Assembly (NCBI GenBank): GCA_002189035.1
Contig: NEEC01000010.1
Location: 434,001-498,000, forward strand
From: Utricularia gibba
Lineage: Eukaryota; Streptophyta; Magnoliopsida; Lamiales; Lentibulariaceae
Reading direction: 5' to 3'
Length of the DNA stretch: 64,000 bases
In this document: positions 1-64,000 of the stretch, in pieces
How positions within the stretch are numbered: position 1 is the first letter of the stretch
Layout of the letters: each line of letters starts with the position of its first letter
The notes under the pieces: generated by a model
The model's database searches: none
Seen by the model: only the letters and a program-made list of their open reading frames with translations
Told to the model about the DNA's origin: nothing
Made by a program: the position numbers and the translations under genes

Positions 1-6
1 ACTTAC

Positions 7-279
7 TCAGTGGATCAGCCCCAAACATGATGACATGACCACCAGCAGGTCCATCATTCTTATACAATTTAGCATGTTCCTCAGCCGTAAGAATTCTCCA
101 TTTTAGAATCTCCAAGAGTGGATCTAGCAACCTGGTTCACCTTACCCTGAAGTAAGTTTCAAACATTCTCCTCAACCGCCAACTAGAGAGACTGAATCAG
201 GAATGGGTTCCTCATCCACAGACACCATATTCATTAACGCAATAGGAAGAACCAATGCTGCAAATAAAATCGGACCCTG
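7..279 (-). pseudogene. possible exons of an unrecognised gene at the window edge
   Basis: On the minus strand, positions about 112 to 7 read as an open stretch containing [13 protein letters not shown] and [12 protein letters not shown]. It ends exactly at a GTAAGT donor (positions 6-1). A second open stretch at about 279-178 follows a plausible acceptor (TTCACAG) and reads PILFAALVLPIALMNMVSV, then an acidic stretch and a stop. I do not recognise the protein. The phases of the two stretches do not join cleanly, so this may be a decayed gene or a live gene whose body lies left of the window. The splice donor and amino-acid composition favour former coding sequence. Confidence 0.3.
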
Positions 280-289
280 TGAATATATC

Positions 290-925
290 AATACAAGGGC
301 GAAACAGAAGCCCACAACGAACCGATAGTTTTGTGATTCTGTGAAATGAAATGCACCATATGATTACAAATACGGGCGTTCATTACACGACAATTACCGT
401 AAACCAATCAGCAGGAGGGCGAAGACGGAACAAAAAGCATACTTGGACCCACGCGTGGTAACGTATCAACATGTGTTCACCTTCCAGGGGTAATTACCCA
501 AGAAAGTGTTTCCCGAGTAAACTTGCCCGGCAGATGAGAAAAATGCTCATTGCAGAAACTTCAATGAAAATTCTGTAACTGTATGTTTATTGATTTTCAG
601 AAAAGTTGAGGTGACTTTCTTTTATTAAATTTACTTTATGAAATTTTTTAAATTACTTTATAAATTTTCAAAAACATTCTTTACAATTTAAAATCTAAAT
701 TTCATAATATTAAAACATTTTCAACACAAAACATAATATGAAATTAGTTGATTAACTACTAATCATAGAATACATCAATTTAAATTAATCCAAATATGTT
801 CGATCAAATTTTTTTTCAAGCGATTGAATACTGCTATCACAAGAATACTTCACTCAATCTAGATAATTTTACATATTCATTCCAATATCTTTGTAACTTA
901 CTAAGGGTTGGATTATTATAGATCA
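290..925. other. intergenic, no gene seen
   Basis: Mixed-composition DNA to about 550, then AT-rich sequence without an open frame or repeat that I recognise. Confidence 0.5.
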
Positions 926-1864
926 ATCATATCCATCTATATCAGTATCTCCAAGAATAAAATGTACTTCACTTTCAACAATCATATTATATAGTATAAT
1001 AAATGCATACATGATATCCTGAATTGACTTTGCAATATTCCAAAAGTAATTTCTATGTCTTTTTTAGTACTCTCTTGGAATTGAGCAAAAAGATGTACTT
1101 TTTGTCCCTATGAAAGTGTAATAGATTTCATGAGCAAAGCTCAATCAAAATAAATGTCATTAACCAAATAATATTTCATGTCATAAATAGAACTATTTAT
1201 TGTGAATTGTACTTGAAGGGCAACATCATTATGCAATTCATTTAGTAATGAAAAATGCCATAAAACATTGAGATTATTATTCACCTATCATTCCAAAAAA
1301 AACATGTCAAATCCACGTACCTGCAGAGGCTACTGCTTCTAACATGAGTCATATTTTGCGATGATCATCACACTGAAATTGACTATGTCATGCAATTGGA
1401 TAATTTTTTAATTCCCAATGCATACAATCCACATTATCAAGCATGTTTGGAAAGCCCCAAGATTATGCTTAAGCAAGCAAAACTTCCAAATCTTCAACCG
1501 TAGAAGCTCTCAAATATTATTTTAAAAAACAAATACGAATAGCAATAACATAATGCTATATACATTGAATAGCTGTTGTCTCTCCAATTCGAATATATTC
1601 ATCTACACTATCACCACAAGAACTAAAAGGTAACATACGTATAGCAACTATGCACTTTTGCAAAGAGCTTAGCCCTAAATGACCTGTGCAATCCATATTT
1701 TCTTGAAAAAATGAATCCTTACTTTGGAAAGTCTCAACTATTCTTACAAATAAATATATTTTCATTCGAAATCTCCTACGGAATTGTTCATATGTGTAAG
1801 TTGCATCATTACAAAAATAATAAGCCACCAACCTTTTATGTCCTAGTTCACAATTGCGCTTCAC
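926..1864 (-). pseudogene. PIF/Harbinger transposase relic (Plant_tran, PF04827 type)
   Basis: Reading down from 1864, the protein has the family's N-terminal pattern: RLVAYYF, YTYEQFRRRFRM, GLSSLQKCIVAIRML and SVDEYIRIGETTA. Farther downstream, GFPNMLDNVDCMHWELKN (about 1456-1403, the first catalytic Asp region) and LFAQFQESTKKDIEITFGIL (about 1115-1035) appear in shifted frames between stops. These blocks are in the order expected for plant Harbinger DDE transposases, so this is a decayed single-frame transposase. It pairs with an ORF1 relic on the same strand at 2500-3180, the usual two-ORF Harbinger layout. No terminal inverted repeats were found. Confidence 0.8.
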
Positions 1865-2059
1865 ACGTTGGCGTGATCGTCACTGTCTTGAGGTTTCTTA
1901 TTGCTCTGCATGTATTTCATTACGGATGAAATCAATCCCTATGAATGATCACTGTATAATCAATATAATTTTTTTATGAAAAACTCCAGTGCATGACTCC
2001 CAAATGATGAATTCATGATATGAATGTAATTATTATATTTAGATTTTTAAACAGACAAA

Positions 2060-2330
2060 GTTTTTAACTACCTTTTTTTATTATCACATGCCATTTTTAT
2101 ATTTTATATACCATTTTTATTTCATCAATCACTTTTATTTTTACCTACCATTTTTTTAATTTTATCCGCCACTTTAATTTTCATCTAATACCATTTAATT
2201 TTGCTTACCACTTTTAATTATATCTAACAATATAAGTTACACTTACCATTTTTATATTCATCTAACAATATTATTTGCAAGTATGACTTTCATTTAAACC
2301 TAACAATATTATTTGCAATTATAAGTTTAA
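2060..2330. repeat. low-complexity CCATTTTTAT-like tract
   Basis: Imperfect repeats of CCATTTTTAT and CTAACAATAT fill this AT-rich spacer between the two Harbinger reading frames. No coding potential was seen. Confidence 0.6.
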
Positions 2331-2499
2331 ATAAAATCTAATATCTATAAAAATAAAATAACATAGCATAAGTAGATCAAATTGAATCTAAATATCAATA
2401 AATTAGAACAATACATGAATATCAAAATAAAAAAAATATAATTAAAAGAGAAATCATTCTAAGTTCGAAAGAACATTAATACACTTCAAAATCTAATCA

Positions 2500-3180
2500 A
2501 TCATCTGAATCAGAGAGATAACACATGCATTATCTTCTTTTTCTTTCGAAATGTTATGAAGTATAGTTAAACTCTTGACCTTTGTAAGACTATGAAATGT
2601 CAATTCATACATTTTCTTTTATTCAGGGCTCATCTTATTTACATCATTTTGAGACATCTTCAAGCAACGATCCATAAAATATAATTGATTGTAAATCTCC
2701 ATCAACTCATTTTTTTTTTGAAGCTCACGATGTAAGTTGTTGACAACGTTCTTGTATTCTCCAAATTATTTCTCATTAGTAGCACTAGTAAAATTCATCA
2801 ATTGTTTTTCTTTTGCTTTACGCTTTACAGCCTTTTGTCCTATAGACCTCTCTTCTTTTTCAACACTTGGAGAAGATTGCAAAGATGTAGTACGTTGCTC
2901 ATTAGATCCAATTTTTAACCTCTCCTCCAAACCTTTTCCAATGACATGATTTGGTATCAACAAAACAATAAAGTATACATACCGACATCCATTTCAACTC
3001 AAAACGCAAAACTTCTCAACACTTAATATCAACAAATCATTCTTTTTCTCATTCTTGAATAGCTCTAAAGCTTGGAGTTTGAAATCGTATTCATTGTAAC
3101 CACTTCCTCTTCTTGACATTACTCTATCTATACAATCTCCGAATTTGTTACAATAATAACTTATAATATCCCACTTGTGT
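2500..3180 (-). pseudogene. Harbinger ORF1 relic (Myb-like / NAM-associated C-terminal type)
   Basis: The minus strand reads HKWDIISYYCNKFGDCI, then YNEYDFKLQALELFKNEKKN, then a basic low-complexity stretch (KAVKRKAKEKQ). This resembles the accessory DNA-binding ORF1 proteins of plant Harbinger elements, which often carry the NAM-associated C-terminal domain (PF14303). Several stops interrupt it. It lies upstream of, and on the same strand as, the transposase relic at 926-1864, which supports one element. Its 5' part is cut off where the gypsy RT relic begins at about 3180. Confidence 0.65.
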
Positions 3181-3595
3181 CTTATAGTAATCAAAAACTT
3201 TCTCCTTGGTGTAGAAGGTGGTTTTCAGCTGATCCTTCTCTACGACGAAAATTTGGTGGTACCCGGAATATGCATCCATTGTGCTCAAAAATCACGATCT
3301 AGCAATGTCATCCACCAACTTATCGATCTTCGGGAGGGGGTATGGATCCCTCTTGTAGCAAGCATTGAGTTCGGTGAATTCGACACACATTCTCCATTTT
3401 CTCCCGAGCTTTGGGACAATGACGGGGTTAGCTACCCATTCGGAATATTGAATCTCCTTGATGTAGCCAGCCTCCAGCAACTCTTTCGTTTCTTTTTTAT
3501 AATCCGATACTTTTCTTCAGAGAAATGTCACTACTTATGTCGAATCAGCTTTGCTCCCGAATAGATATCAATATGATGTTTGGCGACGGATTGAT
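3180..3595 (-). pseudogene. Ty3/gypsy reverse transcriptase relic
   Basis: The minus strand encodes the start of a gypsy RT: ELLEAGYIKEIQYSEWVANP, then WRMCVEFTELNACYKRDPYP, then after a frameshift TMDAYSGYHQIFVVEKDQL. These are the conserved first blocks of the RT fingers and palm. The upstream linker (SVAKHHIDIYSGAK) carries stops. The catalytic YxDD block is missing because the sequence ends at the Harbinger ORF1 relic near 3180. It lies downstream of the gag relic at 3760-4362 on the same strand, so both probably belong to one retrotransposon with the intervening protease region lost. Confidence 0.85.
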
Positions 3596-3755
3596 TGATA
3601 CCTACAAAATCTACGATTTAGTCTCAACTAAGACTAAAATGACATAACTACGGTACTATGCGAAAAAATATAGAACTTGGCAGTAAAATCTGATTTTTGT
3701 AGCACAATATGAGTAATTTTCCATGCACTCAATCACTCAAAAATATGTATTATCA
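3596..3755 (-). mobile_element. LTR-3 terminal remnant between gag and RT
   Basis: This 160-bp stretch matches the terminal part of LTR-3 as seen at 63025-63169: shared blocks are TTTTTGTAGCACAATATGAG and ACTCAAAAATATGT..TTATCA. No target duplication was found, so it is a truncated remnant. It sits at the internal deletion of the gypsy element. Confidence 0.6.
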
Positions 3756-3759
3756 GCAG

Positions 3760-4362
3760 GGCCTAAATGTTGACAATGTATCGGGTCGTAAATAACAGCA
3801 CCAATTCCCGATAAGACCTCACGCTGCAAGGTTCTAGCTACTTGAACCAAATCTTTCTTCCCTTCTGGAGCGAACAAGCGAATAGCTTGCACTTCATAGC
3901 TTCCGAGTGTCGGACCGTTGCCATTCTCAAGTCGAAGTCGGTCACATGGGATATAAGGTCTCCTTTTCCGTCATACGTGGGTAATCCATCAGGGAACTTG
4001 AATCCCTTCTCTGATTCTTCCCCAATTAACTCGTCCGAGAAAGGGTTAAAACGTAGTGTTGGGGTACCCACTACTCCTTCGACATTGCTTTTCAGGGCCA
4101 AATCGATATTGGCCAAAATGTCCCCTCTCCCAGTACACACGTTCTGGTCGAAGGAATCTTTGAACCCTCTGCTCTTTCTCGCCTTGGGTGGTGTTTCTCT
4201 GCCGATTAGCCTTTTCTTCTCGTGAATCTCGTCTAATCCTCTCCTCAACTCTTCCTCTCTTTTTTCCATAATTTCGCTAGCCGTATTCCCTCCCCCTGTA
4301 CCCGGCTCATAGATGACTTGGTTGCGCCTCTTCCTTCGCAATATTTCTTCCTCAGTCTCAGA
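3760..4362 (-). pseudogene. Ty3/gypsy gag, 3' part (split by hAT-A)
   Basis: The minus strand reads EEEILRRKRRNQ, a charged linker, NPFSDELIGEESEKGFKFPD, GLPTYDGKGDLISHVTDF and FACSLQKGRKIWF. This is the N-terminal half of a Retrotrans_gag domain as found in Tat/Ogre-like Ty3/gypsy elements. The frame is open to a stop near 3838, then weakly continues to about 3760. Upstream it stops abruptly at 4362, where the hAT-A terminus begins. Its missing N-terminal part is at 18136-18381. The residues at the break (SET) are encoded by the 8-bp duplication present on both sides, so the two parts were one reading frame before the insertion. Confidence 0.85.
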
Positions 4363-4490
4363 TAGAGGTGGGTTCGGTTCGAACTGAAATCGTCGGTTCC
4401 GGTTCCGGTTCGGTTCCAAGGGATGGATGTCCGTACGGTTCACGGTTCCGAATAGTAAGGTATATAAGTATATTTAAATATAAATTATAC

Positions 4491-5190
4491 CAGTATTGCT
4501 ATCGCGAGTGTTGAATTTTGTTTTTAGGCAACCATTAAGGGACTGAAAGGCTTGAGAAATAAGGTATGGCCTTTTTATGAAGATTGGGTAGAGATTTTTG
4601 GAACAGATCGTGCTACCGGGAAAGATGAAGTTGCTCATGAGGAAGCTGCCAACCGTGCATCCACTGAAGTCGAAGGCAATGACTATCATGCCAATATGAA
4701 CAATGAACCAGAATCTCCAACAACTCAAATACCAGCTTTTGTGCCAATTTCAGAATCCGAATCATCTGCTCTTAATGGTGATGCTGTTGAGAATAGTGTA
4801 GGGTCACACAAGAGGAAATTTAACAAGAGACAAAGAGAGGATGAAGTTATTGGAGAACTTATTGGAGAATTAAAAGCAATGCGTAAAGGATCAGATGCTA
4901 TCACTGAACTTATACAACAAAAATTGATGGCACCTGTTGATGCTCAATTAAAGCAACAAAATGAGGCTATATCCATCCTTCGTAAAATGGACATGTTACT
5001 GACACCCATTCAGATTGTGCATGTGTCTTAGGTATAGTCTTACACAACTCTCATCATTTTTAATATCCCTATTGACAGATAATTAAATCAGTTTTCTTAT
5101 ATTCAGCTTGTGTTGAAGACGCCTGCGGACGTGCAATTGTTTTTGTGCCTCTCAGATGATGAGTGCAGAGCATTGGTCCAACAACTTTTC
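4491..5190 (+). pseudogene. Harbinger-2 ORF1 relic (Myb/SANT-like C-terminal part)
   Basis: The frame reads LRNKVWPFYEDWVEIFGTDRA, the end of the Myb/SANT-like domain of plant transposon ORF1 proteins. An acidic linker, a basic block (HKRKFNKRQRED) and a coiled-coil-like ELIGELKAMRKGSDAITEL segment follow, to a stop at 5029-5031. A likely last exon at about 5107-5190, after an AG acceptor, reads LKTPADVQLFLCLSDDECRAL. The first Myb exon is missing. It converges with the ALP1-like transposase at 6154-7306. Plant Harbinger ORF1 proteins are thought to bind the terminal repeats and bring in the transposase, which is family knowledge and is not shown here. Confidence 0.6.
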
Positions 5191-5329
5191 AGGGAATAGG
5201 TTTTATCAATGGTGCAATATTTTTTTGGGCAGCATCATCTGTTGGTGCTATTCAAGACCACGGAAAGGATCAGTTCATCCGACTTCTTACATGCACCATA
5301 GACATTATATAGTTTTGAAACATCATAGT

Positions 5330-5436
5330 TTTGAGATCATTTTCCAAGCACCCACATCTATCGTCAGCGTGTCTGGGAATGAGTGTTTCAGAAGATTTTC
5401 CAGGCACCCACTTCCATTGTATGGGTGTCTGAAATC
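5330..5436. repeat. two copies of the GGCACCCAC hairpin unit
   Basis: TTTCCAAGCACCCAC...GTGTCTGGGAA and TTCCAGGCACCCAC...TGGGTGTCTGAAA are imperfect snap-back units. They are of the same kind as the array at 10735-11290. Confidence 0.7.
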
Positions 5437-5442
5437 ATATAT

Positions 5443-5570
5443 ATTTATTTATTTATTTATTTTTTAATTTTTTTAATGTTTTTTAATTTTTAATTTTTTA
5501 ATGTTTTTTAATTTTTAATTTTTTAATTTTTTTCTAATTTTTAATTTTTTTATTATTTTTTAATTTTTTT
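5443..5570. repeat. AT-only simple repeat (TTTAATTTTT)n
   Basis: Almost pure A/T with ATTT and TTTTTAATTT periodicity. It separates the hairpin copies from the hAT-B subterminal region. Confidence 0.8.
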
Positions 5571-5572
5571 CG

Positions 5573-5746
5573 GTTCCGAACCGAAACAGTCGGTTCATAC
5601 ATGGGTCGGAACCGTCGGTTCCATGGTTCCAAATTTACCGAACCGAACCGGAACCGTACGGACATCCATCTCCTAGAACCGAACCAGAACTGGAATCGCG
5701 GTTTCGGTTCGAGCCGCGGTTCCGGTTCGAACCGAACCCACCTCTA
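5573..5746. mobile_element. hAT-B: orphan right end of a second hAT copy
   Basis: GGTTC/GAACC-rich subterminal sequence ends in GAACCGAACCCACCTCTA at 5746, the same terminus as hAT-A. The 8 bp that follow (CTCCCGAG) differ from the hAT-A duplication but match the motif inside the hairpin units at 10746 and 11076. This copy therefore seems to have landed in a hairpin unit, and its left end is missing or merged with that of hAT-A. Confidence 0.65.
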
Positions 5747-5850
5747 CTCCCGAGGCACCTACATGAGGGAAGTGGGTGCTTGGAAATGATCTTACCCACT
5801 CTTCCCAGACATCAACACAATGCATTATTCTGTAGGTGCCATTCAAAGTA
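5747..5850. repeat. partial copy of the 165-bp hairpin unit
   Basis: GAGGCACCTACATGAGGGAA and the following GTGGGTGCTTGGAAATGA match the unit of the array at 10735-11290 with few differences. The match fades near 5850. Confidence 0.75.
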
Positions 5851-6153
5851 TAACTAAGGATCGAATGCTAATAAAATTAAAAACTAAGAAACTTTCATAT
5901 TTATCATACGGTTTAATAAATAACATATTTAAATTATTTATATTTTTAATAAACATATGTCATATGATTATAAAAATATTTTTTTTAATTGTTGCATCTC
6001 GCATGTTCTCGCATGCTTAGAAATAAATATGATTTATAAAAATGCTGATAATATTCTTAAGTTCACTTTTCAACGACATGTTCTACCATGTTTAAAAATA
6101 ACAAATGTTCAATCTTGGATATGATAGTTAACAGGAACACAAAAAATGAATGC

Positions 6154-7306
6154 CTATCTATTCATATACTCATTCCACATAATTCTTGCAAGCTCATCAC
6201 GCCATGTACACCACCGTGGAGAGGTTTCAACAGCTGTTATGAACTCACTAGCCCCTTGCTCAGCAGATTCAGTAAAATTCTCTGACACTTCGGCTTCCAA
6301 CAGATCATATGCCATATTCATTCTTACGAAATTGTGTAATAAAGCACAAGCAAGAATAATGCCACTTTGTGTTTGAACTGGATAGTAGGATGCTGACCGA
6401 AGAATGGCCCATCGAGTCTTTAAAATTCTCCATGCTCGCTCAATTACATTTCTCGCTGAGGCATGCCGCATGTTAAACAACTCTTTCGCATTTTGAGGTG
6501 CTGAATTTCTAGTACTCCATTCTTTTAAATGATAGCGTACATTCCGATATGAAGCTTGGAAGCCATCACAATTGGTGTAGCCATTATCCCATAGATAATA
6601 GCAACCTGCAATCACAACATGCATTTGTATAGTAGAATGTTTCTGAAAACAGCCTGAAACAATGGAAATTCATGCATGGAAAAACCTTTAAAAATCTTAG
6701 TAACTTCACAACTAACCTTTACATACTCGTAGACCACCAACTTCCTTCAACAAAGCACTTTTAAGTATATGGCTGTCAGCAGTCGATCCTTCCCAACCAG
6801 CAAGCATGTAAATAAAATTCATATTTTGATCACATACACCCAAGACATTGAAGGCTATTGTACCTTTTGACTTATCACACTCAAGCACCCCACGCCTCAA
6901 TATAGGACCCATCTAAAGCACCTAAACAATTCTACACTTATTACAAACATTCAACAATTAATAGTTATTAAGATAAACATTGCATAACCAAAAAATGAAA
7001 TAGTACCTCAAAAAAACATAACCTTGCTGTGGCACTGGTAGTAGTCACAGGTTCACCCTTAACTAACAGCTTATCCTGCAGGCATAAAACAGCTGCAAGA
7101 ACGGCCTTGAAGTGACAGCTAATTGTCCAAGTCGATCTTTTGAAGGATGACTTTTGAACTCGCATCTTCTTATGATGGGATAAAATACCTAAGAAAATAC
7201 AGACTTTCTCACTGATAGTTACATACTTCGAGTCACGAAGTAGACAACACAATCGTCTAAAGACGTCTCGATTCATCCTCAATTCCTCCAAAGTTGTGTT
7301 GTTCAT
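6154..7306 (-). pseudogene. Harbinger-2 transposase, ALP1/HARBI1-like, nearly intact
   Basis: Three blocks on the minus strand make a DDE_Tnp_4-type nuclease. Block 1 (7306 to about 7015) has LEELRMNRDVFRRLCCLLRD and ISCHFKAVLAAVLCLQDKLL. Block 2 (about 6945-6718) has GALDGSYI, then after a one-base frameshift KGTIAFNVLGVCDQNMNFIY and WEGSTADSHILK. Block 3 (6608-6154) has NGYTNCDGFQASYRNVRYHL, RHASARNVIERAWRILK and IILACALLHNFVRM. The triad Asp (LDG), Asp (TADS) and Glu (VIER) are all present. The intron between blocks 2 and 3 has clean GT and AG ends. The single shift after the first Asp makes this copy dead unless the shift is a read error. Confidence 0.85.
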
Positions 7307-7989
7307 GTTGCTAACTAATTCATGGAGATGTTCAATTTGTCATGGCATTTTCGATGTATATGAGTATCAGCATTGCTGTCTTGAACCATAAGAACGTAGT
7401 CGGAGTAGCACAATAAGCACAATAATATGAGCAATTTCGAAATTCCTTTGCAACAAATATGCCAATAGCAATAACTGAGCATTCTCATCAATTGATTCCA
7501 TCCAAAAAAATATTTTGGGTTCCTACAATTAATTCATCACATATAATAATTAATGCAAGAGAGACTACATGCTTATGCGTACACATATCAGGAACAAAGC
7601 AAACAATCAGAAAATACAAAATGACTATGTTTGCATTATTAAAGAAATTATTCATTCATCTTGGCTGCTAACCTTCGATTTTGATGTCTCCAAATGGTGG
7701 GACACCGAATGAATACTTTGTTGTGCCGCCGAACAGTCAAAACATGGACCTCAATTACTTGAATTTGAGACCCAACAATGGGTCTACGATCCAAATTTTC
7801 CAAGCCGGTATAGAAAATATTCACAGGTTGAGGAAGTAAATCTGTAGATGGAGGAAGAAATTCGTAGATTGAGGGGAAACAGAATCGTTAGGGTTGAAAA
7901 ATAATTTTCCCCCAAATTTAATTCAAGACAAGATGTAGATGTATTTATGGGTATTTTAGACTTTTCATAATCAAAAAGTTATCCATGTA

Positions 7990-8157
7990 TAAGGTATAAA
8001 ATTAAGGAGGGGTTTTGATGGGGATACTTTTATGACTTATATAAAGGAAAAAAGTATCCCGAAAAAATTTATTTCTGCTTACCAAACATGTTATTATTAT
8101 CCCGCATATGGATATCCCATCTTATCCCATCTTATACTTATTACCAAACACGGTCTT
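7990..8157. mobile_element. probable terminal region of Harbinger-2
   Basis: GGGATACTTT...AAAGTATCCC forms a short inverted repeat, and the segment ends TTACCAAACACGGTCT before TAA. This is a common pattern for Harbinger/Tourist termini next to a TAA/TTA target. The matching left terminus was not found. Confidence 0.35.
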
Positions 8158-8526
8158 AAAATACTAATGTGAAGACTAATGTGGCATCATCATATCTGAA
8201 ATTTTTATTTAAAATATATTTATTATGTATATGTTTATCTCAACGGCTAGTACATGTATTTGTGACTGTGCAGACTGTGGAGTTGCACATGGTTTTGAAA
8301 TTAACCGTTGCTATTACTTTATTAATAAAATTTTTATATATATATGATATGGTTATCTTATAGTTTTCCACTACTTTCTCATATTGTCTCATCACTCAGT
8401 ACTAGAAATAATTCTATTTCAACTTCTACGTGTTTGGAGGTACTCTCAAGTGTCAAGTTTCAGATTTCTACTTGGACGACATTGGTGAAGCCTGCAGGGT
8501 AATAGGTTTTTTTTATTTTTTACAGA

Positions 8527-10615
8527 ATGGAGGGGTCTGGTTTGCAAAATTCTTCTCAAGCATTTCAAGCTGATTCTTCTATACCTTGCGTTTTTGAAAA
8601 TGATAGAGAATTTTCTTTTGGGAAAGACCTTCAATTTTTACAAGAGCTTGAATGTGGTCCTTTACCCGAACAAGATAATTTTTCTAGTTCTCAAGAAGCG
8701 GGTTCTTCTACCTCATCGAGTCTCCTTTGTCATAAAAGATCGAAAAACACTAGTAATGATTCTTTGGATATTCGAGAACATTTTGTTTTTTGTAATCCCG
8801 AAAAAATTTCCTGCAAATATTGTGGTAAAGAGTACACTTTCAAAAAGGGTTGAGGAACCGGTACATATAAGAGGCATGTTAGGGAGAAGCATAATGATAA
8901 ATTACCTCAGTTTCGTCAAACTAAATTATGTTTAGGGGGTGACAATAGTGTGGGATTATCTAATTTTGTTTTTAATTATAAACTTTTTCAAGTAAGTTTG
9001 GTGCGTTATTTTATACTTAATGAACTTCCTTTTTCATTAGTTGAAAAACCTTCTTTTAATGATATGTTGAAACAAGCTCAACCGGGATACACAAATTTTT
9101 CTAGGAAAACCGCACATCATATGACACTTGAGGATTTTAAAAATATGCGTGACACTTTAATTTCTACTTTTGAATCTCTGCATTGTAATTTTTGTTTGAC
9201 TTGTGATGGTTGGAAAGATTGTAACAATGAGATTTATATTGTTATTACATGTTCTTGGGTAGATAATTCTTGGTGTATGCAAAAATGAATTTTTCAAGAA
9301 TAGCTATCACCACATAATGGTTTTCCTATTGCTAAAATCATTGAAAAGTTCACAGCATTTTATGGAATATCTGATAGGATTTTTTCTATTTGTTTGGATA
9401 ATGCCTCTGCAAATACAAATGCTATAGACATTTTGAAAAGTAGCATGAATTCTATCTTAAATAGCATTTTTTTCCACATTAGGTGCACTTTTCATATACT
9501 AAATTTGTGTGTTCAACATGGTTTGAAAGAATGTGAAAATTTTTTAACTCCTATTCGTGATTTAATTAGTATGATTAGAACTACCCCTAATACAAAAGAT
9601 GATTTTAAAAGGATTTGTCAAGAAAGGAACATCTCTTATTGTAAATTTAAAAGTGATTGTCCAACTAGATTGAATTCTACATATGACATGTTACAATTTT
9701 TTATTCCTTATGAACATGTTCTTATTGAATTTTGTGAATCTGTAATGGGTTACAATTTCTTGACTCATTCTAATTTTGAAAAAATAAGAGGTTTAGTAAA
9801 TTTATTAGAAATATTTTATTCTTGTACTAAGATTTTGAGTGGTATTTACTATCCAATTCTCAACTTGTGATTTCATGTATTTGTAAAATTTCGTTTGCTT
9901 TTTATAACCATCAATGTGATTGTGATTTTTTGGGAGACATAGTGCGAAATATGAAAAATAAGTTTTTGAAATATTTTGATGAAATCTCACATTTGTTTCT
10001 TATTGCACCTATTTTGGATCCCCGGGTTAAGTCTAAAGGTATGAAAACATTACTTGAATGTATTTCAGAATCATTTAGTGTGGATGATGTTGTTTTTTTC
10101 ATTAAAAAATTTGAATAAATAGATGTTGATGCCAATAATGTTCTACGTGCCATGTATTCCCTTTATGCTTCTAAATATAGTGATCTTAGTGTTCCTATTC
10201 CTAAAGCATGTAACAATTCGATATTTGGTAGTTGCAATCCAATGGACATTATTCGTAGGAAGCATAGTTCATTTGTGTCCTCCACTTCATCATCTTCATT
10301 AAACTCTGTTGATCAAATTACACTTTACAATAATGCTCCTATTGTTGAGGGTATTGATGATGACAACTTTGATATATTGGGTTGGTAGAAGACAAATTCT
10401 ACTACTTACCCTATCTTGGCTAGAATGGCCAAAGATCTTCTAACACCTTCAGCATCTATAGTGGCATCCGAAAGTGCATTTAGTGCAGGGGACAAGTTCT
10501 TAATCACAAGCGCTCCAAATTGAACGTAGAGACTCAGGAGACATGCATTTGTCTAAAGGATTGGTTGGAGGCTGTGAAAAGAAATCAAACCTTATCCTCA
10601 AGTTCAAGTGAGAGA
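8527..10615 (+). pseudogene. hAT-A transposase (BED zinc finger, hAT dimerisation) with stops
   Basis: ATG at 8527 starts a serine-rich leader, then a BED-type finger (CKYCGKEYTF at about 8812-8841, then KRHVREKH past an in-frame TGA). Typical hAT blocks follow: FKNMRDTLISTFESLHC and LTCDGWKD (about 9130-9215), LDNASANTNAIDILKSSMN (about 9394), FHIRCTFHILNLCVQHGLKE (about 9470), CPTRLNSTYDMLQFF (about 9660) and the C-terminal ASIVASESAFSAG (about 10450), then CICLKDWLEA. Stops fall near 8851, 9286, 9868, 10116 and 10386, with frameshifts, so it is inactive. It lies inside the TIR-bounded element 4363-18135, the likely source of its termini. Confidence 0.88.
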
Positions 10616-10734
10616 TGAAGTTGAAGACTCTTAATTTGAAAACATTTAGTGCTTCATGAAATAATATTACTTTGTAAGAAAATGTTGTATTCATGTTTTT
10701 AATTAAAAGAGGGTGCCTAGAATTTGGTTGCAGA

Positions 10735-11290
10735 CTTGCAAATATCCTCCCGAGGCACCCACATGAGGGAAGAGGGTGTCTAGAAAACTGTATCAAATAC
10801 TCCTTCCCAGGCACCCATATAAGCGAAGTGGGTGCCTGGAAATCACTCTTCCTAGACACTCACATGATGCATTATTTTGTAGTTGCCATCCAACTCTCTT
10901 TCCTGGACACCCTCATGAGGCACCCACATGAGGGAAGAGGGTGTTTGGAAAACTATCTCAAATACTTCTTCCCAAGCACCCATATAACAAAAGTGAGTGC
11001 CTGGAAATCACTCTTCCCGAACACCCACACAATGCATTCTTTTGTAGGTGCCGTTCAACTCTCTTTCTTGGACACCCTCCCGAGGCACCCACATGAGGGA
11101 AGAGGGTGTGTGAAAAACTGTCTCAAATACTCCTTTCCAGGCACCCATATAACATAAGTGGGTGCCTAGAAATGACCTTACCCACTCTTTCCAGACACCT
11201 AAACAAGGCATTATGGGTTCCTAGAAAAGGCTATCTGACTCTATTTCCAGACACCCACACGAGGCAATGTGGGTGTCTGGAAAATGGTCT
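10735..11290. repeat. tandem array of 165-bp units made of hairpins
   Basis: The motif GAGGCACCCACATGAGGGAA starts at 10752, 10917 and 11082, an exact 165-bp spacing. Each unit holds several snap-back pairs of the form GGCACCC...GGGTGCC, with TTCCAG/CTGGAA flanks. A diverged partial unit runs to about 11285 and ends in a clean pair (CCAGACACCCACA / TGTGGGTGTCTGG at 11252-11281). The array starts about 80 bp after the hAT transposase. Single hairpin copies also lie next to the hAT-B right end and the hAT-A right end (17876-17925), so the unit is probably part of the hAT 3' region. Confidence 0.85.
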
Positions 11291-11299
11291 ACGTGATAG

Positions 11300-12003
11300 A
11301 CGAATATTCTCTATTTATTGAAATTAATTTGTAGTAATTAGGATATATAAAATCATTTCATTTTCAAATTTTTATATTCCAATTAATGCAGCAACAAATT
11401 TTTATATTTATGAAAATTAAGAATACTTTCAAATATTGCGCAATCCCCAAATTTCGGGTACGGGTGCCTAATTTTGCATTTCTTGTGCCAGTCGCCCACA
11501 TTAGCGATTCTGGGTGCCTCAAAATTAGAGTATTAATTACACGATGGGTTCACAATTCGCATCGATTCAAATGAGCGGCACACACCTTGTCTGAAAACAA
11601 TGGAAACTATTACCGACAACCTACGAAAGTAGGGATATCATTGCGCCTAATCATTAGCTTATGATTTGGTGTATTAAATCAAATCCCCATGCACCCATAC
11701 ACAGTGCTACACATCACCACCCCACTCCCCACTTTACCCACTCCCCACATTGTCAATTAAGAAAACCCTAATCTCCACCCATCTGGTAAGAAATTTTTTT
11801 TACCTCTTTCCCCCTCCCCCCCTCCCCAGCCGAAAGCGACCGGATGCCCCCATAGTCCCATCACCTACTTGGAGTGTTCTTTAAATTAAACAAGGTAAGT
11901 GATTTATTTTCCACCATGTGTTGCTGATCTATGTTCCAAATTGTAATACCTTGTCGAATTATTGTAGTTTGAATTTTTATACAATTCCTATGGGTGTTTG
12001 TAG
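11300..12003. other. spacer with one diverged hairpin and a CT-rich tract
   Basis: GGGTGCC-type hairpin arms recur at about 11460-11520. At 11790-11830 there is a pyrimidine tract (CTCTTTCCCCCTCCCCCCCT) just upstream of the next reading frame, like a 5' leader. No gene was seen. Confidence 0.45.
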
Positions 12004-12420
12004 ATGCACACTTCTAAAAAATTGAGAACTAGATTCTTGATACCGGATGAATATGAGATTTGGGACAAAGAACCGGATGAGTTGATTGAGAATAAAATTC
12101 CAAACTGTGTGGGTCCAATGGGATTTGCCTAAAGCACAGAACATTTTCGTTGTGATTTGCGATTATCATTATTGCCCTTTTTAGAAGAAATATTAGAATG
12201 TTTAGAGATTCTTTTATCTTATTTGACTCCAAAATCTATCTCATATGTGTTGGTCTTTATTAATATTTGTGAGGAGTTATGTCTTGAGATGGAACTTCGC
12301 TATTTTTTTGCTGTGAGTGTATGCTCTAAGACTCTAAACAAGAACCACTACACCCTAAAGGGAAAAAAAAGGTTGGTGCTAGTGAAGTATGTGAGAAGAG
12401 GATTTGAAGAATGCTAGACA
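12004..12420 (+). pseudogene. PF04195-like (putative gypsy-type transposon) N-terminal relic, copy 1
   Basis: ATG at 12004 reads KKLRTRFLIPDEYEIWD and stops at about 12130. A shifted frame then continues LRLSLLPFLEEILECLEILL and YVLVFINICEELCLEM, to 12415. The hydrophobic Leu-rich pattern after FIP resembles the N-terminal domain of plant proteins annotated as putative gypsy-type transposon (Transposase_28). A second, better copy with the same architecture is at 15760-16113. It lies just upstream of the FCP1-like frame on the same strand. The family assignment is from memory of the pattern and only moderately sure. Confidence 0.5.
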
Positions 12421-12786
12421 AGTTTTGTTTGGATATGTACTCCAATGAAAATCAAATTTGCTCAAATTTATACTAATTTGAGCGAAGTAGGCAAGGCGAA
12501 AGGTAAATCTTGCTTTGTATTGTTAGAAGAAATATGAATAAAAATATTCCATATTTTTATTGAAATATTCCATATTTGTATTGAATGTTTTTATTGAAGT
12601 TATTATGATTGAATGTTTTTTTTAATCTACTCTTATTAAAACTATTTTTATTGAATATTTTTATTCAATACCTTTTTCGAATATGTGTATTGAATTTATT
12701 GCTGTCGAGTTTACACTTATCATGTTGAATATTCTTATTTAATATTTTTGTTGAATATATTCTTAATAAATTTACTTTTATTGTAG

Positions 12787-14023
12787 GATTTGATACCTTG
12801 TCCAAGAGGAATATACAAGATCTTATTCTCGTCTTCTCAAGTATGCAAAGGAGTTTTGTTGACATTTTACCACCATTTGTGGATGCACCGGGGACAAAAC
12901 CCTATTGGTGTGGTGTGTTGAAAAACCCTAGAATCTCCCAAAAGAATGAAGACTTGTCTAGGAATGAGAGGACACAAGATGGAAATGATGTTAAAGGGGA
13001 CGAGGTCACACATGGTCTCGATGATGTCGATGATAAACTTGAATTTATAACAGAGGAGAATGAAGAGCTTCGCTACAAGTTGGATTGGTATGAGAGTCGT
13101 TGGGCATATACTAGACCTCCTTTTAGTGCCTCTGAGCCTCAACGAAAGCTGATTATCTTGGATGTAAATGGTGTGCTAGCAGACATCATTTATAGGGCTG
13201 GAGCGTCAAGGTCACGAATCCCTCCAGATAAAATCATATATGGCCGATCAGGTACGTTAACACAAGACTTATTTTTTGTGTGTTATGTGCATTCACGATT
13301 TATGAGATATCATAGTTAACTTTTGGTGCAAATTATGCAGTCTTTCTACGTCCACATGCCCGCGATTTTATTAGGTGGTGTTTGGATAATTTTGATGTAG
13401 TCTTATGGTCATCTCGTGGGGTTACGTGTGCTGCATCTTTTTTTCTTAGGTTGGTATTTAGAATTGGTGCAAACAATTGCAAGTGATTTATTTTGTAGGG
13501 AGCAACTACAAGCAATCACTAAATGGGTCTTTCCACCTTCGTTATTCGGCAAACTCATTTTCGTATGGGACCAAACCATGACAACGGACACCGGCGTACG
13601 TGTTCACAACAATCATAGCAAACAGTTTACATGAAGGAGTTGAGTCGTGTATGGGCTGTCAACAATGGATTGAACACAAGATATGACCGTCACAATACCT
13701 TATTAATTAATGATTCACCTCACAAGTCAATGAAAAATCCGGTAAGTCATTTTTTGCTAGTATACTCTTGCATACACTTGGTTATACATCAAAACTAACC
13801 CTTCAATTTTTAGAAAAATAATGTTGTTTTTCCAAATCCCTATTCGCATACTAATAGGGATGATGCATCACTCAATGTTGATGGTGAGATGCTGACTTTC
13901 CTTAAAGGGTTATGGCATGCTAATGATGTTCCAAGTTATGTTAATGAGAATCGAATAGGACAGCCTCCCATACGTGAGGGACATGCCTTATGGGAGTATT
14001 ATGTATGCCTACATAATTGTTAG
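12787..14023 (+). pseudogene. FCP1/NIF-like HAD phosphatase, multi-exon, broken
   Basis: Exons fit as about 12787-13251, 13341-13425, 13499-13741 and 13814-14023, all with GT/AG ends. The product has an N-terminal charged region, then KLIILDVNGVLAD (HAD motif I; DVNG where the FCP1 consensus is DxDxT/V), FLRPHARDFIRWCLDNFDVV, LWSSRG (motif II region), KLIFVWDQ, TLLINDSPHKS (motif III/IV, Asp-Ser), NNVVFPNPYSH and a C-terminal LWHANDVPSYVNENRIGQ. This matches plant FCP1-domain proteins of unknown substrate. A one-base shift in exon 3 (KQFT then a stop, resuming MKELSRVWAV) breaks it, and no ATG precedes exon 1. An AG acceptor at 12786 suggests it was once spliced to an upstream exon, perhaps to the PF04195-like frame. 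Likely a captured or stranded gene copy. Confidence 0.75.
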
Positions 14024-15540
14024 ATGGAGCCTCTGATTTCTAAAGAGCCGTCCCATTTATTTTCAATTAGACAGACACTTACCAAATGTCACATTTTGAT
14101 TATGCCATTGAATTTATTTTAAAATAAATGAATAAATTAATGACAATACCTACGAAACAACTTATTTATACTGTATGGCGCTTATTTTGATTTTTTCAAT
14201 TAATTTATAGGGACAGAACATACATAAAAATGTTTCTTGTAGGGGTCACCGAAATATTGAAATACTATTAAATTTGATTACAGGTGTGAATTGTTTATTA
14301 AACGATTTCCAATTACAATTGGCATCCATATTTTAAAAAATATTTTTTCGTACATAATTATTTTAAATAATTTTATGCTAAAACACAGAATTATAAGTGT
14401 GTTGTTGACATACAATCACACTTTAATTTAAAACATTTTTAGCAAAAATATAATACGAATGTAAGTTCTTGTCTAACTTAACCTCAGATGTTGTGAGGCT
14501 TAATAGAGTAAAACATTTGAGATACAATATACATATACTTGTGTGAAAAAATTTCATTTTTATAATCCTACCTTAAATATTTAGCACATTACAACATTTA
14601 TGATGATAAACGTCATCATCAAGGACCATTTATATTAAAAAATACATAAATTTCCACTTCGTGGTTTAGGGTTTTCAGGGTTTTAGGGTTTAGGGTAAAT
14701 GAAATATCTGAAATATTCCCGCCTTTTAATATGTTGCAAATGTGAAATTTTGGATGGTACATATGTAACATTGTGTTTTAGGGGCGGCAAAAAAAATTTA
14801 TGGAAACACTCTCAAATGTACTTACGGATGTGAATTGTTTATTACATAATTTACAATTCAAATTGATGTCCATCAGATACAAAATATTTTTTGTATCGAA
14901 TTTCTATTTAAAAAAACCGGTTCAAAAATCTGAAATTACAAATGTATAATTCAAAGGCAATATAATGACATTAAAGTTTATAAATAATCATCCACATTTA
15001 CATTAGACACTAATGTATCTTGTTCTCTAATTTAAATGTGAAATATTATGATGCTTTATAAAAAAAATATTGAACATATATTTGCAAAGAAACGTGGTTT
15101 TTATTATTTTTAAACTTTATTTTAATTATCGACATTTACATAGTAATGATGATAAACTTCATTACTATGAACAAGAACTACTAAAATTTTTAATGTGTAG
15201 TTTAATTAAGGGTTTAGGACAATTAAATTTGTAATAAATTCTCGTCATTTTTTTAAAAAATTAAGAATAGTTGGATTTTGAGAATGTACATTCAAACACA
15301 AGTAATGCATAGGTGTCGCTGAAATATATCCATAACTTTTTCGTTTATCATTTTTAAAATACTGAAAATTTGAAATTTGGGATGGCACATCAAATAATGA
15401 GTATTTTGTAGGTGCCGCAATTTTTTTAATTATTTTAAATAATTGATTTAGACTATATATAGATGTGAATTATTCTATGCAATATGATTTTCTGAAAAAG
15501 TTGGCATCCATTGTATAAATGTACAACCCTACCTAGTTTA
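14024..15540. other. AT-rich DNA with three diverged copies of one segment
   Basis: GTGAATTGTTTATTA or a close variant followed by a GGCATCCAT/ATGTCCATC segment recurs at about 14284, 14827 and 15465. No gene was seen. It separates the FCP1-like pseudogene from the second PF04195-like copy. Confidence 0.45.
14663..14697. repeat. short interstitial telomere-like tract
   Basis: GGTTTAGGGTTTTCAGGG and TTTTAGGGTTTAGGG contain imperfect copies of the plant telomere unit TTTAGGG. It is too short to be a telomere remnant of size. Confidence 0.6.
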
Positions 15541-15759
15541 CATCACCTTATGCTGCATACAAAGGCTCTTCTTATCAGTGTCGTCGCGCTCTTGAAAACC
15601 TAGAATTCGTCGGCTTAAAATCGGGTAATCTTGTTGTTGCAACTTACATTATTTTTGTGAAATGTATTCTATGCATTTGTTGCTACAGTATGCGTTATAT
15701 ATTCAGTTGGGTATAGTTATTAAAAATTATCTTTTCATATAATTATGTATCCTTTATTG

Positions 15760-16113
15760 ATTAGGGAACGGATAGATTTCGTGTTAAATATTTCATCCCA
15801 ACAGATTGGTTGACAATTCATGCTCTGCAAAACACACCTCTTGACGCCAATCCCCCTCATGAGCATCCAAATGCTTGGCTTGTGTCTCGTAAAACATTTG
15901 ATGCTGGTCTTAGGCTACCTATTCATCCCTTTGCTCTTGATGTGCTCACCTACTTGCGATTGCCTATTAGGTTTTTAGCATCATCTTCCTATAGTATTAT
16001 ATTAGCCTTCTTACACTTGTGTGAAGAAGAATATGTAGAACCTTCCTTGTCAAATTTTTTTGCACTATCTCTTCCAAAAAAAGCTCCTACTCAAACATGG
16101 ACTATAACAATAT
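15760..16113 (+). pseudogene. PF04195-like N-terminal relic, copy 2 (cut by LTR-3)
   Basis: The frame reads DRFRVKYFIPTDWLTIHALQ, HEHPNAWLVSRKTFDAGLRL, PIHPFALDVLTYLRLPI and ILAFLHLCEEEYVEPSL, ending FFALSLPKK before the LTR-3 insertion at 16114. The RLPxHPF...LxxL and EE(Y/G)xEP features are those of plant putative gypsy-type transposon N-terminal domains. It is a homologue of the relic at 12004-12420. Everything after the insertion (from 17491) is AT-rich and no longer readable. Confidence 0.6.
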
Positions 16114-17490
16114 TGATAAACGGGAATTTCCTAATATCGTTGCAAATAAAAATAAAAAATCCGTATCAAATAAATTTATAATCCCTAATCTACACAAAAT
16201 AAAAATTTGGAAAACTTGTACAGTGGATATCGGGGTCGATCACGAAGACCTTGTGCTTGCTAAGTGTTTTAATACATGCATAATTTCGGATAACAATAGG
16301 TCTTAGTCTAAGCTCGGACTAACAGTGGTAAACAAGTTCAGTAAACAAGGTAGGTAAGCAATATCAGGTTTCTACGCTAGGGTAATAGGTACTGGTTTTG
16401 ACTCAGACTAATATGAGGATGCCTTAAGGGTCTGTGGGTTGTGTTATGCTAAGATTCCTAACTCAATTTATTATCTTCCTACACTCACAACTTCAAATAA
16501 CCTAAGTCTACCCAGGTCATTCATCATATTTTTGGCTTAAACTAGTCCCCAATATCATAACCAATTTTGCAATTGGGTCTACCCGCATGCAAGGTATATA
16601 GAACTAAATCTACCCGGTTCTACTGGTTCTACCCTGGACTAACACCGACTGCTCCCGTCTTGGTTTGTTGGTCTACCTCTAAACGAAGCATCTAAGTTGT
16701 GAAACTACTTGTTTCCCTCCTTTGGTCTACCCATGGTTTGTTAAAAACAAGAGTTAAGGAATACACATAAATTTCATTATCAAACCTAAGCACACACCAC
16801 ACCCCTTCACCTTAAGGCATCCCTAAGACTCTAGCCACTCATGCTTTGGAAATAAAACACGATTTCATTCATATAAGCTGGCCAAAATGGCAGAAACATT
16901 GTAACAAGTCAAATGCAGAAACTTGAAATGTTCAGAAAAACGGAAAGCAAATAGATATTGTTTTTCCGCCCGCTATCTACTGTTCACAGCTCTGAATAGT
17001 AGTGCTGGACTGGGCTCCGGTTGTGTTCATGATGATGAAGGCCTCTCTTCCCCCCTCTGGTTGGTGTTTCTCCCGTTGGGGAAGAAGACCCCCTTGCGTC
17101 CCCCTCGCTATGTGTTCTCCTTTTCCCGCTCTCTCCTTTTCGAAAATAATATCTTCCCTCATTTACTCCCACGCACAGTTTCTGACACCATCACTGTTCT
17201 CGCCCTGAACTTTTAGACTGTAGGTGGCGGAACAGTGCTCTTTATCTCTTGCAGCTTGGTGACTTTCACGAAATTCAGATCTCTTCCTTGATTCTTGGGT
17301 TGCTGCTAGACTCCAAAATCGGGTTAGATATGGGGTGGGCTAAATCAAAGAATTTAGCCCACTAATCACACCAAAAATTACATTTTCCTAAATTTCATAA
17401 AAACACTTAAAATTATAAAATAAACACATAAACAAGATTAAAAATTCATGATTTTTCATATCCTAAAACCTGAAAATTTGTGTGCTATCA
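16114..17490 (-). mobile_element. solo LTR-3 with perfect 5-bp duplication AATAT
   Basis: The segment begins TGATAAAC at 16114 and ends GTGTGCTATCA at 17490. AATAT stands on both sides (16109-16113, 17491-17495). It carries the family landmarks GGGGTCGATCACGAAGA and CTTGTGCTTGCTAAG near its left end, the GTCTACCC repeats in the middle and a GC-richer block at 16950-17210. No internal retrotransposon region is attached, so it is a solo LTR. It interrupts the PF04195-like frame. Confidence 0.85.
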
Positions 17491-17875
17491 AATATTTATT
17501 AATTTTTAGTGAAATTAACTTATTTCGGATTATATTATATATTAAACTTATACCAAATTATTTATTATATATTGAACTTATACCAAATTTATTTATTTCA
17601 TATTATTATATTAAACTCTCACCAAATTACTTATTTTTACAGATAATGTTAATATAACATTGTTATGTTTTATTTTTCTGTGAATATGTAAGACTAAATT
17701 CTTTAAATGTATTCACTTTTTAATAATAATAAAAATTTCAAAAATATTAAAGATTTAAACTAAAAATAATTTATTAGTAATATAGTTGAAAAAAATACTT
17801 TTTCGTACATATATATTAATATGATTTAAAATAAAAATCAATTCTTGAAATATTTAATATTTATTAAAATTTTCA

Positions 17876-18135
17876 CTTCCAAGACACCCATAAGGATTCA
17901 TATGGGTGCCTAGAAAGCACCTACAAATAGTAACCATGTTTTCGGTTACGGTTCAGTTCGTAAATCTTGGTTTCGGTTTTGAATCGAAACCGTCTGTATA
18001 GTTCCAGTTTCGGTTCAGTTCAAGCCTTCCGGATACGGTTCCAAACCGAAACCGGAACCGTTGCCCACGGCAAACCGCGGTTTTGAAACCGACGGTTCGC
18101 TGGAACCGCTCGGTTCCAAACCGAACCCACCTCTA
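17876..18135. mobile_element. right end of hAT-A: hairpin plus GGTTC subterminal repeats
   Basis: A single hairpin (CCAAGACACCCATA...TATGGGTGCCTAGAA) at 17876-17925 is followed by densely spaced GGTTC/GAACC motifs (17940-18120) and the terminus AACCGAACCCACCTCTA. Such repeats are typical transposase-binding sites in hAT elements. Confidence 0.7.
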
Positions 18136-18381
18136 GTCTCAGATGCAGTCTCCATCTCCTGGAGATAGTCCAGTAGTAAGGGTTGCTTATCCATTCGTCG
18201 TTTTGTTTCGGGCGTCCCCCCTCTTGCGCGTTGGAGTTCACCCACGAGGATAACTTAATGTCGGAAATATCTCCGTCATGAGGGCTTTAAGTTGTTCCGT
18301 GTTGATTACCATAAGGTCGGGGTCTTATACACCGGAACTGCCTTCGTTGCTGGAGTTGGTGGACGTGTTGTTTTCCACCAT
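18136..18381 (-). pseudogene. Ty3/gypsy gag, 5' part (split by hAT-A)
   Basis: ATG at 18381 on the minus strand starts MVENNTSTNSSNEGSSGV, then a stop, then LMVINTEQLKALMTEIFPTL. After a frameshift, ELQRARGGTPETKRRMDKQP and LLDYLQEMETASET follow, ending at the GTCTCAGA duplication. The frame resumes as EEEILRRKRRNQ at 4354. It lies about 60 bp downstream of the PBS on the minus strand, the correct position for gag. Confidence 0.75.
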
Positions 18382-18437
18382 AATGAATGTTTGGTGGGTA
18401 ACTTCTGTGGATTTCTCAAGTGGAACAATAGATCTTG

Positions 18438-18454
18438 CCCCATGGTGGGTGCCA
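18438..18454 (-). other. primer binding site of the gypsy element
   Basis: The minus strand reads TGGCACCCACCATGGGG, three bases after the LTR end (...CACAACA). This is one change-type away from the TGGCGCCCACCGTGGGG signature I associate with Tat/Ogre-like gypsy elements. Confidence 0.7.
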
Positions 18455-18457
18455 AAA

Positions 18458-18760
18458 TGTTGTGATTGAAAATCGGCGTTAGGATGGAAATTGATTTACA
18501 GGTTACGAATGCATCTGGATGCATCATACCCGACTACAACTCTAGTGCTCTATGTGATGCGATGCGGTTAATAGAAATAAAGGAAGGTGGGGATTTTAAC
18601 ATGGAAACCGTCATAGAACAGAAAAACTACGGTGCTGTCGGAGCTCGCCGGAAAATGACTTCACTAGATAGAGATAGGGGAAAGATAACAGTTATAGGGC
18701 TTGGAGTCCAACCCTTTTTTTTTTTTGAATTTACTATATTTATAGAAGAGGTTGGTCAAA
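18458..18760 (-). mobile_element. gypsy LTR (R-U5 and promoter; outer end not resolved)
   Basis: The LTR ends (TGTTGTGATTG on the plus strand) next to the PBS at 18458. On the minus strand a TATA box (CTATAAATATAG, about 18748-18737) faces the gag gene. U3 continues beyond 18760, possibly to about 19015-19090, but no clear TG terminus or duplication was found. Confidence 0.6.
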
Positions 18761-19620
18761 CTGAATTCTGAATTTTGTCGATGTCAACTACTTTTTGCAC
18801 CTGTTGTACACACTGTGGCCTTGCTTTCAAATACCCGCCGACTGCTTAACCATAGCCGTAATTCGGCTACTTTTCATACTGTTCAAAACGAACACTGTTA
18901 GCAAATCTCTAACACATATCGGTTTGTCAGCCTGCACCAGTCTACTAGGACAGGTTTTTGGCTACTTTTCAGAGGCCGGTTATCTTGATCCGATTTATCC
19001 TCCATCAACAACCAAAACATTCCTTGGTGAATCAGGAAAAAAACTACGTACATACATGTTTTTAAAAAAATAGTAAAGACAACAAACATATAAAAATCAG
19101 AAAAAAAACAAGGGGTCACTACCCCACCAAAAAGGAATAGGAAAGATGCAAAAGTGATATTATATAGAGAAAAGAATGTAAAATGTCTAGGGAAAAGATT
19201 CAATGTACCTGAAATGAGTTCGAAGATAGTAGCAAAGAGATCCAAAGAAATGAAGTGGAGAATAAGAATTGGAAGAATTTGGATGAAAAAAAGTAGGACA
19301 TAAATTCATGCTTTTTTAAGTCTCATTTCTACAAGGAAACGAGACTTCCTTCTTCCGGTTTTTGTGAAGTAAAATTTCCCCAAATTACTAATTTTCATAA
19401 AAATAATATTGCTTTCTGGAAAACAATGTCAACATTTACGAAAACCACTAAAGATAATCTAAGTCCCATTATACAATCTCCCACAACTAGAGCAATAAGA
19501 TTTAACACTATTCTCATTACATAATTTTTTGAATTTATTTTTTAGTTTTTATAAATTCTAATATTTAATCATTTTATAATAACATTAAATATTCAAATTT
19601 GACAATAAACTTCAACAAGT
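18761..19620. other. probable U3 of the gypsy LTR, then AT-rich DNA
   Basis: No gene was seen. The first 250-300 bp may belong to the LTR U3. Confidence 0.4.
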
Positions 19621-20110
19621 ATTAAATTTATTCAAATTTATCTTAAACATTAATTAAAAAATTAATTAAAAACATTTTACTTCAAACGTGTTTAAAATTT
19701 TTCGCTAATTGTATCATATAGATTCAAATTTTTGTATTTACTTTGAATATATTTAAACCTTTTTTTTATTACATCAAATATGATTTTAACTATTTTATTC
19801 AAGCGGGTACTACACACGCTTATATTAAAAAACAATTAGAAAAATATCAGCTATAAAATTTAACATTAACATCAAATATGACTAAATTTCATGAAAAATT
19901 ATTCATTATTTGCATTCACATATATCTAAATTTCATATTTACTCCAAATATATTTAAAATTTTATTTTTCTTACATCAAATATAATCTTAACCATTTTAA
20001 TCGACCCTGTATTACACACACATGAAAATGAAGAACAATATTAGTTATAAAATTAACATTAGCCTCAAATGTGATTAAGCATTTAAAATTTACTTATAAT
20101 ATACATAATA
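19620..20110. repeat. AT-rich tandem repeat, about 200-bp period
   Basis: A segment with AATATATTTAAA, TTACATCAAATAT, ATTTTAA, TACACACGC/CACACACAT and AAAATTAACATTA in that order occurs at about 19745-19945 and again at 19946-20095. A partial earlier copy precedes it. Confidence 0.6.
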
Positions 20111-22050
20111 TTAACAAAATTATAGCAATTTTTAAATATGACATATGATTAAATTTCATATATATAATCTCATTATATATCTTTTTTAAAAATTAAATAA
20201 TTATAAAATAATAAATTATTTTATCGAAAAGAATATTACTTATTTAAAATTTCAGTTTTTCCTTCGTGGATTTGTTTATGTGCATACATAATATTAAACA
20301 TCTATAAACTATTTAGTACATGAGTTTATATAGCTTAATATATTAACTCGTACTAATAAGTATCTTGCATTTGATATTATTTACCCCACTGATTTGAATA
20401 AATCAAATACAAACCTATAGTAAAGGTTTAATAAAAATTGATTGGGAGATAGATTATCTAAATGTGAAACTATTTAGAGTTCGAAAACCGAAAACTTTTA
20501 CCACATAAATTTTGTAATTTTAGAGCATAATATATGTAAACATTCATACTTACAATATTATTTTAATTATATATTTATACTCATACACAATACACATATA
20601 TAAATTATTTTCCATGTTATATATGTCAATGTATTTTTTAAAATATTAGATTTCTTTTAATTAGACAAATAAATGATCACTAATTTGCAAAGGAATCGTT
20701 GAGATTGTTCATTCTCAAATTGACACACTTGCCATACGCTTTTGTATCGTCTTACCTTCATATGCCATAATTAATTTGTGCAAGTCTTTGCCACGTGGGC
20801 TAAATCTGATCGACAGACGCTCTCACACACTTGGTACATAAATGTGTTTGGTTATTTTCAATGGCAATCAATGTGTTCGTAGGGTTTATATTTTTTTTTA
20901 TCAGTAAATGTTATTAAAGGTAAAATAGCTAAATATTTTAGCAATATTTATAAAATTTGAGAATGTAATTCTCTCATACAATTTTATAAAATGAGTAATG
21001 TTATTAGTTTGCATAATTAAAAGTAGAATTTAATTAGAATTAAATATTATCTTTAATCGTAAAGGGCACGTTTTGGTGGTTATAAATAAACGTGTATTTA
21101 ATAGATAGATATTAAATATTTTATTATTGAAATAAAAAATAAATTAAATTATATTTAAAAATAAAGTATTACAATTTTTTATGCAGTTAGTTGTTTAAAA
21201 AAGTATATTTAAAAATAAAGTATTTAAAAATATATGTTTGATAGGTATATGCTCTCGAATTTATAAAGAAATTATAATTTAACCTTTATGTAAACTGGCT
21301 ACATAAAGTATGCAACTAAATATGAAATATTTTTGTTTAAATGTATGTGCATTTTTATTTTAGAAGTAATGATTATAAATTAATTGTTTAATTATTTTCT
21401 GCCCTTCTAAATCATCTTAAATACAATTTTATTCAGTCTGTTTATTCAACGAACGCCACTTTATATAACAAAATAAATATTTTACAGTAAATTTTATATA
21501 AATTTCACAATAATTTTTATAATTGATTTTATCTTGCTCCAAAATATATTTTTTATGAATATTTAGTATTTTTTTTTTACCTATTTTATATCTACTTTAC
21601 CATTACGTTTTATTAATTTTACATTTTTTATATTATATTAAATTGATATTTGCTTACCGTTATGATCTGGATCTAATCCTCACTCATCCTAATGGTGCAT
21701 GAATATCCAAAATCATTGTACTTGATATTGATCCCATAATCATGCTGCACATATCCATGGATCACATACAATGTTAACACAATGGGCCTATTGCATGTTT
21801 CATCTTCCACTTCAACTTGCATGCCTTCTATCTTCAATATTTAGCTTAGTGTCTTGCTTTTACTTCCAAAATGAAGTCCCTAGCTATAAAAGATATATAG
21901 AAAAAGGATATTAAAATAAAATAAAACAAAAATATGTGTATTTTTTATATAAATATTTAATTATTTAGATTAACTCCTAAGTGGACGTAATACAATAAAA
22001 AACATATCCAACACCAACTAACACCAACTTAAAGCATTTAGAATGTTGCA
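20111..22050. other. AT-rich intergenic DNA, no gene seen
   Basis: Long A/T-rich stretches. A less AT-rich patch at 20700-20880 and another at 21650-21900 gave no recognisable reading frame. Confidence 0.5.
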
Positions 22051-22200
22051 TCTAGCACCAACTTAAATCCATATTCCAGAATTTGCCAATGCTCAACAAA
22101 TTGTAACCAAGATTAGGAACATAGTAAACATCTGAACCATTGACAAGACATAAATCAATATATGTTTCTCTTACTATAAATTTTGAGGTTTCGTCTGTCT
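22050..22200 (-). pseudogene. copia gag-pre-integrase relic
   Basis: The minus strand reads DLCLVNGSDVYYVPNLGYNL then LSIGKFWNM. This fits the block of copia polyproteins where V(L/Y)YVPxL..NLLS(I/V)G precedes integrase. It lies downstream of the copia gag at 23756-25440 on the same strand, with an LTR-3 between them. Confidence 0.5.
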
Positions 22201-22701
22201 TCCAATTGAACATCCTCAATCTAAGTTTACTCTAAAGAGCTTAAAAACTCCCTCTTTTCTGTCATATGGATAGTACAATCACTTTCCAACAATCAAATGT
22301 CATGTAATTTAGGTGTTATGAAGCATTTTATATTGTAAATGTTTTGATATTGGGCATTTAATTGTACATATTTTTAAGCCAAACTTTAATTATTGCATCC
22401 TTCTCATATGAACCTCGAATTTATAGAGATTAGCAACTCATGAACATCAGGAGATTTAATGTTTAAAAATGAATCCACCCAAGTTTATCCTCAAAAAAAT
22501 GAGTATCTTGCAATTAGATTATGAAAGAAATGAGAAATAAGGAGTCACATTTCAAATAGAAAATGAATTGGAAGTAATAATCCTTAAACATTACAAGCTC
22601 AAAATATTGATAAGTTAAGAGTGATTCAAAAAAGAGAAAATTTCTCATAAAAGTCATAAAAAAAAGTTAAAGATACTTCAAAAAATACATCTTTAGAGTA
22701 T
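22201..22701. other. AT-rich spacer
   Basis: No coding sequence was recognised between the copia relic and the LTR-3 copy. Confidence 0.5.
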
Positions 22702-23755
22702 TTATACACGGAAATTTCTTAATATCGTTACAATAAAAATAGAAATCCCTATCAAATAAATTTATAAGCTCTAATCCTCACAAAATATAAATTAAACACA
22801 AAGTGTACAGTAGAATTTAGGGTCGATCACAAGGAGCTTGTGCTTGCAATGTGTTTTTTGTGATGCAAAATGCGGTGCAACAGTGGTTCTTAGTCTAATC
22901 TTAAACTAACAGTAGTGAACAAGTTCAGTAAACAAGATTGGGTCTCAATGCTAAAAGTAAAAAGTGCTAGTTCTAACTCAGAGTAATACTAAGATGCCTT
23001 AAGGATTTGCAGGTGATGTGGTGCTAAGGTGTCTAATTTAATTTATCATGCTCCTACACACACAACTCTAAATAACCTAAGTCTACCCAAATCATTCATC
23101 ATATTTTCGACTAAGCTAGTTCTCAATATCATCACCAACATTGTAATTAGATCTACCGGTATGCAAAGCACATAGAACTAGGTCTACCCGGTTCTACGGG
23201 TTCCACCCCAGACTAACACCTACTACTCCCGTCTTGATTTGTTGGTCTACCTTTAAATCAAGTGTCTAAGATGCGAAGCTGTTCATTTCCCTCCTTAGGT
23301 CTACCCATGGAATATTAGAAACAAAAGCTAAGAAGCAATGATGAATTTTGTTATGAACCTTAGCTCCCACATAACCATTTTACTCTCTAAGGCATCCCCT
23401 AAGGCTTAACTACTCATACTTTGATGGTAAAACATAATAATATTAACATCAAGCAACGAAAATACCAAAAACATCGTGAAAGAGTTGGTTGCAGAAACTA
23501 AAAATGTCAAAAAATGAAAGTAAAATAGAGATAGTTCTGGTTTCTGTCGGCTACTGTTCATAGGCCGGAACAGTAGCGCTGGACTAGGTCTTGATCTTCG
23601 CTCTTCACGCTGGAGGTTCTTCTCTAGAAAAATCGCCTTCCTTTTTCTTTTTGGTTCCTGTTTGTCGTGTTGGAGTTGGGGGAGAAACCCCCTCGTATGT
23701 GTTCTGTTCGAATTGGTCACCCTCTTTGCGATTCTCTCTCCTCCGAGAGAGGCTT
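22702..23755 (-). mobile_element. LTR-3 copy, truncated at its right side
   Basis: ACGGAAATTTCTTAATATCG, AGGGTCGATCACAAGGAGCT and the GTCTACCC repeats identify LTR-3, starting about 22702. The GC-richer block at 23540-23750 is the counterpart of 16960-17210. The sequence then passes directly into the copia gag relic, so the far end is lost. Confidence 0.75.
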
Positions 23756-25440
23756 AGCATACTCTAGTAACATGTCCCAAAGTTTGACACTTGTCACATA
23801 AGCCAATGGATAAAGTTTTTTTCTTTATAATTCGTTTTTTTGCAATGAGCATAGGGAGGGAACTTTCCAATTTGATGAACTTTTTTTGAAGGACTTTGCT
23901 GTGGCTTGCTTGTAAGGCAAATTTCGCATGACTTCTGATGTCTTTTTTTTTTCCAACATGTTGGAAGGCATTTCGAGTGGCAATGTGAAGTTCTTCAGAC
24001 AATGTCTCAATGGTGACTTCAGAGTTGTTGCTCATGGATTCTAGCATATAGATCTTTGAATTATATTGTTTAGGAAGAGATACCAGTAAATGTTCAAGGA
24101 TGTCCTTTTCCTTTAACTTTCCATCAAGAAGTCAAATATGTTATCTTACACATATGGTCCTGCCCAAATATTGAGTAAACTTCTTTGTTTCTTTCATGTT
24201 CATAGAGGAAAAATCTTTTGATAACACACAATATATTAGTTATTATGTTATTTAATTAATGTGTTTATGTTAAAAAAGAGAGAAGATATGTTTCAAGCGT
24301 CCATTCAGAATGAATACAAAGAACTTCAACCAAGGGGAAGGAGATGATGGTTTAAAAAGAACTTCACCCGGATCTATTCCATCACTACAACCAGTTTCAG
24401 CATCATTGTTTCGAGTTGGCAATAATAACTGATGGATAATAGAACTTGAATTCAATTGTTTTATGCTTTTTGAATATTCAATGTTATTATCTCTATTTTC
24501 GGATATGGATATTACTCTATCTTTAGTGTTAGTTTGTGAAATTGTAATTTTCTCCTTTAACATGTGGGGCGGGCTAAGTTGTAGACATGTCTTAAGATTA
24601 GCAAAGTTGGTGTGATGGCTCAGTTCTTTTTCTTTTTCTTTTTTTTTTTTTTGTCTCCGTTTCAATTTATGGTGTTGTCTTACAATGAGTAGGGTAGACA
24701 TCAGGGATAATGGAATTAGTAAACACAATTTAGAAACCTAATTTTGAGGTAGAGTAAAGAATTATGATAGGTAGATAGGTGATATTCTTGAGTGAAAATC
24801 TATAGAACCAAATAGATGTCATTCTATTAATTTGGAAAAATAGTAGACCTAAATGTGAAATGATTAGAGAAACTTGAATATATCATTTCAAAAATAAAGG
24901 AAATTACTCAACTAGATCTAGGTTATTTAAAGTTGTGAAAGTGTAAAAATGTGAATTAGACTAAAGAGTTGATTTTATCACACCACCAAGATTATTCAAT
25001 GACATCATTGTTTTTATTTTCTAAACTGTATCGAATTCTGTTTACTATTTTTATATGTAACTTTTAGTTTTACTGAGGACTTACATTGTGATTAAGTTAT
25101 CATTTTACATACTATTTGCACATTATAAGTACAAGCTCTTCATATTCAACCATACTTTCTCTATATATTTGAATTGTGTTTTTATGTGAATTGAGTTTTG
25201 TGAATTATATTTTATATTGAAATTTCTAATATGCGCAATGATGCAAGAATTTTTCTTTATCTGTTTTAATTGAAGTTTGGCTTTTGATCTTATTCATTTG
25301 CTTACCACCTTTGTAGAGTGAAGCCAGAGTTTCCAAAAGATCCTTTGGCAATACTTTCTTTCCAATTCTTCCCATTATACTTGATTCAAGAAATTGTTGG
25401 AGTACAACCAAAGCTTTAAATAATTTGGCCACTTCTTCTA
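23756..25440 (-). pseudogene. Ty1/copia gag relic, interrupted by LTR-3
   Basis: The upstream part (25432-25267) reads VVLQQFLESSIMGRIGKKVL and LLETLASLYKGGKQMNKIKS. After the LTR-3 at 24219-25261 it resumes with NMKETKKFTQYLGRT, LVSLPKQYNSKIYMLES, SNNSEVTIETLSEELHIATR and ends with a CCHC zinc knuckle (CDKCQTLGHVTRVC: C-X2-C-X4-H-X4-C). This is the UBN2/Retrotran_gag layout of copia elements. One stop is seen near 24143. The frame closes across the insertion, which supports the insertion boundaries. Confidence 0.75.
24219..25261 (+). mobile_element. LTR-3 copy inside copia gag
   Basis: Begins TGATAACACACAATAT at 24219 and ends near TTTTTCTTTATC at 25261 (terminal A apparently lost). The outside 5-mers are TCTTT (24214-24218) and TGTTT (25262-25266), four of five matching. 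It is strongly diverged from the other copies but has the TACAAGCTCTTCATATTC and AATTTTTCTTTATC landmarks. Confidence 0.65.
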
Positions 25441-25850
25441 CATAGTATTTTTGTTTAGAGATACACCGGTGTTTGGAGTGGGCATTGATCTTGTGTCAGT
25501 TTCTAAAAGTCTAGTTTTTATGGAGAAGTTGGTTGACTTTAGTGGCACTCCCTGAAATTGAATTTCAACACCCTTGTCTTGATTTTTAAAGCTGAAAATC
25601 GTTTTCTCCGAAGAAATGAAAAATGAACCTTAAACTTCATATGAAACATTTTGTCCTCCAGTACTTAATAAAAGGCTATTCGCTTTTGTTTCGTCGCCTG
25701 CATTTTTTTAAGCACTAAAGCCTTCTTTCGTCCTCTAAGAAGGACCACTATTTTGGCCTGTATCTCCCCAAAAAATGCTAAATACTCGGCCGCGCTAAAC
25801 AAAAAAGGCATCAGGCTAGGGTTGCGCTTGTTCACGCAAGCGGGGCTAGA
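25441..25850. other. upstream region of the FT-like gene
   Basis: No gene was seen. A 70-codon open frame lies on the opposite strand (25877-25665) but has no recognisable family, and part of it overlaps the FT exon. No clear TATA box was identified. Confidence 0.45.
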
Positions 25851-26668
25851 ATGGGAAGACGAGCCGTTATCCGGCACCCTTTAGAATACGGGCGCGTGGT
25901 GGGAGACATCACTGATCCCTTCACGCCCTCCATTGCGCTCCGGGTGACCTACCGTGGAAACGTGGTGTCCAACGGTTGCGATCTTCGCCCATCCAGAGTC
26001 GCATCCACGCCGGTCGTGCGAGTCGGGGGCGACGACCTTCGAACGTTTTACACTCTTGTAAGAAGCTTCATCTTTTACTTTATTTGTAGAGGTACATGAA
26101 CATGTTTATCTAGGTTCAAAAAATCAACTAACCCCAGCTCAGATTTGATTAATTTATTTGTTAGGTTATGGTGGATCCGGATGCTCCAAGCCCTAGCAAC
26201 CCTCATTTGAGGGAGTACTTACACTGGTGCAAATGCTTAACCCTTAAATAGACTGCAATCATTTATTTTAGTAAAAACTCATATATCATATCTTGCATTC
26301 ATAGGATGGTAACAGACATCCCAGGAAGCACGGGTACCAACTTTGGTAATTTTTTTTCTTACATTTTATGAAGTTATTTTCGATTTGTGTCGAGGGTGAT
26401 TTAAGAAGAAAAAAAAATATATGGATCATTTGAAGGGAATGAAGTTGTACCATATGAGAAACCGGTGCCAAAGATGGGTATCCATCGTCTGGTGTTCATG
26501 ATTTTCCGGCAGCTGGGGAGGAAGACGGTGTACCCGCCGGAATGGCGGCACTACTTTAACACGAGGGAATTTGCTCGGCTCTACAATCTTGGGTCTCCGG
26601 TGAATGCAGTCTACTTCAATTGTCAAAGGGAGAACGGCGCTGGCGGCCGGAGGGCCATTGGCCGCTGA
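25851..26668 (+). CDS. FT: FLOWERING LOCUS T-like PEBP protein
   Basis: Four exons, 25851-26057, 26165-26226, 26305-26345 and 26436-26668, all with GT/AG introns, give 180 residues. Exons 2 and 3 are 62 and 41 nt, the classic FT/TFL1 family sizes. Hallmarks in order: GDITDPFTP near the N-terminus, [20 protein letters not shown] (the DPDxP anion-binding motif), LREYLHW with the Tyr that marks FT against TFL1 (FT Tyr85), MGIHR (GxHR motif), and segment [21 protein letters not shown] followed by LYNLGSP. FT-type Trp138 and Asn152 are kept, but the residue at FT Gln140 is His and the one before Trp is Glu instead of Gly. FT proteins act as mobile florigens binding FD and 14-3-3 proteins; TFL1 types repress. 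The motif pattern favours FT, but the His leaves the activity open. The frame is intact. The start [15 protein letters not shown] is the only in-frame ATG before the conserved domain. Confidence 0.92.
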
Positions 26669-27560
26669 ATAAAAAACGGAAATTTATTTCACGATCGACG
26701 TTTGCGTTGGGGTTTCCATCACTGTATGAGTGAACATCCCTGATTAAGTGTTGTTTCCGTATTGTAAGGTAATTAAGAGCTTAACTTGTTTCTTCTCAAA
26801 GGAGGCTCCTGGATTTGAGTGATTTCTAGGGCTCCATAACATGAATCCTTCCGAATGGTAATTCACAGCAAAACGATTCCGTGTGCGCTAAAACGTTGCA
26901 TGTGGCTAATTTGCCGATTATTAGAGGTTGATTCAATTTGTAACGGCATACCAAATCTAATGATTCCAAAGAGAAGCCCATGAACCAAGCAATGAAGATC
27001 TGTTTGAGAATTAGTCCATCTGATAATTATTAAATGCTAAAAATGACCCCTGCAGTGAAACGGCATCTGGAGCCTCTCGCGTTTGAGACACGGCAGTGCA
27101 AGAAAGAAAAAGGATGGGCGACAACAGTGATTTGGTACAGTGCTACTACTGCGTCGTAATAAGCACTTTGCCTCCCTTTGACCGCGACCACGTGTTCGTT
27201 TGGTCGTTTTCTTCCCACAGCCTTCTTGGATGCTCGATTCAAATTCAATACTTTGCCTCTGTTCTTAATCTAACAAGATTTGGCCCGTCTGCGAGTTTCA
27301 GTATACGAGGTTTTGGGTTTCCAGTTTTTAAAATACCTGCAAAATGAATTAATCCAATAATAATAATAATATTATTATTAATTCAACCATGTATGCTGAG
27401 TGATGGGCAGGCGCAGCCACGCTCTTACTGTCGGCAGAGGTTGTTGACAAAAGCTCACGTTCCAATGTCCTGGCGGCCATACTGTAGTGCTCCGTGTAGG
27501 TTGTTGACAAAAGCCCATATTTCAGAGCCGTGAGTCATGCTCCTACTGGTCCACGTACTT
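26669..27560. other. 3' flank of FT-like gene; duplicated GTTGTTGACAAAAGC motif
   Basis: No second gene was seen. AGGTTGTTGACAAAAGC occurs twice (about 27438 and 27498), in a GC-richer patch, and contains the W-box core TTGAC. A short AATAATAAT/ATTATTATT tract is at 27358-27381. Whether the FT 3' UTR reaches this far is unknown. Confidence 0.5.
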
Positions 27561-27869
27561 GTTGATCAAACCCAACACAAAATAACTTAAGTTATTTTTA
27601 TTTAAGTTTATACTTCAAATTAAGTGATTTTGAAATGGTTTTTATTGAAAACAGAAATAACTTCTGTTTTTTTGGAACAGTTTCATATCTGCTTCTATCA
27701 CCTTTTGAATCACTTTTTTTGAAGCGCTTTTAATAAAGTGGAAATAAACATACCTTTAGTTTTTAAGAAAATTGCACTCAGGTCGTCCAGATCGAACTAT
27801 ATCCACCTAAACAATTCTATTCAAATGAAAACATTAATTAGTTTATATTGTCAATATGAATAAACAAAA
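27561..27869. other. AT-rich spacer
   Basis: Contains ACTTAAGTT-type inverted motifs but no identifiable element end or gene. Confidence 0.4.
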
Positions 27870-28437
27870 ATTCACACTTGGAAATATTTGAAATTGTTTG
27901 ATGCATTTTCATCAACTATGCGTTTTGGATTTACTAATAACTTATTTTGTATCATAAGTAGAGTATTTAACATAATATTAAAATATTTAAAGATCATGTA
28001 AGTTGATCTTTCATAGTCTCATTTTTGTAAACAAACTTAAATATGATGTGCTAGTATCTCTAATAAAAATATCAATCTGCTCCAGCACTTTAACATATAT
28101 TATATCTAGAATCATGTAAACAATAATACATAATAATACAACACATACATAGCCTCCCAAATGTATCTTTGTTCATTTTCAAACTTTAGAAAGCACTATT
28201 ATTAAAATCAAACACAAATCTACTGAGACTCTTCATTTGTCTTGAAATTTTTTCTAGATAATAATACTTTCTCATTTCAAGTCTTTTATATAAATCATCC
28301 TCAGCTATTTCTTTGAAATATTCTTTAACATACTTCATAAATAGCAAATTCCATGTACTGATTTTAAAAACAATCAAACACATGGCTTCTTCTACAATGT
28401 TATCATCCATAATGTTATCTACAAAAAATATGTCCAA
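27870..28437 (-). pseudogene. PIF/Harbinger transposase relic (N-terminal half)
   Basis: From 28437 the minus strand reads FVDNIMDDNIVEEAM, an acidic leader. SLKMNKDTFGRLC follows at about 28180-28140 (the R/K-M-x-K-x-x-F-x-x-L-C block of HARBI1-like proteins), and FNIMLNTLLMIQNKLLVNPK at about 27970-27905 (the F..VL.A.L.LQ..L...P block). Frames shift between blocks. The catalytic region is absent. Confidence 0.6.
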
Positions 28438-28709
28438 GAAAATAATATTTTTTAAAAATATAATTCACATAATCCAAAAAAAAAACTAATCAAATCAACA
28501 TAAAAAGATCAAAATTAATGTTTTCTTTTGTTGAATGCATAAAATACTTAAAAGATTTGGGATTTGGGATTTTCTTAACGCTATCGAGATAAGGATTTGG
28601 AATTTTCTTAGAGAATAATAATATTAAATAAATTTATCAATAAAAAATTAAAAATGTCCAAATCAATCATTTAAAGTCTGGATATTAATAAACTCATCAA
28701 TATGGTAGG

Positions 28710-31292
28710 TGATAATCATGGTTTTTAGTAATTTTAAATTAGAAAAATGACTGTTATTATTGTGCATAATTAAGATTTTGTTAAGTGTTTGATGTTTTTG
28801 TGATTAGCAAAGCTATTTATATATTTTATTCCAGATTGGGTCTAAATCCTTGATTTAGTTGAAAAACCTTGATTTAATTATTTTCCTTAGAGCAATGCAC
28901 CACAATCCCAATAATCCAAATCATGAAGAACTGAAAATGTGATAAACGGAAATTTCCTAATATCGTTGTAAATAAAAATAGAAAATCCGTATGAAATAAA
29001 TTTATAGTCCCTAATCTACACAAAATACAAATTTGGAAAACTTGTGTAATGGATATCGGGGTCGATCAAGAAGAGCTTGTGCTTGCTAAGTATTTTAGTA
29101 GATGCAAGATTTCGGATAACAGTAGGTCTTAGTCTAAGCTCAAACTAACAGTGGTAAACAAGTTCAGTAAACAAAGTAGGTAAGCAATATTAGGTTTCTA
29201 CACTAGGGTAATAGGTACTGGTTTTAACTCAGACTAATATGAGAATGCTTTAAGGGTCTGCAGGTGGTGTTATGTTAAGCTTCCTAATTCAATTTATTAT
29301 CTTACTACACTCACAACTTCAAATAACCTAAGTCTACCCAGGTCATTCATTATATTTTTGGCTTAAGCTAGTTCTCAATGTCATAACCCACATTGCAATT
29401 GGGTCTACATGCATGCAAGGTATATAGAACTAAGTCTACCCGGTTCTACTGGTTCTATCCTGGACTAATACCGACTGCTCCTGTCTTGGTTTGTTGGTCT
29501 ACCTCTAAACCAAGCATCTAAGTTGTGAAACTACTTGTTTCCCTCCTTAGGTCTACCCATGGTTTGTTAGAAACAAGAGTTAAGGAATACACATAAATTT
29601 CATCATCAAACCTAAGCACACACCACACCACTTCACCTTAAGACATCCCTAAGACTCTAGCCACTCATGCTTGGGAAATAAAATACGATTTCATTCATGT
29701 AAGTTGGCCAAAATGGCAGAAACATTGTAAATAAGTAAAACGCAGAAACTTGAAATGTTCAGAAAACAGAAAGTAAATAGGATTGTTCTCCCGCCCGATA
29801 GCTACTGTTCACAGCCCGGAACAGTAGCACTGGACTGGGCTCCGGTGCTGTTCTTGATGATGGAGGCCTCCCTTCCCCCTTCTGGTTGGTGTTTTTCCCG
29901 TTGGGGAAGAAGACTCCCTTGCGTCCCCCTGCTGTCCGCTTCACTTCGTGCTCCCCTTCTTTTTTCGAATTAATTTCCTTTTCTTTTGCTTCACTCCATT
30001 GCACTGTTTCTGACTGCCAGTACTGTTCCTGACCGCGAGTACTGCTCCTGGCCTGAACTTGCAGACTGCGGTGGCAGCAGAACAATGCTCTTTGTCCTTC
30101 TCCGGATTTTGCGCCCTTTTTTGCTTGTTTTACACGCTTGCAAGTCTGATTTTCGGCTCATCTCCCTGCTGAACTTACTGAGACATTAGTAACAAGAGTT
30201 GTGGACTAAATCAAAGGATTTAGTCCACTTTTCAACATAATCACATAGGATTAACATAAACACCACTAAATCATGAAAAATCACATTTATCTAAACTAAA
30301 CCATAATAAAATATAACCATTTTGTATTTTGAAATTTAGGAAAAATGTGTGTCATCAAAATGCATACTGGATGTGGCAGTAAAATGGGACAAAAAGAAGG
30401 AAAGAGAAACACCAAATTTCAAAGAGACAAGAAAGTAAACTTTTGAACAAGATAGGATAGATCAACTTCAAAAATATGAAAGGAGTCTTGAAAGGGGATC
30501 TGGAGAAAAATCATAGAAGAATGATGAAGGAAGATGGAAGAAACCAAGAACCAAACTCGTCTTTGAAGATTTTCTTTATTTATCAAAAATATTACTCTTA
30601 GTTAGAAATAAATCACAACGATTTAACATTCTTCATTTAACTATTTATATTTCATTCCTTTTTATTTTCTTGGTATCAAGGTGTGATATGAACATATTGT
30701 GGATGATGTTTTATGTGCTAGTTTTCTTCTACATGAGTAACTAGTATCAAATGGTGCCTTAGAACCAAAGAGGACAAAAATGTTCATTGTTCATTAAATC
30801 ATATTAACCATATAATTGTGCTAGTTGCTTAACAAACTACAGGAAGGGAAAATAATGGTATGTTCATCATAAGCAAACCTTAATTAGAGTTAGATCAAAG
30901 ATTAAGGGAAAACAAGGGTTTGGAAAGACTTGAACTTTTATTGATTAGATGAATGATTTTTTGTTTGGATGAGATAAAGATAGTGATGAACATGTTCTTT
31001 GAAGTCTTAAGGCATTGCATTGATTTCCTTTAGATAGAACTTTGATTCACTCATTTATTTTTTTTATTATATTGTATTAGAATTTTGCATTCAACCTAAC
31101 TTAGACTTAATCTTTCATCATGAAAGAATAGAATACATTATCTTTTATATGATAAGCACAAAACTCTTCGTGTTCGATATTAATCTACTATGCTTGTACT
31201 TGTCTTATGATTAAGTGTGAATTATATTTATAAATTTATTTGGTAGTAAATTTTGCATTTTATTCAATGATCTACGAATTTTTCGTTTATCG
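28710..31292 (+). mobile_element. LTR-3 copy, split by another LTR-3
   Basis: Starts TGATAATCATGG at 28710, is interrupted at 28939 by the copy 28940-30357 and resumes at 30363. It passes AAGCACAAAACTCTTCGTG at about 31155 and ends ...TTTTTCGTTTATCG at 31292. Outside 5-mers are GTAGG and GTGTG, three of five matching, as expected for an old copy. Confidence 0.65.
28940..30357 (-). mobile_element. solo LTR-3 with perfect duplication AAATG
   Basis: Begins TGATAAACGG at 28940 and ends GTGTGTCATCA at 30357, with AAATG on both sides (28935-28939, 30358-30362). It is the closest relative of the 16114-17490 copy, including the GC-richer block 29790-30090. It is inserted head-on into an older LTR-3. 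Confidence 0.88.
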
Positions 31293-31497
31293 GTGTGTTT
31301 GTGAAAATCCCACCAACCTGAGAAATCATAGGTTTGTATCAAAGAAGGATTTAAATAAATCAGGGTTACCAAATGTGTATGGTGTATTTTCTATCAAAAT
31401 AAAACCAATGTATTCTATCTAAACCAAACTGACCCTTAAACCCCATGTTTTCCCATAGGAATTTGCGCAGGTCAAGGTATTAATTCTTTTTTTAAAC
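31293..31497. other. spacer and target site of the second hAT
   Basis: Ordinary AT-rich sequence ending in the target duplication TTTTAAAC (31490-31497). Confidence 0.5.
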
Positions 31498-32305
31498 TAG
31501 GGCTGAGTGTTCTGTATACCAAAGCAAATACCGAACTTCCAAATTCCAAAATTCATAAAAAATCATCTACCAAATCCAAATCAAATTAAGTGTCAATCGA
31601 AATTTCAAATACCAATATTATTTCAGTATTTGGTATTCAGTTAATGAAGTTCTAAATTTTTTATCTCATTAAATATTAATTACAAAATGTATCCGATATA
31701 TTCAAGGTGCCAAAAAATATATCTCACTTATAATGCATAACAAAATACACTTATCTTCAAAATATAAAAGTCTTAGTTTAGTTACACAAAATAAAATGCA
31801 ATGACTTAGACTTCACGAAGAACTGATAACTTTTTACTACAAGGTAATGGAAGAAATTCTCGTTCTTTCTAAAGCAATAGGATTTAGAAAACAAAATATT
31901 GATTTACAAAGGCAATATTAAAAATAATAATATATGATTGTAACTAATGGAGTGAGAAATTGATAGGTGTCACATGGAAGAATCACAATAAGATGACATA
32001 AAGCAGCCGAAGGATAGGATATCAAATTGATTTTTACTAGTCGAAATCTGTACGTGAGCAGAAAATGGACCCCTAACAACCTAAAAAGAAGCGTATGCCT
32101 ATGGGAACACAATAACATCAGTCATTTCAAAATAATCTGAAAAATGGTCGACTTGCAAGAACCTAGTGCATTCGGCAGTTATATGCTAGTAAGATCACGT
32201 GTGGTTGGCATAACCACTGAGCAAAGAAAGTAGCTGACATACAAATAAATTGACCAGGGAAGCTTCTCCTATAAATAAGAGAATGTTTGAGGAACAAAGG
32301 AAGCA

Positions 32306-33317
32306 TGATAAATGAAAAATTTGCAACGTCGTTAAATTGCAATTTTCCCCTATCAAATAAATTTATAACCTAACACACATTTAAGCATAATACAATTATG
32401 AACATAGTGATTAGGATCGAACACGAAGAGCAGGTGCTTATCAATGCATGCAATCAGTGCCACGTCGATAGATTTGGTCTTAGCTAAGACAAAGACGGAG
32501 TTGTGATAAAATACAGTAAAGAAAAGTAACAAACTTATGAACTCGGATGTTTCTTGAATGAAATGGGTGATGCCTTGGGACTCCTAAGGGATGTGTGGTC
32601 ATCACTAAAAATGCTCACACAAACCATAACTCAAACAACTAACATACTAAAATCTAGGTCTACCCGGATTCTTGTTTTCCCTCTAATCTTTGGTCAACCT
32701 CTAATTAGGGTTGTTAAGCTGGGTTTCACTACTTCCCTCTTTTGCATCTATCCTGGTTTGTTAAGAAAGTAGCATGACTTATGGTTGATTAGGTTTAAAA
32801 ATTGATTAGTATGTTTCTCCTCTTTTCATTCCAAGGCACCCCTTAAACGCTTAGCCACTCATACTTAAGGTAAATGAAAATAGAAAAGAAAATTTCATCC
32901 ACATTGTACTCATCTCACGGTCGAATACTAGAAAGGAAACAAGCAATGAATTTAAAATGTCAACAGAAAACTAGAAATGTCGCTAGCTACTCTTAGCTAA
33001 GAATAATAATTTTTGGAAACAGAAAATAGTCTTCAAGCATAAGATTCATTCCTAGTTCATCTTCCTCCTTCTCCCCCTAGAAATCTTCTCCAGAAAGTTG
33101 TGTCATGTGTCTCCAATGAGGTAGATATTTTTCTCTATCCATCTTGTCCTCTTTTTTGTCAAAAATCCTACTTTTTTCCTTCCTTGGATTTTGTGTGTAT
33201 TCCTTTTTAGACTTCTGCCTCATCCTCTATTACTACATTGTTCATATCCGGCTTCTTGGAATTTGTGTTGCGACCTGTGCTGCATTGCTCACAGAAAACT
33301 ATGAGATGGTTGGCCTT
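32306..33317 (-). mobile_element. LTR-3 copy inside hAT-C, truncated
   Basis: Begins TGATAAATGAAAAATTTGC at 32306 and shows AGGATCGAACACGAAGAGCA at about 32411. The part at 33140-33317 matches 62872-63040 closely. The match stops at about 33317 where hAT coding sequence begins, so the last 130 bp or so are missing. Confidence 0.7.
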
Positions 33318-35213
33318 GATTGTTTCTAACATCTTCATTCAATTTTTCATCCAATTTCGATCTATTAACTTTAACTCTCATACATTTGTTGTTCGTCCAT
33401 CGATCCATACTTTTTTGTCCCCACCATCACTATCACTTACATTATTGCTCATCACATCATCTATATTTTCCATCATCGATTTCTTTTTATACTCTTCAAA
33501 TAAAGCTAGAGAATTTTTCTTATCTCAAAAATCATATCAACTGATTTTTTTATCACAAATATCATTTAAGCAATCGTAATACTCAAATTTTTTACGAGGA
33601 TAAAAAATAACAACAATGAATAGTAACTTATTCATCTTTTATGCATCACCTCAATACTTCAAATACTTTTCTCTTATTTTTATTGCTATTTCAATCAAAT
33701 TCACATTACTCGAGTTTTGCTATTCACATAAAGCTTTATCAATGTTAAGTGTCATTTTTTAGTTATCATTATGTATTATTATGTGTTAATTTAGTATCAA
33801 GTCGTCTAAATTAGGAGTCATATTGATAAGTATTTGATTTTATTAACAAAATCCTATTTTTGTATTTTGTACATATTTTGTTTTTTTTTTCGTGCACTTT
33901 CACCTAAAATGTCAGGAGGCAAGCTTGAAGTGTTGCAAGAGATTTTCAGGAGACCAGACACTGACGTTTCATACCTTTCACACACTTTGGTCAATTTTGG
34001 ATGAAAGACTCACACTAGTCAGTACCTTTAACTTACAGCATTTCAGAGTCTGCAACAATGATTGGGCATTTATTTGCATGCATGGGAAAACTAGTGGCGC
34101 ATGCAAGACAAAAAGAATGATGGGAAGGGTAGCATAATGAGTTAATGCATGTGAGGAGTGAGATAAAATCAACTTGGAACACTTGTTTTGGGATTTTTGA
34201 CACTTACTTTTCGCACTTAAAACTTTTGGTTCTTCCTCTTCTCCAAGTGAGGAAGAACACTTTAGCTTTTGAATTTCATTTTTTGTTTTCATGGCCATTC
34301 GTGGCTAAATCTTTTTAGTTTTTGGGAGTAGATGAAGTTTCCTTCCAAGTCTTGCGCATTAATCTCGGTTCTTTGCTGAATTCATTTCGGATTTTACATA
34401 CTTCCATGCATCTTGTTGTAGTCTTTCTGTAACATCTTCTGTTGGGTTTCTTGTAGACATCGTATGTCTCAAAAGCAGCGGAATTTTAAAAATTTTCAGA
34501 AACCCCCAACGCAGATTTTGGAATACGGTATAAATCAGACTAAGGGATGCTAAAATACCTTTCAGATTACTCCGTTGTTCACCAACCGCCAATAGGAGAC
34601 GGCCTCTATGGTATCCACACGTGGAGCACTCCGTCGATAACCTTCTCAAGGCTCTTGAATGCTGGTCGAATTCCTCAGGTGCTAGTAGAGAAAAACGCTT
34701 CCTTGTGGATTAGTCTCAGAGAGCACGAAGACCTTCAGAACAGATCTCAAGATCTAAATCTTTTTGATAGATATATGGTAACATATCAAATCATATCTCC
34801 GTAAAGATCTTATCTTGTGGAGATATGTATATGTTCCAAATCTTATCTATATATGATCTTTTATTTTGAGTTTAATCAATATTAATCTCAAAATAACTCT
34901 CAATTTAATTTATCCACTTTACCAATTACATCTCATGTAATTGTGTCATTCTATTTTATATCGTTGAGTGACTCCACTATTGTGTGTGACTCTATAGGCT
35001 TCTTCAATCAAGGCCGTAATAATGGATTTATTAATTAACTCTTAATTAATCAAATCCATCATTATCGATCATGATTGATGTCTAGCAACATATCATGATC
35101 CCCAAGATGTAAGAATAATCAGGTGAACTGATTGAGTCTTTCCATGACCAGCCACCATGCAATGAACAGCTTTCATCATACTTATATCTCATTCGATACT
35201 AGAACATGGGTGT

Positions 35214-36521
35214 TGTTAAGTGTCATTTTCTAGTTATTATTTAGGTATTATTATGTATTAATTAAGTGCTAAGTCATCCAATTAGGAGTCTTATTATTAA
35301 GTATTTGATTTTTACTAGAAAATTCCTATTTTCCCATTTTCTGTATATTTTATGCATTTTTTCTCACACTTTGACCGAGGCATGTCAGGAGACTGTCAGG
35401 AGTGTTGCAGGAGGATTGCAGGTGGTCAGACTCTGAGTTTTCGTACCTTGTACGCGAGTTGGAATGATTGTGGGCAGAAGACTGACACTGGTCAAGGCCC
35501 ATGACTTACGGCATGTCAGAGTCTGCAGCAATTATTGGGCGCAAACTTGCACGCAAAGAAAGTCTGTTGGCGCACGCAAGACAGAATGAATGATGGGAAG
35601 GGGACCCAAATGAGTTAATACACGTGGGAAGTCATATAAAAACCACTTGGAGCACTTAGTTTAGAACTTTTGAACATTTTCCCTTGTACTTAGAACTTTT
35701 GAGTTCTTCCTCCCCTCAAGGAGGAAGAACACTTAGTTTGCTTTTCGTTTCTGTTTCTATGGCCCTTTTGGGCTAAAAACCTTTAGTTTCTGGAAAGTAG
35801 ATGAAGTTTCCTTCCAAGTCCTGAGCAATACACTCGGTTCTTCACTGAATTCCATTCGGATTCCGCATACTTCCACACGTCTTGCTACAGTCTTTCTATA
35901 ACGACTCTTAGTCAAGGTCCATGAGTAGCAAGCCACTTCTCGCGGATTTTGGTGAAGATCAAGGTGAAGAGCACCAACTCCAACCCTGCTGGTTCGAGGG
36001 AAGTAGCAGATTGTTTGTGGCCTAGGTACCGCGACAGTGGACAGGTTGTGACCTCGGACCTGCCACTGGCCATTGGCAACAGCTGGGCACACGCGCACAA
36101 TTCGGTTTTGAAGGCAATCGAAGGCAATCCTCTTGTCTTCCTAATCGTCCAAGGGGGAATCACATGAGGCTATTCCCGTGCCTCCTTGTCAATCAGAGTG
36201 TAAGGGAGAGTAGGCTATTCCTTGCTCCTATAACCAGCTTTTCGGAAGAAATCAGTGAAAACCGAGGCAAGGACGGACAAAGGAAGGAGATGGAGTCTTA
36301 TTCCCAAGAATTGCGTCCCGTAGTCAAGGCCCATTACTTAGGTTGTATCTTTCATTTCTACATCTTAAAAACTCCCTTTTACAAAACCGTGACATTTTGT
36401 AGAAGTTGCTTGCAAACACTTTTCACGAAAAACAACTCCCTGAGATCGATACTCGTACTATGCTTTCTAGTGTTTTACGTTTTAAAATATTTAAAATTTG
36501 TTGAGGAAACGACACACAACA
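35214..36521 (+). mobile_element. LTR-1b: innermost LTR of the nest (TSD GGTGT)
   Basis: 1308 bp from TGTTAAGTGTCATTTTC to GACACACAACA, flanked exactly by GGTGT (35209-35213, 36522-36526). Visible landmarks are a TATA-like CATATAAAAACC (about 35633), a perfect 11-bp-stem hairpin (35703-35730), ATCACATGAGGCTATTCCC (about 36160) and CTGAGATCGATACTCG near the 3' end. It is the youngest-looking LTR-1 copy, being inside LTR-2, which is itself inside an older LTR-1. Confidence 0.92.
35703..35730 (+). promoter_or_regulatory. conserved hairpin in the LTR-1 leader
   Basis: GTTCTTCCTCC (35703-35713) pairs perfectly with GGAGGAAGAAC (35720-35730) around a 6-nt loop, about 65 bp downstream of the TATA-like CATATAAAAACC. 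The stem is kept in the other copies (34229-34258, 51001-51029, and imperfectly at 59284-59314) although the loops differ. It would lie near the 5' end of the transcript and again near the 3' end in a full element. Its function is unknown. Confidence 0.6.
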
Positions 36522-38419
36522 GGTGTGTGTCTTTCTGATGTATCGAATTTATAATTGCATTCAAGCACTAACACTCAATGACCTACTCAAACAATTCGAG
36601 TGTCATTACCCTGGGCCCAGGACTTACTGTTAGGCTTTGATGCAATTACTTGAGATATGATCTCATCGCTAACATGAGTGATGAATCCTTTATTGATCAA
36701 TCAACTATCTCCAACCTTAAGGAGTTACATCCCTACTCATCCATACTAGGTAAGCCATGGTTAGACTCCCATTAGTGATGAGCGAAAATGTTAGCTAATC
36801 AAGATAACTTTGTTGACCTCAAGTCTAAGCTTACTTGCACGACTGTCATATTCGAGATCTTGCTACTGACACTTGGTTAGCTTCCCATAGTAGCATCTCG
36901 AAGATGAGTCATCCAGTGAATCGATTCTCTAATCGACACCCACACATAGGTTCTAGTAATCTCATTACGTCAATTGTGAGAACCATTGCCTAAATAGTTT
37001 AGGGAACTCAATGTGTGCCAGCTTATCCGTATTTGTGATATCCTCATTTCACAAACACTCTAGCTAGGGAGTTTTTAACTTGATCATGAGTGCTTGAAGA
37101 ATCTCACATTATGATCTCATCATAATTTCTATAGCACATAGATCAAGTAGAGGATTTTATCAATGATATAAATTTGATCACAATTCAAAGTAAATATCAT
37201 AAGATAAGATTTTCCAATGAGTTGATTGTCTCTAGAACACATACACCAACATCTTCTACTCACGGTCCATGAATAGTAGGCTACTCCTAATGGATTTTGA
37301 TGAAGAGCAAGGTGAAGAGCACCATCTCCAACCCTACTGGTTTAAGAGAAGTAGCAAATTGTTTGTGACTGAGGTATCATAAAAATGGATAGGTGGTGGC
37401 CTCATACCTGTCATTGGTCATTGGTAACAATTGGGCACATGCACAAAATTCGGTTTTGAAAACAATCGATGACAATCCTCTTGTCTTCTCAATCGTCCAA
37501 GGGGGAATCACATGATGCTATTCCCATGCCCCCTTGTCAATCAGAGTGTAAGGAAGAATAGACTATTCTTTGTTCCTATAACTAGTTATTCGGAAGGAAC
37601 CAGTGAAAACCGAGGCGAGGATAGACAAAAGAACGAAACGGAGTTCCTTTCCCACGAACTGCATCTCGTAGTCAAAGTCCATTACTTATGTCATGTCTTT
37701 TATTTCTACACTTCAAAAACCCCTTTTACAAATGCATGATAATTTCTAAAAGTTTTCTACAAAACACTTTTCTCAAAACTCAATCTGTGAGATCGACACT
37801 TGTACTCCTTTGTGTTTTACGTTTTTCTAAATTAAAATTTATTTAGAAAACGACATGCAACAATCAAGAATTCTTATCTCAGGTAAAAAAACAACTAGCA
37901 GTCTTCAACATTTTTAGAGTAAGTTGATAAAGGTGTTCAAGATATTTGACTAGTCTTCTAACATCTTCCCAATCACTTGTACTTGGTATGATATATATTC
38001 CTACATTATTTTCAAGATCTTTTCTAAATATGATATTATATATAAGTGTGGCTTCCAGCATTAGATAAGTAGCATTCTACCTAGTTGACACATTTAATAT
38101 CAAAGAATATTTACAATGAATATTTTCAACAACTACACATTCTTTAAAATTGTACAACCTTTGAGAAGATTCTCTAATATATAGTTTATCTTCTCTAACT
38201 TTTTTTACAGCATATGTTGCCAATTTTATACCATTTCACACAATTAATTTAATTATGTAAGCAGCACACTACATATGAAGCATTTTATATTTCATCACAC
38301 TTTCTTTCTGTTACAATACTTCCCTTAAAAACCGAATAACAACATCATTTGAAATAGTATTATCAATTGTAATTGTAAAAATTTTATCCAATCCCCAATC
38401 ATGTAAGCATCTATCAATA

Positions 38420-39607
38420 TGATAACACCGTTTTTATTATATTTTTATATATATATTTTAAGTGTATTTTGTAAGGTTAAATGTCGCTAAGTGTGCTAAA
38501 ATGTCTTCTTTTGTGTATTTAATCTTTTAGAATGTGTTTTTTTGTGAAAATAGTATATATTTCGTCTAGTCTGTGTTTTAAGTCTTACCAGGGTGAGAGC
38601 TAGTACTATAGCAGCGCACTTTCTGCGTTGACAAGTCAAAAGGGACAGAAAAGCTGTAAAAAAGCCACTTTCCACCGAAAGTAGCCGCCCTTCTGAAGAG
38701 ATAAGATATGGAGCAAAGATCTCCATTCTAGAAGCCAGAGGAAAAAGACCAAGCTGCCCTTACTTTTGAGTAGCAAAAGGGAAAAGGAAGGGAGAGAAGA
38801 AAGAGAGTAAAATGTGCACGCAGAGTGCATAGACAGCGACCAGGAGCAAGCGGGAACGAGAACGTCGTTTCTCCGGTGAAAGTCTCCGGCGACCTCCAGA
38901 TCTGCGTGTCTACACCACTGCTCCGGCCAGAATTTCGATTTCCAGCAGATCTCTAGCCCACAGAAGCATCCTACAACTTTTATTTATAGATTTCTGCACT
39001 CCCTTTTCTGCATGAACTTGCTACTGTTATTGTCGTCGTTTTTATGCTCTCTGTTGTGTTTCGGTACCCTGTTGTGAACGAGAAACTAGTTGTAGACATT
39101 GTTTTAGCTTATGAACATGCTGTTGTTTACCCTTTTCGTGCTTTGCCTTACGTTTAACACAATTTACTGTTCTTGCAAACCATGCTCTGTTTCTGCAAAC
39201 CATTACTCTGTTTTTAAGCATTCCAAAGCTAGGTTTAAGTCTATGGGCCCCCTTGAGTGACACAAGATAGACCATGATGTAAAACCCAATCAAATTACTT
39301 TTATTTTATGTTTTCTGCACCTTCACGTCAATTTCAATCCCTTTTCACCCCTGCAACTCGCTTATTCCAGTTACTGTTATTTTAGATCTTACCCGCGTTA
39401 GAACTAAACTTCAGAAACCCCCCTTGTTTCCAGTAAATGTGTTAAACTTCAGGAAATTACAACCATTCCCTATGGATTCGACCCTTGCTTGCCACACTAC
39501 ATTAATTCTTGTGATTTGTGTAGTAGATTAGCTTGGTTTATAAATTTCTTTTGATGTGTTGAATGTGCTAAACCGCGACATTTAGCAACCCATTCCAACG
39601 TCCATCA
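38420..39607 (+). mobile_element. LTR-4: solo LTR in the hAT-C transposase (TSD CAATA)
   Basis: 1188 bp from TGATAACACCG at 38420 to GTCCATCA at 39607, with CAATA on both sides (38415-38419, 39608-39612). It has a GC-richer block with CTCCGG and CCGGCGACC at 38850-38940, and TATGGATTCGACCCTTGCTT near the right end, which sets the orientation. It separates two collinear hAT coding pieces. Confidence 0.85.
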
Positions 39608-40744
39608 CAATAGTAACTCTAATGTTTTTTCCCTCTTGAGATGAAATTGGATAAAAACTCAACAACCATTTGTGCAATATCCAATCCTCATCAATATAAT
39701 AAATAGTCAAGTATATGTAATTCATCCTTTGAATTAAACTCTAACTATCAGTAGTTAAACTTACTCTTTGGTATGAGCTTCTAAAATACTTTTTTAATTT
39801 TTCATTTTCCAGATAAAACAAGTCATATATATTATGTTATGCTGTCCCTCTTGAAGGGACTTTAAACTTAGGACAAACAAGAAACATAAAATAGACAAAT
39901 TTAGACCTTGAAACAAATAAAAAAGGAAGCTTAGAAGATGTTATTAATTACATCAAAGTTTTTCTATAGTTTAAAAATCACACATGATAGTAGTTATATT
40001 AGAATTGGTTGTAGAATTGAATGCAATAAATGTTTGCTTTGAATCAATATCAATAAGTTTTATCCTTTTCTTGAAAGTTGTATTATGATTCTTCAGTGAA
40101 GATGTCTCATTTATAGTATTAACTCTTATTTCAAATCCACATGCCTTAAATTGAACCTTCATTATCTCATCAGAATCTCCAAATCTTTCATAACTAGATC
40201 ATAAAGATGATCTTAAGGGCATTTGTTTTCTCTTCTTCTGACTAGGTCTACCAATAGCAGATATTCAAGTTATTGCATTGCCAAGAAGGTGGTGGAGGAG
40301 GAGGTGGGCAATTAGAAGATTATTCAAGAGGTAGTGATAGAATTCAATCATTACCCATGGTAGAGAAGAATGGTAGAAATTGAACTTGGACTAGACTCCT
40401 TAACTACAGAGTGTGTTGAAGGTGGGCGATTAAAAGATTATCATAGTGTGTTGAAAAATGAAGAATAACAATGGTGCAATTCATAAAAAGAATAAAATCC
40501 TAATAATTCTTAAATATAGAATATATTATATATTAAATATACATTAAATAATAATATAAAAACTTTGATCTATTCGATATATACTAAACTACATAACCTA
40601 CTTTCAATAACCAGATTAAATTTCAAAATTTTTGAGACTCATCTGCAAACCATATACCGAATTTCCTACTTTCAAATACCAAATAGCATAAAATTTAGTT
40701 TGGTATTTGAAATTTCATTAATTTTGCACAGCCATATTTTAAAC

Positions 40745-41189
40745 AAAAAGTCTTTCAACATGAGTACTCTAATATGTATATGCTGCAAACAGTATAAAAC
40801 TATAATTCTGACCTTGTGCATTATCGTACTTGTAAGTCGATGCGGATGCCATTGAGCTTTTTATTTATAGTTACGATGCGTCCATAATGTACATGCAATC
40901 ATAGGTCTCCATATTTGTTGAAGGTGGTCAGAGCAAACCATTTTTGGAATTTAGAATGTATCATTATCATTCACCAATTTTCTAGGGAATCTCCGTAATT
41001 TGCACCCGATGTTGTCATGCCCCCATCATTTCATTAAATATACTTTGGATGAAAGACATCTAACCATATAAAAAATTGGATTTTAATGGATAATGACACT
41101 ACTGCTTGCACGTAACAATCTTTTAATATTTCTTAATATAAACACTTTGAAAAATTTACAAATATAGCACCTATAAATTGTCGATCTGA
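40745..41189. other. spacer between hAT-C and the gene island
   Basis: No gene or element was recognised in this AT-rich stretch. Confidence 0.5.
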
Positions 41190-41487
41190 GTTATATTTTA
41201 TCGTCGAGTCACGTATCACTGAACAATTGAAGGGTCATTGTTTGATCCTCCTCGATCAGCTCGAGTGGTTTACCCACGCAATCCCATGCTTCTTGAACAG
41301 TGCCTTATCTCTTGAATACCTTGGCACATATTATTGGGCGAGCGCTCTTCAAATGAGTCTTTTCCATCCCCAATTCCCCATGGATGTTAAAACCAACAAT
41401 TAATATCCACTTGGGAGACTTTGGCCGTGCTAATTCATTCAAACATCGTTTTCTCTTATTCTTTTGCTCCAGCTTTGCAACATACAT
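41190..41487 (-). pseudogene. unrecognised coding relic downstream of the hydrolase gene
   Basis: The minus strand reads PKSPKWILIVGFNIHGELGM, EKTHLKSARPIICAKVFKR, a stop, GTVQEAWDCVGKPLELIEED, QTMTLQLFSDT, another stop, then LDDKI. The single frame holding for about 95 codons with only two stops suggests decayed protein-coding DNA. I cannot name the family. It lies 200 bp beyond the stop of the alpha/beta-hydrolase on the same strand and could be part of its 3' UTR or a separate remnant. Confidence 0.35.
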
Positions 41488-41693
41488 TGATTACCTCTAC
41501 AGGAGCAGGGTCGTGCTGGATAAAATGAGTAAACAAAGCCTGAATACAGACAGCATCATCTGTAAATAGAAATATGTTTCAATGCTCTGACTTCGATGAA
41601 GATGAAAAGATCGAGCTTCAAACAGGAAATACACCACAAACAAACCTACAAACAGAGCCCAAGTCTTGCGATATAGAGAAACATCCCGCCGTC

Positions 41694-43367
41694 TCAAGAT
41701 ATGAGAGCTTGAAAAATGGAGTCAGCTTTTCCAGCAGCAAAGAGGAATAAATGGCCGCTGTCAGGCAACTCATGATAATGAATCCATGGAAGTTTACTTG
41801 CGATATAACGCTGAAGGGAAGCCGGAACAAGAAGATCACTTTCTCCATGCCACAAATGGACAGAACCTTCGCCATTTGGAAATGGATTATGGATTTCCGT
41901 GGGATCGAACTCCCAGTTCCCAAAGCCAATGATCATGTCACGGTGAAGCGACTCATATTCACCTTGCTGTCTTGGCGCTGGCAGCTCAAGCTGGAAGAGG
42001 AGAAACTTGCAGTTAATGACAAAAACAAATGCCACTGCAAGACTTCAATGGCTGAGTTTTCCAGGGTTTCATTACCGGATTCCTAGCTTTGAATGCTGAT
42101 ATCGCTGGAATAAGATCGAAGTCAGACTTGGAGAATACTGATGGGCTGAGGGCGATGACACTTGAAGACGGGAACAATTTCTGTGTGTTCCACCAGTACG
42201 TAAGCCATGGTAAATAATGTCCGATGCGCAGGGCCCATTGGTCTGGAAGAGGCTGCAGTTTGTATGCCTGCTGAGACAAATTTGCAGGAAATGAAGGCCA
42301 CCAATAGTTCACAACTGGTGCCACTAAAGCTGCTCCTTGCAATCTGTTTAGTAGAAACAATGCCAAAGTATCGTGGTTATGGTGATGAAAAGTAAACTGT
42401 TGAATTCAAAACAACACCTGTGTGGAATATATTTCAGGACACCCCATACAGCTTGTCCACCCATAGAGAATCCAGCAACATAAAATTTGGATCCTAATCC
42501 CAACTGATCACCAAGCTCCTCAATGTCATATGCCAAACTCTTAACCGTGCGTGTAGGGTGAGGATCACTTTCACCATAACCAGGTCTGTCAAAGGAAACA
42601 ATGTAGATCCCTTGGCTTTCGACGAAACCCTGTAAAGGAGCTCAAGAACAAGCAAGATAAAAGAAACCAATCCAACATGTCATATATAAGCCACAGAACA
42701 GTAACCAGCATTACCTGCGAGAGGGATGCGATTACTGGAGAAACAGAGTGCCTACATCCATCAAATTGATGCACAAATATCAATTTATGTTTTGCAATAA
42801 CCTTTGGAACACCATATTCTCTATAAGCCAAGTGTCTTCCATCCCTGAGCTGTATTCTAGGTGCAGTAACTGGAGGTCCGTCAGGAGAGCCACATGTTTT
42901 AGGAGATGGCGGTCTAATTTTCTGATATGCTATTGCTATCAATCCCATAAAAGAAACCAACAGAATATTCCTGAAAATTCCTGAAAAACTAAGCTTCAGG
43001 AAAAAAGAACATAGGGCAGAATCAAACAGAAAGGCAGGAAGCCTCTTCAGTTAGGAAACGCAAGTCTGTAACTGCAGACTGTGACTATCTATTGACAAAA
43101 TAGTGCCTCCGCACAATTAAATCACGACAAAATTGAACCAAATTTCTTATGTATCATAAACCGCCCACCATATCAATGCAAAAGGTGTAAAAGTGATAGA
43201 GCGAAATCAGATTCCTGATTCAAAATGGTACGGCGAAACAGTGGCAAATAAAAAGGAAGCAGTCGCGCACCCGAAAACTTGGATGAGGTCTTAGTCTTAG
43301 CCTTTGGCTTCCTCGTGTGAGCTCGCGCAGAAGCCGCAGATATCTTCCGAGAGGTTCCCGCCGCCAT
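41694..43367 (-). CDS. alpha/beta-hydrolase fold protein, five exons
   Basis: Exons on the minus strand are 43367-43271, 42980-42715, 42629-42418, 42343-42076 and 41990-41694, all GT/AG and in phase, giving 379 residues. The start MAAGTSRKISAASARAHTRK is a conserved N-terminus in plant hydrolases of this group. A membrane-anchor segment follows (ILLVSFMGLIAIAY), then PPVTAPRIQLRDGRHLAYRE, SFDRPGYGESDPHP, the nucleophile elbow GFSMGG, APVVNYWW, WWNTQKLFPSSSV, the acid loop GESDLLVP and the base DSGHLF. Ser, Asp and His of the triad are all present. Odd: the usual His-Gly of the oxyanion loop reads VHQFDGCRH, with Gln in place of Gly. The substrate is unknown. An in-frame ATG at 43454 would add 29 residues but lacks the conserved pattern. 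Confidence 0.9.
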
Positions 43368-43454
43368 TTTCACCCTCGCACTCTCCACCTGTTGTCCGCG
43401 TTCAACAGGCGAACACCCACTGACGGATCCTCCAATTCCAAACGATGAACACAA

Positions 43455-44282
43455 AATTCAACAAGAGGGTGCAAGTAGATCCCCAGAGAGGCCGGGGTTG
43501 TTGGTACACAGCCAGAGGAGAACAATGTCGGCCCACATTAGTAGCTTAAAAAAAACAAGAGAGTCGCACAAAAGCCCGTCGTGACGGTTTGGGCTACTGA
43601 AATATAAATAAAATAATATTAAAAATGGTAACGAAGCCATATTCTCCCTCTAATAATGGACCGTTTTAATTTAAAAGGAAAAATCCGAAATGGGTCATAT
43701 AAAATAAGAATGGAGTGAGCGTATAATGCACCTCATTTTCATTTCTTCACTTTATTTTAATATGAAAGAGGATTCCAAATAGAGTTGATGGCTGCACAAT
43801 CAAAATTCGAAAAAATGGAATAAATGTGCGAAAAGCACCATCAAACCTGTGGGCTGCTGTGGTTTTCAGTTCACAGATCTACCTGCCTGCGGCTAAGCTG
43901 CGGCCGTTGACGGAATTATCCTTCCATTATCTTTATTGCTCTTTCCCCCTCCAACTTATTTATGACGCAACTTTTTATGTTACTAAATACACGGGGCTGC
44001 AATTAGGGTTTATGCAATAAGGTTTTTGAACCATTCAAAGCCATATTAATGAAAAAAAAAAAAAAGTTGATCGATTTCCTACACTCGGTTTCATCTCCAA
44101 TACGCCTTTTCATTTCATTTTTTTTCGTTAATATGGATTTTAAAATACAAGTAAAAGATTGAAAACATTGCGAGTGGAGAAAAAAAAATGGCACACAGGT
44201 CGAAATATTCGCAGACGGACGCTGCCAGTCCGGCCCGCGAAGGATCTCACCGATGATCATTCGGGAAATCCGACGGTTGACA
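43455..44282. other. intergenic region between hydrolase and SAP genes
   Basis: It holds the hydrolase promoter and 5' leader and the 3' flank of the SAP gene. No further gene was seen; a poly-A run lies at 44049-44064. Confidence 0.5.
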
Positions 44283-44729
44283 TCAAATCTTGTGCAACTT
44301 GACGCCCTTGACTACGGGGTTGGCCCTGGCGATTTCCTCCCTCCCCATCGCCTTGAAATCAAACGTACAGCCGTGTTTCTCCGGATACCGATGGACCCCA
44401 CAAAAAGAAGCTTCGCATCGGCACCGGAAACCCATCAGACCCACCTTCTTCCGGCAGGCGGAGCACCTGTTACTGCCCTCTGGTCCCCTTTGCGGCGGCG
44501 CGTGGGTCGCCGTCGAGGCGGAACGCTGAATTTTCTCCAGCAACGAAACCGGCTCCACAGAGGAAGTCGACGCCAAGCCGAAGGCCGTGGTTTCTGCTGG
44601 TTTCTCGATTTGGAGGTCCCTGTAGCATTTGGTGCAGAGGTTTTGCATCGCCGGGCTTCCGATGAAGCCACAGTTGTTGACGCACATGCGGTGGCCGTTG
44701 GTGGCTTGAAATCCTTGCTCTTCAGCCAT
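44283..44729 (-). CDS. A20/AN1 zinc-finger stress-associated protein (SAP)
   Basis: An intronless 148-residue protein. An A20 finger lies near the N-terminus (CVNNCGFIGSPAMQNLCTKC, C-X3-C-X11-C-X2-C) and a C-terminal AN1 finger at residues about 88-125 (CSACRKK...FRCRCEASFC, then VHRYPEKHGC; C-X2-C-X10-C-X-C-X4-C-X2-H-X5-H-X-C). All zinc ligands are present. The protein ends ARANPVVKGVKLHKI, a usual SAP tail. Plant SAPs are stress-induced proteins linked to ubiquitin binding and E3 activity through A20 and AN1. A TATA box (TATATAAA, minus strand, 44799-44792) stands 65 bp upstream of the ATG. It is divergent from TAF12. Confidence 0.95.
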   Translation of the reverse strand: MAEEQGFQATNGHRMCVNNCGFIGSPAMQNLCTKCYRDLQIEKPAETTAFGLASTSSVEPVSLLEKIQRSASTATHAPPQRGPEGSNRCSACRKKVGLMGFRCRCEASFCGVHRYPEKHGCTFDFKAMGREEIARANPVVKGVKLHKI

Positions 44730-45121
44730 AGCGCGTTGGATTTTCTAATTTTCGGAGGAGAGGAATTGCGGAAAATGAGAATTTGACCGATTTATATAGA
44801 GATTCAGGAGGAGGTGTCGAAGTTATATTGGCAACTCCATCGGAAGCCTCACGGAAATAGGACAAACACGCACAAGTCGCCGACTTCTTATATTTATTTA
44901 ATATTCCTGATAATTAAAACCCCCAGATATTTTTACTTTTTTTTGTTAATTACTCCTCATGTACTCAATTCTTAGGTAATTGCGAGGGCAACCCTGCCTG
45001 GGGATTATTTGCAACAAAATCTCGCTAATTCTCATTAATTGCATTCGTATATATACATAACCCTAATTTTTTGGGCATTGGGTTTCATTTTCACCTGAGT
45101 CGTCTCTTGGAAGTTGGAATC
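44730..45121. promoter_or_regulatory. shared SAP/TAF12 promoter interval
   Basis: 392 bp separate the two ATGs. The SAP side has a TATA box at 44792-44799 (minus). The TAF12 side has GTATATATACATAA at 45047-45060, directly followed by a telo-box AACCCTAA (45059-45066), an element common in promoters of housekeeping plant genes. A CAT/TTAATT-rich AT patch lies between them. Confidence 0.6.
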
Positions 45122-47544
45122 ATGGAAGAAAGTACATCCGCGGCACCGGCACCTCCTAGTGAGCAACAGCAACCCTCGGTGAATCCTCAGCCGCCGACAC
45201 CTGCCGCCTCGAACCCGGTAGCCGCCATGACGTCTTCGAATCCGGAGTCAGAAGCGCCATCGAAACATGAGCAATCTGGTACCCCGCAGACTAAACCAGC
45301 GTTTAATACACGCCCATGGCAACAGCCTTCATTCTCGCACTTCTCTCTCCCATCCCCTCCTTCGCCTGCTTCCGCGGCTTCGACGTCGTCAGCAGTTGCC
45401 CCTCCAGCTCCTCGCGGCGCATTGGCCATTGGAGTTCCGGCTTCTACTCCTTCGATCGCATCGCCGCCCCAATCACAGGTCAATGTTCTTTGAATTGTTG
45501 GTGTAATTGTGGAGTAAGTTGTTTTCGTCTATATTTTGAGTTCGCCTAACGTTTAGAGTTTGTAGTTTTTGGCCGATATCTGCTTCTTTTCATATATTAA
45601 TTACATCTCAGAAAATAGTTCCTCCTCTAAGATGCTTGCAATTCAGATGAAGCAGCCACTTCAAGGCGCTGGTACGTCTCCAATTTGGCCAACAGGAATC
45701 CCTACCCATCAGCTGAGACCTTCACAATCTTCCCTGAGGCCTCAGGCTAGCTCAAGCAGCCAGTCTCCATCTGTCCAGGTTACTAAATTACTTGATGAAT
45801 CAACTTCTAAATTTGACGAAATACCTTCTTCCAATTTAAATATGTTGTATTCGTGCAGCCCAAGGTCAGCCATGGCAGTCCTCAGGAACACCAGGAAAGC
45901 CTCCCTTGCCCAACACAACAGTTAGACCGATGCAGCAAAGATCGTATACCTCTCAGCAGCAGCACACTAATATGGCTAGCCCTGCACAGCAGCAGCCCAC
46001 TAGCACTACCCAACAGTCACCACAATCGTTGGCTGCAAACCAGCAACAGGAGCCCAGTCAGGCATTTACGAAACAATCCTTAGTTCATCAACCAGTTGTC
46101 AGGATAGCAGGATCGGGCACCCAAAGGCCAGCGGTTGGCATGAGCCACTCTGGTGGGCTTCATGCTGGAGCTTCCAGTCGTGCACAGTCTGTGGATGTCG
46201 AGGAATCTCCTAACCGAATTATAAGCAAACGAAGCATTAGAGATATTACTCACCAGGTCAATACGCCACCATTTATTACTTTTTTTTCTTCTACATTGAA
46301 TCATGTGCATTTGGCTTTCTTTTTCATAAGAGTGTCAGTAAAGGATACGATTCAGCGTGTCTGCAAATACCATTTTCCAGATTGATCCCTCTGAAACTTT
46401 GGATCCAGAGGTCGAAGAAATTCTCATGGACATTGGTGAAGAGTATCTTGAATCCGTGAGCTATATACTCAAAGTTCTCCTTCAGTGGTTATTTTTGAAT
46501 TTCTTCATGCTGAGTTCTGGATGTTTGTGTATTGCTGCCTTCGTATTTGATGCTATTTTATATTTTGTTACTGTTGCCGTACTTGTCAAGTTTCACATTT
46601 TTCCAATCTTGATTTCTATTTTTCATGAATGATAGAGTCTGGGACTCTGCGTTGGTGTAACTATATATTGCCTGGGGTAGCCTTGCATAGATTTATTGAG
46701 TTGCCTCACTTTCAGTCGTATTCTATTTGTATTTGTATTTCTCTTGGTTTGTTCTTGTTCTTTGCAATTGGTTATTGTTTGGATTGAATTCTCCAGGTTG
46801 TGACATTTGGGTGTTCATTAGCCAAGCACCGAAAGTCTTCCACTTTGGAAGTTAAGGACATACTTCTACATGTTGGTTAGACCATTCTGCCTTTTCTCAA
46901 TACGTAGTTATATGCTTTTGTTCTGAAGGTTGAGCTTCAATTTGTTCCCTAAAATAGAAAGAAACTGGGGCATGGCTCTACCAGGCTTTGGTGGAGATGA
47001 GATTAAGACTTTCAAAAAACAAGTAAGACATTGTGTGTTTAATTTCTTCTGGGCATCATTTTTTCCAGCTATGTTCATATTTCATTGAACTCTCTTTGCC
47101 TCACTCGTGATTTTGTAGGTTGCTGCTGATGTTCACAAGGAAAGACTTGCTGCTGTAAGTTTTTGCCGTTTTATTCACCATCAAGTTTTTCTAAAGTGGG
47201 CAAGTTTTGGGTTCTCTTTTTACGTGTTCTCTAGAAAACCTAATTCCTAATTGACTGCCCATCTTCAACACAAATCATATGTGGCTACAGACATCATTTC
47301 AGGCATGCAACGTTAACTTCGTAGCTTCCCATAATCCTCCATGCCACTCGATCATTCATCGCTTATATTCCTTGTTATAAGTTTTGTTTCCACTAATTGG
47401 GCTTCAGTCACAGTTGGCCAGTTTCCTGCTTGCCTTCAGTACACTGTTATCCACAAAATGCATCAGCTACCAGTGAGCGAATTCACCTTGAACCTTTTCG
47501 TGTCAACTCCTCCAGGTCAAGAAGTCGATTACGCTTGCCGATAA
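45122..47544 (+). CDS. TAF12: TFIID subunit TAF12
   Basis: Exons: 45122-45478, 45647-45778, 45870-46256, 46381-46455, 46797-46875, 46958-47022, 47119-47154 and probably 47440-47544. The first seven are in phase (377 codons). Exons 1-3 encode a long Pro/Ser/Gln-rich region ([40 protein letters not shown]). Exons 4-7 encode the histone fold: [71 protein letters not shown], then [12 protein letters not shown]. This is the H2B-like fold that pairs with TAF4 in TFIID and is shared with SAGA. The 3' exon is uncertain: the AG at 47439 gives 34 more residues to a stop at 47544, without conserved features. Exon 3 must use the AG at 45869; the AG at 45858 would shift the frame. Confidence 0.88.
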
Positions 47545-47949
47545 AAGCTCGGGGCTCCTGCTACCGGTGGTGCCAAGAGTCATCTGGCAAAGGGGCTGCA
47601 AGCATCTTCTGGCCATCCTTGAACTTGTATGTAGGACAAGCTGCATGCCAGTTTGACTAGTTTTTTCGAATTCGACTGGCTCCAGTAATGGTAGCATATT
47701 TCCCTGTTGATCTGTGAGAGGGCGAACTGCCAACTATTCTCAACCGAGACTCCAACACAGGCATAGCATGTGTTTGTCGCCATCGGGTGCTTTGGAGTGC
47801 AAGCTGCAACATGATGTGTGCTCCACCCTTTACGCTTTAGTAGTGCAATAAAGGGTTATTTAAAAAAGGGTTTTATAATTATATGTATATAAAAGTTTTA
47901 TTAAATAATCATAATTAAAAAAATTTTAATAGAAATTTATTTCTCTTGT
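47545..47949. other. 3' flank of TAF12
   Basis: It contains AATAAAGG (about 47847) as a possible polyadenylation signal, then AT-rich DNA. No gene was seen. Confidence 0.45.
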
Positions 47950-48340
47950 TGTCATCATTTTGTGTCGGTTAATATCGTATGTGTTAGACAAAAAAAAAAT
48001 CCTCCAACTATAAAAGAAATTAAATATTTATTTAAAAATACCTTATTCATATCAACTCAATCTTCTAGCTTCAAAGAATTAAACCACATTTTGATTCCTT
48101 CTTCGAAATTAAGCAAAAAGGCACTCAAACGAATCTTTGTTCCATTACATCATCACTTTTAAATGAGGTACAAACACTTGTGACATTGTCAAAGTATTCA
48201 TGTAGGTTGTCTCTCATTTCTTTCATAGACTTTATTAGAAAATTGATCATGACATGCTTGAGGTAATTTGTTTTACTTCAGGACATTAAACGCTTTGATA
48301 TTGCAATCCTCGCTTATATGCTTCAAGCATGTGCCCCTCA
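47950..48340 (-). pseudogene. Ty3/gypsy gag relic
   Basis: The minus strand reads RLSAFLLNFEEGIKMWFNSL and KLED, a stop, then VDMNKVFLNKYLISF. This matches the F.L...A..W..SL...S...W..L...FL.KY core of Retrotrans_gag. Upstream (48290-48190) only weak coding remains. Several stops are present. Confidence 0.6.
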
Positions 48341-48361
48341 ACATAGGGGTTGTTGTTTTTA

Positions 48362-48516
48362 TGTTACACCCCGGGCGCCATGTGCCCCTCGTGCACGGCG
48401 TCGGCCACACGGGCATCGGCATGGAGGCAGAACCTCCAACAAAGACGTCGGTATGGAGGGGCGCATTCCCCTCAAGCCGCACCGCATGCAGGCGGGCAAG
48501 CACGTGCGAGACATCA
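48362..48516. other. GC-rich 155-bp island in AT-rich DNA
   Basis: It starts TGTTACACCCCGGGCGCC and ends GAGACATCATGCA, so it begins TG and ends CA. It is rich in CpG and stands out sharply from its surroundings. TGTAACACCCCG-like starts are common for some gypsy LTRs, so a truncated LTR is a guess. No duplication was found. Confidence 0.4.
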
Positions 48517-48529
48517 TGCAATAGTATAT

Positions 48530-49280
48530 TATTATATGCTTCAAATTGTCTCAACTCAATGGAGAATTAGCTTAAAAGATCGAAGGGTTTAGTACTCATT
48601 GAGATAAAGGAAATTCCTAGCACACAACTTACAATTTCAATGAACTGTCATTGATGCTTAGCTTGAAAGACCAAAAGGTTAACATTGCAGGAGGCAAATG
48701 CCAAGCCCATCAACCTTTAGATCATCCTCTTGAGGTATTGTGCTCACCTGACAACATTTCACCTTATTGAAAACGAAGCTCTAGAGCTACTTAGTCCGAG
48801 AAACCACAAGGCTAATATGGATCAGAGGGTAGTCACCCTAAAGAGATCCTTGTCATTTTTTGCAAATCTGAGAGTCGCTATCTAGAAGGATTTTGATAAC
48901 ACATAATTGTTTATGGTTTTTTTGGTAAAGTTAAGTGCCATGGCCAACGCTCCATGCAACACGAAAGGGAATGCAATGCCTGAGTTGATTCTAAATCCTC
49001 CTCCTTAGCTCAATCTCTTAAAAAAAGAGAGAGACAAAAGCAAGAGACAACCATGACCTCTTGGTATGTTGAGTAAAGCTAAGTTCAAGAATTTAATCTT
49101 TGAAAGCACTTCTCAAGAGGAATTATCATAGATGCTTGAGAGATGAGAGGATTAGTGCATTGGCACTCTGTCGATTCATGTATTTGGAACAAAATGTCGA
49201 GCATCTTGATCATGGTTTAGAACTCCCTTACTTCTTTCCATTCTATTAGTATTAGGTTGAACTTGGGACAAGTTAAGTAT
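48530..49280. other. repeat-derived spacer, no gene seen
   Basis: TTTTGATAACACATAATTG at 48891 resembles the start of an LTR-3 copy but does not continue convincingly. Confidence 0.4.
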
Positions 49281-51663
49281 TGTTATATCATAATATAATA
49301 ATACATAAAATTGAAAATTAGGATTTAGAATTAATTAAACCATTTTTAAAATATTATCTTTTTTTATCTTTTGTTTAAATTGAGAGCTAAATCAATAATT
49401 TAGTCCCGACCTGCAATTAATCATGTTGTTGAGTACAACAACATTATTTTAAGTCACATCCCGAAAGTTCATTTCTATCATATTCTATTCTGACATGAGA
49501 ACGGTAAACCAAAAGTTTAAAGAGATAAAACTAAAAAGAGGAGTAATTAGGTACAATCACATTCTAAAGTGATGAAGAAAGAGATAGAAAAGAAAAAAAG
49601 GATTTTGCAAGAAAAAAAGAATGCAGGAGAGAGAGTACAGAACTCAAAAAAACCTCAAAGAATAATTGAAGAATACATTGAAGAGTAAGGAGTTCTCTCA
49701 TTGGCTTGATCAAGAAATAATAGGAGAAATATGACTCCTAGCATGGAGCATATTAAACATTTTATTTTCTCTTTTATTGAAAACTTACTTTATTTAGCAT
49801 CTGCTTGTCTTTTTTGCTTGACAATTAATACTATGAAAGTGTTTGCTATGTTTTAGTTTTATGTTTTTACCTTGTTCTTACCTTATATGAGTAGTTAAAA
49901 TGAATAAGTGATGTCTTAGGGAAGAATGGAATGAGTATTTTTTTACCTCTTAGTTTATAATTGAAATCCTCTATTATTTTTCTATTAAACCATTATAGTT
50001 ATAGGAGGGAGGGAGGGTAATATATTTATCCCCAAAATCTAACTAGAGGTATACCAAGGTTAGGTAAGAAGAGAAATTTAGGTAAACTTAAATCTCTTGT
50101 GGGAAAAAAGAAATTCATGTTCGAGAAGTGATACATCTCTAAAACCTGAATGTGTCACCTTATCTTTATTGTAATTTAAATTTGATCTATTTCACCACAT
50201 ATTTATGCTTTACTAAGCCTAACTTAGACTTAGTACCCAAGTGTAACAAATAGAATGCATTGATCTTCATATAATGTTGCGTGTCGTTTCCTTAACAAAT
50301 TTTACAAAATTTTCCTTAGTACAAGTATCGATCTCAGGAAGTTGTTTTTTTATGAAAAGTGTTTTGTAAGAAACTTCTACAAAATGTCACGGTTTTGTAA
50401 AAGGGGTTTTTGAAATACAAAAATAAAAGTTACAACCTAAGTGATGGACCTTGACTATGAGACGCAGTTCCTGGGAATGAGATTTTATCCCCTTCCTTTG
50501 TCCATCCTTGCCTCGGTTTTCACTGATTTCTTTCGAATAGCTGGTTATAGGAGCAAGGAATAGTCTACTCTCCCTTACACTCTGATTGACAAGGAGGCAC
50601 GGGAATAACCTCATGTGATTCCCCCTTGGACGATTAAGAAGACAAGAGGATTGCTTTCGATTACCTTCAAAACCGAATTGTGTGCGTGTACCCAGTTGTT
50701 GCCAATGGCCAGTGGCAGGTCCGAGGTCACAACCTATCCACTGTCGTGGTACCTAGGCCACAAACAATCCACTACTTCCCTCGAACCGGTAGGGTTGGAG
50801 TTGATGCTCTTCACCTTGATCTTCACCAAAATCCGTGAGGAGTGGCCTGCTACTCATGGAAGTATGCGAAATCCAAACTGAATTCAGCGAAGAACCGAGT
50901 GTATTGCTCAGGACTTGGAAGGAAATTTCATCTTCTCCCAGAAATTAAAGAGTTTTAGCTACAAAGGGCCATGAAAATAGAACAAAATTGGAAGCTAAGT
51001 GTTCTTCCTCATTAGAGGGGAGGAAGAACTCAAAAGTTTTATGTCTAGAAAGAAAATGGTAAAAGTTCGAAATTAAGTGTTTCAAGTTGCTTTTATATCA
51101 CTCTCCATGTGCATTAACTCCTTCTGGTCCACTTCCCATCATTCCTTCTGTCTTGCATGTGCCACCAGCTTTCCTTTGCGTGCAAGTTCGCACTCAATCA
51201 TTTTTGCAGACTCTGACATGCCGTAAGTTAGGGGCCTTGACTAGTGTCAGTCTTCTGCCTAAAATTGTTCCAAGTCACGTAGAAGGCACAACAAGTCAGA
51301 GTCTGACCTCTTGCAATACTTCTGCAACACTCCACGACAATCTCTTGACATGTCTCGATCAAAGTGCACGAAAAAAGATAGAAAATATATACAAAATAGG
51401 AAAATAAGATTTTTCTAAGGAAATACAATATTTATCAATATAAATCCTAAATTGACAACTTGACACCAGATTAATACATAATAATACCTAATAATAAACT
51501 AGAAAATGACACTTAACATACAACAAACACTTTGCTCTTTGTGATTGATTATAATTCCATTACATGCTTACATTTTCTTGCTATTTCATGGCAAATTAGG
51601 TTTATAAATTAATTTGGTATAAAAATTAACACTTTGAATGATGATGTGAAATTTTTCGTTTAT
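49281..51663 (+). mobile_element. LTR-3 copy, split by LTR-1c
   Basis: Begins about TGTTATATCATAAT at 49281. The sequence CCTAACTTAGACTTAGTACC (about 50217) is interrupted at 50275 and resumes at 51524 with ACACTTTGCTCTTTGTG. It ends near TTTTTCGTTTATA (51663), collinear with 30700-31292. Outer duplications were not resolved. Confidence 0.6.
50275..51518 (-). mobile_element. LTR-1c: solo LTR inside LTR-3 (TSD TATAA/TACAA)
   Basis: 1244 bp from TGTTGCGTGTCGTTTCC to GACACTTAACA, the reverse complement of the LTR-1 ends. The flanking 5-mers are TATAA (50270-50274) and TACAA (51519-51523), four of five matching. It is very similar to LTR-1b over its length, including the leader hairpin at 51001-51029. 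Confidence 0.88.
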
Positions 51664-51849
51664 AAAATTGACATTGTTGTTGGAGAGCATTGTTTAATTG
51701 TTGTGTATTATAATTGATGCATTTGTGTTCTAGTGCAGATGATTTTGATTTTAATTCTAAAATTAAGAGGGCTACTAGAAAGAGCCAAAGGAGAATGAGG
51801 GAAGTTGTCAAATTGAAAACACTCCTAGCAACAAATCAACTAAATCTGG

Positions 51850-52345
51850 TTATGGTAGAACAAGATCCTAGCCATCAATGAATTTGATCCAGCCATGATC
51901 AATTTTCTGTCAAAATATGATGAAAAAAATTAAAGAGAATTCGTATGTGAACTTGGATAATGTCACAGTAGTTTATACATCCTTCAAAAGTGCTGGCATG
52001 GCAGAGGATGCTATTTGCTTAAGAGCATTTCAAGTCACATTAGAAATGAGTATAAAGACATGATTTAATTCTCTGAAAACGAGAAGCATAATTTATTGGT
52101 TTGGTATGAAATAATGTTTTTAAAGAAGGATTTTCCAGCTCCTAAGGTTGAGGGAATATGAAAAGAAATTAATGATAGTGAGCAGTCAAACGAAGAATCC
52201 ATTCTTGAATATTGGGAACATTTTAATCATCTATCAGGATCCTGTCTATGTCATGGATTTCAAACTAGTGTATTGGTAATGAATTTTTATAATGGATTAC
52301 TTTGTGTCGATCGTGAAATGGTTGATTATTTTTTATGATGAGCTA
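51850..52345 (+). pseudogene. Ty3/gypsy gag relic (plus strand)
   Basis: Frames read AGMAEDAICLRAFQVTLEMS, then FLKKDFPAPKVEGI, KEINDSEQSNEESILEYWEH, FNHLSGSCLCHGFQTSVLVM and NFYNGLLCVDREMVDYF. This is the gag core of Athila/Tat-like elements (FPxxK...I...I..F.Q...E.L..YW.RF..L...CP.H...). Stops and frameshifts are frequent. Confidence 0.75.
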
Positions 52346-53859
52346 CTTTGTATTAATCGTACAAAAGAACATCAAATCCCATTGGATCTTCATAGTTTTA
52401 CTTGTAGCCTTCATGCCATGTTTCCAAGTAACATAAGGCTCTATTATCCTATTAACTTAAGTTTATAAAAAAATTAGATACATTTTAGTCAACATCACAT
52501 AACAACAATGTAAAACATAAGGAAAGTCTTTCGCATAACCATAGTAAAGCAAGGTGTTGACATCATGTTTAGTTTTAGTTACACAACTCGCTACACGGAC
52601 ACAAAGTTTAAATGACTCACAAAGATAGAACTTGTTTGGAAAGCTCTACTCTGAAGGACCAATCTAGGATCACAAGTGAGAAGCATCAAAATAGTCGGTA
52701 ATCAAACCTCTTCTCCTATGACCTAAATCATAGCATCTAATCCTTCCTTTCCCATTCATTTCCTAGAATACAATCAAGGCACTGAATACAATATGTAGAG
52801 TCAAGAAGCCATGTAAAGCAAGTATATAACCATTCAAAAAAAATATCACTTGGAAACATGAGGAATAAGTGATAACATTTAACATATCATGAGTCTCTTA
52901 GCTATGTAACCATTTAAATGCATGGTTGCACCCTTTAAACCTTAGTAACTTCAATCTGCCAACTTTAGAAACCATGTTTATGAGGTTCTTTTGGCTTTGG
53001 TCTCATTAAATAAGTAAAGAAATGGCAACTCCTTTACCAACCTCACATAGTTCTAGACCTTTTTTTTCTTTTCCTTTCAATTTCTCAACCTCTACCATTT
53101 GATGGGTAAAACTCTATAAGGAGTTGCCTCAAGATTGCTTGGCATAAAGGAGTTTGTATCTACACCACCTCTATAAGTCTTCTAATTCATAGAGTCAGAC
53201 TACAATTTAATCTCATGACACATCATGATATACAAATCATGATACATGTGAACACTAGATCTTATCTCATGGACTTTTTTTATTTAGAGCTTTCTTTGGA
53301 AACAAAAATCATTGAAATTCGAGCACTCAATAGAGAGTTACAAAATTTAGAAGTTGAACTTGAAAAGCAGTTTCAAGGGCTCAACATATTTGAGAGGTTA
53401 TACAAACAAACTCATAACTTCATGTTCATGTCTCCAATTTAAAAAATTCATTTTGAAAAATAATCAAAACTTAAAACGATACAAAAATCACGTTCACCAC
53501 CCCAAGAATCATAGCAATCAGTACATGAAATCACGAAACACAAAGATAGTCACATAAGCACATATTTGGACATAGAGCATAGATTAAGAATCCATCATCC
53601 CTCTCACCTTTTTCCAAATCAACTAATCCAAAGCAAAACTCTGCATATACGTCTGTACTATAAGCCAGAGAAATTCCATGATTTTGACACCACTAAAAAG
53701 GTCTCAGTAGATCGAATGCCACAGTGGTGTAAATTCTTTCTATGATATCATTGTCAGCAATTCTCTCTTTGATCTCCCACGTTTTCCTCCTTTAGAATGT
53801 TTTTCCCTTTACATGTGCTCTTTTCATAATTTGAGTAATGTTTATCCATAAGTCCTCAA
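52346..53859. other. degenerate repeat DNA, no gene seen
   Basis: A 75-codon open frame at 53215-53442 has a Leu/Glu-rich coiled-coil-like stretch (LETKIIEIRALNRELQNLEV) but no family that I recognise. Confidence 0.4.
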
Positions 53860-54013
53860 AATGAAATGCATGTCATCACTTTAATAAAACACATGGCGCT
53901 TTTTAATTAGCAACTATAGAATGTTTGATTTTTGCTTGTTCTAAATGAAATACATGTTATCACCAAGCGCTTTTTAATTGGGCATTGTTGCATGTTTGAT
54001 CTTTGAGTGTTCT
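53860..54013. repeat. tandem duplication of about 75-80 bp
   Basis: AAATGAAAT(G/A)CATGT(C/T)ATCAC ... GCGCTTTTTAATT ... ATGTTTGAT ... GTTCT occurs twice in a row. Confidence 0.65.
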
Positions 54014-54239
54014 ATCAGTTCTTTCTCTCATATTTTAATCCTAGTTCTAAAACCTGACATCACTAATGTAGCCTTCAAAATATGGTCGGTTGAGGCTTTG
54101 TTAAATGGTGGTGGTCGAGAAAAGTCTCGAGAATCCTTAGAATACCAAAATGAAAAGAAATCTTCAATGAAAAAGACATCACAAGAGATGAATACATATT
54201 TTATATGCACATTTAATGACCAATAGTTTCATTATGTCA

Positions 54240-54700
54240 TTATAAATCCCAAGAAAACTTTTGGCATATTTCTTGGAACAAATTTATCCTTGTGAGGTGT
54301 AGTATCTACAACATTGGTTAGATATCCAAAAAGACACAAGTGAAAACATTCTAGGGTTTCGTGGAAAAGATTCTCATAAGGAGTCTTCATCGAAAGAGCT
54401 AATTATGGAAGGCAATTAATCAAATAAGCTGTTGTAAGAATTGCATCTCCCTAAAAAATTTGAGGTAATCTAGAATGAAGAAGCATTGAGCAAGCTAATT
54501 GAGTAAGGTGACGATGTTTTCTTTCAACACGATCATTTTGTTGCACCAAATGACTACATGTAAAATTATGATAAATTCCTCATGTCAAAAATGTAGTAGA
54601 GTAGGTGAAATTCGCAAATTCAGTCCCATAGTAAGATCGAATTTCTCAAACAATGGCATTGGATTGATTTTTGACAATGAAATTCATAATTCTTTTAGTG
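54240..54700 (-). pseudogene. Ty1/copia integrase relic
   Basis: The minus strand reads IVKNQSNAIV, IRSYYGTEFANFTYSTTFL, HLVQQNDRVERKHRHLTQLA, CSMLLHSRLPQIF, GDAILTTAYLINCLP, MKTPYENLFHETLECFHLCL and FGYLTNVVD. This is the copia rve domain from the second catalytic Asp (usually RSDNGTEF, here YYGTEF) through the Glu of QQN.RVERKHRH to the conserved YLIN and TPYE blocks. The Asp is lost and stops break the frame. Confidence 0.75.
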
Positions 54701-56099
54701 ATATAAGACATGTCGAAAGAAGATAATTACAAAAAAATAGTTGAGAAATATACATGATGTTCCTAACTATAGTATCATATATACTACCTACCATATATAC
54801 TAGTGACAAATATGAGAAAATCTATATTGATGGTAATACATATCATAACATGTTCCCTACAGCCCATAATATTAGGAGTTTTGATCTTGTTTAGTATGGA
54901 AGACCAAAAGGCTAACTCCAAAGAAATCACAATTAATGCCCCACTATCTCTACATCATTATGAGAGTAAGGTCATGAACTGTTATATCTTTCCGTTCAAT
55001 TTGACACAAATTAGGGAAATGATATCATAGCATCTAACGAATGAGATGGTAACAAAGTTAGGGTAATGACATACGTCAGGTAATCACCATCCCTCAAATC
55101 ACAACAATCAATAAAGACTAAGCAATTAAGGGTGAGTAAAAACTCACGATCCTTAACACTAAGAATTGTACCTTAAACCCGAAACCTTATGAGGTGGGGA
55201 TAACTAGGGCTCTTTTAAACCCCACAACCTGATACATTGTCTATGAGAAGAATTGAGTAAGTGATCCCAATGAGCTCCCCAAAATATGTAATCCATTTCA
55301 TAGCATATTGGTTCTTACCTATTATTTACTAGAATTGCAATCATTGACATTCATTTCCACCCACAAGATCTAAATATAGGATCTTCCTTTGTAGAATGAG
55401 AACTACAAATCTCTTGCCAAGATTGATTCTATATCTCGATGAACTTGTTGTTCATTACAAGTTACACCATAATGATCAAGATTGCCCAAATTTTGGTAGA
55501 TCAAGTTCAAGTAATCTCATTCGAGATGTGGTCATGCAACAACTTAGCATTAGGAAGGAAGACATATTACTCTTAAAGTCAACTTGTGGTCCTTCAACCA
55601 ACATGCTATTGCTCCCATGGGAAAAGTAATGCTAAACTTTACCTTTAGATATAGAGATTCCTATGCTCATAAGATTGTAAGTTCATAGTGGTGTAGTCTC
55701 AAATGGTCTATAACATCATCTTCTAGAGAATTGGAATCAATTCTTTTGACATGGTATTGTCTTTGGTACATAAAGATTAAATTCTCCATTTGAGCAAGAT
55801 TGCAACTCTGTATATTGATCCAGCTCAAGTAAAAACCTACAATGAAGTGTCATGTAGAGCCTCAATAGAAACCACGATACAAAATATTGAAATGACTCAA
55901 GCAAGTGCACCTAAAGAAGATATCATTGAGGAAGAATCAAACAACATGCAAGACATAAAGCCTATCAAGTATAATGAAGTCATGCTACTAGATGTAATAC
56001 CCTTGATCGAGACCCGCAGCATGGTGACTAGGATGTGGACTTGGAAAGAGATGAGAGGATTGACTCATACATGAATAAAGGCTGGTCCAAGTAAGCTTA
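54701..56099. other. degenerate transposon DNA, no gene seen
   Basis: Short open frames at 55396-55629 and 55790-56074 have no recognisable domains. Confidence 0.4.
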
Positions 56100-57347
56100 T
56101 AGGCTAACATGTCATTAGGGGTGGCCCTAACGAGCTTACAGAAGGCCCGATAGGTTTAACTAAGGTATATATAGAGAGACTAAACCCCAAGGCGAGGAAT
56201 CTAGGCATTGGAGAGGAGATGAGACAGCCATCTAAGGGAGAAGAGTAGAACCCATGCAAGGTAAGGGCTTTATATCTTAGCATGGCTTACGGTATATGAT
56301 ATAGCGAGAACTAACCTTCATAAGGATAGGATTTTGGATTATGTGATATGCATGATCTTGATAGTTATGATAAGCTCCTATAAGAATGGGCAAGGTTGAG
56401 AAGTGCACCCTTGACGAAAATGTGACAAGGCCATGAGAGAGGCCTCAGGCGCTCGTGTAGGGATGGACGGGGTGACAAGTAAGACTATCACGGAAAGGTT
56501 GTGTGTGCAAGCTCAATAGGATGTATGCCAACCATGTACCATGTGTAAGGACATTGGCACGCAATAGGATAGATGCACTTGGTGTAAGGACCATGGCACA
56601 CATGTAGGATGAGAGCTCAGGTAGGGATGGGTGGGGCTACAAGCAAGGCTATAGCGGCAACGATGAACAAGGAGGGCTTGGCGGATGGAGACCAATATAG
56701 GATACACACACATGGGCACAGGCAGAGGAGGGATAGGATGCATACAGACAGAGGCTATCGCTGAGGATGGCAGAGATGGAGGATTTATGAATAGAATAGT
56801 TCAAGGGATCATATAGAGGGAGTTTTTGCTTAGTTGGGCATAGTGTGCTTGTTTGGAGTAATATAAGAATTAGGATTGACCCATTGCACTATGTAGGTGG
56901 CAAGCATGGCAGCAAGGTAGGGGCGGTCGAGTAGAGTCTTGAGTGAATCTGGAGTCAGGCACGTAGTGTGTGGCGTTGGGTGAGTGAAGAGGGAGTATCA
57001 CTTGCTTGTTTTCCTTGCATGCTACTAGTTTTGTGTTTCCATGTTTCCTTATGGTTGTTCTGAACCATGATCACGTTTATCTAAAAAAACATGATTTTTC
57101 TGCTCATTGTATGCAATGGGGTGTGTCATGGCGAGAGGATGTGGTGAGGGGTTACTGAATGCCTTGTGCCTTGTGACTCACTATGAATAGGTCATCATGG
57201 ATTGCTACGTGTCCATGGCAGGTAGTCTGGCAAGGAGCATGCACTCAAACACATGTCGCTAGTTTGTTCCCTTCAATGAGTGGACACTCGGGGCGTGGGA
57301 GGGTGTCGGTAGTGGCCTAGCATCTAGGTTGCAGGTCGTAGGTCATT
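56100..57347 (+). mobile_element. probable gypsy LTR, with a purine-rich duplicated part
   Basis: It precedes an initiator-Met-type PBS. GTAGGGATGG..GGGG..ACAAG..AGACTAT/AGGCTATA occurs twice (about 56457 and 56627). G-rich composition and lack of coding fit an LTR. The outer end was not found. Confidence 0.4.
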
Positions 57348-57351
57348 ACAA

Positions 57352-57366
57352 TTGATATCAAACCCC
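57352..57366 (+). other. possible tRNA-iMet primer binding site
   Basis: TTGATATCAAACCCC differs little from the plant retrotransposon PBS TTGGTATCAGAGCC and lies between the LTR-like block and the pol relic downstream. Confidence 0.45.
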
Positions 57367-57859
57367 TCGCCACCCTAGTGCTGCTAGGAGTATATCATGA
57401 TAGGATAGGATATGAGGACTAGATCGTGAACCATTTTTTTGTGAACTAAGGGAAATGAGAATGAGGTACCAGGGAATGACCAGGCAAGGATACCCAGGAA
57501 CAGCATACCTCAACTGCCCGCTATGAGAGGTTTCTCAATGCAACAATTAGCTACTACAGTGGCGGCCATCATAAGGGTAAGTGTGGATGGGAGTGGTCAG
57601 CAAGAATAGTAGTCAAGTCAATGAAAAGAGCAGAAGCTATAGAACTAACCATCTAAGTTTTATTCAAAAATGAGTGTTTTAGCATGTGTAGAATTTTGAG
57701 GACTTGCATTTCATACTCATTTCAAATGTATTTGAGGCATTTTGTCTAGTATACATTCAAATGAGATTATTAATAACAAAAAATTTGTCATTAATCTAAC
57801 TTACAACCACATCAAGTTTTTCTTTTATTAAAGATCCTTGCTCAAAAAAAATGGAGATC

Positions 57860-58435
57860 ATGTAAGGTTTTCTTGAAGGTAGATATATTCAAGAGGTACA
57901 ATATTCAAGTGAGCCATCAACCTCATAATCATACCAAAACTTGGAGTTAAGTGAAAAGTGTACATCAACTTCATAAATTTGAACAAAATGTGTGAGCATC
58001 ACTCTTATCCATTGTACACATCAACGGATTGGTGGATATTGTGACACCAATACCATGCTTAGTATGATGAATGCCAGCCAAGGCTACCCTCAGATGTTCT
58101 TTAAGATCAATGATTAAAGTAAAACCACTTTTTTCTATTAGAGATCATGGTTACTATTGAATAGTTATGCCTTTGGCACAAGAATATTTGAGCCACTTAC
58201 TAGAGGATGGTCAACAAAGGGATATCATGTAAATGACATGATTGTAAAGTCAAAGGATGAGAACTTGGTGTATGTCCAACATCTAATCAATTGATTCATT
58301 ACTCTATGAGAGTATGGATTGAAGCTTAAATCATCCAAATGTTGCTCTAGGTTAGGAGTAACAAGTTCTTGGGTTATTATATCTCCACAAAGGTATTGAG
58401 GCCAACCTATTTAAAATTAATGACATCCTTGAGAT
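57860..58435 (+). pseudogene. Ty3/gypsy reverse transcriptase relic (plus strand)
   Basis: Pieces read GYIQEVQYSSEPSTS, NASQGYPQMFF, PLTRGWSTKGYHVNDMIVKS, KDENLVYVQHLIN, EYGLKLKSSKC and SPQRY, in the order of a gypsy RT. HVNDMIVKS corresponds to the catalytic YVDDMIVKS block with Asp changed to Asn. Many stops are present. It ends about 45 bp before LTR-1d. Confidence 0.7.
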
Positions 58436-58478
58436 ACAACTCACAAGACTCAACAAGAGGTACAAGTCCTAACTAGGA

Positions 58479-59335
58479 TGTCAGCCGTTTTTTATGTCAT
58501 TTTCCAAAAACATTTAATTAAAAAAACGTAAAACACAATTAAGTGTAGCATGAGTGTTGATCATAGACAGTTAAGTTTTTATGAAAGATGTTTTATACTC
58601 ACATTAAAAACTATCATGAGTTTTGTAAGAGGGGGTTTTAAATTCTGAAATAGAAAACAAAACTTACATAATGGATCTTCATTAGAGAAGCTCTTCTTGG
58701 GAAAAAAGAATCTGTTTTCTTTTTGTCTCCTATTGCCTCGACTTTCATAGGTTTCTTACATATAACTTGCTATAGGATCAAAGTATAACCAACTCTCTTC
58801 CTTACACTTTCTTACAAGGAGGATAAGAATTTTATGTTGTTCTCCCTTAAAAGATTGAGAGGACAAGAGGTTTGTTATCAATTGCCTTAAAAACATAATT
58901 CTATGCGTGTCCTCAATTGTTGTCAATGACCAATGGTCCAAGTTCTTCACTACCTATCCATTAATGAAATTCTATCTCTCTCGAGTCAATAGGATAGGAG
59001 ATGATTCTCTTTACCTTTCTCTGCATCAAAATTTGTGAGTAGTGCTTGGCTGCTCATGGACCAAGACTCGAAGACAATACACAAAGATTGTATTTCCTAG
59101 GGAAGTTCAAAATATCTTTGTAATGCTTAACTGCTCAAAATATATGAAATTCAGAAGAAATCCAATGAATAATAGGAAAGTTATTTTCAAGACATTGAAG
59201 AAAACTTCATAAATTCCTAGATATTAAAAACATCTAGTCACGAATGAACATCACAACATATAAGAAAAATAAAAACGAAAGGTCTTCTTCCTCCCTCAAG
59301 ATGGAGAGGAAGAATAAAAGTTGCAATTCAAAGTT
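58479..59335 (-). mobile_element. LTR-1d: diverged, truncated LTR-1
   Basis: The order of landmarks follows LTR-1c: TATGTCATTTTCC, GTTTTGTAAGAGGGGGTTTT, AACCAACTCTCTTCCTTACA, GAGAGGACAAGAGGTTTG and GGAGAGGAAGAA. The distal part (the LTR 5' end) is absent, and sequence passes into the gypsy integrase relic at about 59335. Confidence 0.7.
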
Positions 59336-59339
59336 CAAG

Positions 59340-61180
59340 TTTGAAAAGATGCCAATTGCATTTTCATAAGTAGTGTTGTATATCCATAATGCCACACTTA
59401 GTCTTAAGCTCCAATCTTGTCTATTTGGTTTCACGGTCCACTCCAATATCCTCTTCGCTTCTTGATTTGATATCTCCACCATGCCATTGTTTGAGGATGC
59501 CTGAGTGTAGAAAGGCAATGATTAACTCTATACTTGTGATAACACATATTTTTTAGTGTTTAAAGGTAGGAAAATGACTCATGTTTTGCTACAAAACTTA
59601 AATTTTATTGTGTATTTCTATATTTTTGTGACTAGTACCACCATTTGTGTTTTTTATTCCTAATCTTTGTTCTAATAGTTTTCCTAGGCAATGCGGCGTA
59701 AGTCAACAACTCAAATCCCAAGGAGCCGAAAGAGAACAGTGAAGTGGCAGAAGGTAGGGACAAAATCTGAAAAGAAAGAATACCAAAATCCAAGGAGATA
59801 AAGATTGGATTTTGGAAATGATGAGAAATGATGAGAAATGATGAAGAGTGAAAAAAAATATATGAAGGACCTTGAACAATGTGCCATAGACTTCTAGGGT
59901 GGAGATCTAGAAAAACTTACAAGAACGAAAAAGACGACCCAGAAACGGAGCTTAGATCTGAAGATTGCGTTTTGTTTCTCAAGAATATTACTCCTAGTCA
60001 AGAGTAGCCTATGACAGTTTTAGTTTCCTGCTTGAACTTTTTACATTTTGTTCTTGCTTGTTTCCTGGTTATCAAACTGTGATATGAACACAATGTGGAT
60101 GATGCTTTATGTTCTAATTTTATTTACCTTCAGCATGAGTGGCTAAACACGTAATACCTTGAGGTAGAAGGAAGTGTACATGATTATTGCTTGTTAGACT
60201 ACATTAGCTCAATAATTAGACTATTTCCTTATCAAAACTGGGTAGACCCAGAAGGGAAAAGTAATTATGTTCATCATAAGCAATCTAATTAAAGGTAGAC
60301 CAAAAGTTATAAATATCAAAGGTTTGGATAGACTTGAATCCTTGTATTGTTAAATGAATTATTATCAAGTTGGATGGTTAAGTGTAGTAATAATCATGTC
60401 ACTCCTAAAAATGTCAAAGCATTGCACCACCCCATTCTAGTTAGTAGTCGAATTTTTCTATCATTGCTTACTGCATTTTATCATGAACCTCCTTTATTCT
60501 TGGCTGAAACTTAATCTCTTATCCGTGATATAAACTAAATGATTGACTTCACATAACAAGCACATAGCTCTTTGTGCTCGACCCAAGTCTACTATGCTCA
60601 TATTTGTTGTATGATTAAAGGTGAATTAAGTTATAAATTTATTCGATACATGAATTTGCATATATACGATGTGTGCAAAGTTTTTGTTTATCAACTTGGT
60701 TCACAAAATGAGTGGCATGATCATAAATGATGAGTTTTGGATAATGAAACCATTGAAATAACATGGAAGTTAAGAAACATTGTATAGTTTTGACATCATC
60801 TCTTTCACAAGCTAGAGCTTCCACCCAAGCAGAATGTAGATTTTCCCTTTGAAATCGATGCTCATGTATCATAAATTTCATATATAATAATGCGTTGAAT
60901 GAACATTTTTTTCTGTTATCCTAAACTCCTCTTTAATAATTTGGACATCTTGCAATAATGATAAGTATCCTTGAAGATTGTAGGCTAGTAAAATCCTACT
61001 TCCAAGACTTTCTTTGCAGTGATATTCACAACTTATGAAAATGCAAAACTATAGAATGCACTTTATCTTGCAGGACACCTCTTTAAATAATCTGATCAGT
61101 ACATACTTTCCAGAGATATGGGTCATCCCAGAAGAAGGGTCTCATTTTATATTATGGACAATTTTGGTTGTAATGTATTT
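59340..61180 (-). pseudogene. Ty3/gypsy integrase relic, split by LTR-3
   Basis: From 61180 the minus strand reads RPFFWDDPYLWKVCTDQII, DKVHSIVLHFHKL, TAKKVLEVGFY and PTIFKDTYHYCKMSKLL (the H2C2 zinc region). WVEALACERDDVKTIQCFLT and YPKLIIYDHATHFVNQ (catalytic Asp region) follow to 60694. After the LTR-3 it continues PFYTQASSNNGMVEISNQEA, KRILEWTVKPNRQDWSLRLS and ALWIYNTTYENAIG to about 59345. This is the gypsy integrase order, with the usual spacer before PFHPQ shortened. Stops are frequent in the first part. Confidence 0.82.
59537..60693 (+). mobile_element. solo LTR-3 inside gypsy integrase (TSD ACTTG)
   Basis: 1157 bp from TGATAACACATATTTTTTAG to TTTTTGTTTATCA. ACTTG flanks it exactly (59532-59536, 60694-60698). 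AGCTCTTTGTGCTCGACCCA lies near its right end. Confidence 0.9.
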
Positions 61181-61270
61181 TTAAAGCAATATACCTACTT
61201 CTAGTTCTCGTAGAACTTCAGATTTATCAAACATTGGTTGTGGTATCTAGTGTAATTCATTACTCTCATA

Positions 61271-62871
61271 TTCTTCTTATTTATCATAACCCATGCCTAG
61301 GCCTATATGTCATGTGTCATGACTAACAAGAATAGCAACATTAGGACTTAAGTCAACTTAACTCTTACATAACCTAAGTTTACACATACATTGTAACATA
61401 ACTATCCTAACATGCCTGGATACTACAACCAGCCTACATATGACACATCTCATAACATAGCTAAAGATCTTAGAGCCAATAAAATGCCTCTCACACCTTG
61501 AATAACCATACTCCTACTTTGGTTGATCAACTGACCATTAGCTATTCCCTTCCACATCTACAACAACTTTAAAACATGAAGTAGTCATGCTACTATAATT
61601 TGGTAAACAATACACATGTATAAAGAAAATAAAGAGTGTTTGAGAATTGAATCTCAAAATCTATTTTTGATCAAATCCCTTGACCCTTTGGCTTAGGCAT
61701 CACCTATAGGTGTTAGAAAGTGAGTAATGTGTTGTCTAAATTGATAAGTAGTCATTAGAAGAGCCACCACCTCTAAACTCACACTATATCATGCATACAA
61801 CATGCTTTGATGTCTTTCTTGTTTGGCTTACCCCAAAAGGATGCCTCACACATGTCTAACAAAGTTAGCCTTGGATCCCATAGTTAAAACCATGTTCCTA
61901 GGAGTATGGGTTCACACTTATTTTCTAAGGTATAATCATACAGCACATAACATAAAAAACTTTGAATAGTTCTTAGGCTTCTTCTATCAAAACCCATGAT
62001 TACTATGTATATCAAATTAGCCAAAGCTCTTTTATACAAACAACCAATAGGGGGCACTTCATCTTTACATAAATTGATAAGCCTAATTCAAAAGGATATT
62101 AAAGACTCCAAACTCATTTGAAAACACATAACAACAAAATAAATATTATTTTAAGAATCCTGCATTCTACCCTATTGGCTTTTCAGAAACAATGAAAGTC
62201 AAAGAAGAAAACTACATTTTGCAAAACAGGGAACAATCCCTTCCAAAATAAAAAGGAATCACATGAGCAAGTAGATATACTTGTTCCAAAAAAAAATATA
62301 AGAAACATGTTCATTATAGCAACAATAGCATTCATTCCACTTACCGTATTCCTTTATTGTACAATACCCCTTTCTTACAGCTAGAATCAAGCACTTCCCT
62401 TACTCTCTTGTTATATCCTCTACTTCCCTTTCTCAACAACTCTACACCTTAAGGTTTCCCAAAGTACTCTCATCACCATCATTTACAAAACTACATGTGT
62501 TAGCATCCCCCCTATCCTAAAGTTACCATGTGGGTTTTCCTTTAGATAGCACTTGCAACACTACTATTGGTTGCTTTTGATACTATACATAAATTATGAC
62601 CATTTAGAGAAATAATTTGCTTAATTGTAGATGGCATATTCCTAACCTCTTAGATGATCAAATGGATTCAGAGATTGCAAACCATTACATTGTTTTGTGA
62701 GTGTGACATCATTTCTATATATTGAGTTGCAAGGATATTGATTTCTTTAGGCCAACTTTGTTTCCTTGAAGGATTACTTTATTGGAAAATCAAGATCTAA
62801 TTTGTCAAACACTTCTTGTTTGGAGGATCACATCATTATTGTTGATTTGAATAATCAAGATTCATCTTGTC
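61271..62871. other. AT-rich repeat DNA, no gene seen
   Basis: Possibly the diverged body of an LTR-3-like copy ending at 63169, but the match could not be followed left of 62872. Confidence 0.4.
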
Positions 62872-63169
62872 CCCCTTTTTGTCCAAAATCTCCCTTTTTC
62901 TCTTTCTTGGATTTTGTGTGTACTCATTTTCAGACTTCTATCTAATCCTCTGCCACTTCATTGTTCATATTCGGCTCTTTGGGATTTGTGTTGCAACTTG
63001 TACTGCATTGCTCAAAGAAAACTATTAGAAGGTTGGGACTAAATAAGACTAAAATAATACAGCTACAGTACTTTTCGCAAAAATATAAAATTAGACAGTA
63101 AAACTTGATTTTTGTAGCACAATATGAGTAATTTCCATGTACTCCATTACTCAAAAATATGTGTTATCA
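62872..63169 (-). mobile_element. LTR-3 terminal fragment
   Basis: 62872-63040 matches 33140-33317 (TTGGATTTTGTGTGTA, CATTGTTCATAT, GCATTGCTCA.AGAAAACTAT). 63025-63169 matches 3610-3755 and ends TATGTGTTATCA. It shows that both blocks belong to LTR-3. Confidence 0.7.
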
Positions 63170-64000
63170 ACAAGATTCATAGAATGAGGATGAAGCATTG
63201 ATTGAAGTATCAAGTAGCATTTCAATATTAAAGTTATGTTGGTTAATTAGACTATAATATGCAAGATACATTTGGTTTTTCTTCTTTACGGCTTGAGATA
63301 GCTAATTTCCAAATTCATAAGAGAGAGAGAGAGGACTTGGTGACAAGAGCAAATTAACTTAGTTTCGCTTTATACTTATCCAATATTCAGTATTGCTACT
63401 TTAGTTCAAATTATACATATAACTATGTCCTTAGTTTTATTTTATTATGTAATGATTCTGCCTTCCATCATGCGAGGATAGGTTTAGAAAATGTCTTAAG
63501 GGAAACAAAGGTGATGTTGGTTGAATCCATAGTTTTTATCATAATTTTCGAATAACTACTATCAATAGTGTTGGATAGATCTAAGGGATATAACAATCAA
63601 TAGCACAATCAATACCAAAGAACCTCGTTAAACCTAGGTACACCACACATCTTAAGTTACCTTAAGACATCATACTTTTTTTCTATATAAAAACTTTAGT
63701 CTATTACCTTTTGCAATGTTATCTATTTTAAATTACCCATCTAGTGTGCTAATGTTAATTTAGCTCAAGATTAAAATAGAAATTATTTTGAATATTGCAT
63801 TTCAAAAAATATATTTCAAACACCTACTCTTTATGATCAATCCCAATGTCGTTATACATTTTACAGTCGAAAATGTTTCTATATCAAATGAGATTATAAA
63901 TTTTATTTGAAATGAAAATTTATTTTTGTCAATAATTTTTTAAAAAAAAATTATCAAATGGCATTTCAATTATTTTTCAAAATATTTTTAAATAAATGAT
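63170..64000. other. AT-rich DNA, no gene seen
   Basis: A short (GA)n tract lies at 63321-63333. No reading frame or element end was recognised. Confidence 0.5.

Follow-up and report, generated by a model that had tools for sequence, protein, structure and literature searches.

The window analysed here, a 64,000-bp stretch of the Utricularia gibba genome (C304:434001-498000; assembly of 100.1 Mb in 516 contigs), carries three solo LTRs nested inside one another, LTR-1b within LTR-2 within LTR-1a. This arrangement is almost certainly the product of three successive retrotransposon insertions, each later cut to a solo LTR by recombination between the element's own LTRs. A first-pass annotation had described three nested solo LTRs with exact 5-bp duplications, and its reading proved accurate to the base: all six LTR boundaries lie exactly as first placed, the ends of all three units are TGTT...AACA (TG..CA type), the duplications are ATCAA, TCTTC and GGTGT (Table 1), and the flanking 5-mers do not belong to longer repeats. 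Compared with family copies, each unit is a single complete, full-length LTR without an interior. Given the base composition of the window, a chance 5-mer match is expected at ~0.0015 per junction and at ~3e-9 for all three. A fourth, outermost layer was overlooked in that annotation: LTR-1a appears to be inserted into a decayed hAT transposase gene.

Table 1. Components of the nest, its host sequence and a related solo LTR, in positions of the window (TSD, target-site duplication).
Feature	Position	Strand	Basis
Host left part, putative decayed hAT transposase gene	33143..33742	-	paralogs C414, C3, C402; collinear across empty site
TSD ATCAA, left copy of LTR-1a	33738..33742	.	single ATCAA in paralogous empty sites
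LTR-1a span, inserts included	33743-37862	+	between ATCAA copies
LTR-1a 5' part, 697 bp, ends with one TCTTC	33743..34439	+	alignment to LTR-1 family
TSD TCTTC, left copy of LTR-2	34435..34439	.	
LTR-2 span, insert included	34440-37251	-	between TCTTC copies
LTR-2 left part, 774 bp, Ty1/copia solo LTR	34440..35213	-	40 genome copies at 94-97%
TSD GGTGT, left copy of LTR-1b	35209..35213	.	
LTR-1b, complete solo LTR, 1308 bp, Athila-like Ty3/gypsy	35214..36521	+	genome copies up to 96%; intact pair L005/L006
TSD GGTGT, right copy of LTR-1b	36522..36526	.	
LTR-2 right part, 725 bp	36527..37251	-	gapless with left part elsewhere, e.g. C244:764120-765619
TSD TCTTC, right copy of LTR-2	37252..37256	.	
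LTR-1a 3' part, 606 bp	37257..37862	+	alignment to LTR-1 family
TSD ATCAA, right copy of LTR-1a	37863..37867	.	
Host right part, putative decayed hAT transposase gene	37868..38420	-	paralogs C414, C3
LTR-1c, LTR-1-family solo LTR outside the nest, 1244 bp	50275..51518	-	one-mismatch TSD

The two interrupted LTRs become continuous when their inserts are taken out. LTR-1a minus LTR-2 and one TCTTC measures 1303 bp and aligns end to end with LTR-1b (77.2% identity, K2P 0.279); its identity to LTR-1c, whose duplication reads TTGTA/TTATA in LTR orientation, is 78.3% (K2P 0.264), and LTR-1b and LTR-1c are 85.5% identical. LTR-1a thus continues collinearly across LTR-2 against both relatives, and the interrupted alignment that would speak against the nesting is not seen. 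LTR-2 minus LTR-1b measures 1499 bp, with full-length identity to genome copies of 94-97%, and its halves abut gaplessly in many copies elsewhere. The GGTGT site is uninterrupted in 29 of the 29 sampled LTR-2 copies, nearly all of which read ATGGGTGT^GTGTC, and none of the sampled LTR-1 copies outside the nest, more than 40 in number, is interrupted at the TCTTC site, LTR-1c having a deletion at that position. At the outermost site, where the window has ATCAA-[nest]-ATCAA, the sequence of the host paralogs on C414 and C3 is AAAGCTTCATCAACATTTGTAATC, which holds ATCAA once and no nest, and the C402 paralog likewise reads AAAGCTTCATCAACC. Unoccupied forms thus exist for all three sites, and each insertion is therefore supported.

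The letters at the middle site carry additional information. The LTR-1 family has GACTCC or GACTCT where LTR-1a has ATCTTC; the family's ACTCC/ACTCT rules out TCTTC as the ancestral family sequence. Because both TCTTC duplicates carry the derived letters, LTR-1a had probably already mutated at the target when LTR-2 landed.

The identity of the host layer is suggested by paralogs of its flanks at C414:205394-206475 and C3:4083515-4084591, both collinear across the insertion point; C402:2263381 matches the left flank only. On its minus strand, the C414 paralog encodes the Pfam domain hAT-like_RNase-H (PF14372, E = 7e-21), the C-terminal hAT dimerisation region being weak (E 0.003) and below its cut-off. 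Given this hAT transposase in the paralog, the nest would read, from the outside inwards, as a hAT relic followed by Athila-like, copia and Athila-like solo LTRs. The first ~170 bases of the host left part also match a repeat present hundreds of times in the genome.

Genome searches for full elements bounded by these LTRs, which the first-pass annotation had proposed, recovered them for both families. LTR-1 bounds C413:3636346-3647301 (~11 kb) and C414:451133-462245. In the former, the element's own two LTRs differ by K2P 0.0038, and the interior encodes RVT_1, RNase H and integrase in gypsy order; consecutive frames in L108 match RVT_1 (3.5e-11), RT_RNaseH (4e-37) and rve (2.5e-15). LTR-1 copies elsewhere have AATTTTTGGCGCCGTTGCCGGGG (PBS) on their 3' side and TGTGGGGGAATA (PPT side) on their 5' side, and those of full elements have AATTTTTGGCGCCGTTGCCGGGGAGTTG after the LTR and ...TTTAAGTGTGGGGGAATA before it. 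The PBS TTTTTGGCGCCGTTGCCGGGG lies immediately 3' of LTR-1, and the 3' flank AATTTTTGGCGCCGTTGCCGGGGAGTTG contains TGGCGCCGTTGCCGGGG; both TGGCGCCGTTGCCGGGG and TTTTTGGCGCCGTTGCCGGGG can base-pair with the 3' end of a plant tRNA-Asp. The primers of non-chromovirus Ty3/gypsy elements include tRNA-Asp (PMC6317226). By domain order and PBS, LTR-1 belongs to an Athila-like Ty3/gypsy element of ~11 kb. With the Athila clade (non-chromovirus OTA; Neumann et al. 2019, PMC6317226) the LTR-1 element shares long LTRs (1.3 kb here), a length of ~11 kb, the order RT-RNaseH-integrase, a tRNA-Asp-type PBS, a 5-bp duplication and a long region outside the polyprotein.

The second family is represented by a longer element at C451:3809010-3814568 and by PBS- and PPT-flanked copies. 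In their own orientation, LTR-2 copies elsewhere have the iMet-type PBS GTGGTATCGGAGC on their 3' side and CAAGTGGGAGAT on their 5' side, that of the PPT, and in L111 the iMet-type PBS AACAGTGGTATCGGAGC adjoins the 5' LTR. The interior in this family encodes Retrotran_gag_2 (1.7e-13), gag_pre-integrs (2.1e-13) and RVT_2 (1.6e-53), and in L110, also of this family, the integrase frame lies upstream of the RT frame. The family has in common with Ty1/copia elements primed by tRNA-iMet the copia gag (PF14223), gag_pre-integrs, RVT_2, the TGGTATCGGAGC PBS and a 5-bp duplication. At 1.5 kb, an LTR such as LTR-2 is long for many copia lineages. Judged from these features, LTR-2 is a Ty1/copia LTR; its minus orientation, read from the PBS and PPT sides of the copies elsewhere, is opposite to that of both LTR-1 copies of the nest.

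The relative ages of the three units were estimated from FastTree trees of 45 LTR-1 and 30 LTR-2 sequences with 40 bootstraps. The terminal branch, whose length hinges on the choice of sampled relatives, is 0.120-0.123 for LTR-1a (bootstraps 0.097-0.146), 0.020 for LTR-1b (0.013-0.029), 0.018-0.020 for LTR-2 (0.013-0.026) and 0.093 for LTR-1c (0.077-0.105). The nearest sampled relative of LTR-1a lies at a K2P of at least 0.20, and among the sampled copies LTR-1b has several close relatives at 0.036-0.044 and LTR-2 several at 0.034-0.036. LTR-1a retains 18 CHG and 23 CpG sites versus 41 and 39 in LTR-1b, a depletion expected for a long-methylated copy. Being far more diverged than LTR-2 and LTR-1b, as had been predicted for it, LTR-1a is the oldest of the three; the branches of the other two are equal within error, and it is therefore the nesting that orders them. 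At the rice rate of 1.3e-8 substitutions per site and year, the branches would roughly correspond to ~9 million years for LTR-1a and ~1.5 million years for LTR-2 and LTR-1b.

The first-pass annotation had also assigned the innermost and outermost units to the same family. Both are indeed LTR-1, but they represent two subfamilies in different parts of the tree, and their identity of 77% falls under the usual 80% line. The corollary that the LTR-1 family was active before and after LTR-2 holds, LTR-2 being nested between LTR-1a and LTR-1b.

In the proposed history, an Athila-like Ty3/gypsy element of the old LTR-1 subfamily would first have inserted in plus orientation into the hAT relic, duplicating ATCAA. 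After a long interval, a Ty1/copia element (LTR-2) would have entered an LTR of the LTR-1a copy in minus orientation, duplicating TCTTC, and then an LTR-1 element of the young subfamily would have landed, in plus orientation, within an LTR of the copia copy, duplicating GGTGT. In each element, recombination between its own LTRs would have removed the interior and one LTR, leaving a single LTR between intact duplications. We infer this recombination as the cause of interior loss at the nest itself, as we do the absolute ages. The nesting allows no order of insertion other than 1a, 2, 1b, as previously claimed, but the deletions, which had been thought to follow the insertions in order, need not have alternated with them. 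Because an outer element with a younger insert in one LTR can still recombine beside that insert, the order of deletion is left unforced; the three deletions may have occurred in any sequence in which the inner layers survive, strict alternation being one of several histories. A course of strict insertion-deletion cycles, with the outer elements already reduced to solo LTRs before the next insertion, is nonetheless fairly probable: a solo target is plausible because both families have many solo LTRs, and LTR-1a probably mutated before LTR-2 landed, although the sequence fits both courses, the product being identical whichever side of the inner insert the crossover falls on.

Loss of the interiors by other routes is far less credible than recombination between the LTRs of each element. 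Inter-element or ectopic recombination, or illegitimate deletion, may occur in this genome, as the unequal 5-mers GTCAA and GAAGG around the LTR-2 copy L018 on C48 suggest, but it is very improbable as the origin of the nest: the exact matching duplications at three levels are the signature of intra-element events and would be destroyed by inter-element recombination, and what is left of each element is an LTR of full length whose ends are exact. Of still lower probability is the possibility that one or more of the units entered the site in their present form, as short non-autonomous elements (TRIM/LARD-like or MITE-like) lacking an interior from the start. No interior is left at the nest, which would suit such elements, but in this genome both units bound full elements whose PBS and PPT are properly placed, and no terminal direct repeat is listed within either unit; the coding interiors that they flank elsewhere rule this origin out for both families. 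Finally, LTR repeats misassemble easily, but a false join of three repeats would not yield three exact, well-placed duplications together with agreeing empty sites, which make an assembly artefact a virtually negligible explanation.

Intra-element LTR-LTR recombination leaves a single full-length LTR between exact duplications, and the units of the nest show no substantial difference from such products. Solo LTRs are standard in plants. The same is true of nested LTR retrotransposons with the oldest element at the base (PMC2773423, PMC7251063, PMC2672092), including the maize stacks of SanMiguel et al. 1996, as cited in PMC2773423. The nest shares with the known stacks, in maize and others, the younger-in-older order with the oldest at the base, but differs in that each of its three retrotransposon layers is a solo LTR and in its setting, a compact assembly of ~100 Mb. 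It is an ordinary, well-preserved example of textbook nested insertion and LTR-LTR recombination. That the two families prefer each other's LTRs or heterochromatin and that this genome loses retrotransposon interiors unusually fast, making stacks of solo LTRs far commoner than in other plants, is improbable. The nest is of value as a clear record of how elements were gained and removed in a compact plant genome, in which the nesting yields relative ages without a clock, though the paired LTRs on which dating usually relies are gone.

Solo LTRs with intact duplications are frequent in both families: 23 of the 42 other complete LTR-1 copies are solo with an exact 5-bp duplication and five more have one mismatch, and among LTR-2 copies the respective counts are 12/29 and 1/29. 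For LTR-1, the removal step is visible in a pair of loci. A solo LTR-1 at C199:14067-15363 (1,297 bp) and the full element at C414:451133-462245 (11,113 bp) occupy the same site, both with the duplication TAGTC and with flanks that are 99.8% (603 bp) and 99% (1037 bp) identical; the two loci may be alleles or a recent duplication. Up to column 675, the solo LTR equals the 5' LTR of the C414 element at 10 of 10 informative differences, and from column 775 onwards it agrees with the 3' LTR at 10 sites and with the 5' LTR at five (Fisher p = 0.001 for the mosaic pattern), the latter five fitting changes private to the C414 3' LTR that arose later. The C199 copy is direct evidence of the process in this family, being the product expected when the 5' and 3' LTRs of a single element cross over. 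The pair shows the deletion mechanism in the LTR-1 family, and we infer that LTR-1a and LTR-1b arose in the same way. For LTR-2, LTR-LTR recombination as the cause of interior loss is indicated by its exact duplications and by how often such solo LTRs occur. The C414/C199 pair is more useful than the nest, as the removal step itself is seen and the crossover is placed within about 100 bp; neither changes what is known of retrotransposon turnover. A lead for a second before-and-after pair is offered by C48 and C451, where the right flanks are 99% identical, the left flanks are 96% identical over 624 bp and the 5-mers flanking the LTR differ, as noted above for L018.

The LTR-1 family, whose LTRs bound an Athila-like Ty3/gypsy element, provides one insertion site in two states (L032, L034, L112-L115), a full 11.1-kb element on contig C414 and a mosaic solo LTR on C199, which together constitute a before/after pair for LTR-LTR recombination. 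For the Ty1/copia family LTR-2, a 5.6-kb stretch with an LTR at both ends on C451 and a single LTR on C48 (L010, L018) possibly form a second such pair; the 5-mers at their flanks differ, so that inter-element recombination or deletion may play a part in the difference.

Same-family nesting also occurs outside the window's nest of solo LTRs, as a solo LTR-1 on C2 with a GATTT duplication sits within an older LTR-1 copy of ~69% identity. Two oppositely oriented LTR-2 copies on C460, with zero-length branches and each facing outward into an interior, may reflect an inverted duplication or an assembly effect.

The ~170-bp stretch adjoining the nest, with a further copy near the window end, is present at most of the 40 scored genome places (326 candidates) and is perhaps a MITE or transposon end. 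Elsewhere in the window, three direct repeats are spaced 6.3-6.6 kb apart, copies 1 and 3 being ~90% alike and copy 2 ~78%, and a 165-bp unit occurs three times in tandem (100, 86, 65%). An ORF matching DDE_Tnp_4 / Plant_tran is a PIF/Harbinger-type transposase fragment, and an A20/AN1 zinc finger protein gene of the stress-associated protein type is among the window's few likely host genes.

Coordinates of the LTR copies, repeats and coding features
Sequence	Positions	Strand	Feature
C414	451133-462245		full LTR-1 element
C199	14067-15363		solo LTR-1
C451	3809010-3814568		LTR-2 at both ends
C48	19667-21166		single LTR-2
C2	3472264-3474781		solo LTR-1 within older LTR-1 copy (L042)
C460	496850-498407, 507357-508920		LTR-2 (L051, L052)
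Window	6154-6624	-	transposase ORF
Window	10746-11240		tandem repeat
Window	16114-17105, 22804-23362, 28940-29930		direct repeats 1-3
Window	33143-33313, 62860-63036		~170-bp stretch
Window	44283-44729	-	A20/AN1 gene
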